Below, piece by piece: positions 1-64,000 of a DNA stretch of 64,000 nucleotides. The notes beneath the pieces were generated by a model. It saw only the letters and a program-made list of their open reading frames with translations, ran no database searches and was not told the DNA's origin. The DNA lies in contig PEBW01000006.1 in the NCBI GenBank assembly GCA_003050565.1, positions 62,001-126,000 on the forward strand, read 5' to 3'. How positions within the stretch are numbered: position 1 is the first letter of the stretch; each line of letters starts with the position of its first letter. The translations under genes and the position numbers were made by a program. Source of the DNA: Brockia lithotrophica (GTDB lineage: Bacteria > Bacillota > Bacilli > Thermicanales > DSM-22653).

Positions 1-259
1 CCGCGTGGCCGGGAGCGTCGATGTGGGCGTAGTGCCGTTTGTCCGTCTCGTACTCCACGTGGGAGATGTTGATCGTGATTCCCCGCTGCTTTTCTTCCGG
101 AGCGTTGTCGATCTGGTCGTAGGACTTTTCCTGGGCGAGGCCCCGCAGGGCGAGCACCTTCGTGATCGCCGCGGTGAGCGTCGTCTTCCCGTGGTCCACG
201 TGGCCGATCGTACCGACGTTCACGTGCGGCTTCGTCCGCTCGAACTTCTGCTTTGCCAT
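1..259 (-). CDS. tuf: Elongation factor Tu, N-terminal part (runs off window edge)
   Basis: This is the first 86 codons of EF-Tu, the GTPase that carries aminoacyl-tRNA to the ribosome A site. The translated start reads [19 protein letters not shown], followed by the P-loop [10 protein letters not shown], the switch region [12 protein letters not shown] and the start of the DxPGH motif (HIDAPGHA) at the window edge. The ATG at 257-259 has a strong Shine-Dalgarno (AAAGGAGG) a few bases upstream. It lies 85 bp downstream of fusA, the usual rpsL-rpsG-fusA-tuf str operon order. The gene continues to the left outside the window. Confidence 0.97.
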
Positions 260-344
260 CCTGCTTCCTCCTTTGACGGACTCGCGGAGCGCGAGTGCGT
301 AGTTGTGAAAGTGGCAAACGGCAAAAGGGACTTCTTGTATGAGG

Positions 345-2423
<2,079 letters not shown>

Positions 2424-2481
2424 CCTCACTCTCCCCCACAAGCTTCGGCAGTCCGAAGCCCAACCTTGCGCCGGACGGCGC

Positions 2482-2952
2482 TCACCAGCGGTAGTGTGCA
2501 AAGGCGCGGTTTGCCTCCGCCATGCGGTGCATTTCCTCGCGTTTCTTCACCGCTCCGCCCGTACCTTGGGCGGCGTCGAGGATCTCCGCGGCAAGCTTGT
2601 CGACCATGGAACGCCCTTCCCGCTCGCGCGCCGCGAGGACGATCCAACGGATCCCCAGGCTCACGCGGCGGTGCGGGTTTACCTCGACGGGGACGAGGTA
2701 GTTCGCCCCGCCGACACGCCGCGGCCGCACCTCGAGCACGGGCATCACGTTCTTGAGTGCCGCCTCGAATACCTCGACGGGGTTCTTTCCCGTGCGCTCA
2801 CGGATGCGGTCGAACGCGCCGTAGACGATGCGCATGGCCAAGCTCTTCTTCCCGTCGAGCATCACGCGGTTGATGAGCTTGTGGACGTAGACGTTCTGGT
2901 ATACGGGGTCCGGAGCGATTTCGCGTTTGGGAACGGGCCCTCTCCGTGGCAT
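2482..2952 (-). CDS. rpsG: 30S ribosomal protein S7
   Basis: S7 is a primary 16S rRNA-binding protein that nucleates assembly of the 30S head. The product is 156 aa, the standard bacterial length, starting [16 protein letters not shown] and ending AHYRW. The internal segments [19 protein letters not shown] and [14 protein letters not shown] are family signatures. It lies between rpsL and fusA in the str operon. Confidence 0.98.
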
Positions 2953-3016
2953 AGGCCCCCTCCTTTCTTTTTCCCGCCGGCCTTCGCCCGCTCAGGCCGA
3001 CGAAGGCTTCCTCGCT

Positions 3017-3445
3017 TCACTTCTTGGCTTTGGCTTCCTTGGGACGCTTTGCGCCGTACTTCGAGCGCCCCTGCTTCCGGTTGGCCACACCCGCAGCATC
3101 CAGCGCGCCGCGAATCACCTTGTAGCGCACGCCCGGGAGGTCCTTTACGCGGCCGCCGCGCACGAGGACGACGCTGTGTTCCTGAAGGTTGTGTCCGATC
3201 CCCGGGATGTACGCCGTGACCTCAATGCCGTTCGTCAGACGGACACGGGCGTACTTCCGGAGAGCAGAATTGGGCTTCTTGGGCGTCATCGTACCTACGC
3301 GAATGCACACGCCGCGCTTTTGCGGCGCGGGAAGCACCCGGCGTTCCTTTTTCAAGCTGTTGTAGTGGTAGAGAAGCGCCGGCGCCTTGGACTTCTCCTG
3401 AAACCTCTCCCGACCCTTGCGGATGAGCTGCTGAATCGTCGGCAT
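3017..3445 (-). CDS. rpsL: 30S ribosomal protein S12
   Basis: S12 sits at the decoding centre and affects fidelity. The product is 142 aa, starting [15 protein letters not shown]. It carries the conserved [15 protein letters not shown] and [14 protein letters not shown] loops, where streptomycin-resistance residues lie. The wild-type lysine in KKPNSALRK is present. A good Shine-Dalgarno (GAGGGGGTGA) precedes the ATG. It is the first str-operon gene, downstream of the L7Ae-like gene and a strong hairpin at 3491-3512. Confidence 0.98.
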
Positions 3446-3490
3446 TCGTTCACCCCCTCAAAAATCCCTCGGCTTCCGTGCGCACGAAAG

Positions 3491-3512
3491 GGCGGCCGAA
3501 TCTTCGGCCGCC
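3491..3512 (-). terminator. Strong hairpin between ybxF and rpsL (attenuator or leader structure)
   Basis: A perfect 10-bp inverted repeat with a 2-base loop lies upstream of rpsL. On the minus strand it is followed by CTTTCG rather than a clean U tract. It could be a partial terminator separating rpoBC-ybxF from the str genes, or a ribosomal-protein leader structure. The weak U run keeps the call uncertain. Confidence 0.45.
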
Positions 3513-3588
3513 TTCGCGCACCCCCGGGCGACCCTGCGGTCGGCGCGGCTTCCGAGACTCGCCCAGGGCAGTCCGCATGCCGCGCCCT

Positions 3589-3846
3589 TCACCCTTCTTC
3601 CTGCGGAAGGGCGACGACGCTTGCTCCGACATCGATCCCCGAAGCCCGCCCCAACTCCACCATGGAATCGACGAGTTCTATGGGAACCCCCGTGCGCCGG
3701 GCAAGCGCGACGATCGGTGCGATGACGTGTTCTTCCGCGTCGCGGGCGACGACGACGAGCCGCACCCCGCCGGCTTCTAAGGCACGCCGGACAGCCCTGG
3801 CTCCGACGATGCGGCGCGGTGCCCTGCGGAGTTCGTCGTACGCCAT
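3589..3846 (-). CDS. rplGB: L7Ae-family RNA-binding protein (YbxF/RplGB-like)
   Basis: This is an 85-aa protein of the L7Ae/L30e/S12e/Gadd45 family, which binds kink-turn RNA. The segment LVVVARDAEEHVIAPIVALARRTGVP is the family core. Its place between rpoC and rpsL is that of B. subtilis ybxF (82 aa). The start is the ATG at 3844-3846, preceded by AGGGAGGAAG. An upstream in-frame start at 3891 would overlap rpoC and lacks support. It is probably cotranscribed with rpoC 37 bp upstream. Confidence 0.85.
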   Translation of the reverse strand: MAYDELRRAPRRIVGARAVRRALEAGGVRLVVVARDAEEHVIAPIVALARRTGVPIELVDSMVELGRASGIDVGASVVALPQEEG

Positions 3847-3883
3847 CCGCACTTCCTCCCTGGTCCATGGCACGGTAGATATA

Positions 3884-6800
3884 TTACACATTCCCTTCGC
3901 CGCTTGTCAATTCTCCGCCCACGGCGGCCCGGGGTTCCACCCGAGCGAGGCGGTAGCGTGCGACCCCCGTGCCGGCGGGAATGAGCTTGCCGATGATCAC
4001 GTTTTCCTTGAGGCCGAGAAGTTCGTCGCGCTTTCCGCGGATGGCGGCGTCCGTGAGCACGCGCGTCGTCTCCTGGAAGGAGGCGGCGGAAAGGAAGGAC
4101 TCCGTTTCGAGGGAGGCCTTTGTGATCCCCATGAGGACCGCCCGCCCCACGGCCGGACGTTTCCCCTGGAGGAACGCCTCGAGGTTGGCCCGTTCGAACT
4201 CGTCGACGTCCACGAGCGTCCCCAGGAGGAGCGGCGTATCTCCCGCGTGTAGCACGCGCACCTTGCGGAGCATCTGGCGGATCATGATCTCGACGTGCTT
4301 GTCGCTGATTTCCACGCCCTGCATCCGGTAGACCTTTTGCACCTCGCGCAGGATGTACTCTTCGGCCGCCCGGATGCCCTTGACCTTGAGAAGCTCTTTG
4401 GGGTCAATGTTTCCTTCCGTAAGAGGCTGACCCTTTTCCACGCGGTCCCCCACGGCGACGAGGAGGCGGGCGCCGTAGGAGACACCGTACGTGCGGATCT
4501 CGTTTTCCCCTTTGACTTCGATCTCCCGCCGGTCGCGGCCGTCGCGGATGTCCGTGACGACGCCGTCGATCTCCGCAATTGCCGCCTGCCCCTTGGGGTT
4601 GCGCGCCTCGAAAAGTTCCTGGACTCGGGGAAGGCCTTGGGTAATGTCCTCGCCGGCGACGCCGCCCGTGTGGAACGTGCGCATCGTGAGCTGCGTCCCC
4701 GGTTCTCCGATGGACTGCGCGGCAATGATCCCCACGGATTCCCCGATTTCCACCATCCGTCCCGTGGCGTTGTCCCGGCCGTAGCAGAGGCGGCATACGC
4801 CGTGCGACGTGCGGCACGTGAGCACGCTCCGGATTTCCACCTCGCGTACGCCGGCCTCCAGGAGCTTCTCTCCGGCCGCCTCCGTGATCATCTCGTTCTT
4901 CCGCACGAGAACTTCGCCGGTCTGCGGGTGGCGGATCGTGCGGAGGGAAGTCCGGCCGGCAATTCGCTCGAGAAAGGCCACGCGGTCCTCGCTTCCCGGC
5001 GCTCCCAGGCGGACGACGATCCCCTCGTCCGTCCCGCAGTCTTCTTCCCGCACGATCACGTCCTGGGCGACATCCACGAGGCGCCGCGTGAGGTACCCGG
5101 AGTCCGCCGTCCGCAAAGCCGTGTCCGCAAGCCCCTTTCGTGCGCCGTGCGTGGAGATGAAGTACTCGAGCACCGTGAGCCCCTCGCGGAAGCTCGCGCG
5201 AATGGGGTACTCGATGATTTGCCCAGCGGGGTTGGCCATAAGGCCGCGCATCCCCCCGAGCTGGGTGAAGTTCGACACGTTGCCCCGGGCACCGGAAGTG
5301 GCCATGAGGTTGATCGGGTTGAACTTATCGAGGCTCTGCATGAGCTTTTCCTGAATCTCGTCCTTCGCCCGCGACCAGATCTGAATCACGCGGTTGTACC
5401 GCTCGTCGTCCGTGATGAGCCCGCGACGGTACTGCGCGGTGACGCGGGCGACTTCTTCTTCTGCCCGCCGGAGGATTTCTTTCTTTTCCGGCGGGACCAC
5501 GATGTCCACCGCGGCGAGCGTCGTCCCTGACTTCGTGGCATAGCGAAAGCCGAGGTCCTTGACCTTGTCGAGAATTTCCGACGTCACGGTGGTCCCGTAG
5601 CGTTCGTAGACGCGGGCGATGATCTTCCCGAGGTCGCCCTTCTTCACCGCCTCGAGGACGGGGAGCGAAGCGACGTAGGCGCGGAAGTTCGTGCCTTTCC
5701 CGAGAACGATGTGCGTCTCGGGGAAGCTGCTCTCGAGGGAACCCTTGAGCCCTCCGTTGATGTACGGGAAGTCCGGAGGAAAGACCTCGTTGAAGAGAAG
5801 TTTCCCCACCGTCGTCACGAGGTAGCCCCCCTGGACGTGTTCGGGGAAGGACGTCTTCCCCACCGCCCGAACGGGAAGCACGACGCGGGCGTGAAGTTCT
5901 ACTTCTCCCTTCTCGTGGGCGAGGAGCGCTTCGGCGACGGAAGCGAAGACGCGCCCCTCGCCTTTGGCACCCGCCTTTTCCAGGGTGAGGTAGTAGTTTC
6001 CGAGGACCATGTCCTGTGTCGGCGTGACAATGGGGCGACCGTCCTTCGGGCTCAGGACGTTCTGGGCGGCGAGCATGAGCACCCGCGCCTCGGCCTGCGC
6101 CTCCATGGACAAAGGGACGTGGACGGCCATCTGGTCGCCGTCGAAGTCTGCGTTGTACGCCGTACACACGAGGGGATGGAGTTGAATCGCCCGACCTTCC
6201 ACGAGCACAGGTTCAAATGCTTGGATCCCGAGACGGTGGAGGGTAGGGGCGCGGTTCAGAAGCACAGGGTGCTCTTTGATCACCGCTTCGAGGGCGTCCC
6301 ACACTTCCGGGCGGGCTCGTTCCACGCGCCGTTTAGCGTTTTTGATGTTGTTCGCCAAACCGCGGCGGACGAGTTCGCGCATCACAAAGGGCTTGAAGAG
6401 CTCAAGAGCCATTTCCTTGGGCAAACCGCACTGGGTCATCTTGAGCTTGGGCCCGACCACGATGACCGAACGCCCGGAGTAGTCGACGCGCTTCCCCAGA
6501 AGGTTCTGGCGGAAACGCCCTTGCTTTCCCTTGAGCATGTGGGAAAGGGACTTGAGCGGTCGGTTCCCCGGGCCCGTGACCGGACGGCCGCGTCGTCCGT
6601 TGTCGATGAGGGCGTCGACCGCTTCTTGGAGCATGCGCTTTTCGTTCTGCACGATGATGTCCGGAGCGCCGAGCTCGAGAAGCCGCTTGAGGCGGTTGTT
6701 CCGGTTGATCACCCGCCGGTAAAGGTCGTTCAGATCGCTCGTCGCAAAGCGCCCACCGTCGAGCTGCACCATGGGCCGAAGCTCCGGCGGGAGCACGGGA

Positions 6801-7495
6801 AGTACTTCGAGGACCATCCACTCGGGCCGATTCCCCGACTGGCGAAACGCCTCGACGACCTCCAGGCGTCGGATGATCCGCTCGCGCCGCTGGCCTTGCG
6901 CCCGCTGGAGTTCTTCGCGGAGGTTCGCCGCTTCCGCCTCGAGGTCGATCTCCTGCAAAAGCGAGCGAATGGCCTCGGCCCCGATTCCCACGACAAAGGC
7001 GTCGCCGAACTTGTCCCGGTAGTTGCGGTACTCGCGCTCGGAGAGGACTTGCTTCTTTTCGAGGGGAGTGAGTCCGGGGTCGAGGACGACGTACGAAGCA
7101 AAGTAGACGACTTCCTCGAGCGCCCGCGGAGACATGTCCAGGATCAGGGCCATGCGACTCGGGATCCCCTTGAGGAACCAGATGTGCGCCACGGGCGCTG
7201 CCAGCTCGATGTGGCCCATGCGTTCCCGCCGGACGCGGGACGTCGTCACCTCGACGCCGCAGCGATCGCATACAATCCCCTTGTAGCGCGAACGCTTATA
7301 CTTGCCGCAGGCGCACTCGTAGTCCCGGGTAGGTCCAAAGATCCGCTCGCAAAACAGCCCGTCGCGCTCCGGCCGCAAGGTTCGGTAGTTGATCGTCTCC
7401 GGCTTCTTCACCTCGCCGTACGACCAGGAGCGGATCGTCTCAGGCGACGCCAGGCCAATCTGAATCGCCGCGATGCGGTTGACGTCCACCGACAT
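3884..7495 (-). CDS. rpoC: RNA polymerase beta' subunit
   Basis: This is the catalytic beta' subunit, 1203 aa, close to the Bacillus length. The N-terminal zinc ribbon uses C61, C63, C76 and C79. The catalytic magnesium motif NADFDGDQ lies near residue 450. A second cysteine cluster ([11 protein letters not shown]) lies near residue 900. The trigger-loop and bridge-helix region around [19 protein letters not shown] is intact. It lies 9 bp downstream of rpoB and belongs to the same transcript. Confidence 0.99.
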
Positions 7496-7504
7496 ACCTC
7501 CTCC

Positions 7505-10500
7505 TCACTCGTGCCCGGATTCCGGCGTCACCGTAAGCGGGAAGAAGAGAGCCTTCTCGTAGCGCGTCTCCTCGTCCAGGAGATCCTCGCGCAGGACGAC
7601 ATCCTTTCCCTCGTGGTCGAGGATCCGCACGTCGAGAGCCAGGCTCTGCAGTTCCTTGACGAGCACCTTGAACGACTCGGGAACCGTAGGTTCGGGAATG
7701 TTTTCCCCCTTTACGATCGCCTCGTACGTCTTGACGCGGCCCACGACGTCGTCGGACTTCACCGTGAGAAGCTCCTGCAACGTGTGCGCTGCGCCGTAGG
7801 CTTCGAGGGCCCACACCTCCATCTCCCCGAACCGCTGGCCGCCGAACTGCGCCTTCCCGCCTAGGGGCTGTTGCGTGACGAGGGAGTACGGCCCCGTGGA
7901 GCGAGCGTGGATCTTGTCGTCGACGAGGTGGATGAGCTTGAGCATGTAGATCACGCCCACGGTCACCCGGTTGTCGAAAGGCTCCCCCGTGCGCCCGTCG
8001 TAGAGCACGGTCTTCCCATCCTCCGGAAGCCCCGCCTCGCGCAACGTCTCCCAGATGTCGTACTCGTTCGCTCCGTCGAAGACGGGCGTGGCCACCCAGA
8101 TTCCAAGCTTTTCCGCCGCCCAACCGAGGTGCGTCTCGAGGATCTGCCCGATGTTCATCCGCGAGGGAACGCCCAGGGGGTTGAGGACGATGTCCACGGG
8201 CGTCCCGTCGGGCAAAAAGGGCATATCTTCTACGGGGAGAATTCGAGAGACGACGCCCTTGTTTCCGTGGCGGCCCGCCATCTTGTCGCCGACGGAGATC
8301 TTGCGCTTTTGGGCGACGTAGACGCGCACGGCCATGTTCACCCCGGGGGGCAGTTCGTCGCCGTCCTCGCGGCGGAAGACCTTGACGTCGACGACGATCC
8401 CCGCTCCTCCGTGGGGGACGCGGAGGGACGTGTCGCGAACCTCGCGCGCCTTCTCCCCGAAGATCGCGTGCAAGAGTCGCTCTTCGGCGGTGAGCTCCGT
8501 CATCCCCTTGGGCGTGACCTTCCCGACCAAGATGTCGCCGTCCTTCACTTCCGCCCCGATGCGAACGATGCCCCGTTCGTCCAGGTTGCGCAGGGCGTCT
8601 TCCCCGACGTTGGGAATGTCGCGGGTGATCTCCTCGGGACCGAGCTTCGTCTCCCGCGCCTCGATCTCGTACTCTTCGATGTGGATGGAAGTAAAGATGT
8701 CTTCCTTGACAAGGCGTTCGCTCAAGAGGATCGCGTCTTCGTAGTTGTACCCTTCCCAAGGGAGGAACGCGACGAGCACGTTGCGCCCGAGCGCGAGCTC
8801 CCCTTGCTCCGTAGACGGACCGTCGGCGAGAATGTCTCCCTTCTTCACGCGGTCGCCCCGGCGCACGATGGGACGCTGGTTCAACGTGGTCCCTTGGTTG
8901 GAACGCCGGAACTTTACAAGCCGGTAGATGTCCACGTCGCCGAGGACTTCTTCTCCGTCCCGGACCTCGATCCGCCGAACGTGGATCTCCCGCGCCGTGA
9001 CCTTCTCCACGATGCCGTCGTGACGCGCGACGACGAGGACGCCGGAGTCCAGGGCGACACGGTGCTCGATGCCCGTAGCGACGCGCGGCGCTTCGGGTAC
9101 GAGGAGGGGCACCGCCTGGCGCTGCATGTTCGCGCCCATGAGGGCGCGATTGGCGTCGTCGTTTTCGAGGAAGGGGATGCACGCCGTAGAGACGGAAACG
9201 AGCTGCTTAGGAGAAACGTCGATGAAATCGATCTGATCCGGAGGGACGGTGACGATTTCACCCGCCCGCCGCGCCGCGATGAGCGTGTCCTTGAGGTGCC
9301 CGTCTTCCTCTACGGGGGCGTTGGCCTGGGCGATCGTGTAAAGCTCCTCTTCGTCCGCCGTGAGGTAGACGATCTCGTCCGTCACGCGCCGCGTCTCCGG
9401 ATCGACGCGGCGGTACGGGGTCTCGAGGAACCCGTACTTGTTGATCCGCGCGTACGTGGCGAGGGTATTGATGAGCCCGATGTTGGGACCTTCCGGCGTC
9501 TCGATGGGGCACATCCGTCCGTAGTGCGAGGGGTGGACGTCGCGCACCTCGAAGCCCGCCCGCTCCCGCGTAAGACCCCCTGGACCGAGGGCGGACAGGC
9601 GCCGCTTGTTCGTAAGTTCCGCCAAGGGATTCGTCTGGTCCATGAACTGGGAAAGCTGACTCGAACCGAAGAACTCCTTGATCGCGGCAATGACGGGGCG
9701 GATGTTGATCAAGCTCGCCGGCGTAGCCCCCTCGTTGTCCTGGATGCTCATGCGCTCGCGGATCACGCGCTCCATGCGCGCGAGCCCGACGCGAAACTGC
9801 CCCTGCAGGAGCTCGCCCACGGCGCGCACGCGCCGATTCCCCAGATGGTCGATGTCGTCCGTCGTACCGATTCCGTGGTACAATCCTATCAGGTAGTTCA
9901 CGGAAGCCACGATGTCTGCCAGCGTGAGTACCCTGACGTCCTCGGGGATCCGCCCGTTCCCGATGACCTTGACGATCTTCCCTTCCTGCGTGCGCGAGTA
10001 GACGAGCACCTCCTGAACCCGCACTTCCCGCTCTTCCCCCAAGGGGGCGCTCAGGCGGTATACCTTCTCGCCCAAGCCGCGGTCGAAGTAGGGGATCAGG
10101 CGGTCGAGGAGACGGCGGTCAATCGTCCGACCTTCTTCCGCCAGGAGCTCGCCGGTCTCCGGATCCACGAGGTTTTCTGCGAGGCGGAGCCCCAGCAGGC
10201 GGTTCTTTAAGGAGAGCTTCTTGTTGATCTTGTATCGGCCGACCGGAGCGAGGTCGTAGCGCCGCGGATCGAAGAAGCGGCTCACGAGGAGAGCCCGGGC
10301 GTTTTCCGCCGTGGGCGGCTCTCCCGGCCGCAAACGTTCGTAGATCTCCACGAGCGCCCGCTCGGCGCTGTCCACGTTGTCCTTGTCGAGGGTGTTCGCG
10401 AGGAGGACGTCGTCCCCAAAGAGGTTGACGATCTCGTAGGAGGTGGAAAAGCCCAAAGCGCGCAGGAGGATCGTCACCGGGAGTTTGCGCGTGCGATCCA

Positions 10501-11047
10501 CGCGCGTGTAGAGGACGTCCCGGAAGTCCCCCTCAAACTCGAGCCAAGCCCCGCGGTTAGGGATCACGGTAGCTCCATATGTGCGCTTCCCGTTTTTGTC
10601 TACCTGCTCGGAGAAGTACACGCTGGGTGAGCGCACGAGCTGGCTCACGATCACCCGTTCCGCCCCGTTGATGATGAACGTCCCCGTCTCCGTCATGAGC
10701 GGGAGGTCGCCCATGAAGACCTCCTGCTCCTTGACTTCCCCCGTCTGGAGGTTGATGAGGCGTACGCGAGCGCGCAGGGGGGCGGCGTACGTCTGGTCGC
10801 GATCCTTGCACTCCTCGACCGAGTACTTCGGCTCCCCGAGCGTGTAGTCGAGGAACTCGAGCTGGAGGGTCCCCGTGAAGTCCTGAATCGGGGAGATCTC
10901 CCGAAAAAGCTCAAGAAGGCCCTCCTTAAGGAACCACTCGTAGGACGCGCGTTGGATCTCGATGAGGTTCGGAAGCTCGAGCACTTCGGGCAGGCGCGAG
11001 TACGTCCGCCGGGTCCTACGGCCGTAGGTGACCCACTTCCCCGCCAA
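7505..11047 (-). CDS. rpoB: RNA polymerase beta subunit
   Basis: This is the beta subunit of RNA polymerase, 1180 aa. The rifampicin region reads [17 protein letters not shown] and [14 protein letters not shown], so it looks wild-type and rifampicin-sensitive. The chosen start is a TTG at 11045-11047, giving [19 protein letters not shown], which matches the B. subtilis N terminus. It lies 7 bp after a GGAGGTG Shine-Dalgarno. A longer TTG start at 11080 has no such support. It is first in the rpoB-rpoC-ybxF set. Confidence 0.98.
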
Positions 11048-11165
11048 GGACCAACACCTCCACCCCGTGGTCAGACGCAAAAAAGAAAAGCGGGCCCACC
11101 TATCCCCTCAGTATGTGCCCAAACGTCGGGAGGTTATGCGCCCGTCTGATCAATGGCATTTGTGT

Positions 11166-11194
11166 ATTTTATCATGAGGGAGAAACCGATGCAA
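11166..11194 (-). promoter_or_regulatory. Predicted sigma-A promoter for rpoBC
   Basis: The elements are TTGCAT at 11189-11194 and TAAAAT at 11166-11171, separated by 17 bp. They point toward rpoB, with the start of transcription near 11158, about 110 bases before the rpoB TTG. The -35 element lies just past the end of the ybxB coding region. Confidence 0.7.
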
Positions 11195-11198
11195 GGGG

Positions 11199-11813
11199 CT
11201 ACCCCTCGAAGTTCCCCCGCCGTGCGGCACGGAACACGCGGTACCCCCCGCCGCGGGTCACGAGTTCCGCTTTCCCGGCTACATCGGCGAGAAAAGCGAG
11301 GTGCCGCTCGGCACCTTGGCGCGTGCGCACGACCGTCCAAAGCTCTCCACCGGGAATCAGGCGCGCAATGGCCTGTCGGTACAGAGAAAAGACGAGCGCC
11401 TGCCCCGCGCGAATGGGAGGGTTTGTGAGCACCGTGTGAAATCTAAGGTCGTGGGGCAGGGCATCGAGACCCTCGCCAACGACGACGTGGACTCGGTTCA
11501 CCCCATTTTCGCGGGCGTTGCGTTCCGCAAGTTCGGCGGCACGGCGATTGACCTCGAGCATCCACACTTCTGCCTGCGGGACGACGCGGGCCGCTACGAT
11601 GCCCAAAACTCCGTACCCGGCGCCGAGATCGAGGATCCGGGCTCCGCCTGGGGCACGAAACGTCTCTGCGAGGAGCCGCGTCCCCCGGTCGATCCGCCCC
11701 GGCGAAAACACTCCGCGATCTGTCCAAAAGACCAACTTCTCCCCCCGGAGGACGACCTCCAAGCGGCGCAGGGCGTGCGGACCTCCCGGATCGCGGGTGA
11801 AGTAGTGCTCCAC
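11199..11813 (-). CDS. Class I SAM-dependent rRNA methyltransferase (YbxB/RsmC-like)
   Basis: This 204-aa Rossmann methyltransferase probably modifies guanine N2 in 16S rRNA, by homology to RsmC. The SAM-binding motif LDLGAGYGVLG is at residues 61-71. The catalytic NPP motif (LTNPPIRAG) is at 129-137. It occupies the B. subtilis ybxB position between rplL and rpoB and is of similar length (201 aa there). The exact target is inferred from the family only. Confidence 0.88.
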   Translation of the reverse strand: MEHYFTRDPGGPHALRRLEVVLRGEKLVFWTDRGVFSPGRIDRGTRLLAETFRAPGGARILDLGAGYGVLGIVAARVVPQAEVWMLEVNRRAAELAERNARENGVNRVHVVVGEGLDALPHDLRFHTVLTNPPIRAGQALVFSLYRQAIARLIPGGELWTVVRTRQGAERHLAFLADVAGKAELVTRGGGYRVFRAARRGNFEG

Positions 11814-11866
11814 GCGTGCACCTCCGAACGCGTGAACTCAACCAAGGAGAGGCGAAAAGACGGCAC

Positions 11867-11895
11867 GGGCAGGAAAGGAAACCCCTCTCCTGCCC
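11867..11895 (-). terminator. Possible weak hairpin after rplL
   Basis: An 8-bp inverted repeat (GGGCAGGA / TCCTGCCC) sits just downstream of the rplL stop, followed at a distance by TCTTTT. It may be a partial terminator or a processing site between the ribosomal genes and ybxB-rpoB. The next promoter lies downstream at 11166-11194. Confidence 0.35.
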
Positions 11896-11913
11896 CGCCG
11901 CGAGAAACCCTGT

Positions 11914-12297
11914 TTACTTGAGTTCGACTTCGGCGCCCGCTTCTTCGAGCTTCTTTTTGATCGCCTCGGCCTCTTCCTTGTTTACGCCCTCCTTTACCGG
12001 CTTAGGCGCACCGTCTACGAGGTCCTTGGCTTCCTTGAGCCCGAGGCCCGTAATTTCTCGAACGACCTTGATCACGTTGATCTTCGCCTGTCCGGCGCTC
12101 TTCAGAATTACGTCGAACGTGGTCTTTTCTTCTGCCTTCGCCTCGGCCGGAGCGGCCGCCGCCGCACCGGCAACCGGCATTGCCGCAACGGGAGCCACAG
12201 CGCTCACGCCAAATTCCTCTTCAAGGGCCTTGACGAGCTCGTAGAGCTCCGCAACCCTCATCTTCTTGATCTCCTCGATGAACGCCTTGACGTCCAC
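11914..12297 (-). CDS. rplL: 50S ribosomal protein L7/L12
   Basis: This is the ribosomal stalk protein that recruits translational GTPases, 127 aa. The N-terminal dimerisation helix ([19 protein letters not shown]) is followed by an Ala/Pro-rich hinge at about residues 38-55. The C-terminal domain has [19 protein letters not shown]. It follows rplJ by 111 bp. Its AAAGGAGG Shine-Dalgarno is stronger than that of rplJ, which fits its higher copy number. Confidence 0.98.
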
Positions 12298-12408
12298 GGT
12301 TCCATCCTCCTTTATTTTCCTCAGATTCCTGGATCGCTCGAACGCGCACGTACTGCGCGTAGGACGCGCGCGCTCTGGAGCGGCGCCTCTAGGAAGGCCT
12401 TCCTTTCG

Positions 12409-12969
12409 CTACGAAGCTTGCGCCTTGAGTTTGGCCACTTCTTCGAGACCGTACCGGAGGTTCCGCAGCGGGGTGTGGATGAGGCTCTGGAGCGTCCCGA
12501 CGAACCGCGCGACGGGAGCCTGAATCCCGCCGACGAGCTGGGCGAGAAGCACTTCCCGCGGCGGGAGCTTGGCGATCGTCTCGACACCGTTGCGGTCGTA
12601 GACCCGCCCTTCCACCCATCCGGCCTTTACCTGAAAACCTTCATGCTCCTTTGCGAAGTCGAAGAGGAGCTTCGCCATCGCCGCAGCATCGCCGTAGGCG
12701 AAGGCGAAGATCGTCGGCCCCGCGAGGTACTCCTCCAGACCTTGAATTCCCGCAGACGTAGCGGCGAGGCGGAAAAGGGTGTTCTTGTAGACGACGAGCT
12801 CGCCGCCTACTTCCCGGACGCGCTTCCGGAAGGCGGACAACGTGGCCACAGGGATCCCCCGGTATTCTACGAGGTACACCCCTTGGCTCCGACCGATCTT
12901 TTCCCGGATCTCCTCGACCAGAGCGACCTTTTCCGGACGCTCAGCACCCTTTACGACCCAATGGCTCAA
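12409..12969 (-). CDS. rplJ: 50S ribosomal protein L10
   Basis: L10 anchors the L7/L12 stalk to the ribosome, 186 aa. The RNA-binding N domain contains VYLVEYRGIPVATLSAFRK and LVVYKNTLFRLAA. The C-terminal helix that binds L7/L12 follows. The start is a TTG at 12967-12969, preceded by AAGGGGGTG at proper spacing. An L10 leader and an attenuator hairpin lie directly upstream, so autogenous control is expected. Confidence 0.96.
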   Translation of the reverse strand: MSHWVVKGAERPEKVALVEEIREKIGRSQGVYLVEYRGIPVATLSAFRKRVREVGGELVVYKNTLFRLAATSAGIQGLEEYLAGPTIFAFAYGDAAAMAKLLFDFAKEHEGFQVKAGWVEGRVYDRNGVETIAKLPPREVLLAQLVGGIQAPVARFVGTLQSLIHTPLRNLRYGLEEVAKLKAQAS

Positions 12970-13036
12970 CCCGGTTCACCCCCTTCCTCTTTGCGGCGAG
13001 AAGCCTCCCGGCCCCCCTCTGACCCGCCATGCCACG

Positions 13037-13060
13037 AAAAAACCCCCGCTCGTGGCGGGG
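13037..13060 (-). terminator. Attenuator/terminator in rplJ leader
   Basis: An intrinsic hairpin (CCCCGC / GCGGGG arms, 13044-13060 on the plus strand) is followed on the minus strand by six U. It lies between the L10 leader element and rplJ. This is the expected place for L10-L12-dependent premature termination. Confidence 0.75.
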
Positions 13061-13094
13061 CACCGAAAATATGGCGGCAAACGCCGGTTCACCG

Positions 13095-13170
13095 ACGCGC
13101 ACCTCGGAAGGCGGGATCTCCCCATTACGCCGCGGCGGCGCCGCGGGCACCTTCCGTCTTCGGTGCCTCC
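13095..13170 (-). ncRNA. Ribosomal protein L10 leader (autoregulatory mRNA element)
   Basis: The minus-strand RNA carries GCACCGAAGACGGAAGGTGCC (plus-strand 13146-13167 region) and, downstream, CCCGCCTTCCGAGGT (13101-13115). This is the layout of the Firmicute L10 leader, where the L10(L12)4 complex binds its own mRNA. It lies just before the terminator at 13037-13060 and rplJ. Recognition is by motif, not by covariance search. Confidence 0.72.
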
Positions 13171-13207
13171 GATCTATTCGGGTCAAAGGCCTGGCCCTCT
13201 TCGCGTC

Positions 13208-13900
13208 TCAGGCGATCTCGCTCAGATCCACGGGAATTCCCGGACCCATCGTCGCGCTCAGCGTGACGTTTCGGATGTACTGACCTCGAGCAGCGGCGGG
13301 CTTGAGCCGCTTCACCTGGTCCAAGAAGGCGCGCAGGTTTTCTTCGAGGTGTTCCGTAGGAAAGGATACCTTGCCGATGGGGATGTGCACGTTTCCCTGC
13401 TTGTCGGTGCGGAACTCCACGCGCCCCATCTTGATTTCGCGCACGGCCCTCGCCACATCCGTGGTCACCGTGCCCGTCTTCGGGTTCGGCATGAGTCCGC
13501 GCGGGCCGAGGATCTTCCCGAGTCGACCGACGAGGCCCATCATATCCGGCGTGGCTACGGCGACGTCGAAGTCGAGGAAGCCCTGCTCTATGCGGGCGAC
13601 GAGTTCCTCCGCACCGACGATATCCGCGCCGGCCTCCTGCGCTTCTTTCGCCTTGTCGCCCTTGGCAAACACGAGGACACGCATCGTCTTTCCCGTCCCG
13701 TGGGGAAGAACGACCGTCCCTCGGACCTGCTGATCGGCCTTGCGCACGTCCACGCCGAGGCGCACCGCAGCTTCCACCGTCGCATCAAAGGAGACGTACG
13801 AAGTGCGCTTCACCAGCTCGACGGCCTCCCGCACGCTGTAGCGACGGCCCTTTTCCACAAGCTTAAGCGCTTCCTGGTACTTCTTCCCGCGCTTGGGCAT
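13208..13900 (-). CDS. rplA: 50S ribosomal protein L1
   Basis: L1 forms the mobile stalk near the E site, 230 aa. The segments [20 protein letters not shown] and [17 protein letters not shown] are family signatures. The start is the ATG at 13898-13900 ([11 protein letters not shown]). An upstream in-frame codon at 13945 would overlap the end of rplK. It lies directly after rplK. Confidence 0.98.
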
Positions 13901-13948
13901 ACCCTTCACCTCCGTGGTGCGAACGGGAAAACCCCTCCCACGCAACCC

Positions 13949-14374
13949 TTAGTCCTCCACGACGATGCCCATGCTCCGGGCGGTCCCCTCGATCATGCTC
14001 ATCGCCGCTTCGAGGGAATTCGCGTTCAAGTCCTTCATCTTGAGGGCGGCGATTTCCCGTAGCTTCTCGCGGGAGATGCGCCCTACGAGCTTCTTGTTGG
14101 GTTCTCCCGACCCCTTCTCCACGCCCGCGGCCTTCTTGAGCAGGTCGGACGCCGGGGGCGTCTTCGTCACGAAGGTAAAGGAGCGGTCCTCGTAGACGGT
14201 GATCTCCACCGGCACGATCGAACCGGCCATGTCCGCCGTCCGGGCGTTGAACTCCTTGACGAAGGCCATGATGTTGACGCCCGCCTGCCCCAGAGCCGGA
14301 CCTACGGGCGGAGCCGGGGAAGCCTTGCCGCCGGGGATCTGGAGCTTGATGACCTTGACGACCTTTTTCGCCAC
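13949..14374 (-). CDS. rplK: 50S ribosomal protein L11
   Basis: L11 binds the GTPase-associated centre of 23S rRNA, 141 aa, the classic length. The proline-rich [21 protein letters not shown] and the [14 protein letters not shown] loop are conserved. The start is a GTG at 14372-14374 with a GGGGGGAG Shine-Dalgarno. The 42-codon in-frame upstream extension is not conserved sequence. It lies downstream of nusG, as in Bacillus. Confidence 0.98.
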
Positions 14375-14506
14375 GCGTTCTCCCCCCTTCCGCCTTCGGA
14401 AGCCAGCTCTTCGTCCGTCGCCCGAGTTTACCACGCCCGAAAACGCGTTGCAAGGTCCGGCGGAAGGCGACGCGCGTACGGGCGACCTCCCGGAAGGCAA
14501 AAACCC

Positions 14507-15052
14507 TCAGTGCCGCTCCACCTGGTGGAAGTCGAGCTCTACGGGAGTCTCGCGGCCGAAAAAGTCCACGAGGACGCGGACCTTTTTCCGGAGGTCGTCC
14601 ACGTGGTCTACGACGCCATACATCCCCTCGAGCGGGCCTTCGCGCACCTCCACCCGATCGCCGATGCGAAACGAGACCTCCGTGCGCGGAGCCTCCACCC
14701 CGAGGCGGGCGAGCACGCGCTCTGCCTCTTCCGGGGAGAGGGGGAGCGGCTTCATTCCGGGCCCCTGGGCACCGACGAATCCCGTGACGCCCGGCGTATT
14801 CCGAACGACATACCACGACTCGTCGGTCATGATCATCTCCACGAGGACGTACCCCGGGAAAATCCGGCGCTCGTGTTTGTGGACCTTGCCGTTTTTTACC
14901 TCTTCGACTTCTTCTGTGGGTACAACCACGCGGAAGATGCGGTCCTGCATGCCCATGGACTGTACGCGTTTTTCGAGGTTCGCCTTGACCTTGTTTTCAT
15001 ACCCGGAAAACGTGTGCACAACGTACCACTGCGGCCCTTCGCCCACGTCCAC
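14507..15052 (-). CDS. nusG: Transcription termination/antitermination factor NusG
   Basis: NusG binds RNA polymerase and links it to pausing, Rho and ribosomes. The NGN domain has WYVVHTFSGYENKVKANLEK and PGYVLVEMIMTDESWYVVRN. The KOW domain has GDRVEVREGPLEGMYGVVDH. I chose the GTG at 15050-15052 (181 aa) because a GGGAGGGGAGG Shine-Dalgarno lies before it. The GTG at 15046 is nearly as good, and the one at 15073 lacks a site. It overlaps nothing and follows secE by 17 bp. Confidence 0.95.
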   Translation of the reverse strand: MDVGEGPQWYVVHTFSGYENKVKANLEKRVQSMGMQDRIFRVVVPTEEVEEVKNGKVHKHERRIFPGYVLVEMIMTDESWYVVRNTPGVTGFVGAQGPGMKPLPLSPEEAERVLARLGVEAPRTEVSFRIGDRVEVREGPLEGMYGVVDHVDDLRKKVRVLVDFFGRETPVELDFHQVERH

Positions 15053-15069
15053 ACCCTCCCCTCCCGGAC

Positions 15070-15282
15070 TCACAAGAGGAAGGTTCGGAGGAGAAATGCG
15101 AGGAGCACGTCCAGCCCGTAGAAAAACAACGCCACGACCGCAACGGTCACGAGCACGACGTACGTGTACGTCGCGAGTTCCTTGCGCGTGGGCCAGCGAA
15201 CCTTTTTGAGCTCCGCAACGCTTTCGCGGAAAAAGGCCCGCATCTGCCGGTACGCCGCCCCGATCCTCGCCGCAACCCCCAC
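15070..15282 (-). CDS. secE: Preprotein translocase subunit SecE
   Basis: This is a 70-aa single-span membrane subunit of the SecYEG channel. The amphipathic segment FFRESVAELKKVRWPTRKEL is the SecE signature. It is followed by one hydrophobic helix (about residues 40-62). It lies between rpmG and nusG, the conserved rpmG-secE-nusG order. Confidence 0.96.
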   Translation of the reverse strand: MGVAARIGAAYRQMRAFFRESVAELKKVRWPTRKELATYTYVVLVTVAVVALFFYGLDVLLAFLLRTFLL

Positions 15283-15298
15283 GAACTTCCCTCCTCCG

Positions 15299-15448
15299 TC
15301 ACTTCGTCTCCCGGTGGAGGGTGTGCGTCCGACAGTACTTGCAGTACTTCCTAAGTTCCAGGCGTTCCGGGTGCTTTTGCTTATTCTTCGTCGTCGCGTA
15401 GTTCCGACGCTTGCACTGCGTGCACTCCATCGTGACTACGACGCGCAC
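15299..15448 (-). CDS. rpmG: 50S ribosomal protein L33
   Basis: This is a 49-aa L33 of the zinc-binding type, with the cysteine pairs CTQC and CKYC. The core [21 protein letters not shown] is typical. The start is a GTG at 15446-15448, giving MRVVVTMEC. An upstream ATG at 15484 is unlikely because it overlaps the predicted promoter. It heads rpmG-secE-nusG. Confidence 0.95.
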
Positions 15449-15474
15449 GTCACCCCACCCCCCCATACCCGTTG

Positions 15475-15503
15475 AATGTAGCACGGAAAGGAGGAGATGT
15501 CAA
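15475..15503 (-). promoter_or_regulatory. Strong sigma-A promoter for rpmG-secE-nusG
   Basis: A consensus TTGACA (15498-15503) and TACATT (15475-15480) are spaced by 17 bp. Transcription would start about 20 bases before the rpmG GTG. Confidence 0.82.
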
Positions 15504-15529
15504 CGGTTTCAGGCGCGTCGCGCCGCAGC

Positions 15530-16258
15530 TCATCTCCCGCGCTCCTCGGGACTTGTTTTGAGAAGTCGCTCGAGTTTGCGCTTGATGCGCTGAAGGGCGT
15601 TGTCGACCGCCTTCACGTGGCGACCAAGCCGCTCGGCAATTTCCTGGTACGAGTTCCCGTCGAGGTAGAGGAGGAGGACGTTCTTTTCGAAATCGCTCAG
15701 GATTTCCCGGAGCTTTTCCCCCAGTTCCCGTCGCTCTTCCTCGCGCACGAGGTGAACCAGGGGATCCGCCTCCACCTCATCTCCCAACACGTCGAGAAGC
15801 GTGCGTTCGGAAAACTCGTCTTCGTAGATGGGCTTGTCCAAGGAAACGTAGGAATTGAGCGGAATGTGCTTTTGTCGCGTCGCCGTCTTCACGGCCGTGA
15901 TCATCTGACGCGTCACGCACATTTCGGCAAAGGCACGAAACGAAGATGGGCGATCGTCGCGAAAATCCCGGATCGCCTTGAAAAAGCCGATCATCCCTTC
16001 TTGAACGATATCCTCCCGATCCGCACCGACGAGAAAGTACGACCGCGCCTTTGCGCGAACGAGCGTTCGGTAGCGATCGAGCAATACATCGAGCGCCTCT
16101 CCGCGGCCAAGCTGCACGAGACGTACGAGTTCTTCGTCGCTCCGGTGTTCCAAAAAACTCCGAGCATCGGTGTTCTCCGGCGAGGGGCTGGGGGTATGTT
16201 CCCGAAGGGGCCCGGGCGAAACGTCTCCCGGGGAAGATGCGCGGACCTCAAACGCCAC
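15530..16258 (-). CDS. sigH: RNA polymerase sigma-H factor
   Basis: Sigma-H directs the transition to stationary phase and early sporulation. The product is 242 aa, about 24 longer than B. subtilis SigH, with the extra length at the N terminus. Region 2 has SFLVGADREDIVQEGMIG-type sequence (YFLVGADREDIVQEG) and FRAFAEMCVTRQMITAVKTA. Region 4 has LDGNSYQEIAERLGRHVKAV. The start is a GTG at 16256-16258 after a GGGGGGAG Shine-Dalgarno. The open frame continues far upstream across rlmB but is a shadow there. rae1 (yacP), normally next door, is absent. Confidence 0.93.
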   Translation of the reverse strand: MAFEVRASSPGDVSPGPLREHTPSPSPENTDARSFLEHRSDEELVRLVQLGRGEALDVLLDRYRTLVRAKARSYFLVGADREDIVQEGMIGFFKAIRDFRDDRPSSFRAFAEMCVTRQMITAVKTATRQKHIPLNSYVSLDKPIYEDEFSERTLLDVLGDEVEADPLVHLVREEERRELGEKLREILSDFEKNVLLLYLDGNSYQEIAERLGRHVKAVDNALQRIKRKLERLLKTSPEERGR

Positions 16259-16294
16259 AACGCTCCCCCCTGGCCAACCCGTTATCACACGTCC

Positions 16295-16324
16295 ATTATG
16301 CCGAACTTTCTCAGCACTCGTCAA
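16295..16324 (-). promoter_or_regulatory. Predicted sigma-A promoter for sigH
   Basis: TTGACG (16319-16324) and CATAAT (16295-16300) are spaced by 18 bp and lie about 35 bases upstream of the sigH GTG. In B. subtilis sigH is likewise expressed from a sigma-A promoter. Confidence 0.65.
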
Positions 16325-16425
16325 GTTCTTTTCTTTCTTCTCTCCCGTTCCCGCGGCCGGCAGCGCCGCGCAAGCTGTTCGTCGAAAGACGAACCTTCCG
16401 CCAACGGTCCCGCTTGTCAACCATC

Positions 16426-17196
16426 TCACGCAAGGGGAAATCTCTGACGGTAGGCTTCGTAGAGGAGAAGGGCGGCGGCCACCGAGGCGTTCAGAGAACC
16501 TACCCCCCCGCGCATGGGGATTTCGACGCGCTCGTCGCATGTCTCCAGGACAAGGCGGGACAAGCCGCGCCCCTCGCTTCCCACGACGAGAACCGTAGGA
16601 GAGGTGTAGTCCGCCCGGCGATAATCCTTTCCTCCGTCCATGACCGCCCCGATCACCCAGGCACCTGCTTCCTGCAATGTTTTCAAGGCCCGAACAAGGT
16701 TGGGAACTCGCGTAGGGGGGAGAATGTGCGCCGCGCCGGCAGAGGCTTTGACCACGGCAGGGGTAACCCCTGCGCTTCGACGCTCGGGCAGAAGCACCCC
16801 TCCCGCCCCTACGGCTACCGCGGTACGGATGGCCGCACCGACGTTTTGCGGATCTTCCCAGTGGTCGAGGGCGAGAAGAAGGGGGGTCTCCGACCCTTTC
16901 GCCGTCCGCGTGCGGGTGACCCAAGCGACGAGCTCGGCAAGGGACGGCCCTTCGTGCAGGACGATGCGCGCCGCGACGCCTTGGTGCCGGATCCGCGGGA
17001 TATCGGGAGCCTCTCGGCGAAGGAGCTCGTCGAGCTTCTGCCGCGGGACATGGAGAACGGGAACGCCGCGGGCGCGGGCCAGGCGTTCGATGTCTTCCCG
17101 CGTGCGGTGCGCCAAGTCGTCTTGGAGCCAAATTCGCTCAACGACGTCCCCCCGCAGAAGTGCTTCGCGCACCGGATGACGTCCGTAAATGAGCAC
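16426..17196 (-). CDS. rlmB: 23S rRNA (guanosine-2'-O-)-methyltransferase, SpoU family
   Basis: This SPOUT-fold enzyme is predicted to 2'-O-methylate G2251 (E. coli numbering) of 23S rRNA. It is 256 aa. The N-terminal substrate-binding domain starts MLIYGRHPVREALL. The SpoU motifs LALDHWEDPQNVGAAIRTA, LVVGSEGRGLS and IPMRGGVGSLNASVAAA are intact. The start is a GTG at 17194-17196 after GGGAGGGAG. It occupies the yacO position after cysS. mrnC (Mini-III), which normally sits between them, is missing. Confidence 0.93.
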   Translation of the reverse strand: MLIYGRHPVREALLRGDVVERIWLQDDLAHRTREDIERLARARGVPVLHVPRQKLDELLRREAPDIPRIRHQGVAARIVLHEGPSLAELVAWVTRTRTAKGSETPLLLALDHWEDPQNVGAAIRTAVAVGAGGVLLPERRSAGVTPAVVKASAGAAHILPPTRVPNLVRALKTLQEAGAWVIGAVMDGGKDYRRADYTSPTVLVVGSEGRGLSRLVLETCDERVEIPMRGGVGSLNASVAAALLLYEAYRQRFPLA

Positions 17197-17237
17197 GCCG
17201 CTCCCTCCCAAGCCGACGCCTTTGCGAAAACAAAAGG

Positions 17238-18650
17238 TCACAGCCGACGCCGACGCACTCGCGGACCCGTCGGAGTGTCCTCGACGATGAGGCCGCGCCG
17301 GACGAGCTCTTCTCGGAGAGCGTCGGCCTTTACGAAGTCGCGGGCCAGGCGGGCCTTTTCCCGTTCGGCGAGGAGCGAAGCTTCCTCCTCGGTGAGTTCG
17401 ACTTCGGAGAGGCGGAGGTCGATCCCGAGAACGTCCGCCATGCGCCCGAGGGCTTCGCGCACTGCCGCCAGCTTCCGCCGGCTTTCCTCGTCTTCGAGCT
17501 GGAGAAGGGGGTACACGCTCCGGGCCGTCTCGTGGACGACTTTGAGGGCATTCGGCGTATTCAAGTCATCGGCAAGCGCTTCCCAGAAGGGGCGAAGAAG
17601 GCGGGCGACGTCCTCTTCCTTCGCCACGGGGTCGCTTCCCTCCAGAGCCCTTCCGGCTTCGGCATACGCCAGACGGAGGCGGAAGAGGGCCTGTTCGGCC
17701 TGCGCGATCGCCTCGAAACGAAAAGCGAGCGGACTCCGGTAGTGGGTGCCGAGGAGAAAGAGGCGTATCGCGCTCCCCTCGGTCTGCCCGAGGAGGTCGC
17801 GGACTAAGACGACGTTCCCCAGAGACTTCGACATCTTTTCGTCTCCTGCGGTCACAAAGCCAACGTGCATCCACACGCGTACGAAGGGGGTCCCCGTCGC
17901 CCCTTCCGACTGAGCGATCTCGTTTTCGTGGTGGGGAAAGATGAGGTCTTCCCCGCCCCCGTGGATGTCGAAGGTCTCCCCCAGATACTTCGTGGACATC
18001 GCCGAGCATTCGATGTGCCACCCCGGCCGGCCCGCGGACCAGGGAGCGTCCCACGTAGGTTCCCCCGGCTTGGCCTTTTTCCACAGGGCGAAATCCAAGG
18101 GGTCCTCCTTCCGCGGGTCGACCTCCACGCGTGCCCCCGCGAGGAGCTTTTCGGGCGGTTGTCCGGAGAGCTTCCCGTACTCGGGAAAGGCGCGCACCCG
18201 AAAGTACACGTCACCGTCCACGACGTACGCCATTCCCCGCGCGATCAGCTGTTCGATGAGACGCACCATGTCCTGAACGTGCTCCGTCGCCCGGGGCCGA
18301 ATCGTCGCCGGGAGAACCCCCAAGGCGGCCATGTCTTCCTCGTACGCCCGTATGAACTTCGCGGCAATGCGTTCCGGAGGTTCACCGCTTTCTTCCGCGG
18401 CGCGCAGGATCTTATCGTCGACGTCCGTGTAGTTGTGTACGTACGTCACGCGGTAACCCACGGCGCGCAAGAAGCGGTATAGCACGTCGAAAACCACGGC
18501 GACGCGCGCGTTCCCGATGTGCACGTAGTTGTACACCGTTGGGCCGCACACGTACATCCGCACCTCGGGTGGACGAAGGGGCTCGAAGCGCTCCTTGCGC
18601 CGCGTGAGGGTGTTGGTAAAGACGATGTCGATGGAAGGTCCTTCCGGCAT
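17238..18650 (-). CDS. cysS: Cysteinyl-tRNA synthetase
   Basis: This class I synthetase charges tRNA-Cys, 470 aa. The HIGH-type motif (HIGN) is at residues 44-47 and KMSKS is at about 271-275. The zinc ligands appear in VCGPTVY and in [10 protein letters not shown] and [10 protein letters not shown]. The start is the ATG at 18648-18650. It follows cysE by about 127 bp. The spacer between them shows no convincing T-box. Confidence 0.97.
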
Positions 18651-18776
18651 GTTCAAACCTCGCTTCCACCGGGAGAGTTCCCGGAATCTGCCTTTGGTCG
18701 GGGGCCTTCCCAAGAAGCGTCGGCCCTTCCCCTCCCAGAAGAGAGGAGCCGCCCTTTAGGACGCCAGGGAACACTT

Positions 18777-19484
18777 CTAGGTCTCGCGCGGAGGGCTTTT
18801 CTTCCGCTCGCGGAGGGTGAGTTCGAGGGCCTCGGAAATCGCCTCCAGGCGCCTTAGCTCGTGAAAGAGATCGGCGAGCTTCGCCTCGAGGAGGGCGATC
18901 CCCTCCGAACAAGGATCCGGTAGATCCCCGTGGTCGAGGGTGTGAACGGGGGGTTGTGCGGGGTCGATGGACCGGCGCACGACGACGCGCCCGGGGACGC
19001 CGACCACCGTCGCATGCGGCGGCACATTCCGGAGTACCACGGCGCCGGCGCCGATCTTCGCATAATCCCCTACCGTGATCGCTCCCAACACCTTGGCCCC
19101 CGCACCCACGAGGACGCCCCGTCCCAGCGTCGGATGGCGTTTCCCCTTTTCCTTCCCCGTCCCGCCCAGGGTGACACCCTGATAGAGCACGCAGTCGTCC
19201 CCGACCTCCGCCGTCTCTCCAATGACCACGCCCATCCCATGGTCGATCACGACGCGCCGTCCGATCTTCGCCGCGGGGTGAATCTCGATGCCCGTAAAGA
19301 AACGCACGACCTGCGAAAGCGCCCGGGCGAGAAAACGCAACCCCGCCCGCCAAAGAACGTGATTCACCCGGTGCGCGAGGAGGGCGTGAAAGCCCGGGTA
19401 GAGGAACAAAATCTCCCAACGGCTCCGTGCCGCCGGATCGTGGGTGAGAAAGGCGTCGAGATCCTCCCGAAGTCGTCGCAGCAC
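18777..19484 (-). CDS. cysE: Serine O-acetyltransferase
   Basis: This enzyme makes O-acetylserine, the precursor of cysteine. It is 235 aa. The left-handed beta-helix hexapeptide repeats run through HPAAKIGRRVVIDHGMGVVIGE. The active-site region LYQGVTLGGTGK and RHPTLGRGVLVGAGAKVLG is intact. It pairs with cysS downstream and follows the degenerate gltX-like gene by 41 bp. Confidence 0.95.
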   Translation of the reverse strand: MLRRLREDLDAFLTHDPAARSRWEILFLYPGFHALLAHRVNHVLWRAGLRFLARALSQVVRFFTGIEIHPAAKIGRRVVIDHGMGVVIGETAEVGDDCVLYQGVTLGGTGKEKGKRHPTLGRGVLVGAGAKVLGAITVGDYAKIGAGAVVLRNVPPHATVVGVPGRVVVRRSIDPAQPPVHTLDHGDLPDPCSEGIALLEAKLADLFHELRRLEAISEALELTLRERKKSPPRET

Positions 19485-19525
19485 GATCCTCCTTCACCTG
19501 CCCTTCGTTTTCGATCCTGTGCTGC

Positions 19526-20443
19526 TCACAGAGGACGTTGCGTCCCTTCCGAAGAAAGGGTCATTCTGGGGAAAACGGCGTCGAGGGTGACTTGGGAAAG
19601 CGCCGGGCAGTCCTTAGCCTCCGTCAAGCGCAACCATGCGCGGAGGAGCGCCGATGCGGGGTGTCCCGAGGAAGAACAGGGGGAGACCTCTTCCGCAGCG
19701 AGCACCGACCGAAACTCCTCGAACGCGAACACCGGAAGGAACGTCCGCCACTCGGGAGGAGGAAAGCCAAGGGCGGCAAATAAAGCTTCCCGTAGGGCGA
19801 GCTCCCCTCTGCGCGGGCGTGGGAGAAAGACGGTCGTGATGTCCATAAGGGCGTCGTCGACGACTTCCGCAAAGAGCGTACTCGGTCGTCCCCGGTCGCT
19901 CACGAGAGAAACCCCCGCCTGCCCCTCCGGGAGGGGGAGGAAAGAAAGGGATGACGGAGACTCGAGACCCTCGTAGGGATAGACGATCCACACTTCCCCT
20001 TCCCGAGCTCCTCCCCCGGCGGGGACCTGGTCGGCGGATACGGGGACCGCAACCCCGGGAGAAGACTTGGAAACCAGGTAGGCTCGGGCCTTTCCGAGCC
20101 GAAGAAGGAGTTCGGCAAAGTGGCGGTACACCTCGAGTCGGCGCGAAACGCGGTAGGGGCCGTAGGGGCCGCCTACGTCCGGCCCTTCGTCCCACGACAG
20201 CGAAAAATCCCGCACGAGAAGCCGAAACTCCTCCCAAGTCCGCGCATCCGCGCCCCCTTCCCCGGTATCGTGGACGCGGACGACGAAGCTTCCTCCTCGC
20301 AACCGCGCGAAGATCCACGAAGCGAGTAATGCTCCGAAGTCTTCCCCCCGGAGTACCTGGTGCCCACCCGAAAGTACGTACCGCGTCCGCACGCGTTCCG
20401 CCTGCGCAAAACCGCGCGAAAACCAATCGATTTCGCCGGACAT
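19526..20443 (-). CDS. Degenerate, probably non-catalytic glutamyl-tRNA synthetase-like protein
   Basis: This intact 305-codon frame is collinear with the catalytic half of GltX but has lost its active site. Residues 46-60 (FARLRGGSFVVRVHD) match the GltX FAR..GGKFIVRIEDTD block. WDEGPDVGGPYGPYR (84-98) matches WDEG.DVGGPYGPYRQS. VVDDALMDITTVF (194-206) matches the IDD.LM.ITHVIRGE block. The HIGH motif (normally PTGHLHIG) reads SGGHQVLRG at 25-33. RGEDH reads LPRPR at 207-211, and KMSKR is missing. The protein stops where the anticodon-binding domain would start (GltX is about 480 aa). It occupies the exact gltX slot between ispF and cysE. Its ATG is 1 bp after the ispF stop. It could be a decaying gene or a repurposed pseudoenzyme. 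The uninterrupted frame favours the second, without proving it. Confidence 0.78.
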   Translation of the reverse strand: MSGEIDWFSRGFAQAERVRTRYVLSGGHQVLRGEDFGALLASWIFARLRGGSFVVRVHDTGEGGADARTWEEFRLLVRDFSLSWDEGPDVGGPYGPYRVSRRLEVYRHFAELLLRLGKARAYLVSKSSPGVAVPVSADQVPAGGGAREGEVWIVYPYEGLESPSSLSFLPLPEGQAGVSLVSDRGRPSTLFAEVVDDALMDITTVFLPRPRRGELALREALFAALGFPPPEWRTFLPVFAFEEFRSVLAAEEVSPCSSSGHPASALLRAWLRLTEAKDCPALSQVTLDAVFPRMTLSSEGTQRPL

Positions 20444-20444
20444 C

Positions 20445-20957
20445 TCACCGCGGGCCCCCTTTGTCGTGCGCCGCCGAATCCGTAGGGGAAAGAAGGAGGA
20501 CGACGACCCAAGCGGCGATCCCCTCTTTCTTCCCGAGGGCGCCGAGCCTCTCGGGGGTCGTCGCCTTTACGCTTACCCGGTTCAACGAAGTGTCAAGGAT
20601 TTCGGCAATTCTCTTTCGCATCTCCGGAATGTACGGGGAAAGCTTCGGTTCCTCCGCGACGACCACAGCATCCACGTTCCCCACGTGGTACCCGCGCGCG
20701 CGCACGAGACCGTAAGCGTGCCGCACGATCTCCGTGCTGTCCAGATCGCGAAACCTGGGATCGGTGTTGGGAAAATGTTCGCCTATATCCCCCAGGGCGA
20801 GGGCGCCGAGGAGGGCGTCGGCCAGAGCGTGAAGAAGCACGTCGGCGTCCGAATGGCCCTCCAATCCGCGATCGTAGGGGATGGAAATCCCCCCCAAGAC
20901 GAGCGGGCGCGTGACGGCAAAGCGGTGCACATCGTACCCGATGCCCACCCGAAACAA
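20445..20957 (-). CDS. ispF: 2-C-methyl-D-erythritol 2,4-cyclodiphosphate synthase
   Basis: This is the fifth step of the MEP isoprenoid pathway. The product is 170 aa. The zinc site GYDVHRF near the start and the signature LGGISIPYDRGLEGHSDADVLLHA are present. I chose the TTG at 20955-20957 (MFRVGIGYDVHRF), which matches known IspF N termini and has GGAGGGG 7 bp upstream. The ispD stop lies 14 bp before it. It is therefore translated as ispD-ispF. Confidence 0.96.
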   Translation of the reverse strand: MFRVGIGYDVHRFAVTRPLVLGGISIPYDRGLEGHSDADVLLHALADALLGALALGDIGEHFPNTDPRFRDLDSTEIVRHAYGLVRARGYHVGNVDAVVVAEEPKLSPYIPEMRKRIAEILDTSLNRVSVKATTPERLGALGKKEGIAAWVVVLLLSPTDSAAHDKGGPR

Positions 20958-20971
20958 GGGCAATCCCCTCC

Positions 20972-21739
20972 TCACGGTTCGGCGTCGGAACCTTCAAGCG
21001 CGGGAGGCACGCCTGTCTCCTCATGACGAGAACTCGACCCCGTAGAGCTCCCGGTCACGGACAAAATTCGGAGAAGGGCTTCCGCCATGGCGAGATCCTC
21101 AGGCGTTGTGAGCTTCAGGTTGTATTCCTCTCCTTCCGTCCAAAAGACGGGAAACCCCAGGCGCTCAAACACGCTCGCTTCGTCCGTGACTTCCCAACCT
21201 CGACGCTCCGCTTCTTCCAAGGCACGCAGGAGCTCCAGACGGGGGAAAGCCTGGGGGGTTTGCACGCGAATGAGACTTTCTCGCTTCGGCGTGCGCAAAA
21301 CTTGCCGCCCCGAGATTTCTTTAATCGTATCCTTCACGGGAAGGGCGGGCACGACGACACGTCCCCCCCGCGCGTACACCGCCATCTTCCGCACGAGCGC
21401 TTCGCTTACGAGGGGACGCACGCCGTCGTGCACGAGCACCCCGTGCACCTCGTCGGACAAAGCACGAACGCCCAGAAAAACGCTGTCTTGGCGACGTTCG
21501 CCGCCCGCGACGAGGCGAAATCCCCGAATACCGTAGGACGCCAAAAGGGAATCCGCCCTTGTCAGATCTTCTCGATGGACGACGATCACCCTTTCCTCGA
21601 TGTCCGACACGCGGGCAAATACGCGGGCCGTGTGCACGAGGACGGGGACGCCGGCGAGAGGGAGAAAGGGTTTTCGTACGGTCCCCCCCATTCGCCTTCC
21701 CTCCCCGGCCGCCACGAGTACCACACCCACAGCTCCCAT
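20972..21739 (-). CDS. ispD: 2-C-methyl-D-erythritol 4-phosphate cytidylyltransferase
   Basis: This is the third MEP-pathway enzyme, about 255 aa. The nucleotide-binding motif LVAAGEGRRMGG is at residues 8-19. VHDGVRPLVS and the C-terminal EGEEYNLKLTTPEDLA are conserved. The ATG at 21737-21739 is chosen. Its Shine-Dalgarno is weak, and a GTG five codons in is possible. It has a Ser/Gly-rich C-terminal tail of about 25 residues beyond the usual end. Confidence 0.94.
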   Translation of the reverse strand: MGAVGVVLVAAGEGRRMGGTVRKPFLPLAGVPVLVHTARVFARVSDIEERVIVVHREDLTRADSLLASYGIRGFRLVAGGERRQDSVFLGVRALSDEVHGVLVHDGVRPLVSEALVRKMAVYARGGRVVVPALPVKDTIKEISGRQVLRTPKRESLIRVQTPQAFPRLELLRALEEAERRGWEVTDEASVFERLGFPVFWTEGEEYNLKLTTPEDLAMAEALLRILSVTGSSTGSSSRHEETGVPPALEGSDAEP

Positions 21740-21878
21740 AGGAGAAAGAAGCCCCTTTCGAGAAAACGACCTACACGAATCCACGGCGAACAAAAGCCTT
21801 TCGCCCCTCGTGTCCATTGTACCGGAATTTCAGGGGATGGGCCGTTCCCGGGGCTGCCAGACGACCGACCCTCGAACC

Positions 21879-21910
21879 AAAAAAAGAAGAGCGCGTGGTG
21901 CGGGCTCTTC
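21879..21910 (-). terminator. Intrinsic terminator downstream of yacL
   Basis: The arms GAAGAGC / GCTCTTC (plus-strand 21886-21892 and 21904-21910) are followed on the minus strand by seven U. It would end the carD-yacL transcript before ispD. Confidence 0.8.
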
Positions 21911-21943
21911 CTTTCGCACAGACCGTTGCACTTTTGCACTTTT

Positions 21944-23041
21944 TTACAAAGCCTTCTCGTACAACTTGGGCTTCGCAAACACCATCCGTCCTGCAGATGT
22001 CTGGAGAACGCTCGTGACGACAACGGCAACGCGCTCTCCCATGTGGGCCTTCCCATCTTCCACGACGATCATCGTGCCGTCCTCGAGATACGCCACTCCC
22101 TGCCCTTCCTCTTTTCCGTCGCGGATGATGTGCACGGTGAGCTCTTCTCCCGGAAGGACGATCGGTTTGAGAGCGTTGGCGAGGTCGTTTACGTTCAACA
22201 CGGGAATTCCCTGAAGCTCGCAAACTTTGTTCAGGTTGAAATCCGTGGTGAGGATCGCCGCCCCAAGTTTCTTGGCAAGTTTTACGAGACGCATGTCTAC
22301 GGGTCCTTCCCCCGCTTCCCCCTCGTAAATGAGGAGCGGAGCTTTCCTGGCCTTTTGCATGCGCGCGAGAATGTCCAACCCTCTCCGTCCGCGATTTCGC
22401 TTGAGGACGTCGGCAGAATCGGCGATGTGCTGGAGTTCTTCCAGGACGAAGAGAGGAACGACGAGCACGCCTTCGAGAAAGCCCGTATCCAAAATGTCTG
22501 CGATACGCCCGTCGATGATCACGCTCGTGTCCAAAATCTTAATGTTCGCCTTGGATCGTTCGGCAAGCGCCGCCCGGTCTTCTCGTTCTTTCTCCCGCTC
22601 GCGCCCGCGTTCGCGGCCGCGCCCGACTTGAAAGAAAGCGAGGAGCTCTTCCTTTTTGCTTGCCCCTACCTTGAATCCGAGGTATCCCAAAAAGACGGAT
22701 AAAAAGATGGGTACAAAGAGATTTAGCACGGGAACTTCCTTGAGCGGCCAGTACAAGAGGAGGGAAACGAGAAGCCCTACGAAAAGTCCGGCAATCCCAG
22801 ACAGGAGGTCGCCCGCCGGAATGCGGGTGAGCGCCTCTTCGAGGCGAAAGACTCCGCGTTCAAAGGGGGAAGCCAAAAGAAAAGAAAGCCCCAGGAAAAG
22901 AAGCCCGCCAATCCCCGCCCCAACAAAGGGGGCATACGCGGATACTACCGGCTCCCAAAACTGCAAAAACGTCGTCACATAGTACCCAAGCGCACCGCCC
23001 AAGAGGGACATAAAGACTTGAAAGGCGCGGCGCAAGAGCAT
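21944..23041 (-). CDS. yacL: Membrane PIN/TRAM-domain protein (YacL family)
   Basis: This 365-aa protein has four N-terminal membrane helices (about residues 8-26, 36-58, 79-99 and 106-124). A highly charged Arg/Glu linker (140-165) is followed by a PIN domain with the acidic site ILDTSVIIDGRIADI and a C-terminal TRAM domain. PIN domains are often RNases. The function of YacL is not established. It sits upstream of ispD, as in Bacillus and many Clostridia. The ATG at 23039-23041 has a GGGAGGTGA Shine-Dalgarno. Confidence 0.93.
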   Translation of the reverse strand: MLLRRAFQVFMSLLGGALGYYVTTFLQFWEPVVSAYAPFVGAGIGGLLFLGLSFLLASPFERGVFRLEEALTRIPAGDLLSGIAGLFVGLLVSLLLYWPLKEVPVLNLFVPIFLSVFLGYLGFKVGASKKEELLAFFQVGRGRERGREREKEREDRAALAERSKANIKILDTSVIIDGRIADILDTGFLEGVLVVPLFVLEELQHIADSADVLKRNRGRRGLDILARMQKARKAPLLIYEGEAGEGPVDMRLVKLAKKLGAAILTTDFNLNKVCELQGIPVLNVNDLANALKPIVLPGEELTVHIIRDGKEEGQGVAYLEDGTMIVVEDGKAHMGERVAVVVTSVLQTSAGRMVFAKPKLYEKAL

Positions 23042-23150
23042 GGTCGGAAATCACCTCCCGGTACACATTTTGGGCAGTTTCCCCGCATCCAAAACTCCCG
23101 CATCGCCCTCTTTTCGCGGATCGGGTGTCCCCGCTTTTTTGTGTACTCCT

Positions 23151-23636
23151 TCACTCTCCGAGACACACCCAGCCTTCAATCCACGCTCCCGCCTGCTCAA
23201 AATCTACGGAAAGCACGAAGGCGACCTCGCTCACGAGGATTTGGCGAGCAAGTTCGTAGATCTTCCGTTCCCCTGCGGACAACCCCTTTCTTCTATCCCG
23301 TCGATGGAGCGTCCGAAACACGCTGGCCACCTCGAACAGGTCACCCGTGCGAATCCGCTCCTGGTAGCTCCGTTGCCTGTGGCTCCACTGGAGAGACTCT
23401 TCTTCATCCGGAGCGCTCAAGATCTGCGGAAGTGCGTCCACCTTGGAACGATCGACGACCTCCCGGACCCCGAGGGTTTCCACGCGATCTACGGGAAACA
23501 TGACCTTCATCGAGCCGAGAGGAAGGTACACGACGTAGTACGCCTTGCGCTCCCCCATGAGCTCCTTTTCTTCGATGCCCTCGACGATTCCGGCTCCGTG
23601 GAGGGGATAGACGACCCGATCGCCAACGCGAAACAT
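23151..23636 (-). CDS. CarD/CdnL-family transcription factor
   Basis: This 161-aa protein has the CarD_CdnL_TRCF RNA polymerase-interacting domain at the N terminus (MFRVGDRVVYPLHGAGIVEGIEE) and an alpha-helical C domain. CarD stabilises the open complex at promoters in other bacteria. The start is the ATG at 23634-23636 with GAGGAGGGG upstream. It lies next to yacL. This is familiar from Clostridia, while Bacillus has disA here. It has its own consensus promoter. Confidence 0.9.
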   Translation of the reverse strand: MFRVGDRVVYPLHGAGIVEGIEEKELMGERKAYYVVYLPLGSMKVMFPVDRVETLGVREVVDRSKVDALPQILSAPDEEESLQWSHRQRSYQERIRTGDLFEVASVFRTLHRRDRRKGLSAGERKIYELARQILVSEVAFVLSVDFEQAGAWIEGWVCLGE

Positions 23637-23710
23637 ACACACCCCTCCTCTCGCACGCTCGTCTTAAGCATACCACAGGCGGAGAGGAGAGGCAACGACC
23701 ATGAGATGTA

Positions 23711-23740
23711 ATCATATTGCAACATAGACCGATTTGTCAA
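23711..23740 (-). promoter_or_regulatory. Sigma-A promoter for carD-yacL
   Basis: TTGACA (23735-23740) and TATGAT (23711-23716) are spaced by 18 bp, about 75 bases upstream of the carD ATG. Confidence 0.78.
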
Positions 23741-23779
23741 GGAAGCGTCCAGGACTCGGCCAGTGCTGCACGTGCGCAT

Positions 23780-23802
23780 AAAAAAACCTCCCCGAAGGGA
23801 GG
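23780..23802 (-). terminator. Intrinsic terminator after the LPXTG-protein gene
   Basis: The arms CCTCCC / GGGAGG with a TTCG loop (23787-23802) are followed on the minus strand by seven U. Confidence 0.88.
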
Positions 23803-23830
23803 CAAAACGGCCCATAGGACGATCTGCAGG

Positions 23831-24556
23831 TTAGCCCTCGTCTCGCCGATTCCATCGGAGAAGAGAAGCTCCTAGCCCGAAGAGCGCAACAGCGCCACCA
23901 AAAAGGTGCAGGAAACCAAGCGCTTCTCCGGTTCGCGGGAGCACGGGCGCCTCTCCCCGTACTTCGCGCTCTTGCCGTGGCGGGAGTTCCTCTGAGGCAG
24001 GCGGTGAGGGGGGTTCCGTCGGCGGCGCAGATGGCGTCGGTGGCGAAGGTGGCTCAGACGGCGGTGCGGGTTGCTCCGGTAGCGTGTCGGGCGGTGCGGG
24101 TTGCTCCGGTGGCGTGTCAGGCGGTGCGGGTTGCTCCGGTGGCGTGTCGGGCGGTGCGGGTTGCTGATCCGGGCAGAGCTTGCAGGTGTCGTTTAAGAAC
24201 TGCTCGCCACCGTTTCCCAGGTAATCGATAGGATGGCCCGGCGGTTGAAAGGTCCCCGGTCCCAAGCTCGGCAAAGAAGGCAAGGAAGGGAGGGTGGCAG
24301 GGGGAGCAAACGTGCCCTGCGTCGTCGCGTGTTGCTCCGTCTTCCCAATCCCGGACGTGGTGGTGGCGAGATCCCCGCTCACTTGATATGGCTCCGTCGC
24401 ATTTGCCGGAAGGAGGCTGCGCAGTTCGGCGGCGAGATCGTCGAGAGAGTTAGAAGCGCTTGCAAAACCGAGGGGCCTTCCGACGCCGTACAAGACGAGG
24501 GAGAGACCGATCCCCGCGAGAAAAAGACGTGCGTGCGGACGCCGAAAAAGGGACAC
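23831..24556 (-). CDS. Secreted LPXTG-type cell-wall-anchored proline-rich protein
   Basis: This 241-aa protein has a signal peptide (MSLFRRPHARLFLAGIGLSLV, cleavage likely near FASA/SNS). A low-complexity Thr/Ala/Pro region follows, then a Pro/Glu/Ser-rich stalk (about residues 130-200) with three to four copies of a PPEQPAPPDT decamer. The end is LPRTG (206-210), then a hydrophobic stretch and an RRDEG tail. That is a textbook sortase A signal. The stalk contains a CKLC pair. The start is a GTG at 24554-24556. An in-frame ORF extends further upstream but overlaps the paralogue before it. It follows paralogue A by 62 bp in one transcript. The binding partner is unknown. No sortase is in the window. 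Confidence 0.8.
   Translation of the reverse strand: MSLFRRPHARLFLAGIGLSLVLYGVGRPLGFASASNSLDDLAAELRSLLPANATEPYQVSGDLATTTSGIGKTEQHATTQGTFAPPATLPSLPSLPSLGPGTFQPPGHPIDYLGNGGEQFLNDTCKLCPDQQPAPPDTPPEQPAPPDTPPEQPAPPDTLPEQPAPPSEPPSPPTPSAPPTEPPSPPASEELPPRQEREVRGEAPVLPRTGEALGFLHLFGGAVALFGLGASLLRWNRRDEG
24061..24164. repeat. 30-bp tandem repeats encoding the PPEQPAPPDT stalk
   Basis: A 30-bp unit beginning GGCGGTGCGGGTTGCTCC repeats almost perfectly at 24061-24090, 24091-24120 and 24121-24150, with a partial fourth copy to 24164. It lies inside the LPXTG gene. Copy number may vary by slippage. Confidence 0.88.
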
Positions 24557-24618
24557 CTTTTTCTTCCCCCTTCCCAACTCCCTAAGGAGGTGCAAAAGGT
24601 TTTCCGAATTCCGAAGGG

Positions 24619-25017
24619 CTATTTTCCGCTCAAAGAGCCGCCGAGTCCGGCGAGAAGCGCCCCAAGCGCCCGCGTCGAGGACGCAAGCCCGTTGTCCGCC
24701 TTTACCCGCGAGGAGGCGTAGTACTCTCCGTACGTCACGCACGCACCGGCCTCCGTGCTTCCGCCGAGGAGAGAACTTACAACTCCCGTGAGACCGCCGG
24801 CGGTTTCCTTCGTAGCCGCAACTGCCGTCACGCGCACTCCGTCCGAGGTTTGGATGCCCGCCTTTGCCTGCGCATTGATTTCCGTAGAACCCACGAGTTG
24901 CCCGACGGCGGACAAAAGATCACCCAACGCATTCCCCTGCGCAAACGCAGGAATCGCCGGGACGAGCAAGGCCGCGGACAATACAAACGCAGCAACCTTT
25001 CGTCGGGAACTACGCAT
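24619..25017 (-). CDS. Small secreted Ala/Gly-rich protein, QGNALGDLL family (paralogue A)
   Basis: This 132-aa protein has a clean signal peptide ending PAIPAFA. The mature chain starts QGNALGDLLSAVGQLVG. The body carries VTAVAATKETAGGLTGVVS and a GLASSTRALGALLAGLGG end. It is about 65% identical by eye to paralogue C and shares the same start block with B. It has one cysteine (EAGACVTY). The start is the ATG at 25015-25017 after GGAGGGATC. I do not recognise the family. It precedes the LPXTG gene. Confidence 0.82.
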   Translation of the reverse strand: MRSSRRKVAAFVLSAALLVPAIPAFAQGNALGDLLSAVGQLVGSTEINAQAKAGIQTSDGVRVTAVAATKETAGGLTGVVSSLLGGSTEAGACVTYGEYYASSRVKADNGLASSTRALGALLAGLGGSLSGK

Positions 25018-25114
25018 GCCGATCCCTCCGTAATCGGGAATCTTTTGAAGTTTAGGCTGTCCGGGCAAATACCCCATTATTCGAATTTCGGTTCCTAGGA
25101 CAACCCTACGACAA

Positions 25115-25143
25115 ACTCTAGCACATGTGTCGTTTCAATTCAA
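25115..25143 (-). promoter_or_regulatory. Candidate promoter for paralogue A and the LPXTG gene
   Basis: TTGAAT (25138-25143) and TAGAGT (25115-25120), with a TGC extended -10, are spaced by 17 bp. It lies just downstream of the terminator of the preceding operon. Confidence 0.45.
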
Positions 25144-25176
25144 GGAAAAAGCGGGTAGCCCGGGGCTACCCGCTTT
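25144..25176 (-). terminator. Intrinsic terminator after paralogue B
   Basis: The arms AAAGCGGGTAGCC / GGCTACCCGCTTT (25148-25176) are followed on the minus strand by a short U run. It would end the transcript of D, C and B. Confidence 0.85.
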
Positions 25177-25200
25177 CCGACCTCCCTGAGGGGTCTTAGC

Positions 25201-25596
25201 TTACTTTCCGAGAACGCCGCTCAAAAGACCTGCCAGACCCGCGGAGAGGCCGCGAACCGTGGAGGCGAGGCCGTAGTCTCCGTTCGTGTAAGCCCCGGCG
25301 GAGAGGTTGTTGGGACCCTTGATCTCCGCAGCGGTGCTGTAGCTCCCGCCCAGAAGGCCGCCTACGAGGCCGTTAAGACCCGTCTGTTTGTTCCCGTAGG
25401 TCGCCTGCGCCGTGAGGACGGCATTCGGGGTAGTAGCCTCTACGTAGCTCACGGCGCCGAGATCGTGGTCCCCGACCAGCTGACCTACTGCCGTGAGGAG
25501 GTCGCCGAGGGCGTTGCCCTGGGCAAACGCCAAGCCGCCGCCAGCAAAGAGGACGAGCGCCAATACAGCCGTAACAACTCCCACGCGCACCTTCAT
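25201..25596 (-). CDS. Small secreted Ala/Gly-rich protein, QGNALGDLL family (paralogue B)
   Basis: This 131-aa secreted protein has the signal peptide ending GGGLAFA and the shared mature start QGNALGDLLTAVGQLVG. The middle differs from A and C (HDLGAVSYVEATTPNAVLT), but the closing GLASTVRGLSAGLAGLLSGV is shared. The start is the ATG at 25594-25596 with a GGGGGAAGGG Shine-Dalgarno. It sits 48 bp after paralogue C. No function is known to me. Confidence 0.82.
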   Translation of the reverse strand: MKVRVGVVTAVLALVLFAGGGLAFAQGNALGDLLTAVGQLVGDHDLGAVSYVEATTPNAVLTAQATYGNKQTGLNGLVGGLLGGSYSTAAEIKGPNNLSAGAYTNGDYGLASTVRGLSAGLAGLLSGVLGK

Positions 25597-25644
25597 CGTT
25601 TCCCTTCCCCCCGCTTGTTGAGGTAGTCGGATTCCCGCTCCCGG

Positions 25645-26040
25645 TTACTTCCCGGCCAACGCCCCGCCGAGCCCTGCGAGGAGCGCACCGAGCGCCCGCG
25701 TCGTAGACGCGAGACCCCAGTCGGCGTTCACGCTCGCCTTAGCCGAATACTGGTCGTACGTCGCGTACGCTCCCGCCTGGGTGCTCCCGCCCATGAGAGA
25801 GGTTACGACTCCCGTGAGACCTCCCGCCGTCTCCTTCGTCGCCGCAACCGCCGTAACGCTGACGTCACCCGTCTGGATTGTCGCTTTCGCCTGCGCGTTT
25901 ACCTCCGTCGACCCGACGAGCTGACCCACCGCCGTCAGAAGATCCCCCAGAGCGTTCCCTTGGGCAAATGCGGGAACCACGGGGAGGAGCAGGGCCACGG
26001 ACAAGACCGCCGCCAGGAGACTTTTCCGCCCTACCTTCAC
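25645..26040 (-). CDS. Small secreted Ala/Gly-rich protein, QGNALGDLL family (paralogue C)
   Basis: This 131-aa secreted protein has a signal peptide ending PVVPAFA and the same QGNALGDLLTAVGQLVG start. The body is close to A (VNAQAKATIQT, VTAVAATKETAGGLTGVV) and ends GLASTTRALGALLAGLGG. The GTG at 26038-26040 is preferred over an earlier GTG because GGAGGG lies 8 bp before it. It lies just downstream of gene D. Confidence 0.82.
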   Translation of the reverse strand: MKVGRKSLLAAVLSVALLLPVVPAFAQGNALGDLLTAVGQLVGSTEVNAQAKATIQTGDVSVTAVAATKETAGGLTGVVTSLMGGSTQAGAYATYDQYSAKASVNADWGLASTTRALGALLAGLGGALAGK

Positions 26041-26088
26041 GGCCGAATCCCTCCTCACCAAGATTGTGTCGATCGCGTACAGCTTGTC

Positions 26089-26388
26089 CTACTTTCCTTC
26101 CGACAGCTTGGGCAACCACACCTGTGTCGAGGATTCCGCGCGGATAGTGACTCCGTTTTTCTCCCCTACGTAAGTGGCAGAGGCGCCAAACTTCCCTGGG
26201 GCAACTTCGGAAAGCGGAGACACCACTTCCACGCTCTGCCCGTTCCAATCCACCCGCACGCTGGACGACCCGCTCAAGTCGCCCGCATACCAGGAATTCA
26301 ATTCTGAAATCCAAGACCACAAGGAGGCCCAGCCTGCCGGGAGGAACGCGAGAAGGAGGAGCGTTGCGATCGCCGCGAATCGCCGCAT
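26089..26388 (-). CDS. Small secreted hypothetical protein (D), tryptophan-containing
   Basis: This 99-aa protein has a signal peptide (MRRFAAIATLLLLAFLPAGWA). The mature part is rich in Ser/Val/Trp (DWNGQSVEVVSPLSEV, STQVWLPKLSEGK), which suggests short beta strands. The start is the ATG at 26386-26388 after a perfect GGAGGTGA. It heads the D-C-B set. I do not recognise the family. Confidence 0.7.
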   Translation of the reverse strand: MRRFAAIATLLLLAFLPAGWASLWSWISELNSWYAGDLSGSSSVRVDWNGQSVEVVSPLSEVAPGKFGASATYVGEKNGVTIRAESSTQVWLPKLSEGK

Positions 26389-26548
26389 AGACTCACCTCC
26401 TTCCCGGAGGACAACCCGCACCTACGACGCTATCAAACGAGGGGGAAGAAGAGCAAGATAAGTTCCTATGAATTTTTTTCACACACGTATTCATTTTTTT
26501 CCGATTGCCCAAAACCGGAGAGAGGACGATGTTTTCCCGGGGGCCCTG

Positions 26549-26577
26549 TTGCCCTCCCCTGCACAATAGCGTATGGT
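26549..26577 (+). promoter_or_regulatory. Candidate sigma-A promoter for purU
   Basis: TTGCCC (26549-26554) and TATGGT (26572-26577) are spaced by 17 bp, about 80 bp upstream of purU. The rest of the 269-bp gap between gene D and purU shows nothing else I can support. Confidence 0.5.
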
Positions 26578-26657
26578 ATTCCACGCGATGCCTTTCCAGG
26601 GACACCCAAGGGCAATAGCCTCCGACACACTTCGTGCGCGGGAAGGAGAGGAGCTTC

Positions 26658-27518
26658 GTGGAAGCAGATCGGGCGCGCATACTCCTCACCTGCGTCGACC
26701 GGCCGGGTATCGTCGCCAACGTTGCGGGAGCTCTTTCCCGTCTAGGGGCAAACATCGTCGAGCTCGATCAGCACACTACGGCTCCTTGGGGCGGACGGTT
26801 GTTCATGCGCGTGGAATTTTTGCTCCCAGGACTCGAGGAAAAGCGAGAAGAACTCGAGAAAACCCTTCGCGAAGTTTCCGAGTCCTGGAACATCGACTTT
26901 CAACTCCATTTTGCCTCTCGGCGCAAGCGCGTGGTCGTCTTCGCTTCTCTCGCCGACCACGCCCTTCTCGAGCTACTGCACCTTTGGCGAAACGGAGAAC
27001 TCCCCGGCGATCTCGTCGCCGTAGTGAGCAACCACACGCGCCTTGCCCATGCCGTTACGGCTTACGGCGTTCCCTACCACCACGTACCCGTGGAACGCGG
27101 TAAAAAAGAAGAGGCGGAAAGGGCCATCCTCGACCTTCTCGAGGGGTACCGTCCAGACCTCCTCGTCCTCGCCCGTTACATGCAGATCCTCTCTCCGGAG
27201 TTCGTCCGCCGCTTCCCGAACCGCATCATCAACATCCACCATTCCTTTCTCCCGGCCTTCGTAGGGAAAAACCCCTACGAACAGGCGTTTGCCCGCGGCG
27301 TCAAGCTCATCGGAGCGACCGCTCACTACGTGACCGAAGGTCTCGACGAGGGACCGATCATCGAACAGGACGTAGCACGTGTCACCCACCGCGCCTCTCT
27401 CGCCACCCTCAAACAAATCGGCCGGGACATCGAACGGACGGTCCTCGCCCGTGCGGTGAAGTGGCACCTAGAAGACCGAATCCTCGTCCACGAAAACAAG
27501 ACCATCGTCTTCGTCTGA
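26658..27518 (+). CDS. purU: Formyltetrahydrofolate deformylase
   Basis: This enzyme hydrolyses 10-formyl-THF to formate and THF. The product is 286 aa. An ACT domain fills the first 80 residues (LLTCVDRPGIVANVAGALS). The formyltransferase-like domain follows, with IINIHHSFLPAF and EGLDEGPIIEQD, carrying the catalytic Asn/His/Asp set. The GTG at 26658 is preferred because GGAGAGG lies 6 bp before it. It is the only plus-strand gene in the window, which suggests insertion relative to its neighbours. It is not normally found here. Confidence 0.93.
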   Translation: MEADRARILLTCVDRPGIVANVAGALSRLGANIVELDQHTTAPWGGRLFMRVEFLLPGLEEKREELEKTLREVSESWNIDFQLHFASRRKRVVVFASLADHALLELLHLWRNGELPGDLVAVVSNHTRLAHAVTAYGVPYHHVPVERGKKEEAERAILDLLEGYRPDLLVLARYMQILSPEFVRRFPNRIINIHHSFLPAFVGKNPYEQAFARGVKLIGATAHYVTEGLDEGPIIEQDVARVTHRASLATLKQIGRDIERTVLARAVKWHLEDRILVHENKTIVFV

Positions 27519-27538
27519 CCTACCGGCGATGAACGGAT

Positions 27539-28639
27539 TCACGCTCGCCCCGGGCGACGGGACGAGCTACGAGCTACCAGGGTGACGTCAAACCACATGT
27601 CTCGAAATTCTCTCCCGGGATCTTCCAAAAGCGATAAGGCGACGGTTACGGCTTTCCGCCCGAGTTGTTCGATGGGTTGGGCGACCGTGCTCAACTCGGG
27701 TTCGACCATTTCGGCAATGGGGATCCCATCGTATCCGACGACTCCCACCTCTTCGGGAACCTTTCTTCCCAGATGGGCCGTAAACTTGAGGATTCCCAAG
27801 GCCATGAGGTCGTTTGCGGCAAAGACGGCGTCGACCTCCGGATGCTCGGTAAACAGGCGCCGCGCCGCCGTAACCCCCCCGCGAAAGGTGAAATCCGATT
27901 CTACGAAGATGGGGTCGTGCTGAGCCCCCACTTCCAAAAGCCCTTCCACGTAACCCCCCAGGCGTTCGCGGGCCGGAACGTACCCGAGGGGACCTGCCAC
28001 ATGGGCGATGGTTCGGTACCCCTGCTCCCACAAATGCCGCACGGCATCTCGGGCTCCTTGGCGATCGCGTACCCGCAGGGCGACGCTTTTCGAAAAGGCC
28101 GGCGCGCGGTCCAACATGACCATGGGGATCCCGCGCTTCCCCAGAACATGAAGCTCGTTTTGGGAAATGCCGTGGGCGGCCACGATCAGGGCGTCCACCA
28201 AACGCCGGCGGGCAAGATCGGTGAGCGTCTGCCCCGCCTTCTGCCCGCAGGTCCACACGAGGACTCCGTACCCTTCCCTCGCCGCCTCTTCCGTCACTGC
28301 CTTGAGGAGCAGCGTGAAAAAGGGGTTCTCGAGATCGGAAACGAGAATCGCGATCGTACCGCTCCGCCCGCGGGCGAGGTTCCGCGCGACTACGTTGGGC
28401 TCGAACTTTAAGGCGCGAATGGCCGCCTCGATGCGCGCCGCCGTTTCCTGCCCCACGTATCCTTTTTTGTTGAGGTACCGGGAGACGGAAGCGACGGATA
28501 CCCCCGCGAGTTCTGCCACATCGCGAATCGTCGCCGAAGAGGGACCTCCCTCGGACGGAAACCGGTTCCCCACCCGACCTTTACCCTCGTCCGGGAAGCC
28601 CGCCGAAGGTGAGGCGCTTTCCCGACCCTTCTCGTCCAT
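27539..28639 (-). CDS. LacI-family transcriptional regulator
   Basis: This 366-aa regulator has a leading Ser/Gly-rich segment of about 33 residues, then the HTH (ATIRDVAELAGVSVASVSRYL) and hinge. The periplasmic-binding-type ligand domain follows. The start ATG at 28637-28639 has AGGAAGGTG. Its inducer cannot be read from the sequence. It converges with purU and lies downstream of the secreted charged protein. A palindrome at 28657-28669 could be its operator. Confidence 0.88.
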   Translation of the reverse strand: MDEKGRESASPSAGFPDEGKGRVGNRFPSEGGPSSATIRDVAELAGVSVASVSRYLNKKGYVGQETAARIEAAIRALKFEPNVVARNLARGRSGTIAILVSDLENPFFTLLLKAVTEEAAREGYGVLVWTCGQKAGQTLTDLARRRLVDALIVAAHGISQNELHVLGKRGIPMVMLDRAPAFSKSVALRVRDRQGARDAVRHLWEQGYRTIAHVAGPLGYVPARERLGGYVEGLLEVGAQHDPIFVESDFTFRGGVTAARRLFTEHPEVDAVFAANDLMALGILKFTAHLGRKVPEEVGVVGYDGIPIAEMVEPELSTVAQPIEQLGRKAVTVALSLLEDPGREFRDMWFDVTLVARSSSRRPGRA

Positions 28640-28656
28640 GAGCGACACCTTCCTCA

Positions 28657-28669
28657 AGAAACCGATTCT
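28657..28669. promoter_or_regulatory. Candidate LacI-type operator near lacI start
   Basis: AGAAACCGATTCT is an imperfect palindrome (10 of 13 positions) between the presumed promoter region and the regulator start. Its place would fit self-repression. Evidence is weak without homologues. Confidence 0.3.
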
Positions 28670-28710
28670 TCGATTCTGACCGAAGAGCCGCGCTTTCTCT
28701 TCGCGATGGG

Positions 28711-28749
28711 AAGAAAGGTCCGCCCACCCCCTCCTGCGGCGGGCGGACC
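28711..28749 (-). terminator. Intrinsic terminator after the secreted charged protein
   Basis: The arms GGTCCGCCC / GGGCGGACC (28717-28725 and 28741-28749) are followed on the minus strand by TTTCTTCCC. Confidence 0.65.
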
Positions 28750-28793
28750 ACCGCCTACACGCTGCCAAAATCGCGAACGCCTACTTCCCGCAA

Positions 28794-29423
28794 TTACAGG
28801 GAAACTTCCAACAGGCGGTGAAGGTATTGGAGCTCCTCATGGATTGCCTCTCGAAGGATCTTTGCCTCTTCCTCAGAAAACCTTTCTTGCACGCCGGGGT
28901 CCGTAAGCTTCGCCTCGAGCTCCTGCAGCTTCAGGGAGGGAAGGGCGAGAATCTCTTCCTCCACCGCGGTACCGCGCGCCCGGGCGAGAATCTGCTGCAT
29001 TTTCGCCTCGTGCGTCACGCGGATTTGTTCCCGTGCCCGAGCCCGCTCCGAGGTGGACTCGCGCTCTTGGTTTTTCTCCGCCTTGCGCTCTTTGCTTTTG
29101 CCCGTCTTCGTCTCCTCCTTCACCTTCTCGTCGGAGGAGACGGACTTCCCGTCCGGGTAGTCGACTTCCTCTTGGTCTTCCGATTGATCTTCCGACGAAC
29201 CCCGGGAAACCTCGTTTTTCCCGAATTCCTCCTTTGCGCCGGTCTTCGGGGGAGCGTCCTGGGCAACGAGAACCGATCCCCGAACTTCCGTCGGGGATCC
29301 CATGCCCAACGCCTTCTTCACGTTTCCCCACGTACCTCCCGGATGTGCGTAGACGAAAGAGGCGCCGACGAGGAGGAGCGCGGCAAGTACACCGATCGCC
29401 AACGCGGAGCGTCTCCGGAGCAT
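28794..29423 (-). CDS. Secreted, highly charged coiled-coil hypothetical protein under c-di-GMP riboswitch
   Basis: This 209-aa protein has a signal peptide (LLLVGASFVYA, cleavage near residue 26). A Glu/Lys/Ser-rich linker follows (about residues 60-125). The C-terminal helical segments (REQIRVTHEAKMQQIL and RFSEEEAKILREAIHEELQYL) look coiled-coil. I know no family for it. The ATG at 29421-29423 is preceded by GAGGTGAGGTGA, which can pair in the leader hairpin. The c-di-GMP-I type element at 29454-29572 lies directly upstream, so expression should respond to that messenger. Confidence 0.72.
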   Translation of the reverse strand: MLRRRSALAIGVLAALLLVGASFVYAHPGGTWGNVKKALGMGSPTEVRGSVLVAQDAPPKTGAKEEFGKNEVSRGSSEDQSEDQEEVDYPDGKSVSSDEKVKEETKTGKSKERKAEKNQERESTSERARAREQIRVTHEAKMQQILARARGTAVEEEILALPSLKLQELEAKLTDPGVQERFSEEEAKILREAIHEELQYLHRLLEVSL

Positions 29424-29453
29424 CTCCCGTCACCTCACCTCGAAACGGTGTGA

Positions 29454-29572
29454 GGCGACCGCATTCCCGGCAGACCGGCAGCTGGCTGGCATGGCGGGGG
29501 AATCTTCCCTCCGCGGTAGCCCCTCTAGCTTTGCGCCCGACGCTTTCGCGTCGTTTGCCCTGGACGGTCGCC
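29454..29572 (-). ncRNA. Cyclic-di-GMP-I (GEMM) riboswitch candidate
   Basis: The minus-strand RNA has the GEMM core in order: AGGGCAAAC (29553-29561), a GACGC-GAAA-GCGTC stem with tetraloop (29539-29552), GGGCGCAAAGCTA (29528-29534 holds GCAAAGC), and CATGCCAGCCAGCTGCC at the 3' side. The whole is closed by GGCGACCG / CGGTCGCC (29565-29572 and 29454-29461). Downstream, CCTCAC (29450-29455) overlaps the closing helix by 2 bases and can pair with GTGAGG at the Shine-Dalgarno. This suggests control of translation. A covariance search (Rfam RF01051) would settle it. Confidence 0.8.
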
Positions 29573-29687
29573 CGCCTTTCCCCTTCAGTGTATCGTCGTT
29601 TTCCTCAAAAATCCACAGGGGGGACCCGAAACTTGAATAGTTTTCTGCCCTTTCTAAAAGAGTTCCGCTCTTCAGGTTCTCGCACGT

Positions 29688-29727
29688 AAAGAAAGGCCGG
29701 CCACCGGGACACGTTCCCGGTGGCCGG
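29688..29727 (-). terminator. Intrinsic terminator of the clpC operon
   Basis: A 13-bp stem (29697-29709 with 29715-29727) is followed on the minus strand by a T-rich tail (CTTTCTTT). The stretch 29573-29687, between the riboswitch and this hairpin, holds nothing else I can name. Confidence 0.8.
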
Positions 29728-29732
29728 GCCGA

Positions 29733-32168
29733 TCAACCTACGGGCGCTTCCCGGATGACCACCACCTCGCCGTCCTTTACGTCGAGCACGACGCGGTCGC
29801 CGGCGTGGATCGTCCCCTTGAGGAGCTCCTCCGAAAGACGGTCTTCCACGAGGCGTTGGAGCATGCGGCGAATGGGGCGGGCGCCGTATTGAGGATCGAA
29901 TCCCACCTCGGCGACGTGCCGGATGAGATCCTCGGTGACCGTCACTTCGATCCCCTGCTCCTTTACGCGGGCGGCAATCTCGTCGGCGAGACGACGGACG
30001 ATCGCTTCGATGTGTTCTTTCTCCAAGGGGTGGAAGACGATGATCTCGTCGATGCGGTTCAAAAACTCGGGACGGAAGGTGCGCCGAAGCTCTTCGAGGA
30101 CCCGAGACTTCATCGTCTCGTAGTCGATGCGGTCGTGCTGGGCCGTAAAGCCGAGGCGCGTTCCGCGCTGAATGAGCTCTTGGCCGACGTTGGAGGTCAT
30201 GATGATCACCGTGTTCTTGAAGTCCACGGTTCGCCCCTTGCCGTCCGTAAGGCGTCCGTCGTCGAGGACCTGCAGGAGGATGTTGAACACCTCGGGGTGC
30301 GCCTTTTCGATCTCGTCGAGGAGGATCACGGAGTAAGGCTTCCTCCGCACGCGCTCGGTAAGCTGTCCCCCTTCTTCGTAGCCGACGTAGCCCGGCGGCG
30401 CTCCAATGAGGCGCGACGTCGTATGCCGTTCCATGTACTCGGACATGTCCACCCGGATGAGGGCGTCTTCGTCTCCGAAGAGGGCTTCGGCAAGCGCTCG
30501 CGCGAGTTCGGTCTTCCCCACACCCGTGGGACCGAGGAAGATGAACGACCCGATGGGACGCTTGGGGTCCTTAAGACCTGCAAACGCGCGGCGGATCGCC
30601 CGCGCCACCGCCTCGACCGCCTCGTCTTGCCCGATGACGCGTCGGTGGAGAACTTCTTCGAGGCGAAGGAGGCGCTCCCTTTCGCCCTCCTGCAGCTGGC
30701 GCACGGGAATTCCCGTCCAGCTGGAAACGATTTGGGCGATGTGCTCGGCGGTCACCTCGGCATCCGTCCGTCCTTGTTTCTCCCGCCAGGCGGCGCGCTC
30801 GCGCTCGAGCTTTTCTTTGATCTTCTGCTCGCGATCCCGAAGGGCGGCCGCCTTCTCGAATTCCTGGCTCTGCACCGCGGCGTCTTTTTCTTTCCGGATC
30901 TCCTCGAGCTCCTGCTCGAGCTTCTTGATCTGCGGGGGAACCATGTAGGAATCGAGACGTACGCGGCTCGCCGCCTCGTCGATGAGGTCGATGGCCTTGT
31001 CCGGGAGGAAGCGATCCGTGATGTAGCGGTGGGAGAGCTTCACCGCCGCCTCGATCGCCTCGTCCGTGACCTTCACGCGGTGGTGCGCTTCGTACCGGTC
31101 GCGCAAGCCCTTGAGGATTTCGATCGTATCCTCGGGCGAAGGTTCGTCCACGAGGATCGGCGTAAACCGCCGCTCAAGGGCCGGATCCTTTTCGATGTAC
31201 TTCCGGTACTCGTCCAAAGTCGTCGCCCCGATGACCTGAATCTCCCCTCGAGCCAGAGCGGGCTTCAGGATGTTCGACGCATCGATCGCCCCTTCCGCTC
31301 CTCCGGCGCCGATGAGCGTGTGCAGCTCGTCGATGAAGAGGATCACGTTCCCTGCCTGCCGGATTTCGTCGAGGATCTTCTTCAGGCGGTCTTCGAACTC
31401 GCCGCGGTACTTCGTACCGGCAACGACGGTCGCCATGTCCAGGTTCATCACGCGCTTGTCGCGGAGGATTTCCGGCACCTCACCGGCGACGATGCGTTGG
31501 GCGAGCCCTTCGACGATGGCCGTCTTCCCCACGCCTGGCTCTCCGATGAGCACGGGGTTGTTTTTCGTGCGGCGGGAGAGGATCTGGACGACGCGTTCGA
31601 TCTCTTTCTCCCGCCCAATCACGGGGTCCAACTCGCCTTCGCGGGCGAGGGCGGTGAGGTCGCGGGCGAGGGCGTCCAACGTCGGCGTAGAAGAACCCTT
31701 TTGGGCGGGCTGGCCGGAGGTCTGGGCAAATTCCGTCGTCCCGAGGAGCTGTAGCACCTGCTGACGCGCCTTTGTGAGGCTCACACCCAGGTTTGCGAGC
31801 ACGCGGGCCGCTACGCCTTCCCCCTCGCGGATGAGCCCGAGGAGGATGTGCTCCGTACCTACGTAGGTGTGGCCGAGCTTCCGCGCCTCGTCAAAGGCGA
31901 GTTCGATGACCTTCTTCGCCCGCGGCGTGTACGTCGTGCTGGTCGGTCGCTCCGTCCCGCGGCCTACGAGGCCTTCCACCTCTTCGCGGATCTGTTCCAA
32001 CGAAAGCCCCATGTTTTTGAGCACGCGAGCGGCAATTCCTTCTCCCTCGCGGATGAGGCCGAGAAGGATGTGCTCCGTGCCTATGGACGAATGCCCCAAC
32101 CGGATTGCCTCATCCTGGGCAAGGGCGAGGACGCGCTGCGCGCGCTCGGTAAACCGACCAAACATCAT
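29733..32168 (-). CDS. clpC: ATP-dependent Clp protease ATPase subunit ClpC
   Basis: This AAA+ unfoldase of ClpCP, 811 aa, has two Clp_N repeats (residues 1-145), D1 ([13 protein letters not shown]), a UVR/M-domain, and D2 ([15 protein letters not shown]). The start [18 protein letters not shown] matches B. subtilis ClpC. It degrades arginine-phosphorylated and adaptor-bound proteins and CtsR. It is the last gene of ctsR-mcsA-mcsB-clpC. In Bacillus radA and disA come next. Here the terminator and the secreted protein block do. Confidence 0.97.
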
Positions 32169-32338
32169 GGAATCCACCTCCCGGGAAAATCCTACACGTC
32201 TTCTCGGGCAAAAAACCGCGGCGGTAGGCGAGAGAAAACGCTCTGCAACAGGAGCGGAAGTGGCAACCACGACGCGCGGCGCTCCCGCCGCCTCCTCCTG
32301 CGTATCCTTTTCGCCGAATGCAGCGGAAATTCCCGCCT

Positions 32339-33442
32339 CTAGCCGCGTGCCATCGCTTCTTTGAGGTGGCGGCGTATGAGCACGGCCCGCCGTTCGTCAC
32401 GTTCCGCAGGCCCCAAACTCTCGCCAAAGGCGTACTGAAGGAAATTGGGGCGGATCATCACCCAAAGTTCGCGCAGCGCACGGGGCGGAATGCCTCGCAC
32501 GAGTCCGAGATGCACCCCGAGGAGGACGTCGGAGACGCGCTCCATCGCCTCGCGCGTGGCAATGCGCCTGGCGGAGGTGAGGATTCCGTAACTCCGGTAA
32601 ATCCTATCTTCCAAGGCGACGCGATCCTCGCGGAGGAGGGCGTCCCGTGCGCGGCGTTCCTGTTCGATGACCTGGCGGGCGATGCCGAGGAGGTTTTCCA
32701 AGAGCTCGCCCTCGCTCAAGCCCAAGGTCACCTGGTTGGAAATTTGGTAGAGGTTCCCCTCCGCCTCCGTTCCCTCGCCGTAGATCCCGCGCACGACGAG
32801 TCCAACCTTTTGCACGGCCTCGACGACCTGACCCAGGGTGCGCGTGAGCGCGAGGGCGGGAAGGTGGAGCATCACAGATGCCCGCATCCCCGTCCCCACG
32901 TTGGTGGGACAGGCGGTGAGGAAACCGTAGCGCGGGTCAAAGGCGATGTCCAGATGCTCGGCCAAAAGATCGTCCACGCGGTCCGCCTCGCGGTAGGCCT
33001 CGTGCAGGGCAAGTCCCGCCGCAAAGGCCTGCAGACGAAGGTGATCTTCTTCGTTTACCATGAGGCTTACCGCCTCGTCGTCGCGGACGACCACGGCCCC
33101 CCAGGGGTTTTCCGCCAAAAGCGGGCTGGTGAGGTGCTTTTCCACGAGAATCCCCCGGGCAAAGGGGGGGATCTCCCCCATACGGATCCGCACGTAGTGC
33201 GCCGCATCGGGAAAGGACGCGAGGGCGGATTCCACACGGGCGAGCACCGCCTGGGCGTCGCGGGTCCGCATGGCCGTCGGAAAGGAAAACTCCCGAAGGT
33301 TGCGCGCGAGACGTACGCGGCTAGAGACGGCCACGTCCCCTTCCGACCTCTCTTCCCGAAGGGCGGTTCCGAGGGGGGTGCGGAGAAATCGGTCCACCTC
33401 GCCGCCCAGGGGAGCAAAGGAACGCGCGCGTTCTTCCGCCAT
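32339..33442 (-). CDS. mcsB: Protein-arginine kinase McsB
   Basis: McsB phosphorylates arginines and tags proteins for ClpCP. It is 367 aa. The guanidino-kinase motifs [13 protein letters not shown] and the cysteine-containing [13 protein letters not shown] (near residue 177) are intact. The start ATG at 33442 has AAAGGAGG. It follows mcsA closely. The 170-bp gap before clpC shows no obvious element. Confidence 0.95.
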
Positions 33443-33456
33443 ACCATCCGCCTCCT

Positions 33457-34023
33457 TTAGCCTGTCCGGCCGCCGAGCTCGTTTTCAAGGGAGCGGATTT
33501 CATCCCGGATCCGCGCCGCTTCCTCGTACGCCTCTTCTTCGACCTTGCGTCGAAGTTCCGCGCGAAGCTCCTCGAGCCTTTTTTTGAGGTGGGAAGAGGG
33601 GTCGCGGGCGGGGGATTTTCCCCGATGCTCGCTTGCCCCGTGGATGCGACGAAAGAGCGGCGCAAGGCGTGGACGAAAGGCCTCGTAGCACTCGCTGCAC
33701 CCGAACTTCCCTTTTTCCCGAAATTCCCGCCACGTCATCCCGCACTTCGGACAACGCAGGTCGTCTTCTCGCTCCCGCGGAGAACCTTCTTTTCCGCCGA
33801 GCGACCCGAAGAAACTTTGAAGCATTTCGGGAAGAGGAAAAAACGTCGAGGAAAACGGTTGCAGACCTTCCACGAAGGGCTTAAACTCCTCCGGAAACGG
33901 CGGAGGGAGCTCTCCCAGCTCGCGCGCGCACTCTTCGCACAGGTGGAGCTCCACCTTCTGATCGCCGACCACCTTGGTGATGTGGACCGTCGCCGGGCGC
34001 TTCTTACAGCGTTCACAGAGCAT
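33457..34023 (-). CDS. mcsA: McsA, activator of McsB
   Basis: This 188-aa adaptor has zinc cysteine pairs CERC, CEEC, CPKC and CSEC and a C-terminal UVR motif. It activates McsB. The start is the ATG at 34021-34023. It overlaps the ctsR stop by 11 bases. The open frame continues far upstream as a shadow. It lies between ctsR and mcsB. Confidence 0.93.
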   Translation of the reverse strand: MLCERCKKRPATVHITKVVGDQKVELHLCEECARELGELPPPFPEEFKPFVEGLQPFSSTFFPLPEMLQSFFGSLGGKEGSPREREDDLRCPKCGMTWREFREKGKFGCSECYEAFRPRLAPLFRRIHGASEHRGKSPARDPSSHLKKRLEELRAELRRKVEEEAYEEAARIRDEIRSLENELGGRTG

Positions 34024-34510
34024 CCCCTTTCCCCCTTTCCGCCGCGCGTAAGGAGAGAACCTCCAAAAGGCGGCGCAAAATCCTCCCGCGCAACAAGTCC
34101 CGCTCCTCCGCCCGGCCGCCGAGGACTTCCGGGGCAAGGAGAGCCCCGACGAGTTCCCCTTCTTCGCGCGAGAGAACCCCCTCCTGCACGAGAAAATCCA
34201 GAAGGCCTTGAGCTTCGTGGTACGAGAACTTCGTCCCCTCCGCCGCAACGCGCTCGACGAGTTTTCCCCAAGTTTTGGGAAGAGCGACGCGGGCAATGCG
34301 CAAAAACCCCGCCATCCCCCGCCGGCTCTCGACTACATATCCGTGGCACAAGGTGAAGCGCGTAGAGATCACGTAGTTGATCTGGGAAGGGGCGACGCGG
34401 AAGATCTCCGCAAGCTCCGACCTTCGGACGACGACCGTCCCGGTCGGGCTTTCGTCGAGCAGGCGTTTGAGGTACGCTTCGATGGTATCGGCAAGCGAAG
34501 CCATCCTCAT
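34013..34510 (-). CDS. ctsR: Class III stress-gene repressor CtsR
   Basis: CtsR represses clp genes until heat or arginine phosphorylation removes it. It is 165 aa, somewhat longer than in B. subtilis. The winged HTH segment APSQINYVISTRFTLCHGYVVESRRG is typical. The start is the ATG at 34508-34510 or 34502-34504, and both have Shine-Dalgarno sites. It is first in its operon. Confidence 0.94.
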   Translation of the reverse strand: MRMASLADTIEAYLKRLLDESPTGTVVVRRSELAEIFRVAPSQINYVISTRFTLCHGYVVESRRGMAGFLRIARVALPKTWGKLVERVAAEGTKFSYHEAQGLLDFLVQEGVLSREEGELVGALLAPEVLGGRAEERDLLRGRILRRLLEVLSLRAAERGKGDAL

Positions 34511-34597
34511 CCCCTCCCTCCGCCTCGACCCTTCGCACTTCCTAGCGTACCCGGAACCTCGGGCCGGAGAAATCCCGGAAGTACGGAGGGAGCCTTA

Positions 34598-34614
34598 TCT
34601 GACTATCTCTGATG
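34598..34614 (-). promoter_or_regulatory. CtsR box candidate
   Basis: On the minus strand CATCAGA-GAT-AGTCAGA resembles the CtsR repeat RGTCAAA-NAN-RGTCAAA. The second heptad matches at 6 of 7 positions and the first at 4. It sits just downstream of the -10, where a repressor would act. Confidence 0.55.
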
Positions 34615-34619
34615 TTTGA

Positions 34620-34649
34620 AGTATACCACACCCTCTGCCTTCCTGGCAA
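34620..34649 (-). promoter_or_regulatory. Sigma-A promoter of the ctsR operon
   Basis: TTGCCA (34644-34649) and TATACT (34620-34625) are spaced by 18 bp. Confidence 0.65.
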
Positions 34650-34707
34650 GAAAAGGGCGCCACCGCTCCCCGGGGCGTTCCTTCATTCCTCCCCCGACGA
34701 AAGCGGC

Positions 34708-35412
34708 TCACGCGGGAGAGATTCCGCCTCCCACTTCCCCCTGCGACTTCCGCGCAAGGAGGACACGGACCGCTTCGGGAAAGCTTTGGACGTACACATC
34801 TGCGCCCCGGAGCTCTTCCGGGGATCCGTATCCGTACGTGCACGCAATGCGGTGCAGGCCGTGCGCGGTCCCCGCTTCCACGTCGCTCACGCGGTCCCCT
34901 ACGATTGCCCCTTCCGCAGGCGAAAGGCCGTGCTCGTCCAGAATTCGGCCTACGAGTTCTTCTTTTCGGACAACACGAAACGAAAAGGCGTCGTAAACTC
35001 CGGAGAAATACGGCCGAAGAGAAAAACGCTCCAGGATCTTGGTCAGGTAGTTCGCCTCCCCGTTCGAAGCGATGTAGAGGGCCAGCCCTGATGCCGCAAG
35101 TTCGGAAATTCCCTCCACCACTCCGGGATAGAGTCTTCCCTCGCCCGCCTCCAAAAGTTCGAGTTCTTTGGCGCGCATCGTACGGTCGGCCCAGAGGGCG
35201 AGTTCCGGATCGTCGAACCCGAGGAGGGTGCGCCACATCTTCCGATACGTCATCCCCAACGTCTTGCGGAGGTCTTCCTCCGGGGGGAGGGCGACGGCAA
35301 CACCGCGTTCCCGAAGGGCACGGAAGGTGTGGACAAAGGCGGGAAAGGCGACGCTCCAGGCGTCGAAAAGGGTTCCGTCCATGTCGAAAACGACAAAGCG
35401 AAGTCCTCCCAC
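34708..35412 (-). CDS. HAD-superfamily hydrolase
   Basis: This 234-aa HAD phosphatase has the motif I VVFDMDGTLFD near the start, a cap domain with GMTYRKMWRTLLG, then SNGEA and the motif IV VGDRVSDVEAG. It resembles phosphoglycolate phosphatase Gph. The substrate is not readable. The GTG at 35412 has GGGAGAG 8 bp before it. It lies between the ctsR operon and the rhomboid gene. Confidence 0.85.
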   Translation of the reverse strand: MGGLRFVVFDMDGTLFDAWSVAFPAFVHTFRALRERGVAVALPPEEDLRKTLGMTYRKMWRTLLGFDDPELALWADRTMRAKELELLEAGEGRLYPGVVEGISELAASGLALYIASNGEANYLTKILERFSLRPYFSGVYDAFSFRVVRKEELVGRILDEHGLSPAEGAIVGDRVSDVEAGTAHGLHRIACTYGYGSPEELRGADVYVQSFPEAVRVLLARKSQGEVGGGISPA

Positions 35413-35492
35413 GTTTCGTTCTCTCCCTTCGCGGCGCAGAGGGGTATGCCGCTTTTACGTCTTCGGTGTGGAGCTCGAGGGTCGCCCCCGCC

Positions 35493-36095
35493 CTAGGAAA
35501 AGGGATAGTACTTTCCCCCGTGGTAAAGGGCACCGAAAAAGAAACCGCCCAGAAACCCCCCGACATGGCCGAAGAAGCTGATCCCGGGGATGAAGCTCTG
35601 AACGAACCCGAAGAGGAGGAGAAAGAGGACTACCTGCCGAGAAGCGGCATCGATCCAAATCGCCCGCTTCCAGATGTAGTAGAGGTAGAGGCCGAGAAAG
35701 CCGTAGACGATCCCCGATGCACCGATTACGGGAGGTGACGAGGTCACGAGGAGGAAGAGGGTCGTCGAGGCGATTGCGGTGAAGAGAAAGAGGAGGTACC
35801 CCATCTTTCCCACGCGGGTTTCGATAGGCGGAGAAAGGAGGTAGACGTAAAAGGCGTTGAAGAGCACGTGGAGGAAGTCTGCGTGGAGGAAGACGGCCGT
35901 CACGGGGCGCCAGAACTGCCCGCGGACGAAGCTCGAAGGATCGAAGGCGCCCCAAGCGTACAAAGGACCCTCGAGCCCGAGGGGAACGAGCAGGCGCGAA
36001 AAGACGTACGTCCCGAGGATGAGGGTCAGAAAAACCGTCGTCAGGGGGTAAGCCCGGACGAACCTTTCCGGAGTCTCCGTACGCAAAAAAATCAC
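35493..36095 (-). CDS. Rhomboid-family intramembrane serine protease
   Basis: This 200-aa protein has about six membrane helices. Ser128 in GASGIVYG and His177 in GHVGGFLGG form the catalytic dyad, and Asn80 lies in HVLFN. It cleaves membrane-protein segments. The substrate is unknown. The start is a GTG at 36095. Confidence 0.88.
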   Translation of the reverse strand: MIFLRTETPERFVRAYPLTTVFLTLILGTYVFSRLLVPLGLEGPLYAWGAFDPSSFVRGQFWRPVTAVFLHADFLHVLFNAFYVYLLSPPIETRVGKMGYLLFLFTAIASTTLFLLVTSSPPVIGASGIVYGFLGLYLYYIWKRAIWIDAASRQVVLFLLLFGFVQSFIPGISFFGHVGGFLGGFFFGALYHGGKYYPFS

Positions 36096-36189
36096 GGGCG
36101 TCTACCCTCTCTTTCTCCGCCTCGGAAGGCGGCTTTCTGCACGCCCACGCGACGAAGCCGAGGCAAAGTCCGAATGCGATCCCGTAGCC

Positions 36190-36741
36190 TCAAACGCGAT
36201 CGGTCCTCGACGGCCATTCGCTCTCCAGGAGGCCGTACACGACGTGGTCCACGTAACGATCCCCCAGCCACTCCACTTCCCTGAGTACGCCCTCCTCACG
36301 AAACCCCAAGCGCTCCGCAACGCGTCGGCTGCGCGTATTTTCCACTGCCGCGCGGATCTCGATCCGGTGAAGGCGCATGTGGCGAAAGGCGTATTCCACG
36401 AGCACTCTCACCGCGCGCGTCATGATCCCGCGCCCTTGAAAGGGAGGGGCGAGCCAGTAGCCCAGGGACGTGTTTCGATGCGTCCAGTCGATTCGGTGCA
36501 TCCCGAGGAAGCCGACGATCCGCCGATCGTACAAAATCACCGTCTGATAACCTTCGCCGCGCTCCTCTTGGCGCAGGGCCGCCTCTATCATGGCATACAC
36601 GTCGCGCAACGTCGTCGTGCGGACCCAAGGAAGAAAGGGAGCAAGGGATGCGCGGTGGGCGTCCAAGACGATGTACAGCTCCTCGGCGTCGTACCAGCGC
36701 ACGGGGCGAAGGAGTACGTGTTCGTCCACAATCCACTCCAT
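36190..36741 (-). CDS. GNAT N-acetyltransferase (RimJ/RimL-like)
   Basis: This 183-aa acetyltransferase has the acetyl-CoA motif YWLAPPFQGRGIMTRAV and ENTRSRRVAERLGFREEG. This is the RimJ/RimL layout, so ribosomal or other protein N termini are possible targets. The ATG at 36741 follows lysS by 15 bp. Confidence 0.82.
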   Translation of the reverse strand: MEWIVDEHVLLRPVRWYDAEELYIVLDAHRASLAPFLPWVRTTTLRDVYAMIEAALRQEERGEGYQTVILYDRRIVGFLGMHRIDWTHRNTSLGYWLAPPFQGRGIMTRAVRVLVEYAFRHMRLHRIEIRAAVENTRSRRVAERLGFREEGVLREVEWLGDRYVDHVVYGLLESEWPSRTDRV

Positions 36742-36756
36742 GGAAGGCCCCTTCTC

Positions 36757-38797
<2,041 letters not shown>

Positions 38798-38885
38798 GCT
38801 GCATTCCCCCTTTCCCCCTGCCCGCGGAGGGCGCGCAAGGCAGAGGGTCCTGCGGACTCCTTTGTGCGCGTCGGCGTTACCGCCC

Positions 38886-38914
38886 ATTGTAGCCACGGGA
38901 ACCTCCGTTGTCAA
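38886..38914 (-). promoter_or_regulatory. Strong sigma-A promoter for greA-lysS
   Basis: A perfect TTGACA (38909-38914) and TACAAT (38886-38891) are spaced by 17 bp. Confidence 0.88.
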
Positions 38915-38940
38915 CGGCGTGTCCGCAGCCCGGTCTGCCT

Positions 38941-39942
38941 TTACGAAAAAGTCCGGGTTTCTTTTCGGGAGAAGGAGATTTCGCGCACGCGGGTAAAGAA
39001 CGCCTCGACGTCGGCGAGGGTTTGGACGCGAACCGCCTCTTCCCGAAGACGGGCGGCCTGCGGCAAACCCTTCAGGTACCAGGCGAGGTGGCGTCGCATC
39101 TCGCGCACCGCCCGGGCTTCCCCCTTGAGCGCGAGGAGGCGCCGGAGATGTTCGCGGGCGAGGGCGACCCGCTCTTCCGGTGTCGGTTCCGGGAGGAGAT
39201 CGCCGGTCCGGAGGTAATGCACCGTGCGGTGGAGGATCCAAGGGTTCCCCAGAGCCGCGCGCCCGATCATCACGGCATCCGCCCCCGTCACTTCGAGCAT
39301 CCGCTTCGCGTCCTGAGGAGAACGGACGTCTCCGTTTCCGATCACCGGAATGGCCACCGCTTCGCGGACGCGGCGGATCCAGCTCCAGTCGGCGTTTCCC
39401 GAATACCCTTGCGCCCGCGTGCGCGCGTGCACGGCCACCGCCGCACCACCCCCCGCCTCTACGGCACGGGCCACCTCCACGGCAGTGATGGAACGTTCGT
39501 CCCACCCCAGGCGGATCTTTGCCGTGACGGGAAGGCGTACGGCATCGGTCAGGGCACGAAAGAGCGCTTCCACACGCCGCGGCTCACGGAGCCATGCGGC
39601 ACCTGCGAAGTTCTTTACGACTTTGGGCGCCGGGCAGCCGAGGTTTACGTCGATGAGGTCGGCGTCCGTCTCCGCCTCCACGATGCGCGCCGCCTCGGCG
39701 AGAACGGCGATGTCGTTGCCGAAGAGCTGAAGGGCAACCGGGTGCTCGTCGGGATCGAGGACGAGAAACTGCCGCGTCTGGGGATTCCGCCGGACGATCC
39801 CGTCGGCGGAAACCATTTCCGTGTAGATGAGGGAGGCACCGAGGCGCCGGGCCAGCACGCGAAAGGCGACGTTGGTCACGCCGGCCATAGGAGCGAGGAC
39901 GACGGGCGTCTCCAGCGTGAGGTGCGCCAACTTCCAGGGCAC
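38941..39942 (-). CDS. dusB: tRNA-dihydrouridine synthase (DusB-like)
   Basis: This flavoenzyme reduces uridines in tRNA D loops. The product is 333 aa. The FMN/substrate motifs [24 protein letters not shown] (with catalytic Cys) and GNGDVRS and [16 protein letters not shown] are present. The start is a GTG at 39940-39942 after GGGGAGGG. It lies between folK and greA, as in B. subtilis yacF. Confidence 0.94.
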
Positions 39943-39992
39943 GGAAATCCCTCCCCAGTGCGAAACGCGTCCGGAGACTCGGACGGCGGAAA

Positions 39993-40535
39993 TCAACTTC
40001 CGCAAAGAAAGTCGGACAAACGGAGGAGGTCCTCCGCCGCAAACCACCGGCGGATTCCGCGGCGGTCGGTCTCGCGCAACCTCGCCCAAAACGAGATCGC
40101 CGCTTCCCCCGATCGCGGGTCCCGAAGGTCGGGCGACACGTCGAGGAGGGGCCGTAGGACGAAGGGGCGTTCCCACATCCGCGGGTGGGGAAGTACGAGG
40201 CGAGGAGAATCCCGGACGACGTCGCCGTAGAGGAGAAGGTCGGCGTCGAGGGGGCGCGGGAGGACCTTCCCCTTTTCTGCGGGATCACGCCCGAGCGCGC
40301 GCTCGAGCTGTTCGAGACGGTCGAGCACGACCTCCGGAGGACGATCCCCGGCATCCGCGTGGAGGACGGCGTTGAGGTACGGAGGCTGTGGCCCCTCCAC
40401 CCCCCACGGCTCCGTCTCGTACACGGGAGAAACCGCGAGGAGTACGAACTCTTTTCGCAGGGCGTTCAGGGCGCAGGCGAGGTTCCGGAGCCGCACGCCG
40501 AGGTTGGAACCGAGCGCGATCCAAAGGTGCGCCAA
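39993..40535 (-). CDS. folK: 6-hydroxymethyl-7,8-dihydropterin pyrophosphokinase
   Basis: HPPK transfers pyrophosphate from ATP to hydroxymethyl-dihydropterin. It is 180 aa. WIALGSNLGVRLRNL at the start, and RPLDADLLLYGD and LPHPRMWERPFVLRPL are the family motifs. The start is a TTG at 40533-40535 after GGGGAG. It ends about 50 bp before dusB. Confidence 0.93.
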   Translation of the reverse strand: MAHLWIALGSNLGVRLRNLACALNALRKEFVLLAVSPVYETEPWGVEGPQPPYLNAVLHADAGDRPPEVVLDRLEQLERALGRDPAEKGKVLPRPLDADLLLYGDVVRDSPRLVLPHPRMWERPFVLRPLLDVSPDLRDPRSGEAAISFWARLRETDRRGIRRWFAAEDLLRLSDFLCGS

Positions 40536-40642
40536 TGCCTTCTCCCCGCCTTCGTGCAGCGTACCGGTAACACCGGATTCTGAAGCTTTCGGCGACCTCC
40601 CCAGTTCATCACCGGAGGCATGCCCTGCCGGCCGATGCCCGC

Positions 40643-41140
40643 CTACGACCGTTCCGACGGTTCGGGATGTACGACCTCTCCGCCCGAAGGCGTGACCGGG
40701 AGCGCAGAAGCGGCGGAGTTCGCGAGCTCGGAGGCGAAGTCCGATCTCGTGCGGGCAATGCGCACCCCCACGGCTTCCATCGCCCCGGGGATAGGCGGGC
40801 TCAGCTTCTCCAACACGACGACGAGACCCTCGACCCGAGGAAATCGACGGAGGACGGAAAGGGCGATGGTGTCGGCGATCTTCTCGAGCAAGCGGGCCTG
40901 CGTGCGTTCGACGACCTCGGCGATCACGGCGTATACTTCGCTGTAATCTAAGGTGTCCCGCAGGCGGTCGCTCTTGCCGGCCTCTCGCAAGGAGAGAAAG
41001 AGCTCGACGTCTACGCGAAACCGTTGGCCGAGCACCCGCTCCTCGGAACGCACGCCGTGGTGGGCGTAAAAGAGGAGGCCGCGAAGGAAAATGGCGTCGC
41101 TTGCCCACGGGTCCGAAGGACGGTCGGGGCGATCTCCCAT
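40643..41140 (-). CDS. folB: Dihydroneopterin aldolase
   Basis: This enzyme makes hydroxymethyl-dihydropterin. The product is 165 aa. LFYAHHGVRSEERVLGQRF is the signature and LDYSEVYAVIAEVVERTQ is conserved. The ATG at 41138-41140 has GAGGTGA. The C terminus is extended by about 30 residues beyond the usual end. It starts 5 bp after folP. Confidence 0.93.
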   Translation of the reverse strand: MGDRPDRPSDPWASDAIFLRGLLFYAHHGVRSEERVLGQRFRVDVELFLSLREAGKSDRLRDTLDYSEVYAVIAEVVERTQARLLEKIADTIALSVLRRFPRVEGLVVVLEKLSPPIPGAMEAVGVRIARTRSDFASELANSAASALPVTPSGGEVVHPEPSERS

Positions 41141-41145
41141 CTCGA

Positions 41146-42369
41146 TCACCTCGAAGAGAGCCACGCTTCCGGGTATGCCGCCGCCGCTACGACTTGAAGT
41201 GCGCGACGCGTCGCCGCGACGTCGTGGACGCGGAGGATGTGCGCTCCGCGGGCGGCGGCGAGGACGGCGGCAGCAAGGCTTGCCTCCAAACGCTCGGCGA
41301 CCGAAGCGCCCGTGATGGCCCCCAAAAAGCGCTTGCGGCTTGCGCCTACGAGCACGGGATAGCCCCAGGCGACGAGCTCTTCGAGGTCGCGGAGGAGGAC
41401 GAGGTTGTCGGCGGTCGTCTTGCCGAACCCGAATCCGGGATCGACGATGACCTGCTCTCGCCTTCCTCCCGCCTCGAGCAGGCGTTCGATAACCGCCGCA
41501 AGGTCGGCGATGACCGCCCGCATGGAAAGGGGGTTCTCTCGCCGCTCTTCTTCCGCAAAATCCAGGCGGTGCATGAGCACCACGGGCACTCCGCTGCGGA
41601 CGACGAGGGGGAGCATCGCCGCATCGTCGGCGAGGGCGGAGACGTCGTTGATCATGTGTGCGCCGCAGGCGAGAGCTCGCTCGGCGACCGCGGCGGAGCG
41701 CGTATCTACGGAGATAGGCAACGGGTAGTTCCGAAGGGCGCAGAGGACGGGCTCGAGTCTCCGCCACTGCTCTTCGGGAGCGACCGGCGTGGCTCCGGGG
41801 CGCGTAGACTCCGCCCCGACGTCCAAGAGATCGGCCCCCTCTTCGGCGATCTCCCACGCCCGCCGTACGGCGCTCTCGGGGGAGAAGAAGCGCCCCCCGT
41901 CGGAAAAAGAATCCGGCGTGACGTTGAGAATCCCCATGACGAGGGGGCGTTCACCGACGACGAGCGGCGACGCCCCGTGGGGAAGGGGGATTTCCTGCCG
42001 GCGCGGCGCGCGCACGGCCTCCGCGAGCAGGCGCGCGAGTTCCGCAAGCCCGAAAGGTTGGGACTTTAACTTGCGAAGAAACGGCGAGAGGCGCTTCCGC
42101 GGGAGAAGGAGGAGGGCGTCCGTAGTTTCGACGCGTAGCGCGGCCACCCCGCGGTGCACGGCGAGGTCTCCGCCGGCGGCGAGGGCCTCCTGCTTGAGGA
42201 GGTTTGCCGCCTTCAGGGAAAGCCTCTCGATCCAGAAGAGAACCACTTCCCCTTTGGGGGCCATGAGGGCGACGCCCGTAGCGTCGGCCCCCGTTGCCCG
42301 GAGGTAGGCGCGCAGACGCTCCGGCGGCAGAGGAGGGAGGCGGCGGACGCGCGGGGTTTGCTTGGCCAT
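41146..42369 (-). CDS. folP: Dihydropteroate synthase with N-terminal extension
   Basis: The product is 407 aa, about 130 longer than E. coli DHPS. The catalytic barrel begins near residue 135, with MGILNVTPDSFSDGG and later VDPGFGFGKTTADN and GASRKRFLG. The N-terminal domain (LRATGADATGVALMAPKGE) resembles extensions known in some Clostridia and thermophiles. The ATG at 42367-42369 follows GAGGTGAAG. pabA/B/C are not next to it. Confidence 0.93.
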   Translation of the reverse strand: MAKQTPRVRRLPPLPPERLRAYLRATGADATGVALMAPKGEVVLFWIERLSLKAANLLKQEALAAGGDLAVHRGVAALRVETTDALLLLPRKRLSPFLRKLKSQPFGLAELARLLAEAVRAPRRQEIPLPHGASPLVVGERPLVMGILNVTPDSFSDGGRFFSPESAVRRAWEIAEEGADLLDVGAESTRPGATPVAPEEQWRRLEPVLCALRNYPLPISVDTRSAAVAERALACGAHMINDVSALADDAAMLPLVVRSGVPVVLMHRLDFAEEERRENPLSMRAVIADLAAVIERLLEAGGRREQVIVDPGFGFGKTTADNLVLLRDLEELVAWGYPVLVGASRKRFLGAITGASVAERLEASLAAAVLAAARGAHILRVHDVAATRRALQVVAAAAYPEAWLSSR

Positions 42370-42379
42370 CTGCTTCACC

Positions 42380-43159
42380 TCATACGTCGTGCATCCGGTT
42401 TTTCCGGTATACCGTCCAAAGGCCGTACAAGGTGAGTTCCGGATCGTAGCGGTCGATTTCCCGGGAGGCGCGGGCGAAGGGCTCCCCCAGCCCCCCCGTG
42501 GCGATGACCTGCGTCGAACTCGGGAGAAGGGCCTTGAGGCGCCGCAAGATTCCCTCCACCTGGCCGAGCGTCCCGTAGAAGAGTCCTGCCTGAAGGGCGT
42601 CCACGGTGTTCTTCCCCAGAGGGCTCGGAGGAGCTTCCAGAGCGACCTTGGGGAGCTTGGCCGTGCGCGTGAAGAGGGCCTCCATTCCGATCTCCACGCC
42701 GGGGGCGATCACCCCCCCTTCGTAGGCACCATCCGCGCCGATCACGTCGAAAGTGGTCGCCGTACCGAAGTCCACGACGATGGCGGGAGCGCCGTAGCGC
42801 TCTCGGGCACCGACGGCGTTGGCCAATCGGTCGGCTCCGAGCTCGCGGGGGTTGTCGATGCGGATGGGGATCCCCGTTCGCACGCCGGGGCCGAGGATCA
42901 AGGGGTCGACGCCGAACAGCGCCCGCGCCGCCTCGCGCAGGGAAGACGTAAGGGGAGGGACGACGCTCCCCAAGACCACTCCTTCGACTTCCCCCGAAAG
43001 TCGCCCGGCGCGCGCAAGGGCGTGGGTGAAGAGGACGACCCACTCGTCCGCCGTCCGCCGCGCGTCGCTCGCAAAGCGAAAGACGTGTACGAGCTCTCCC
43101 CGGACGAAGATCCCGGCCGTAACGTTCGTATTGCCCACGTCGAGGGCGAAGATGCTCAC
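42380..43159 (-). CDS. coaX: Type III pantothenate kinase
   Basis: This is the first step of CoA synthesis. It is 259 aa. The P-loop-like DVGNTNVTAG, the ANAVGARERYGAPAIVVDFGTATTFD segment and GGVIAPGV mark the ASKHA-fold kinase. The GTG at 43157-43159 is chosen after GGGAGGGGG. It sits downstream of ftsH, as in Bacillus. Confidence 0.95.
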   Translation of the reverse strand: MSIFALDVGNTNVTAGIFVRGELVHVFRFASDARRTADEWVVLFTHALARAGRLSGEVEGVVLGSVVPPLTSSLREAARALFGVDPLILGPGVRTGIPIRIDNPRELGADRLANAVGARERYGAPAIVVDFGTATTFDVIGADGAYEGGVIAPGVEIGMEALFTRTAKLPKVALEAPPSPLGKNTVDALQAGLFYGTLGQVEGILRRLKALLPSSTQVIATGGLGEPFARASREIDRYDPELTLYGLWTVYRKNRMHDV

Positions 43160-43243
43160 GCCTTCCCCCTCCCAACGCAGAGGTGGGGCCCCGCGCCCCA
43201 CCCCCCTTCCCCGCGGACCAAACCGTTCGCCCGTGTGGGCGCT

Positions 43244-45172
<1,929 letters not shown>

Positions 45173-45209
45173 ACGGTCACTCCTCCTAGAATCCCCCGGG
45201 GTTCAAGTT

Positions 45210-45237
45210 ATTTTAGCACACCCCCCGAAAGGGGCAA
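45210..45237 (-). promoter_or_regulatory. Predicted sigma-A promoter for ftsH
   Basis: TTGCCC (45232-45237) and TAAAAT (45210-45215) are spaced by 16 bp, about 37 bases before the ftsH ATG. Confidence 0.6.
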
Positions 45238-45262
45238 AGCGCTCGAGCGCCGCGCGGTGCGA

Positions 45263-45817
45263 TTACCGCTTTTCCGCATAGACGCGGGACTTCAGAATCC
45301 CGACAAAGGGAAGGTTGCGGTAACGCTCCGCGTAGTCGAGGCCGTACCCGACGAGAAATTCGTCGGGGGCGGTGAAGCCCACGAGGTCGGGGACGAGGTC
45401 GACTTTGCGGCGCGCCGGCTTGTCGAGGAGGGTGACGATCTTCAGGCTCTTGGGATCTCGCCGCGCGAGGATGTCCACGAGGTAGCGAAGGGTAAGCCCC
45501 GTGTCGATGATGTCTTCGACGAGAAGGACGTGCCGGCCCGAAATGTCGTAGTCTAGGTCCTTGAGGATGCGCACGACGCCGGAAGAGCGCGTCGACGTGC
45601 CGTAACTCGAGACGACCATGTAGTCGATTTCCAGAGGGATGGGCATCTCGCGCGTGAGGTCGGCGAGAAAGTAGGAAGCCCCCTTGAGGATCCCGACGAC
45701 GAGGGGTACCTCATCCCGATACCACGAAGAGAGTTCCGTGCCGAGTTCCTTCACCCGGCGGCGAATGTCCTCGGCGGAGTAGAGGACGGACTGGATGTCG
45801 TCTAAAAGCGATTCCAT
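45263..45817 (-). CDS. hpt: Hypoxanthine phosphoribosyltransferase
   Basis: This purine-salvage enzyme is 184 aa. The PRPP-binding loop [14 protein letters not shown] and [12 protein letters not shown] are intact. The start ATG at 45815-45817 is fixed by an upstream stop in frame. The Shine-Dalgarno GGGAGGTGA lies 21 bases away, and a short GC hairpin (GCCC...GGGC) lies between. It is in the tilS-hpt-ftsH order of Bacillus. Confidence 0.95.
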
Positions 45818-45838
45818 GGACGGGCCCGCGGGCGGGCT

Positions 45839-47281
45839 TCACCTCCCCTTTCGACGTTTGCAAAAATGCCGCCAAAACCGCCGTACAAAAGGCGACGTGC
45901 ACCATCCGACGTCGACTACGACTTTTTCCCCCGGTACGCCTCCCGTCGGCATCGAAGACACACCGGGTACCCACACGATTCGCCCCCCCTGTTCACCCAC
46001 GGGCCAAGCTTCCCGCAGGCGGGGAGGAACCCCCGCCAACCGCAAGAGTTCGCGCACTTCTCGCGGGCCCCACGGCGTTTCGAGGCGATCCCCGGGTCTC
46101 CGCGATCGGAAGATGAAGGGCAGGTCGGGGGAAAGGGAAAGGGTCGCGCGGCACGCTACTTCCTTTTCGTCTTCTTCGTCCTCGTCCGCAGCACCTGCAC
46201 TTTCACTCAGGTGCCGGACGCGTACGGAGCACCCGAAGGAAGGAATCCGCACGGTTCCCGGCCAATTCACGGCGGAGGCGTATGCCCTGCGCTCCCCTTC
46301 GCGCACCCACAGGACGTACCCACCCTGCCTTTCCACGGTCACGCCTCCCGGCAAGCTCACGGCACGCCGCTCCCCCAGCACCACCTCGAGGGAGGCCTGC
46401 ACGTCCTCGTAGGTGAGAGACGCGCGGCCGCGGCGAAGCTCCGCCCAGGCCAAGCGGACCGCACGTCGCAGGACGGGCAAGGGGAGTCCCGCGAGCGCCG
46501 ACCAGCAAACGAGGAGAGTACCGGGAAAGGCGAGAAGACGCCTCCGGAGGAATTTCCGCGCCGCCTCCTCCAAAAAGGCCTCATCCTCCCCGAGTACGTT
46601 CGTGAGGCGGACGACGTGGCGCGCCGCCGACGGTGCAAGCTCCTCCACCAGAGGAAGGAGGAGATGGCGCAGGCGGTTCCGAACGTACGCGAGAGACCGG
46701 TTCGAGGCGTCTTCCCGCCAAGGTACCCCATGGCGGTCGGCATAGGCTTCGATGGAGCGCCTACGGACGGGAAGGAGGGGGCGGAGGAGGCGTCGGTCGA
46801 ACAACGGACGAACCACCGGGATTCCTCCGAGACCCCGGGGACCTGCGCCTCGGAAAAGGCGCAGGAAAAAGGTCTCTACTACGTCGTCGAGGTTGTGCGC
46901 GGTGAGCACGGCCGAAGCCCGGGCCTCCCGGGCCGCGTGCGCGAAGAGATCGTAGCGCAAGGCGCGCGCGGTTCCCTGGACGTTGCCGCCGGCCGGAGGA
47001 AAGGGAAGGGCGTACACGAAACACGGCACTCCCCACGCTTCGGCAACGGCGCGAACGAAGCGCGCGTCTTCCACGGCGGCAGCACCCCGCAGCCGATGGT
47101 CGACGTGGAGACAGACGGGGCGAACGGGGATGGGCATGAGAAAGCGGAAAAGGTGGAGGAGGGTCATGGAATCTACCCCGCCGGAGACCGCGAGGAGGAC
47201 CGTCTCGTACGGTGCGAGAAGCCGTTCTTCCCACAACCATGCCGGAACGGCCTCCGGCGCTCCGAGTTCTTCCAGCGGCAC
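45839..47281 (-). CDS. tilS: tRNA(Ile)-lysidine synthetase
   Basis: This enzyme modifies C34 of tRNA-Ile2 to lysidine. The product is 480 aa. The P-loop LAVSGGVDSMT is at residues 31-41, and HNLDDVVETFFLRLFRGAG is conserved. An acidic insert DEDEEDEKE occurs late in the C-terminal domain. The GTG at 47279-47281 has GGAGG 8 bp upstream. Confidence 0.94.
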   Translation of the reverse strand: MPLEELGAPEAVPAWLWEERLLAPYETVLLAVSGGVDSMTLLHLFRFLMPIPVRPVCLHVDHRLRGAAAVEDARFVRAVAEAWGVPCFVYALPFPPAGGNVQGTARALRYDLFAHAAREARASAVLTAHNLDDVVETFFLRLFRGAGPRGLGGIPVVRPLFDRRLLRPLLPVRRRSIEAYADRHGVPWREDASNRSLAYVRNRLRHLLLPLVEELAPSAARHVVRLTNVLGEDEAFLEEAARKFLRRRLLAFPGTLLVCWSALAGLPLPVLRRAVRLAWAELRRGRASLTYEDVQASLEVVLGERRAVSLPGGVTVERQGGYVLWVREGERRAYASAVNWPGTVRIPSFGCSVRVRHLSESAGAADEDEEDEKEVACRATLSLSPDLPFIFRSRRPGDRLETPWGPREVRELLRLAGVPPRLREAWPVGEQGGRIVWVPGVSSMPTGGVPGEKVVVDVGWCTSPFVRRFWRHFCKRRKGR

Positions 47282-47443
47282 AAGACCTTCCTCCTCTCCC
47301 ACGCACGCCGTCCCTCGCCCGAAAACGCGACCTCTCCTTACGCAGCAAAGAGTGACAAGCCAGCCGTGCCCGCGACGCCTCTTGCGCGAAGAGCCCGGAG
47401 GCTCTTGTGTTCCGTGAAGGGACGGAAGGGTTGCCCTGGAAGC

Positions 47444-47472
47444 ATTATATCCCCTTTTCCCCTTTGCTTCCA
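47444..47472 (-). promoter_or_regulatory. Predicted promoter for tilS-hpt
   Basis: A perfect -10 TATAAT (47444-47449) with a weak -35 TGGAAG (47467-47472) is spaced by 17 bp. The leader contains an AAGAGCC/GGCTCTT hairpin (47389-47406). No terminator follows spoIIE. Confidence 0.5.
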
Positions 47473-47511
47473 CGAACCCCGGCGTTTGCGCGCTTGGCGC
47501 CTCCGCGCGGA

Positions 47512-49893
47512 TCACGATACGCCTTCCAGGTGATCGCGCACTTCCCGGGGGGAAAACACGGCCCAGGGAAGACGAACCTCTTCGATGCGCGCCGCGACGA
47601 CGGTCATGTCGTCCTTGGGGGAAAGCCCCGTAAGACGCATGGCCTTTTCCAAGATGAGGTCGGCGACGACGTGGGGATCCTCGGCGTCGATACGCGTAAT
47701 CACCTGGCGAAACCAGGCGTCGCGGCCCTCTTCGGGCCGAGCCTCGTACACCCCGTCGCTCAAAAACACGAGGAGGTCACCGGGGACGAGCTTGCGCACA
47801 AGCGGCTCCACGTGCACGTCGGGGAAGACCCCGACGGGCAGACTTCTCCCCTCCAAGGTAAAGACGCGGTCTCCCCGCCGAATGAAAGTCGGCGGGGCCG
47901 CGACTTTGAGAAATTTTGCCTCCGCCGTGCGCAGGTCGACGAGGGCGAAGTCGAGGGTGGCAAAGCGCTCGCCGTCCGCCTGCAAGGCGAGGACGGTATT
48001 CACGGTGCGGAGGGCGAAGTCTTCGGCGACGCCCACGGCGAGCGCCTCTCGCAGGAGGTCGACCGCCGTCTGCGACGCGAAGCGAGCTCGCTCTCCGTTC
48101 CCCATCCCGTCGCTTAGCCCAACGAGGTAGAGGCGCGGGGAAAGCTCCACCGCCAACGTGCTGTCCCCGCTCAACACCCCGCCTCCGGCCGCCGCCTGAA
48201 CGACGCCCACCTCTACGTGGTAGCGCTTTGTCGAGAGAAAGCGGGCTACGAGGAGCCCGCCGCTCCTCACCTCGAGTCCTCCCTTGGCGAGGGTGAGGGG
48301 TTCTCCGAGAAGGCGCGAGAGCGCTGCGGTGACCCCGGGAGAAACTTCTCCCAGAAGGGCGACGCGGACCTCCACGCGGCCCGGCTCGTGCCGGAGGAGT
48401 TCGACCGAGTGCACGGGGTACCCTTCGCGTTCGAGGGCACGGGCGAGTTCTTCTGCGCGGCGCCGGAGGGGACGCGGTTCGCGATCGAGTTCGCCGGCAA
48501 ACCCGCCGAGGACCAGAGAAAGACCGCCGAGGTACTCCGCGGCCCGCAAGCGCACCTCGAAGAAGCGACGCTCGGTCTCCTCCTTGAGACGTTCCTCTTC
48601 CCGAGCCTCTTCGAGGACGCGGCGCAAATCGTCCACGTGGGGACAGCGGATCCGCCACGAACGCAGGAATTCTTCATCGGCGGGGTTGCGGACAAACGAG
48701 GCGAAGAAGCGATAGGTGTCTTCGAACTCCTTTTTCCAGCAGATCTCCCGGCGAAAGCACGTGTGACACACGCGACGCGCGACGGAACCTACGAGGGCCT
48801 CCGTCTTTCGTTCTTCGGCATCCGCCGGACGCCCTTCGCCGAGCCGAGTGCCGATCCGCGCAAAGAGGTCGGCAAAGCGGCGGATCCGTTCCGCAGCGGC
48901 AGCGCGCACCTCTCGAAAGTGTAGCTCTTCTTCTTCGAGATATGAAGGACTCCCCGGGATAAGGCGGGCGATACTCCGCTCCACCGCCTCAGGAACGAGC
49001 CAAAAGAGTCCTAGGGCCCAAAGGGAAGCGATCGTCGAAGACCAGAGGACCTCCGGGGTGTCCCGCAAAAGGGTAAAGAGGGCCGCACCGAGGAAAAACC
49101 CCAGGCTTGTTCCCGCCTTTCCTACGGGACGTAGAAGACCGCCGAGGAGACCGGAAAACGCGAGGAGGCTGAGTTGCTCGAGGTAGGAAAGATCGCCGAG
49201 GCCCATGACAAGCCCAAGGAGAACCCCGGCCGTCGCGCCAACCGTAGCTCCGCCCGCATGCGCGAGGAGGAGAAGAAAGCCGCGGCTTACGATGTGCCCG
49301 AGGGAGATACCCCCTACGTCCACTCCAAGCATGCCCGTGAGGAGCGACCCGAGGACGATGAGGAACGCCACGAGTTCCTCGTGGCTAATCGCAAAACCGA
49401 AACCTCGGTGCACGAGGAGCGGCAACGCCTGCAAAAAGATGAACACGAGGGCGAAGGCGAGGAGGCCGTTGAGGAGGGCAAACGGCCACACTTCGGCAAA
49501 GGTACGCGAGACGAAGGCGCGAACCCCTCCGTCCGCCAGAACGACCGCTCCGGCGACGACGAGCCCGAGATAGGTAGGCGTGCTTCGGATGGGCGCGGCC
49601 AACCCATGGTACGCGAGAAAAAACAAGGGGAGAAAAGCGGCAAAGGATGCCGCGTGGGGGAGGGGGGACAAAAGCGCCCCCAAGCCGAGCGCAAAAAACG
49701 CGAGCGGCCAGCGCTCGCGCAAGGCGTGAAAGACCACAGCAAAAAAGGCAAACGGGAAAGGGTACAGTTCCCCAAGGAGAGTTGCCCTCCCGAGAAAAAA
49801 AGACGTCGCGAAGAGGAGTGCCGAACGCCAGGGGAGCGCGCGAAACAGGCGTTGGGCGCGGGGAAACGCCACCGCCTCCACGAGCGTGCGCAT
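47512..49893 (-). CDS. spoIIE: Stage II sporulation protein E (PP2C phosphatase)
   Basis: SpoIIE sits at the polar septum and dephosphorylates SpoIIAA to activate sigma-F. It is 793 aa (B. subtilis 827). The N half has about ten membrane helices, followed by a linker with a cysteine cluster (CHTCFRREICW). The PP2C domain has LSDGMGNGERA near residue 596 and LSDGVYEARP and KDDMTVV near the end. The ATG at 49891-49893 follows GGGAGGG. Confidence 0.96.
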   Translation of the reverse strand: MRTLVEAVAFPRAQRLFRALPWRSALLFATSFFLGRATLLGELYPFPFAFFAVVFHALRERWPLAFFALGLGALLSPLPHAASFAAFLPLFFLAYHGLAAPIRSTPTYLGLVVAGAVVLADGGVRAFVSRTFAEVWPFALLNGLLAFALVFIFLQALPLLVHRGFGFAISHEELVAFLIVLGSLLTGMLGVDVGGISLGHIVSRGFLLLLAHAGGATVGATAGVLLGLVMGLGDLSYLEQLSLLAFSGLLGGLLRPVGKAGTSLGFFLGAALFTLLRDTPEVLWSSTIASLWALGLFWLVPEAVERSIARLIPGSPSYLEEEELHFREVRAAAAERIRRFADLFARIGTRLGEGRPADAEERKTEALVGSVARRVCHTCFRREICWKKEFEDTYRFFASFVRNPADEEFLRSWRIRCPHVDDLRRVLEEAREEERLKEETERRFFEVRLRAAEYLGGLSLVLGGFAGELDREPRPLRRRAEELARALEREGYPVHSVELLRHEPGRVEVRVALLGEVSPGVTAALSRLLGEPLTLAKGGLEVRSGGLLVARFLSTKRYHVEVGVVQAAAGGGVLSGDSTLAVELSPRLYLVGLSDGMGNGERARFASQTAVDLLREALAVGVAEDFALRTVNTVLALQADGERFATLDFALVDLRTAEAKFLKVAAPPTFIRRGDRVFTLEGRSLPVGVFPDVHVEPLVRKLVPGDLLVFLSDGVYEARPEEGRDAWFRQVITRIDAEDPHVVADLILEKAMRLTGLSPKDDMTVVAARIEEVRLPWAVFSPREVRDHLEGVS

Positions 49894-49925
49894 GCCGAAA
49901 CCCTCCCTCTCGCAGCTTGTCCCCC

Positions 49926-49959
49926 AGTATAGGGGGCGGAGGGAGGAAAGCGTGTTGAA
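49926..49959 (-). promoter_or_regulatory. Spo0A-type spoIIE promoter
   Basis: TTCAAC (49954-49959) and TATACT (49926-49931) are spaced by 22 bp, like the unusual spacing of Spo0A-activated spoIIE and spoIIG promoters. A TGTCGGG at 49985-49991 (minus strand) is a near Spo0A box. Confidence 0.55.
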
Positions 49960-50084
49960 GTCCGTCTGGGGGGAGAAAGTTTTTCCCGACACAGTCCCTC
50001 TCAAGACTTCGTAGCTCGTTCCCGTTCGCGGGCCGGGCAACGGCTTCACACTCGCCGTGTGAACTCCGGCGAGGGGGAGGGCTT

Positions 50085-51074
50085 TCAGCCGACCGAGCGC
50101 GGGAGAAATCCCATGCGTTCTCGGGCGAGGGCCAGCGTCACACGGGCTTTGGCTTCGGCCCGCTCCGCCCCTTCTGCCAGCAGGCGATCGACCTCGCTGT
50201 CCAGAAGTTCGAGCGCACGGTCGCGGAGAGGTTCGACGACGGAAACGATCGCCTCGGCGACGTCCTCCTTGAAGGCCTTGTAGCTCGCCCCCGCGTAGCG
50301 CGTCTCGAGCTCGGGAATGGGTATCCCCGTGGAAAGGCTCATGAGGACGAGAAGGTTAGAGATTCCGGGCTTTTGTTCCGGATCGTAGCGAATTTCCTGT
50401 CCCGAATCCGTAGTCGCACGCCGGATTTTGCGGCGAATCACCTCCGGGGGATCGCTCAAGTTGATTCGGCTCGCATCGTTGGGGTTCGATTTGGACATTT
50501 TCTTCGTCGGATCGTCGAGGGACATGATGCGCGCTCCGACGGGGGGAATGAGCGCCTCCGGGACGACAAAGGTCGGGCCGAAATCGCGGTTAAACCTCTC
50601 CGCGAGGTCGCGGGTGAGTTCGAGGTGCTGCTTTTGATCTTCGCCTACCGGGACGTGCGTAGTTTGATACAGGAGAATGTCCGCGGCCATGAGGGCGGGA
50701 TACGTGAAAAGTCCCGCAGAAACCGTATCCTTCCCCTCGCTCTTTTCCTTGAACTGCGTCATCCGCATGAGTTCCCCGAAGCGAACGACGCAGGTGAGAA
50801 GCCACGCGAGTTCCGTGTGTGCGGACACGTGCGACTGCACGAAGAGCACGGATTTCCGGGGATCGAGACCGCTTGCCACGTAGTAACGCGCGACATTGCG
50901 GGTCTGCGCGGCAAGGGCCGCGGGATCGTGCGGGACGGTGACGGCGTGGAGGTCTACGATGCTGTAGTACGCTTCCCTTGCGACGTCCTGGAGGGCGACG
51001 AAGTGGCGAATCGCCCCGAAATAATTTCCCAAGGTGAGGGTACCGGTTGGCTGGACGCCCGAAAACACGATCAT
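50085..51074 (-). CDS. trpS: Tryptophanyl-tRNA synthetase
   Basis: This class I synthetase is 329 aa (B. subtilis 330). The motifs PTGTLTLGNY (9-18) and KKMSKSNP (about 190) are intact. The ATG at 51072-51074 matches homologues (MIVFSGVQP). A perfect AAGGAGGTG Shine-Dalgarno lies 39 bases upstream (51114-51122), with a GC-rich palindrome between. It sits between divIC and spoIIE, which is not the Bacillus location. Confidence 0.95.
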   Translation of the reverse strand: MIVFSGVQPTGTLTLGNYFGAIRHFVALQDVAREAYYSIVDLHAVTVPHDPAALAAQTRNVARYYVASGLDPRKSVLFVQSHVSAHTELAWLLTCVVRFGELMRMTQFKEKSEGKDTVSAGLFTYPALMAADILLYQTTHVPVGEDQKQHLELTRDLAERFNRDFGPTFVVPEALIPPVGARIMSLDDPTKKMSKSNPNDASRINLSDPPEVIRRKIRRATTDSGQEIRYDPEQKPGISNLLVLMSLSTGIPIPELETRYAGASYKAFKEDVAEAIVSVVEPLRDRALELLDSEVDRLLAEGAERAEAKARVTLALARERMGFLPRSVG

Positions 51075-51137
51075 CTGCGCTTTTCCGGCGCGCCGGACAG
51101 CGTGCCGGGGATCCACCTCCTTTGCCACATGCGGGCG

Positions 51138-51503
51138 TCAGCGAGAAGACTTCCGGGGCGGGGGAGAGGAGGCTTCCGGCGCGGGGGCCGAAACAGACAG
51201 GGGGTCCCAATCAAAGAGGATCTCCCCCGGCTTTCCCACGAGAAAGAAGCGGCGCGCCAGCGCCCCCGCAACCTCCGGATCTTCGAGGCGCGCCTTCTCC
51301 CACAAGAGGCGCGCGCGCTCCTCGGCCAAAGAGGCGTATGTCTGGGCGAGGCGGTCGCGTTCCGCTTGGCGGGCGTGGATAAGCCGTTCCTGCCGCACAA
51401 ACTGGGGGACGAGGCTCAGGAGGAAGACGGCGAGAAGGAAGCGCGCCAAGCGGAGCCGGCGCTTGCGAATTTCTTCCGGGCTGTTCCCCCGCCCTCCGGA
51501 CAC
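51138..51503 (-). CDS. divIC: Septum formation initiator DivIC/FtsB
   Basis: This 121-aa division protein has one N-terminal helix (LARFLLAVFLLSLVPQF), a coiled coil (QAERDRLAQTYASLAEE) and a FtsB-type end (FFLVGKPGEILFDW). The tail is Ser/Pro-rich. The GTG at 51501-51503 is chosen. It lies between yabQ and trpS. Confidence 0.88.
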   Translation of the reverse strand: MSGGRGNSPEEIRKRRLRLARFLLAVFLLSLVPQFVRQERLIHARQAERDRLAQTYASLAEERARLLWEKARLEDPEVAGALARRFFLVGKPGEILFDWDPLSVSAPAPEASSPPPRKSSR

Positions 51504-51510
51504 GACGTCT

Positions 51511-51975
51511 TCACTCCCTTTCCTTACGCGTGACAAACGCCCGTACCCAAAGTGTAGCGTTCCGGATACCGTTTTCCAAGGGCCGAAGCAGACGGGCGAG
51601 GAAGGCGAGGAGCTTCCCGGAGATTCGCAGGAAATCCCCCGTTCTTCGCCCGATGAGGAAGAAGGGAAAAAGCGCGAGTCGAACGACCTGCCAAACGGCA
51701 CGCGGAAGGTGAGCGGGGATGGGGGGGACGAGCGAACGGTACAGGGCCGCGCCGGCAAGCGCACCCAAGAGTAAACCCGGAAGGTGCTTCCCACCCGTGC
51801 CCACCTGCGCGAACGTCGCAAACGCGAGTGCCCAAACGACGAACAGAAGACCTTCGCCGACGTGAAAGGCAATACCCCGATGCTGCGCGGACACGGACAC
51901 GAGATACAAGGCGTGGAGGAACGCCAAAAGGGCACCGAGAAGCGCGGCGGAGAGAAGCGCGGCGATTTCGGACAT
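51511..51975 (-). CDS. yabQ: Spore cortex biosynthesis protein YabQ
   Basis: This 154-aa membrane protein has about four helices (SAALLGALLAFLHALYLV and LLFVVWALAFATFA among them). YabQ is needed for cortex formation in B. subtilis. The ATG at 51973-51975 follows yabP by 4 bp. Confidence 0.9.
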   Translation of the reverse strand: MSEIAALLSAALLGALLAFLHALYLVSVSAQHRGIAFHVGEGLLFVVWALAFATFAQVGTGGKHLPGLLLGALAGAALYRSLVPPIPAHLPRAVWQVVRLALFPFFLIGRRTGDFLRISGKLLAFLARLLRPLENGIRNATLWVRAFVTRKERE

Positions 51976-51979
51976 GACC

Positions 51980-52252
51980 CTACCCGAACAACCTTCCGAA
52001 AAGACCTCGGCGTTCGCGACCTTGGCCCTCTTCGAGATAGAGCATCTCGTCAATGCGCCCTTCGATGGCGATGTCCCCCACCTCGACGTCAAGGTGCCGC
52101 AAGGTGAGCCCCTCTCCGCGGATGAGAAGGTATCCTTCCTTCGTCTCCACGAGGAACTCCTCTTCGTCAAAGCGATCGACCTTTACCACGCCGGATACGG
52201 CGAGGTATTTCCTTCCCTTTAGGGCGAGCTCGTGCCCGGCGTTTGCCGCCAT
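51980..52252 (-). CDS. yabP: Spore protein YabP
   Basis: YabP is a 90-aa spore cortex protein. It carries GRKYLAVSGVVKVDRFDEEE and LRHLDVEVGDIAIEGRIDEM, the family signature. The ATG at 52250-52252 is preferred over a GTG two codons earlier. It is cotranscribed with yabQ. Confidence 0.93.
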   Translation of the reverse strand: MAANAGHELALKGRKYLAVSGVVKVDRFDEEEFLVETKEGYLLIRGEGLTLRHLDVEVGDIAIEGRIDEMLYLEEGQGRERRGLFGRLFG

Positions 52253-52290
52253 AGCCACCCCCCCAAACCCGTCCCACTCTTTCCTGTGGA

Positions 52291-52317
52291 ACTATACGCA
52301 GCTTGGGAGGGGATATG
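52291..52317 (-). promoter_or_regulatory. Sigma-E-like promoter for yabP-yabQ
   Basis: CATATC (52312-52317) and CGTATAGT (52291-52298) are spaced by 13 bp, near the sigma-E pattern CATATT-N13/14-CATACAAT. B. subtilis yabPQ is sigma-E-dependent. Confidence 0.6.
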
Positions 52318-52322
52318 TGCCC

Positions 52323-52634
52323 TTAAAAAGGGGAGGAGGTGTCTTCCTCGCCGAAGGCAAAGAGGGACTCGCCTTTTCCCGCGTGCGAACCGAATTCGCC
52401 GGGGGAGATACGCTCCTCTTCGCGCGAGAGGTACGGTGGCCCGCCCGGTGGGCCTACGAGGAGGCGGATTCTCTTTCCCGCGTACTCAACCTCCACCTTC
52501 TCTCCGCCGCGGAGTACCAACCCCGCCTTGGCGACCCTTCCGTCGACGCGAACTTTTCCGGCATCGCAGAGGATCTTGGCCACCGTCCGCCGCTTCACGA
52601 CGCGCGCTTCTTTTAGGTATTTGTCCAAACGCAC
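52323..52634 (-). CDS. rlbH: S4-domain RNA-binding protein RlbH/YabO
   Basis: This 103-aa protein has an S4 fold (MRLDKYLKEARVVKRRTVAK, GEKVEVEYAGK). It binds RNA and is related to heat-shock protein Hsp15. The GTG at 52632-52634 has GGGGGGG before it. It lies between HU and yabP, the Bacillus order. Confidence 0.93.
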   Translation of the reverse strand: MRLDKYLKEARVVKRRTVAKILCDAGKVRVDGRVAKAGLVLRGGEKVEVEYAGKRIRLLVGPPGGPPYLSREEERISPGEFGSHAGKGESLFAFGEEDTSSPF

Positions 52635-52688
52635 CTCGACCCCCCCTCGCGCAAAAGAAGACCCCGAGGGGCCCCCTCTCGCGAACCG

Positions 52689-52718
52689 GAAAAAGACCCC
52701 CGTCGCGACGACGGGGGT
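52689..52718 (-). terminator. Intrinsic terminator after HU
   Basis: The arms ACCCCCGTC / GACGGGGGT (52696-52718) are followed on the minus strand by five U. Confidence 0.82.
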
Positions 52719-52727
52719 TCTCGGCGG

Positions 52728-53012
52728 TTACTTTGCCGCTTCCTTTACGGCCTCCTTGAGCTTGCTCCCGGGTTTGAATACGGGGACCATGGAGGCGGCA
52801 ATCGAGATCGTCTCCCCCGTCTGGGGGTTCCGACCCGTCCGGGCCTCCCGCTTGCGGACCTCGAAGGTACCGTAGCCCACGAACTGGACCTTTTCGCCCC
52901 GGCGCAGGGCTTCGGCGATCTCCTCGAAGAAGGCGTTTACGACCGCCTCCACGTCCTTTTTCGTAAGGCGCGTCCGTTCCGCAAGCGCGGAGACGAAATC
53001 TTGCTTGTTCAC
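52728..53012 (-). CDS. hup: HU-family DNA-binding protein
   Basis: HU is a 94-aa histone-like protein. It has MNKQDFVSALAERTRLTKKDVEAV-type start (NKQDFVSALAERTRLT), VQFVGYGTFEVRKREARTG and the PQTGETISIAAS arm. The GTG at 53012 has GGAGGG. It lies upstream of rlbH. Confidence 0.97.
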   Translation of the reverse strand: MNKQDFVSALAERTRLTKKDVEAVVNAFFEEIAEALRRGEKVQFVGYGTFEVRKREARTGRNPQTGETISIAASMVPVFKPGSKLKEAVKEAAK

Positions 53013-53139
53013 GAAGATCCCTCCTCGAGATTTGGCTTAGATAGGCCTTGCAGGGGGCAACCCTGCTTCTACATTCGACCTGCTTCGAAGAATTTCCTTC
53101 CATCCGGGGAGAACGAAAGGAAAAAAGCGCACGGGGATT

Positions 53140-53679
53140 TCAGGCACCCAGCTGCTTGGCGAGAAAGGCGGCAGCGACCTCTACACCCTTCACGTGTGCC
53201 TCGCCGAGGGCAACCGGCTCCTCGCGGCTCAGGAGGATCACGGTCCCCATCGGATCTCCCCCGACGACGATGGGAGCGACGACCACGCCGCCTACGCGTT
53301 CCGACCCCTGGGAGAAGAGCTCTACCTCGCCCGCACCTTCCCGATACGTGCGCCGATCTTCCATTGCGCGCTCCACGAGCGGCCCGATCTCCCGTTCCTG
53401 AAAGTCCTTCTTCCCCGGACCGGCGACGGCCACCACGCGATCCCGGTCGGTGACGAGGACCGTGAGCCCAAAGGTATCGTACAGAGAAGCGGCGACGCTC
53501 TGCGCAAATTCGCCGAGTTCGAGGACGGGGGAGTACTTTTTCAGGATCACCTCCCCGTCCTGATCGACAAAGATCTCTAGGGGGTCGCCCTCCCGAATGC
53601 GCAAAGTACGGCGAATTTCCTTCGGGATGACGACGCGTCCTAGGTCGTCGATGCGCCTGACGATTCCCGTGGCCTTCAT
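53140..53679 (-). CDS. spoVT: Stage V sporulation protein T
   Basis: SpoVT is a forespore transcription factor, 179 aa. The AbrB-type N domain (MKATGIVRRIDDLGRVVIPK) is followed by a GAF-like C domain (VGGVVVAPIVVGGDPMG). It adjusts sigma-G genes. It lies downstream of a sigma-G-like promoter. Confidence 0.96.
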   Translation of the reverse strand: MKATGIVRRIDDLGRVVIPKEIRRTLRIREGDPLEIFVDQDGEVILKKYSPVLELGEFAQSVAASLYDTFGLTVLVTDRDRVVAVAGPGKKDFQEREIGPLVERAMEDRRTYREGAGEVELFSQGSERVGGVVVAPIVVGGDPMGTVILLSREEPVALGEAHVKGVEVAAAFLAKQLGA

Positions 53680-53749
53680 CGGCCCTTCCCCTCTCTTTCC
53701 GAAAACTTCTCGACGTCTTCGGTCCCGCGTCTCGCATGGAGTCCGATGG

Positions 53750-53779
53750 TAGTATGCGGTGGCGGTATTCCTTCTATGC
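53750..53779 (-). promoter_or_regulatory. Sigma-G promoter of spoVT
   Basis: GCATA (53775-53779) and CATACTA (53750-53756) are spaced by 18 bp, an exact match to GHATR-N18-CATNHTA. B. subtilis spoVT is sigma-G-dependent. Confidence 0.75.
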
Positions 53780-53821
53780 GGCGGGGAAAGGTGCGGCGTT
53801 GGCGCTTCCGAGGGGAGCCCT

Positions 53822-54820
53822 TCAGGAGGAAGGAAGGTTCCGGGAAACGACGAGTTTGGGGAGCTCTTCCGCGTAGAAGGCGTCGTACATCCGCCTCGCC
53901 TCGCTTTGCACGAGGCCGGGCTGGACTTCTTCGAACGTCGGAGTGCGACGCTCCTCGAGTTTTACAATGTAGTACTTCCCGTCGTCGGCGAGCACGTCAC
54001 TCACCTGACCGGGTTCGAGGGAAAGGAGAACCGTGCGCAGCGACTCGGGAAGGAGGGCGATCGGAAAGTCCTTGTACAGCCCGCCGAGCTTCTTGCCCTG
54101 GGGATCCACGTTCCCCGCGTCGACGGAGTACGTATCCGCCAAGGCGGCGAAGTCCTCCCCCGCTTTCGCCTTTCTCCACACCTCGTCGACGCGTGCCCGC
54201 GTCTCTGCCTCCGCCTCTCCTTCCTTGGGAAGCATGAGGATCAGGCGAAAGGTGCCGGTTACGAACTGATCCCGGTTCTTTTCGAATTCCTGTCGGAGGT
54301 CCCGTTGCCCGGCGAGGTCGAGAAAGTACGCCTGCGCGCGGTTCATGCGCTCGATTTCTGCCCGCACTCCTTCCTCGGTGAGCCCGAGGGAACGAAGCGC
54401 CTGGTCAAAGGAGACTTTTTCCTCGTCGGCAAAGGCTTTCTTCAGGGCCACGAAGTTCTCCTCGCTCCACGCCGGGCCCGCAGTCCCGGCGGCTTGGGCA
54501 CGCGCATCCAAAATGAGGAGGGAAAGGTAGAAGTCGAGGTAGTTGTTCCAGCTCCCCTGGTCCGCAGGACTTCCCGCACCTTGCCTTTGCTCAGGCGAAC
54601 TCATGAGCTGAAGGAAGTTCAAAAAGCGCTCGAAATCGGCGGCGCTCACCGTACGGACGTCGCCGTCCTCCTGAACGCGGTACTCCGCTACGACCGCGTC
54701 CTTGGCCCCCGGGAGGCGGACGGGCGCAAAGGCGTCTGTGCCTCGCTTACACCCCGCGAGGGAGAGAATCAACGCAAAGCCGAGAACCGCAACGCCGAGG
54801 AGGACTTTTCGCATATGCAT
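53822..54820 (-). CDS. Lipoprotein peptidyl-prolyl isomerase (PrsA/SurA-like)
   Basis: This 332-aa foldase has a signal with lipobox LSLAGC (Cys24). A SurA-N-like helical part (SEENFVALKKAFADEEKV) follows, then a parvulin domain (FAALADTYSVDAGN, LEPGQVSDVLADDGKYYIVKLEE). It likely helps secreted proteins fold outside the membrane. The ATG at 54820 lies 84 bp after mfd. In B. subtilis prsA is elsewhere. Confidence 0.88.
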   Translation of the reverse strand: MHMRKVLLGVAVLGFALILSLAGCKRGTDAFAPVRLPGAKDAVVAEYRVQEDGDVRTVSAADFERFLNFLQLMSSPEQRQGAGSPADQGSWNNYLDFYLSLLILDARAQAAGTAGPAWSEENFVALKKAFADEEKVSFDQALRSLGLTEEGVRAEIERMNRAQAYFLDLAGQRDLRQEFEKNRDQFVTGTFRLILMLPKEGEAEAETRARVDEVWRKAKAGEDFAALADTYSVDAGNVDPQGKKLGGLYKDFPIALLPESLRTVLLSLEPGQVSDVLADDGKYYIVKLEERRTPTFEEVQPGLVQSEARRMYDAFYAEELPKLVVSRNLPSS

Positions 54821-54904
54821 GCATCCATCGCCTCTTTGGCTACAGATTCGCCTCTTGCCGCGCGGGCCCTGCGCGCCTTGACTTCGGGGGCGGTGGCGCT
54901 TCCC

Positions 54905-57900
54905 CTATTCGGCGACGGGCACGCGGCCGTCGGGAGGAACGTCGGCTCCCCCCGAAGCGCGGAGGAGGGTTTCGCGCAAGGCGAGAAGAAACGTCGCGAG
55001 CCGTTCGAGGAGGACGGGAAGCTCCGACTCCTTGCCGCGCACCATCACCCCGTAGCCTTCGCCGCTGAACAGGCTCACGCGGGGAGAAAAGCGTTCGAGG
55101 AGCGCGAAGAGTTCTTCCCGGGGTAAAGCTTTCGCCCTCTCGGGGGCAAAACGCGCCCGCAGGGCACCCGCCTCGTAGGTGACCAACTCGATCCCGAGCT
55201 CGCAGGCGAGGGCTCGCACCTTCGCCACGAGGAGGAGGCGTTCCGCAGGCGGGGGCGGTGTGCCAAAGCGGTCGACGACCTCGTCTACGAGTTCCTGCCA
55301 ATCCTCCAGGCGAGTGAGTTCCGCGAGACGTCGGTACAGGGAGATCTTTTGCGTTGGCGAGGGAACGTAGGTATTGGGGAAGTAGGCATCTACGTTTACG
55401 TTGATTTCGAGACGCCTCTGGGACTGTGCGGGAACTTCTTCGCCTTTGAGCTCGGACACCGCCTCCCGAAGCATTCCGGTGAAGAGCTCGAGACCTACGG
55501 CGGCGATGTGCCCGTGCTGCTCCGGCCCGAGGAGGTTCCCCGCACCGCGAATGGCCAAGTCCCTCATGGCTATTTTAAAGCCCGCGCCGAGTTCCGTAAA
55601 CTCCCGGATTGCCTCGAGACGCTTTTCCGCCTCCGGGGTGAGGTTCTTCCCAGGGCGGTACGTGAAGTACGCGTAGGCGATGCGGTTGGAACGGCCCACG
55701 CGACCCCTGAGCTGGTAGAGCTGCGCAAGGCCCAAGGTATCCGCGTCGAGGACGATCAACGTGTTCACGTTGGGGATGTCCACACCCGTCTCGATGATCG
55801 TCGTCGTCACGAGTACGTCGATCTCGCGTTCGAGAAAGGCGAGCATCACCCGTTCGAGCTCTTCTTCGTCCATCTGGCCGTGGGCTACGGCGACGCGGGC
55901 CTCGGGAACGAGGGCCTGAACTTCGGCGGCGACGCGGTGAATGCCCTGGACGCGGTTGTAGACGACGAAGACCTGCCCCCCACGACCGAGCTCGCGTTCG
56001 ATCGCCTCCCGTACGACGACGGGAGAGTACTCGAGAACGTACGTCTGCACGGGAAAACGGTCTTTCGGAGGAGTTTCGATGACGCTCATATCCCGGATTC
56101 CCGCGAGGGCCATGTGCAGCGTGCGCGGGATGGGCGTCGCCGTGAGGGTGAGGACGTCGATCTGCGTGGCCATCTTCTTGATCTTCTCTTTGTGCCCCAC
56201 GCCGAAGCGTTGCTCCTCATCGACGATGAGGAGGCCGAGGTCGCGAAAGACCACGTCATCCGAGAGAAGGCGGTGCGTGCCGATCAAGATGTCGATCTCG
56301 CCCTGGGCGAGGCGGCGGAGGATTTCCTTCTGTTCGCGGCGGCTGCGAAAGCGGCTGAGCATCTCCACGCGCACGGGGAACCCCTCAAGCCGTTCGCGAA
56401 ACGTCTGAAGGTGCTGCTGGGCGAGAATCGTCGTCGGAACGAGGACGGCCACCTGTTTGCCGCTCATCACCGCCTTGAAGGCCGCGCGGAGGGCGACTTC
56501 GGTCTTCCCGTATCCTACGTCCCCCACGAGGAGGCGATCCATCGGACGCGGCGACTCCATGTCGCGCTTGACCTCTGCAATGGCGCGCAGCTGATCGGGC
56601 GTCTCCTCGTAAGGAAAAGTCGCCTCGAAGGCGCGCACGAGTTCGTTGTCGAGATCGAAGGCAAAACCGGGAAGGCGCATGCGCGCCGCGTAGATCTTGA
56701 GGAGTTCCTCGGCCATCTCCTGCGCCGAACGACGGGCTCTCGCCTTTGCGCGCTTCCACTCCCCGCCTCCCAAACGGTGAAGTTTGGGCTCATGACCTTC
56801 GGCGGAAAGGTACTTTTGAAGGAGGTTGAGCTGTTCCACGGGGACGTAGAGGAGGTCGCCTCCGGCATAGCGGACGAGGAGGTAGTCCTTACTCACCCCC
56901 CCTACGGTGAGCGTCTCTAACCCTTGAAACCGCCCGATCCCGTGGTGGACGTGGACGACGTAATCTCCTGGTCGTAGGTCGAAGAGGTCGTGGATCTTCT
57001 CGGCGTTGGCCACGCGAGGTGTCCGAGGTTTGCTCACTTTCGTTCGCCGTACGAACAGATCGCCTTCGGCAAAGACCGCGAGCTTCACGCTTCGGATTTC
57101 GAAGCCGCGCTCCAGCGCACCGCGGACGATCACGGGCCTGGGGGGAAGGGGAACGGGGAGGGTTACGAGGGGTTCTGCGGCGATTCCGTAATCTTCGAAC
57201 GCGCGGGCCATGCGCTGGACGCCCTCTTCCGAAGGAGCAAGGAAGAGCACGAAAAACCCCGCACGCGTGAGTCGCTCCACTTCCCCCTTGAGCAGGGGGA
57301 GCTGTCCGTGAAATTCCTGTGCCGTCCTGCTCACGTAGGAGACGGAAAGACCACCGCTGCGCCCACCCTTGGGAAACAGAGAGAGCTCGAGGCGCGGATG
57401 GGCACGGGCGGAAAGCTCGGCAAAGGAAAACGAGAGGGTGACCCCGGGCAAGAGGCGCCCGGCCTCCAATTCTCCTACCTGCCATTCCCCCTCCTCGCGC
57501 TCCCGTTGTTCCGCTGCTTCGGCAAGGCGCGTAGGTTCGTCGAACACGTACACCACGCCGCTTCCGAGAAAGTCCGAAATGTGCGCGGGAGGTTCGTAAG
57601 CCAGGCGCACGTAACGCGTCGCCCGAGGGTGGAGGATCCCTTGCAGGAGGTCCGTCTTTTCTTCTCCCCACGCCTGCGCGAGGCGTTCCCGCCAGGCCGC
57701 ATCGCCCCGGCGAACGGAGGCCGCCTCCCAAAGCGCGTCTAGCCGCTCCACGAGCCGCCCGAGAAGTTCGCGCGGGTAGCATCCTTCGTACACGGGGAAG
57801 AGCACGAATTCCTCCGCCTGCTTTCGGCTGCGGCCCGACGCGAGGTCGTACACCCGGACGGTGTCCACCTCATCGCCAAACCACTCGATGCGGTACGGGT

Positions 57901-58474
57901 CGTCTTCCAGGGGAGAGTACACGTCGAGAATGCCGCCGCGGACGGAAAACTCCCCCGGAACCGCGACTTCTTCCGCGCGCCGGTAGCCGAGAAGGAGGAG
58001 CCGGCGCACGACTGCTTCTAAGGGAATTTCCACCCGGGGGGCGAGGCGGAGTTCGAGCCGGCGAAAGACTTCGGGGGGAGGGAGGGGCGTCGTCCAGCCT
58101 GCCAGCGAGGTGACGAGGACCCGGGGGCGACGAGCGGTGAGAAGTTCGCGTATAACGCGCAGGCGCATGCGGCGCTCCTCGTGGCCCCCGTCCCGGGGAT
58201 CGCGCAAGAAGATCTCCTCTCCGGGGTAGTACCAAACCCCCTCCTCGCCGAGGAAGACCCGGATCTCCTCGGCAAGGCGCTGCGCGTGAAAGTTACTCGC
58301 GACGACGACCGCGAGCGGGCGCCCGAGGCGCTCCTGCAGAGCGGCGAGGTACAGAGCGCGCGCCGCCCCGGCAAGCCCGATGACCTGCGCATCCCCCGCA
58401 GACCGCCCAATCCGGTCCGCCAAGTCCTGAAAGCCTTTATCGTCAGAAAAAACCGAAAAAAGAGCGCCAAGCAA
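54905..58474 (-). CDS. mfd: Transcription-repair coupling factor Mfd
   Basis: Mfd removes stalled RNA polymerase and recruits UvrA. It is 1189 aa. A UvrB-like N domain, the RID (GDYVVHVHHGIGRFQGLE), the RecG-like motor (GDVGYGKTEVALRAA, DEEQRFGVGHKEKIK) and the C-terminal D7 domain are present. The TTG at 58472-58474 is supported by AAGGGGTGA. It follows pth. Confidence 0.98.
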   Translation of the reverse strand: MLGALFSVFSDDKGFQDLADRIGRSAGDAQVIGLAGAARALYLAALQERLGRPLAVVVASNFHAQRLAEEIRVFLGEEGVWYYPGEEIFLRDPRDGGHEERRMRLRVIRELLTARRPRVLVTSLAGWTTPLPPPEVFRRLELRLAPRVEIPLEAVVRRLLLLGYRRAEEVAVPGEFSVRGGILDVYSPLEDDPYRIEWFGDEVDTVRVYDLASGRSRKQAEEFVLFPVYEGCYPRELLGRLVERLDALWEAASVRRGDAAWRERLAQAWGEEKTDLLQGILHPRATRYVRLAYEPPAHISDFLGSGVVYVFDEPTRLAEAAEQREREEGEWQVGELEAGRLLPGVTLSFSFAELSARAHPRLELSLFPKGGRSGGLSVSYVSRTAQEFHGQLPLLKGEVERLTRAGFFVLFLAPSEEGVQRMARAFEDYGIAAEPLVTLPVPLPPRPVIVRGALERGFEIRSVKLAVFAEGDLFVRRTKVSKPRTPRVANAEKIHDLFDLRPGDYVVHVHHGIGRFQGLETLTVGGVSKDYLLVRYAGGDLLYVPVEQLNLLQKYLSAEGHEPKLHRLGGGEWKRAKARARRSAQEMAEELLKIYAARMRLPGFAFDLDNELVRAFEATFPYEETPDQLRAIAEVKRDMESPRPMDRLLVGDVGYGKTEVALRAAFKAVMSGKQVAVLVPTTILAQQHLQTFRERLEGFPVRVEMLSRFRSRREQKEILRRLAQGEIDILIGTHRLLSDDVVFRDLGLLIVDEEQRFGVGHKEKIKKMATQIDVLTLTATPIPRTLHMALAGIRDMSVIETPPKDRFPVQTYVLEYSPVVVREAIERELGRGGQVFVVYNRVQGIHRVAAEVQALVPEARVAVAHGQMDEEELERVMLAFLEREIDVLVTTTIIETGVDIPNVNTLIVLDADTLGLAQLYQLRGRVGRSNRIAYAYFTYRPGKNLTPEAEKRLEAIREFTELGAGFKIAMRDLAIRGAGNLLGPEQHGHIAAVGLELFTGMLREAVSELKGEEVPAQSQRRLEINVNVDAYFPNTYVPSPTQKISLYRRLAELTRLEDWQELVDEVVDRFGTPPPPAERLLLVAKVRALACELGIELVTYEAGALRARFAPERAKALPREELFALLERFSPRVSLFSGEGYGVMVRGKESELPVLLERLATFLLALRETLLRASGGADVPPDGRVPVAE

Positions 58475-58513
58475 GCGCTTCTCACCCCTTCATCCTTGTC
58501 CCGGCGCGTTGCG

Positions 58514-58548
58514 CGCGTGAACGCCCGACGTCATCGGGCGTTCACGCG
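58514..58548 (-). other. Perfect 15-bp hairpin carrying the pth stop codon in its loop
   Basis: Positions 58514-58528 and 58534-58548 are perfect inverted repeats. The 5-base loop (58529-58533) contains the pth stop TGA. No U run follows, so it is not a simple terminator. It lies between pth and mfd and may stabilise, process or couple the message. Confidence 0.85.
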
Positions 58549-59091
58549 GGTCATCACCTGCGCAAAGGGTTCGCGAAAGAGGGCCAAAACCGCATCTCTC
58601 GCCGCTTCGACGGCTGCGGCGATCGCCTCTTCTTCATCGGGGAGGAAGGGAGAAAGGACAAAGTCCGCGGCGTCTACGCCGGGCGGTGGGCTCCCGATCC
58701 CGATGCGCAGACGGGGGACTTCTTCCGTACCCAAGGCCTCCAGGACGGAGGCGAGACCGCGGTGCCCCCCCGAACTTCCCCGTGGACGCAGGCGAAGGCG
58801 CCCGAGGGGGAGGGCGAGGTCGTCGAGGACGACGAGTATTTCTCCGGGGGCAATCCTGTACGCCTCTGCCGCGGCGCGCACCGCCTTCCCGGAGAGGTTC
58901 ATGTAGGTGAGGGGTTTTAGAAACACCCGCCTTTCCCCGTCCACGTCCGCCTCATACACGTAGGCGTCGCGCCAGCGAAACCCCCGAAGACGCAGGGCGC
59001 CCGCAAGCGCGTCGATCACCCAAAAGCCTACGTTGTGCCGCGTGGCTTCATACGCTTTCCCTGGATTGCCGAGGCCGACGATGAGGCGCAC
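58531..59091 (-). CDS. pth: Peptidyl-tRNA hydrolase
   Basis: This enzyme recycles peptidyl-tRNA (SpoVC in Bacillus). It is 186 aa. The catalytic Asn/His/Asp set lies in GLGNPGKAYEATRHNVGF and LDDLALPLG. The GTG at 59089-59091 is chosen over an earlier GTG because GGGGGAGG lies 6 bp before it. It follows prs by 13 bp. Confidence 0.95.
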   Translation of the reverse strand: MRLIVGLGNPGKAYEATRHNVGFWVIDALAGALRLRGFRWRDAYVYEADVDGERRVFLKPLTYMNLSGKAVRAAAEAYRIAPGEILVVLDDLALPLGRLRLRPRGSSGGHRGLASVLEALGTEEVPRLRIGIGSPPPGVDAADFVLSPFLPDEEEAIAAAVEAARDAVLALFREPFAQVMTRVNAR

Positions 59092-59104
59092 GGGCACCCT
59101 CCCC

Positions 59105-60055
59105 CTAGTCGAAGAGCTTGCTCACCGAGAGACCCTCGTGCACGCGGACGATGGCTTCGGCGATGAGCGGGGCCACGGAAAGAATGCGCAAGTTCGGGAG
59201 ACGTTTCTCCTCCGGTACGGGAATGGTGTCGGTGACGACGACTTCTTCCAAGTCTGCATTGCGCAGCCGTTCGACCGCGGGCCCGGAGAGGACGGGATGG
59301 GTGCACGCGGCATAGATCCGCTCGGCGCCCTCGCGACGCAGCGCTTCGGCGCCCAGGAGTATCGTGCCCGCGGTGTCGATGATGTCGTCCACGAGGATCG
59401 CCGTGCGCCCCCGCACGTCCCCCACGATGTTCATCACTTCCACGACGTTGGGAGCGGGACGCCGCTTGTCGATGATCGCGATGGAGGCCCCCAGGTAGTC
59501 GGCGAGGCGTCGGGCGCGCGTGACGCCTCCGTGATCGGGGGAAACGACGACGATGTCCCTCAGACCCTTGTCGGCAAAGTACTTTCCTATGATGGGCAGG
59601 GCGAGGAGGTGGTCCACCGGAATGTCGAAAAAGCCTTGTATCTGCATGGCGTGGAGGTCCATGGCAATCACGCGGTCGGCTCCGGCACGCTCGATGAGGT
59701 TGGCCACGAGCTTTGCCGTGATGGGGTCCCGGGCGCGTGCCTTGCGGTCCTGCCGCGCGTATCCGTAGTAGGGCATCACGACGTTGATCCGGGCCGCCGA
59801 AGCTCGCTTGAGCGCGTCGATCATGATGAGGAGCTCCATGAGGTGGTCGTTTACGGGGTGGCTCGTCGGCTGGATCACGAACACGTCGGCCCCGCGAACG
59901 CTCTCCAACACCTTGACCTGAATCTCTCCGTCGCTGAAGCGGCCCACTTCGGCCCGCCCCAAAGGTATGCCGATGTGTTCGGCGATTGCCCGGGCCAATT
60001 CCGGGTTGGCGTTTCCCGTAAAGACCTTGAGGGACGGATCGCGGTACGTGAGCAT
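59105..60055 (-). CDS. prs: Ribose-phosphate pyrophosphokinase
   Basis: PRPP synthase is 316 aa. [32 protein letters not shown] and the PRPP loop [12 protein letters not shown] are intact. The start is the ATG at 60053-60055 after GGAGAGGTGAGG. A longer frame upstream is a shadow of glmU. Confidence 0.97.
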
Positions 60056-60117
60056 CCTCACCTCTCCTCGCATCTGCCCAAACACGGGAGCGCCGGAATG
60101 TTCCCGGTGGGAAAAGG

Positions 60118-61584
60118 TCACGAAGGTCGGGAGTCTGCGCCGGGGGTCGACGCCCCTCCCTCGTCGGGACGAGGGTCTGCCGGCCTGGGGTCCTGCGGCG
60201 GCGCGACCAGCTTTTCCCGCTTGGCGAAGAGCGTGGGGACGTATCCTTCTTTTACGACCTGGCGCGAGCGGGCGATGGCGAGCGCTCCGGCGGGAACGTC
60301 CTCCGTAATCGTCGAACCCGCGGCGATGTACGCCCGCTTCCCTACCCGAACGGGCGCCACAAGGTTCACGTTGCAGCCGACGAAGGCGCCGTCTTCGATC
60401 ACCGTCTCGTACTTCCGCAAACCGTCGTAGTTTACGGTGATCACGCCGCTGGCGATGTTCACATCCCGACCGACGAAGGCATCGCCTACGTAACTCAGGT
60501 GCGGCAGTTTCGAACCTTCTCCGATGCGGGAATTCTTGACTTCCACGAAATTCCCCACCTTCACTCCGGGCCCGAGCGCCGTGCCCGGACGAAGGCGGGC
60601 AAAGGGGCCGACGGTAGCCCGCGGACCGATGCTCGCCCCTTCGGCGACCGTGTATAGGACGCGCGCCTCTTCCCACACTTCTACGTCCGTAAGCTCCGTC
60701 TGGGGGCCGATTTCCGCACCGCGGCGGACGACCGTACGGCCGAAGAGGCGGGTCCCCGCCCGCAGGACGACGTCCTCTTCGAGGACGACGTCCGGGCCGA
60801 CGAGCACGGTGTCCGGCATCTCCACGGTTACCCCCGCACGCATGTGCCGCTCGAGGATCGCTCGCCGAAGGGTTTCCTCGGCACGGGCGAGCTCGTAGCG
60901 GTCGTTGACCCCGGCGACGACCGCCGGAGGGAGGACGACGACGGACACCGGTAACCCTTCGGATGCGAAGAGGGGGAGGACGTCGGGCAGATAGTACTCT
61001 CCTTGGGCATTTTCGCGGCGCAACCGGGGGACGGCGCGGCGCAGAGGTTCTACCGCAAAGGCGTACAGACCGGCATTGACTTCCCGGATCTCCCGCTCTT
61101 CGGGGGTGGCATCCTTCTCCTCCACAATGCGCAAAAAGGAACCGTCGGGCGAACGCACGATCCGCCCGTATCCCCGCGGTTCCTCAAGGTACGTGGCGGC
61201 AATCGTGGCCGCCGCCCGCGTGCGCGCGTGCACGTCCCGCAGTTCCCGCAACGCCTCCGCCGTGAGGAGGGGCATGTCGCCGTTCACGACGAAGACGTGC
61301 TCGATTCCCTCAGGGAGGACTTCCAACGCCTTAGCCGTCGCGTGCCCCGTGCCCAACGGCTCCCCTTGCTCCACGTAGGAAACCGACGGGCCTAACGCGC
61401 GTCGCACCTCTTCCCCCGCTTCCCCGACGACCACGTAAATTTCGGAAAACCCGGCGCCGCGCAAGGCTTCTACGACGTAGGTGAGCATCGGCTTCCCCAA
61501 AAGGCAGTGCAGAACTTTGGGCGTCCGCGACTTCATCCGCGTTCCCCGCCCTGCCGCGAGGACGATCGCCGCCGTGCGCTCCAC
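60118..61584 (-). CDS. glmU: Bifunctional GlmU (uridyltransferase / acetyltransferase)
   Basis: GlmU makes UDP-GlcNAc. It is 488 aa. The N domain has [19 protein letters not shown] and the C domain a left-handed beta-helix with [16 protein letters not shown]. The C-terminal tail is Pro/Asp-rich. The GTG at 61584 is preceded by GAGGGGGAAG. spoVG is absent between glmU and ridA. Confidence 0.97.
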
Positions 61585-61662
61585 GGGCGCTTCCCCCTCT
61601 TTTGCAAATCGACTCCCAAAGGTCGCGTTCGTTCCCTTCCTTACGGTAACGGGGCAAAGGCA

Positions 61663-62061
61663 TCAGGGCTTTTCCGCGTTCCCCTCGGAAGAGCGGACCG
61701 CAATCGCCTCGATTTCCACCCGCGCTCCCCGGGGAAGGGCGGCCACCCCTACGGTGACGCGCGCCGGACGGTGGTCGCCGAAAAAGGCCGCGTAGGCCTC
61801 GTTCACCTCTCCGAAGGAGGAAAGGTCCGTGAGGTAGATCGTCGTCTTCACCACGTCTTCAAGGCGGTAGCCAGCCCCCACGAGAATCGCGCGGATGTTC
61901 TCGAGAGCTTGCCTCGTCTCTCGGGCGATGTCCCCCTGGACGAGTTCGCCCGAAGGAGTAAGGGGGATCTGCCCGGAAACGAACAAACACCCTCCGCTTT
62001 CCACTGCCTGGCTATAGGGGCCGATGGCGGCCGGCGCCTCAGAAACGGAAATCACCCGCAT
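61663..62061 (-). CDS. ridA: RidA enamine/imine deaminase (YabJ)
   Basis: This 132-aa protein hydrolyses reactive enamines. The motifs IGPYSQAVESGGCLFVSGQIPL and LPRGARVEIEAIAV are intact, including the key Arg. The ATG at 62061 follows AAGGAGGGTGAG. It starts 3 bp after purR. Confidence 0.95.
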   Translation of the reverse strand: MRVISVSEAPAAIGPYSQAVESGGCLFVSGQIPLTPSGELVQGDIARETRQALENIRAILVGAGYRLEDVVKTTIYLTDLSSFGEVNEAYAAFFGDHRPARVTVGVAALPRGARVEIEAIAVRSSEGNAEKP

Positions 62062-62064
62062 GGC

Positions 62065-62982
62065 TCACCCTCCTTGGAAGTCGCGCTCGGGGGAGAGATC
62101 CCCCGTACCTTGGGACTGCAGAAGACCCTCCCAGGAAGAACTCGGCAAAAAAGCGCGGGAAAAGATGCTCCCCGGAACCGCGCGAATCCTGCGCACGTCG
62201 GGGTCGATTTCCTCCACCTTGACGAGAGAAGCTACGCCCTCGACCACCCGCTCGCCCACCGTGGGCCCCTCCACGAAGACGAAGGCCCCAACCCCTTCGG
62301 CGCGAAATTCGCGGACGAGCTCCTGCATCCCGCGAATCGTACCTCCCCCGCGGAGAAAATCGTCCACGAGGAGCACACGCGACCCTTCGACAATCGCGCG
62401 TCGCGAAAGGGACATGGTCCGGATGCTCCGGGAAGAGGCGGAAAGGTAGTTGATCGTCACGAGGGATCCTTCCGTGATCTGGCCGTCCCGCCGGGCGATC
62501 ACCACCGGCTTCCCAAGGGCAAAAGACGCGGCGTAGGCGATGGGGATCCCCTTCGTCTCCACGGTGAGGACGACGTCGACATCTGCAGATGCAAAGGTCG
62601 CGGCGACGATCCGCCCTACGTTGCGCAAAATGTCCGGCCGCCCCAGGAGATCGGAAAGGTAGACAAAGCCCCCGGGTAGAATTCGTTCGGGCCGGGTGAC
62701 CTCCTCCACCAGCCGGCGCACGAAATTCTCCGCCCGTTCGCGAGAAATTCCCGGGACGTACCGCGCTCCGCCAGCCGCCCCGGGGGACGTCTCGATCGTC
62801 CCGATCCCTGCCCGGAGAAAGACCTCGCGCAAGATCGACAGATCCTCGCTCAGGGAAGACTTCGCCGCGCCGTACGTACGGGCGAGTTGCCCGAGAGAAA
62901 ACGCGCGCCCCGGTTCTTCGAGAAACCGCAAGGCGAGGTCAGCCAGCCTCGCGCTCCGCCTGAGCTTCGCTTCTTTCGCCAC
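62065..62982 (-). CDS. purR: Purine operon repressor PurR
   Basis: Bacillus-type PurR is 305 aa. A winged helix at the N terminus is followed by a phosphoribosyltransferase domain with the PRPP loop LLVDDFLRGGGTIRG. PRPP lifts repression of pur genes. The GTG at 62982 has GAGGAAGTGA. It lies 4 bp after ispE. Confidence 0.95.
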   Translation of the reverse strand: MAKEAKLRRSARLADLALRFLEEPGRAFSLGQLARTYGAAKSSLSEDLSILREVFLRAGIGTIETSPGAAGGARYVPGISRERAENFVRRLVEEVTRPERILPGGFVYLSDLLGRPDILRNVGRIVAATFASADVDVVLTVETKGIPIAYAASFALGKPVVIARRDGQITEGSLVTINYLSASSRSIRTMSLSRRAIVEGSRVLLVDDFLRGGGTIRGMQELVREFRAEGVGAFVFVEGPTVGERVVEGVASLVKVEEIDPDVRRIRAVPGSIFSRAFLPSSSWEGLLQSQGTGDLSPERDFQGG

Positions 62983-62986
62983 AGCG

Positions 62987-63889
62987 TCACTTCCTCAGGC
63001 TCGTGTTTCCCGCCAAGGATCGCCCCACCATCGCCGCTTCTTGGACAAAGGGGAACTCTCGCACGAGCACCTCGCGGGCACGGGAGAGCTCTTCCCCCCT
63101 TCGAAAAAGGCCTACGCAGGTAGGCCCGGATCCGGTGAGGAACGCCGCGCGGCCGCCGAGCTCCTCCAGCCGTTTCCGCACCTCGGCAATTTCGGGGAGG
63201 AGGGATTTCGCAGCCTCCTCGAGGTCGTTGGCGGCAAGCTCCGGAAGCGCTTCCCAATCGCCCGCGCTGAGGGCCTCCCGAAGCTTCCGCGCGCGGCCTC
63301 CATCCGAATACCGGCCTCCACGAGAGCGGAATTGGCGAAATACGTCTCGCGTCGCCAGGGAGGCCCGAGGTTTCACGAGCAGGAGGCGATAAGGACTTTC
63401 GCCGAAGGGGAGAAACGGCTCTACGCGCTCGCCGCGCCCCCCCACCCAAGCAAACCCGTCCCAAAGGAAGTAAGGAACGTCAGACCCCAATTCCGCACCC
63501 AGGGCGGCGAGCTCTTCCGGGGGGATCCCTAGCCCCCAAAGAAGGTTCAGCCCCCTGAGTACGGCTGCGGCGTCACTCGACCCTCCCCCCAGACCGGCCT
63601 CCACGGGAATCCGCTTCTCGAGGTCGATCCTTACGCCGCCCTTCCACCCAAAGCGGTCCCCGAGAAGAAGGGCCGCCCGTACGGCGAGGTTTTCTTCGCC
63701 GGCGGGAACCGCATACCCCCGAACGTGCAGGCGGACCACCGGTTCTTCGAGGAGGGTAAGTGTCACGGCATCGCCGAAGTCGAGGGGGGCAAAAACGGAA
63801 GCGATCTCGTGGTAGCCGTCCGGCCTTTGTCCGAGGACCTCGAGGACGAGGTTCACCTTTGCCGGCGCAAAGAGGTGGAGCGTTTCCAC
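62987..63889 (-). CDS. ispE: 4-diphosphocytidyl-2-C-methyl-D-erythritol kinase
   Basis: This is the fourth MEP-pathway enzyme. It is 300 aa. The GHMP motif PVEAGLGGGSSDAAAVL is intact, and the start (LFAPAKVNLVLEVLGQRPDGYHE) is typical. The GTG at 63887-63889 is chosen after GGGAGGAG. It heads ispE-purR-ridA. Confidence 0.96.
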   Translation of the reverse strand: METLHLFAPAKVNLVLEVLGQRPDGYHEIASVFAPLDFGDAVTLTLLEEPVVRLHVRGYAVPAGEENLAVRAALLLGDRFGWKGGVRIDLEKRIPVEAGLGGGSSDAAAVLRGLNLLWGLGIPPEELAALGAELGSDVPYFLWDGFAWVGGRGERVEPFLPFGESPYRLLLVKPRASLATRDVFRQFRSRGGRYSDGGRARKLREALSAGDWEALPELAANDLEEAAKSLLPEIAEVRKRLEELGGRAAFLTGSGPTCVGLFRRGEELSRAREVLVREFPFVQEAAMVGRSLAGNTSLRK

Positions 63890-63918
63890 GGGGAATCTCC
63901 TCCCCAATCATCCCCGCT

Positions 63919-63947
63919 ATTGTATCACGACGCAGAAAACGGGGGAA
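63919..63947 (-). promoter_or_regulatory. Predicted promoter for ispE-purR-ridA
   Basis: An extended -10 (TGATACAAT, hexamer at 63919-63924) with a weak -35 TTCCCC (63942-63947) is spaced by 17 bp, about 30 bp upstream of ispE. Confidence 0.55.
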
Positions 63948-63966
63948 AGGGTGGACCCTTTCCCCC
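63936..63966 (-). terminator. Terminator of the upstream gene outside the window
   Basis: The arms GGGGGAAAGGG / CCCTTTCCCCC (63941-63966) are followed on the minus strand by GTTTTC. It ends the transcript of a gene to the right of the window. Confidence 0.75.
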
Positions 63967-64000
63967 GCACCGAGCACAAACTAGCGCGTACCACCTTCGC

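Follow-up and report, generated by a model that had tools for sequence, protein, structure and literature searches.

Organization of the locus

The window analysed here is a stretch of 64,000 nucleotides from the genome of Brockia lithotrophica (G000; 1.69 Mb, 12 contigs), in which the genes C, A1, B, A2 and LPXTG follow each other in that order on the minus strand (Table 1). A sequence-only reading had described three secreted paralogues with a common start, located next to an LPXTG protein. These correspond to A1, B and A2, and the LPXTG gene indeed comes directly after A2. No further A/B copies were recovered when the Brockia genome was searched.

Table 1. Genes and transcription signals of the Brockia locus (positions in the window)
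Feature	Position	Strand	Description and basis
Gene C	26388..26089	-	Small protein, predicted to be exported or membrane-tethered; fourth small secreted gene of the set
Gene A1	26040..25645	-	GTG start; predicted exported A-type subunit, mature chain 105 aa
Gene B	25596..25201	-	Predicted exported B-type subunit, mature chain 106 aa
Terminator, GCGGGTAGCCCCGGGCTACCCGCTTTTT	25145..25178	-	Intrinsic, closing the C-A1-B unit; RNA fold and conserved stem/T run
Promoter of A2-LPXTG	25109..25143	-	Probable sigma-A, TTGAAT-N17-TAGAGT with TG extension; conserved blocks
Gene A2	25017..24619	-	ATG start, ORF open to 25077; second A-type subunit, single Cys
LPXTG gene	24556..23831	-	Signal peptide, N-terminal domain, CKLC, Pro-rich repeat stalk, LPRTG sorting signal
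Hairpin 3' of LPXTG gene	23786..23803	-	Resembles an intrinsic terminator; RNA fold

The terminator after B folds with -34.3 kcal/mol (z -4.55, region 25140-25195), and its stem and T run are kept in all three Brockia-type genomes, which include the sister genome G001 and the RBS10-35 genome. Upstream of A2, the TTGAA and TGCTAGAGTT blocks are identical in the same three genomes; a scan for consensus promoters did not recover the A2 promoter, the call being a reading of these conserved blocks. A2 and the LPXTG gene probably constitute a unit of their own in Brockia, behind a separate terminator and promoter.

Sequence, selection and predicted structure of the A and B chains

The signal peptides of A1, B and A2 end in AFA directly before QGN and leave mature chains of 105, 106 and 106 aa, in line with the length of about 105 aa initially given; the one cysteine claimed among the three chains was also found, in A2. 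All three mature chains start with QGNALGDLL(T/S)AVGQLVG and end with GLAS(S/T)(T/V)R(A/G)L(G/S)A(L/G)LAGL. The description of constant ends around a variable centre applies to A versus B, but fails for A1 versus A2, which are 80% identical across the entire mature chain, centre included, so that the pattern is a contrast between A and B. Invariant residues of the A/B alignment, which are Gly, Leu, Ala and Ser, are present in the chain centre as well.

These are genuine genes, and the pattern is no product of chance: purifying selection is very strong, as indicated by dN/dS values against the sister genome G001 of 0.037 for A1, 0.050 for B, 0.059 for A2 and 0.165 for C. Between copies, the first 18 codons retain 16-17 identical residues with 11-15 different third positions; between A2 and B, 16 of the 18 residues are common and the third position differs in 15 of those 16 codons. 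Because the N-terminal codons have diverged synonymously, the constant N-terminus is maintained by selection acting at the protein level and does not stem from a recent duplication of DNA; recent gene conversion was rejected as its source.

The chains are made of 71-82% Gly, Ala, Ser, Thr, Leu and Val, with 3-14 charged residues each and a GRAVY of +0.15 to +0.44. The AlphaFold model of A, built from 18 sequences, is of low-to-moderate confidence (mean pLDDT 69, pTM 0.46), is no proof of a polymer, and presents a helix-hairpin-helix-hairpin-helix arrangement (H4-15, E19-31, E34-46, H48-57, E59-69, E72-82, H85-103). According to this model, the variable middle is better described as two beta-hairpins placed between three Gly/Leu helices. 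The model also gives the impression of an internal duplication of a helix plus hairpin unit, which is not supported at sequence level: the profile match of the two halves was no better than that of column-shuffled controls (10/60 at least as good as the real one).

Gene pairing, third component and distribution

In a tree of 18 mature chains, A and B separate cleanly (support 100/99, found in 100% of bootstrap trees), which shows them, at the level of the sequences, as two ancient and separate families. Within both clades, Brockia groups with G709, a genome from a different class of Bacillota, and Kyrpidia falls beside G104, a Bacilli genome. A is located directly upstream of B in every locus, be it Brockia-type, Kyrpidia-type (n = 3: K. 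tusciae and two loci of G059, a second Kyrpidia-like genome), G104 or G709; in Brockia, A2 is an extra A copy placed after B.

Similarly, homologues of C adjoin the A-B pair in all seven loci examined, the order being C-A1-B-A2 in the Brockia type, A-B-C in K. tusciae, G059 and G104, and C-A-B in G709. C is a protein of about 85-100 aa with a hydrophobic N-terminus followed by a predicted four-stranded beta meander, whose strands are modelled by AlphaFold with a pLDDT of 86-90. One of the two G059 loci carries a C with an in-frame stop; the other copy in that genome is intact.

Sequence searches with A and B against Pfam, NCBIfam, PHROGs and PDB sequences, and with C against Pfam, NCBIfam and PHROGs, returned zero significant matches, and fold searches with the A and C models gave nothing at E ≤ 0.001. 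The earlier statement that no known family has this layout is thus upheld in Pfam, NCBIfam, PHROGs and the solved structures; the homologues that it proposed to look for belong to no described family and lie in a conserved C-A-B neighbourhood. By these comparisons, A, B and C define three protein families, as yet without a name, whose genes keep each other's company across genomes.

The A/B family is rare, and its few hosts are distantly related and mostly thermophilic. At E ≤ 0.01 it was detected in 6/399 genomes of the class, with G252 barely passing at E = 0.0098. The survey of the phylum gave 4/398 genomes, where two are marginal short matches (E 0.004-0.007), and that of the class of G709 gave 1/113. 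It is absent from the same-family relatives G002-G004 and from G044, the other single-contig genome of the genus Kyrpidia searched. Beyond Brockia, the C-A-B set was recovered in K. tusciae, G059, G104 and G709 and is absent from nearly all other genomes searched. In G191, G252, G572 and G030 the matches are weak, covering short stretches at marginal E values (0.003-0.01); that of G191 proved upon reading to lie at the end of an unrelated protein that carries its signal peptide. Plasmids (searched with a B-type query), phages (with an A-type query) and viral contigs gave zero matches. The patchy spread of the family suggests dissemination by transfer.

LPXTG protein and sortases

The Brockia LPXTG protein (P0005) carries LPRTGEALGFLHLFGGAVALFGLGASLLRWNRRDEG, with the LPXTG signal, a hydrophobic stretch and a basic tail, in a genome that encodes a sortase; against Pfam Gram_pos_anchor it scores only 13 bits, below the cut-off of 20. 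A 30-bp tandem repeat lies inside the gene at 24060-24165. The only sortase gene of Brockia (contig C1, 8791-9111) scores nearest to class C (pilus-type) and not to class D. A dedication of this sortase to the locus is not supported, because the genome encodes other LPXTG proteins. Two LPRTG proteins (frames of 689 and 726 aa, with nearly identical tails LPRTGALPPEVLLVVGG) are indeed located on the sortase contig at ~16.5-19.4 kb (L081), ~7-10 kb from the sortase gene.

In K. tusciae the order is A-B-C-LPXTG-class D sortase. This sortase is the sole one of the genome, and the LPXTG protein of the locus is the only one above the Pfam cut-off. The enzyme passes the class D model NCBIfam NF058671 (162.3 vs 140 bits) and falls just under the cut-off of the general class D model NF033746 (149.1 vs 165). 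The locus-free relatives G002, G003, G004, G005 and G044 all lack a sortase (zero in 5/5).

The LPXTG protein is a separable add-on to C-A-B: in Brockia it sits with A2 behind a separate terminator and promoter, it has decayed jointly with A2 in the RBS10-35 genome, and it is absent next to A-B-C in G104 and G709. In the RBS10-35 genome, stops and frame breaks disrupt both A2 and the LPXTG gene (L015, 2938-4000), with C, A1 and B intact, and G104 and G709 encode A-B-C with neither a neighbouring LPXTG protein nor a sortase in the genome. The second G059 locus also presents A-B-C without an LPXTG gene, as far as the contig reaches, and no sortase was found in G059, a genome that is 86% complete.

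The stalks of the LPXTG proteins differ, being Pro-rich in Brockia and Gly-rich in Kyrpidia, and in each intact protein a Cys pair directly precedes the stalk. In G059 the contig ends within the protein at the anchor position, so that the LPXTG lies outside the sequence seen; this protein starts with the helix motif of the subunits, GTVGDVLGSVTQLVGS (0/2000 shuffles as good); in the LPXTG proteins of Brockia and K. tusciae a motif of this kind was not clear of shuffles. A single Cys is found in 4/4 A chains (Br_A2, G1_A2, Kt_A and K59a_A) whose genes are co-transcribed with that of an LPXTG-type protein bearing a Cys pair, and in 0/6 of the remaining A chains, a pattern that amounts to only about two independent events, with the Cys at two different chain positions. 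A disulfide between subunit and anchor would be a guess from this co-occurrence, and such a tether is less likely in Brockia because this organism is an obligate anaerobe (PMC5928048).

Regulation

In each of the three Kyrpidia-type loci, A is preceded at a distance of ~100 bp by tandem Spo0A-type boxes (TGTCGA-N4-TGTCGA, 10 bp spacing), and no other tandem TGTCGA boxes occur across 37 kb of these loci; the core box of Spo0A is TGTCGAA (PMC3485338). G709 has one perfect Spo0A box before C, a single 7-mer of a kind that can arise by chance, and the Brockia locus presents no convincing box.

Proposed function and alternatives

The sequence-only reading took these proteins for likely components of a fibre, a spore layer or a matrix. 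This is still the best fit to the export signals, the composition, the A-B pairing, the linkage to LPXTG and sortase and the lack of a known family, although A, B and C also recur without the LPXTG protein. Starting from the gene content, the pairing, the separate ancestry of A and B, the purifying selection and the separability of the anchor, which the comparisons above establish, we consider the chances evenly balanced that A and B make up a co-assembling surface or matrix structure, with C helping and the LPXTG protein optionally tethering it. A and B would be partner subunits exported by Sec and trimmed after AxA. Once outside the cell, they would join via the Gly/Leu-rich helices and the low-charge beta-hairpins to make a fibre or film. 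C, encoded in the same operon and predicted to form a beta meander, would help or seed the assembly. Where present, the LPXTG protein would be fixed by sortase to peptidoglycan, its stalk tethering the assembly. In Kyrpidia, Spo0A would probably activate the operon as the cells pass into sporulation.

Such a system would resemble TasA/TapA of Bacillus subtilis in having exported subunits with a same-operon helper that may co-assemble in Spo0A-governed spore formers. On the contrary, A and B show no homology to TasA, being chains of ~105 aa with three Gly/Leu helices and no TasA domain, and the set includes an LPXTG anchor and a sortase. The single match to PF12389 (camelysin/TasA) covers only residues 2-40 of B, over the signal peptide (E = 0.1; 12.8 bits vs a cut-off of 22.5).

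Two close rivals, a spore layer and a film former, partly overlap with the co-assembly of A and B. A spore-specific layer is unlikely; here sporulating cells would produce A, B and C as a coat or lining of the forespore, and the class D sortase would act as it does in Bacillus anthracis. It agrees with the tandem boxes of the Kyrpidia-type loci, although Spo0A also controls biofilm matrix genes. It agrees as well with the sortase of K. tusciae, since the class D enzyme of B. anthracis acts in sporulating cells, its targets being proteins of the predivisional cell and the forespore (PMC4498605), and both K. tusciae and Brockia are spore formers (PMC3236038, PMC5928048). The likeness to the class D sortase of B. 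anthracis and its substrates BasH/BasI, based on NF058671 and on spore formation, concerns K. tusciae, unlike Brockia, whose sortase does not score as class D; and unlike BasH/BasI, the LPXTG protein is a stalk protein of a new kind, found alongside A, B and C. Moreover, the Sec signal peptides fit export from the cell and not the usual coat route, and no sigma-E/K/G promoter was recognised at the locus upon inspection by eye.

Chaplins of Streptomyces are short hydrophobic exported proteins with a sortase-anchored partner, and A and B would share these traits, with free subunits next to a wall-anchored partner. A surface-active film former, functionally chaplin- or BslA-like, that coats cell or mineral surfaces and alters wetting or adhesion without fibres, would suit this arrangement and the low-charge, mildly hydrophobic composition given above. 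It is nonetheless quite improbable, as no member matches the Pfam chaplin models. The set differs from chaplins by its two fixed families A and B, its C protein and its Bacillota host.

Two-component, bacteriocin-like secreted peptides, whose Gly-zipper helices would jointly enter target membranes, recall the two-partner layout and the GxxxG-type Gly spacing of the helices. This reading is very unlikely: the signal peptides are Sec-type and not double-glycine leaders, neither an immunity gene nor a dedicated transporter recurs next to the pair at the loci examined, and both the very strong purifying selection and the linkage to LPXTG and sortase speak against it. The least probable is an enzyme or binding-protein accessory, for instance for sulfur or metal handling on the surface of H2-oxidising thermophiles, since catalytic-type polar residues are not conserved and the alignment is invariant at Gly, Leu, Ala and Ser positions, although the known hosts are thermophilic H2 oxidisers with common habitats (PMC5928048).

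Returning to the co-assembly of A and B, the wider view of a previously undescribed extracellular A+B polymer of Bacillota, with C as helper and an optional sortase-anchored tether that can display the assembly helix of the subunits, patchy, probably transferred and found mostly in thermophiles, is a tentative one and rather doubtful as a whole. It provides a concrete and testable model, a wall-tethered two-subunit surface assembly in the type strain K. tusciae. If A and B polymerise, they would represent a matrix or surface system built from parts of thermophiles, for which the searches detected no relation in sequence to TasA, chaplins or pili. If our inference is right, the system would operate in the same way as other surface assemblies, sortase-linked or of the matrix type, yet be a member of none of those tested.

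Neighbouring features

A Pro/Gly-rich, probably exported protein is encoded divergently from A in K. tusciae (L017, 10393-12366, +) and in one of the two G059 loci (L018, 5057-6613, -), and is a possible further component. The vicinity of the G104 locus (L037, 10434-14535) harbours genes for a radical SAM/SPASM-like protein and an ABC transporter, like a peptide-modification cluster. In G709, a fluoride riboswitch (L054, 8205-8269, -) lies immediately upstream of C but faces away from it, towards a transporter-like gene.

Within the window, a 559-aa open frame (21023..22702, +) antisense to a PIN/TRAM-type gene (23041..21944) is probably spurious and due to the high GC content of the coding DNA. 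At 29474-29569 (-), a riboswitch of the c-di-GMP-I class (65.8 bits) lies directly upstream of the gene 29423..28794, which encodes an exported, highly charged protein of 209 aa, and is kept at the corresponding place in the sister genome G001 (L016, 12763-12860).
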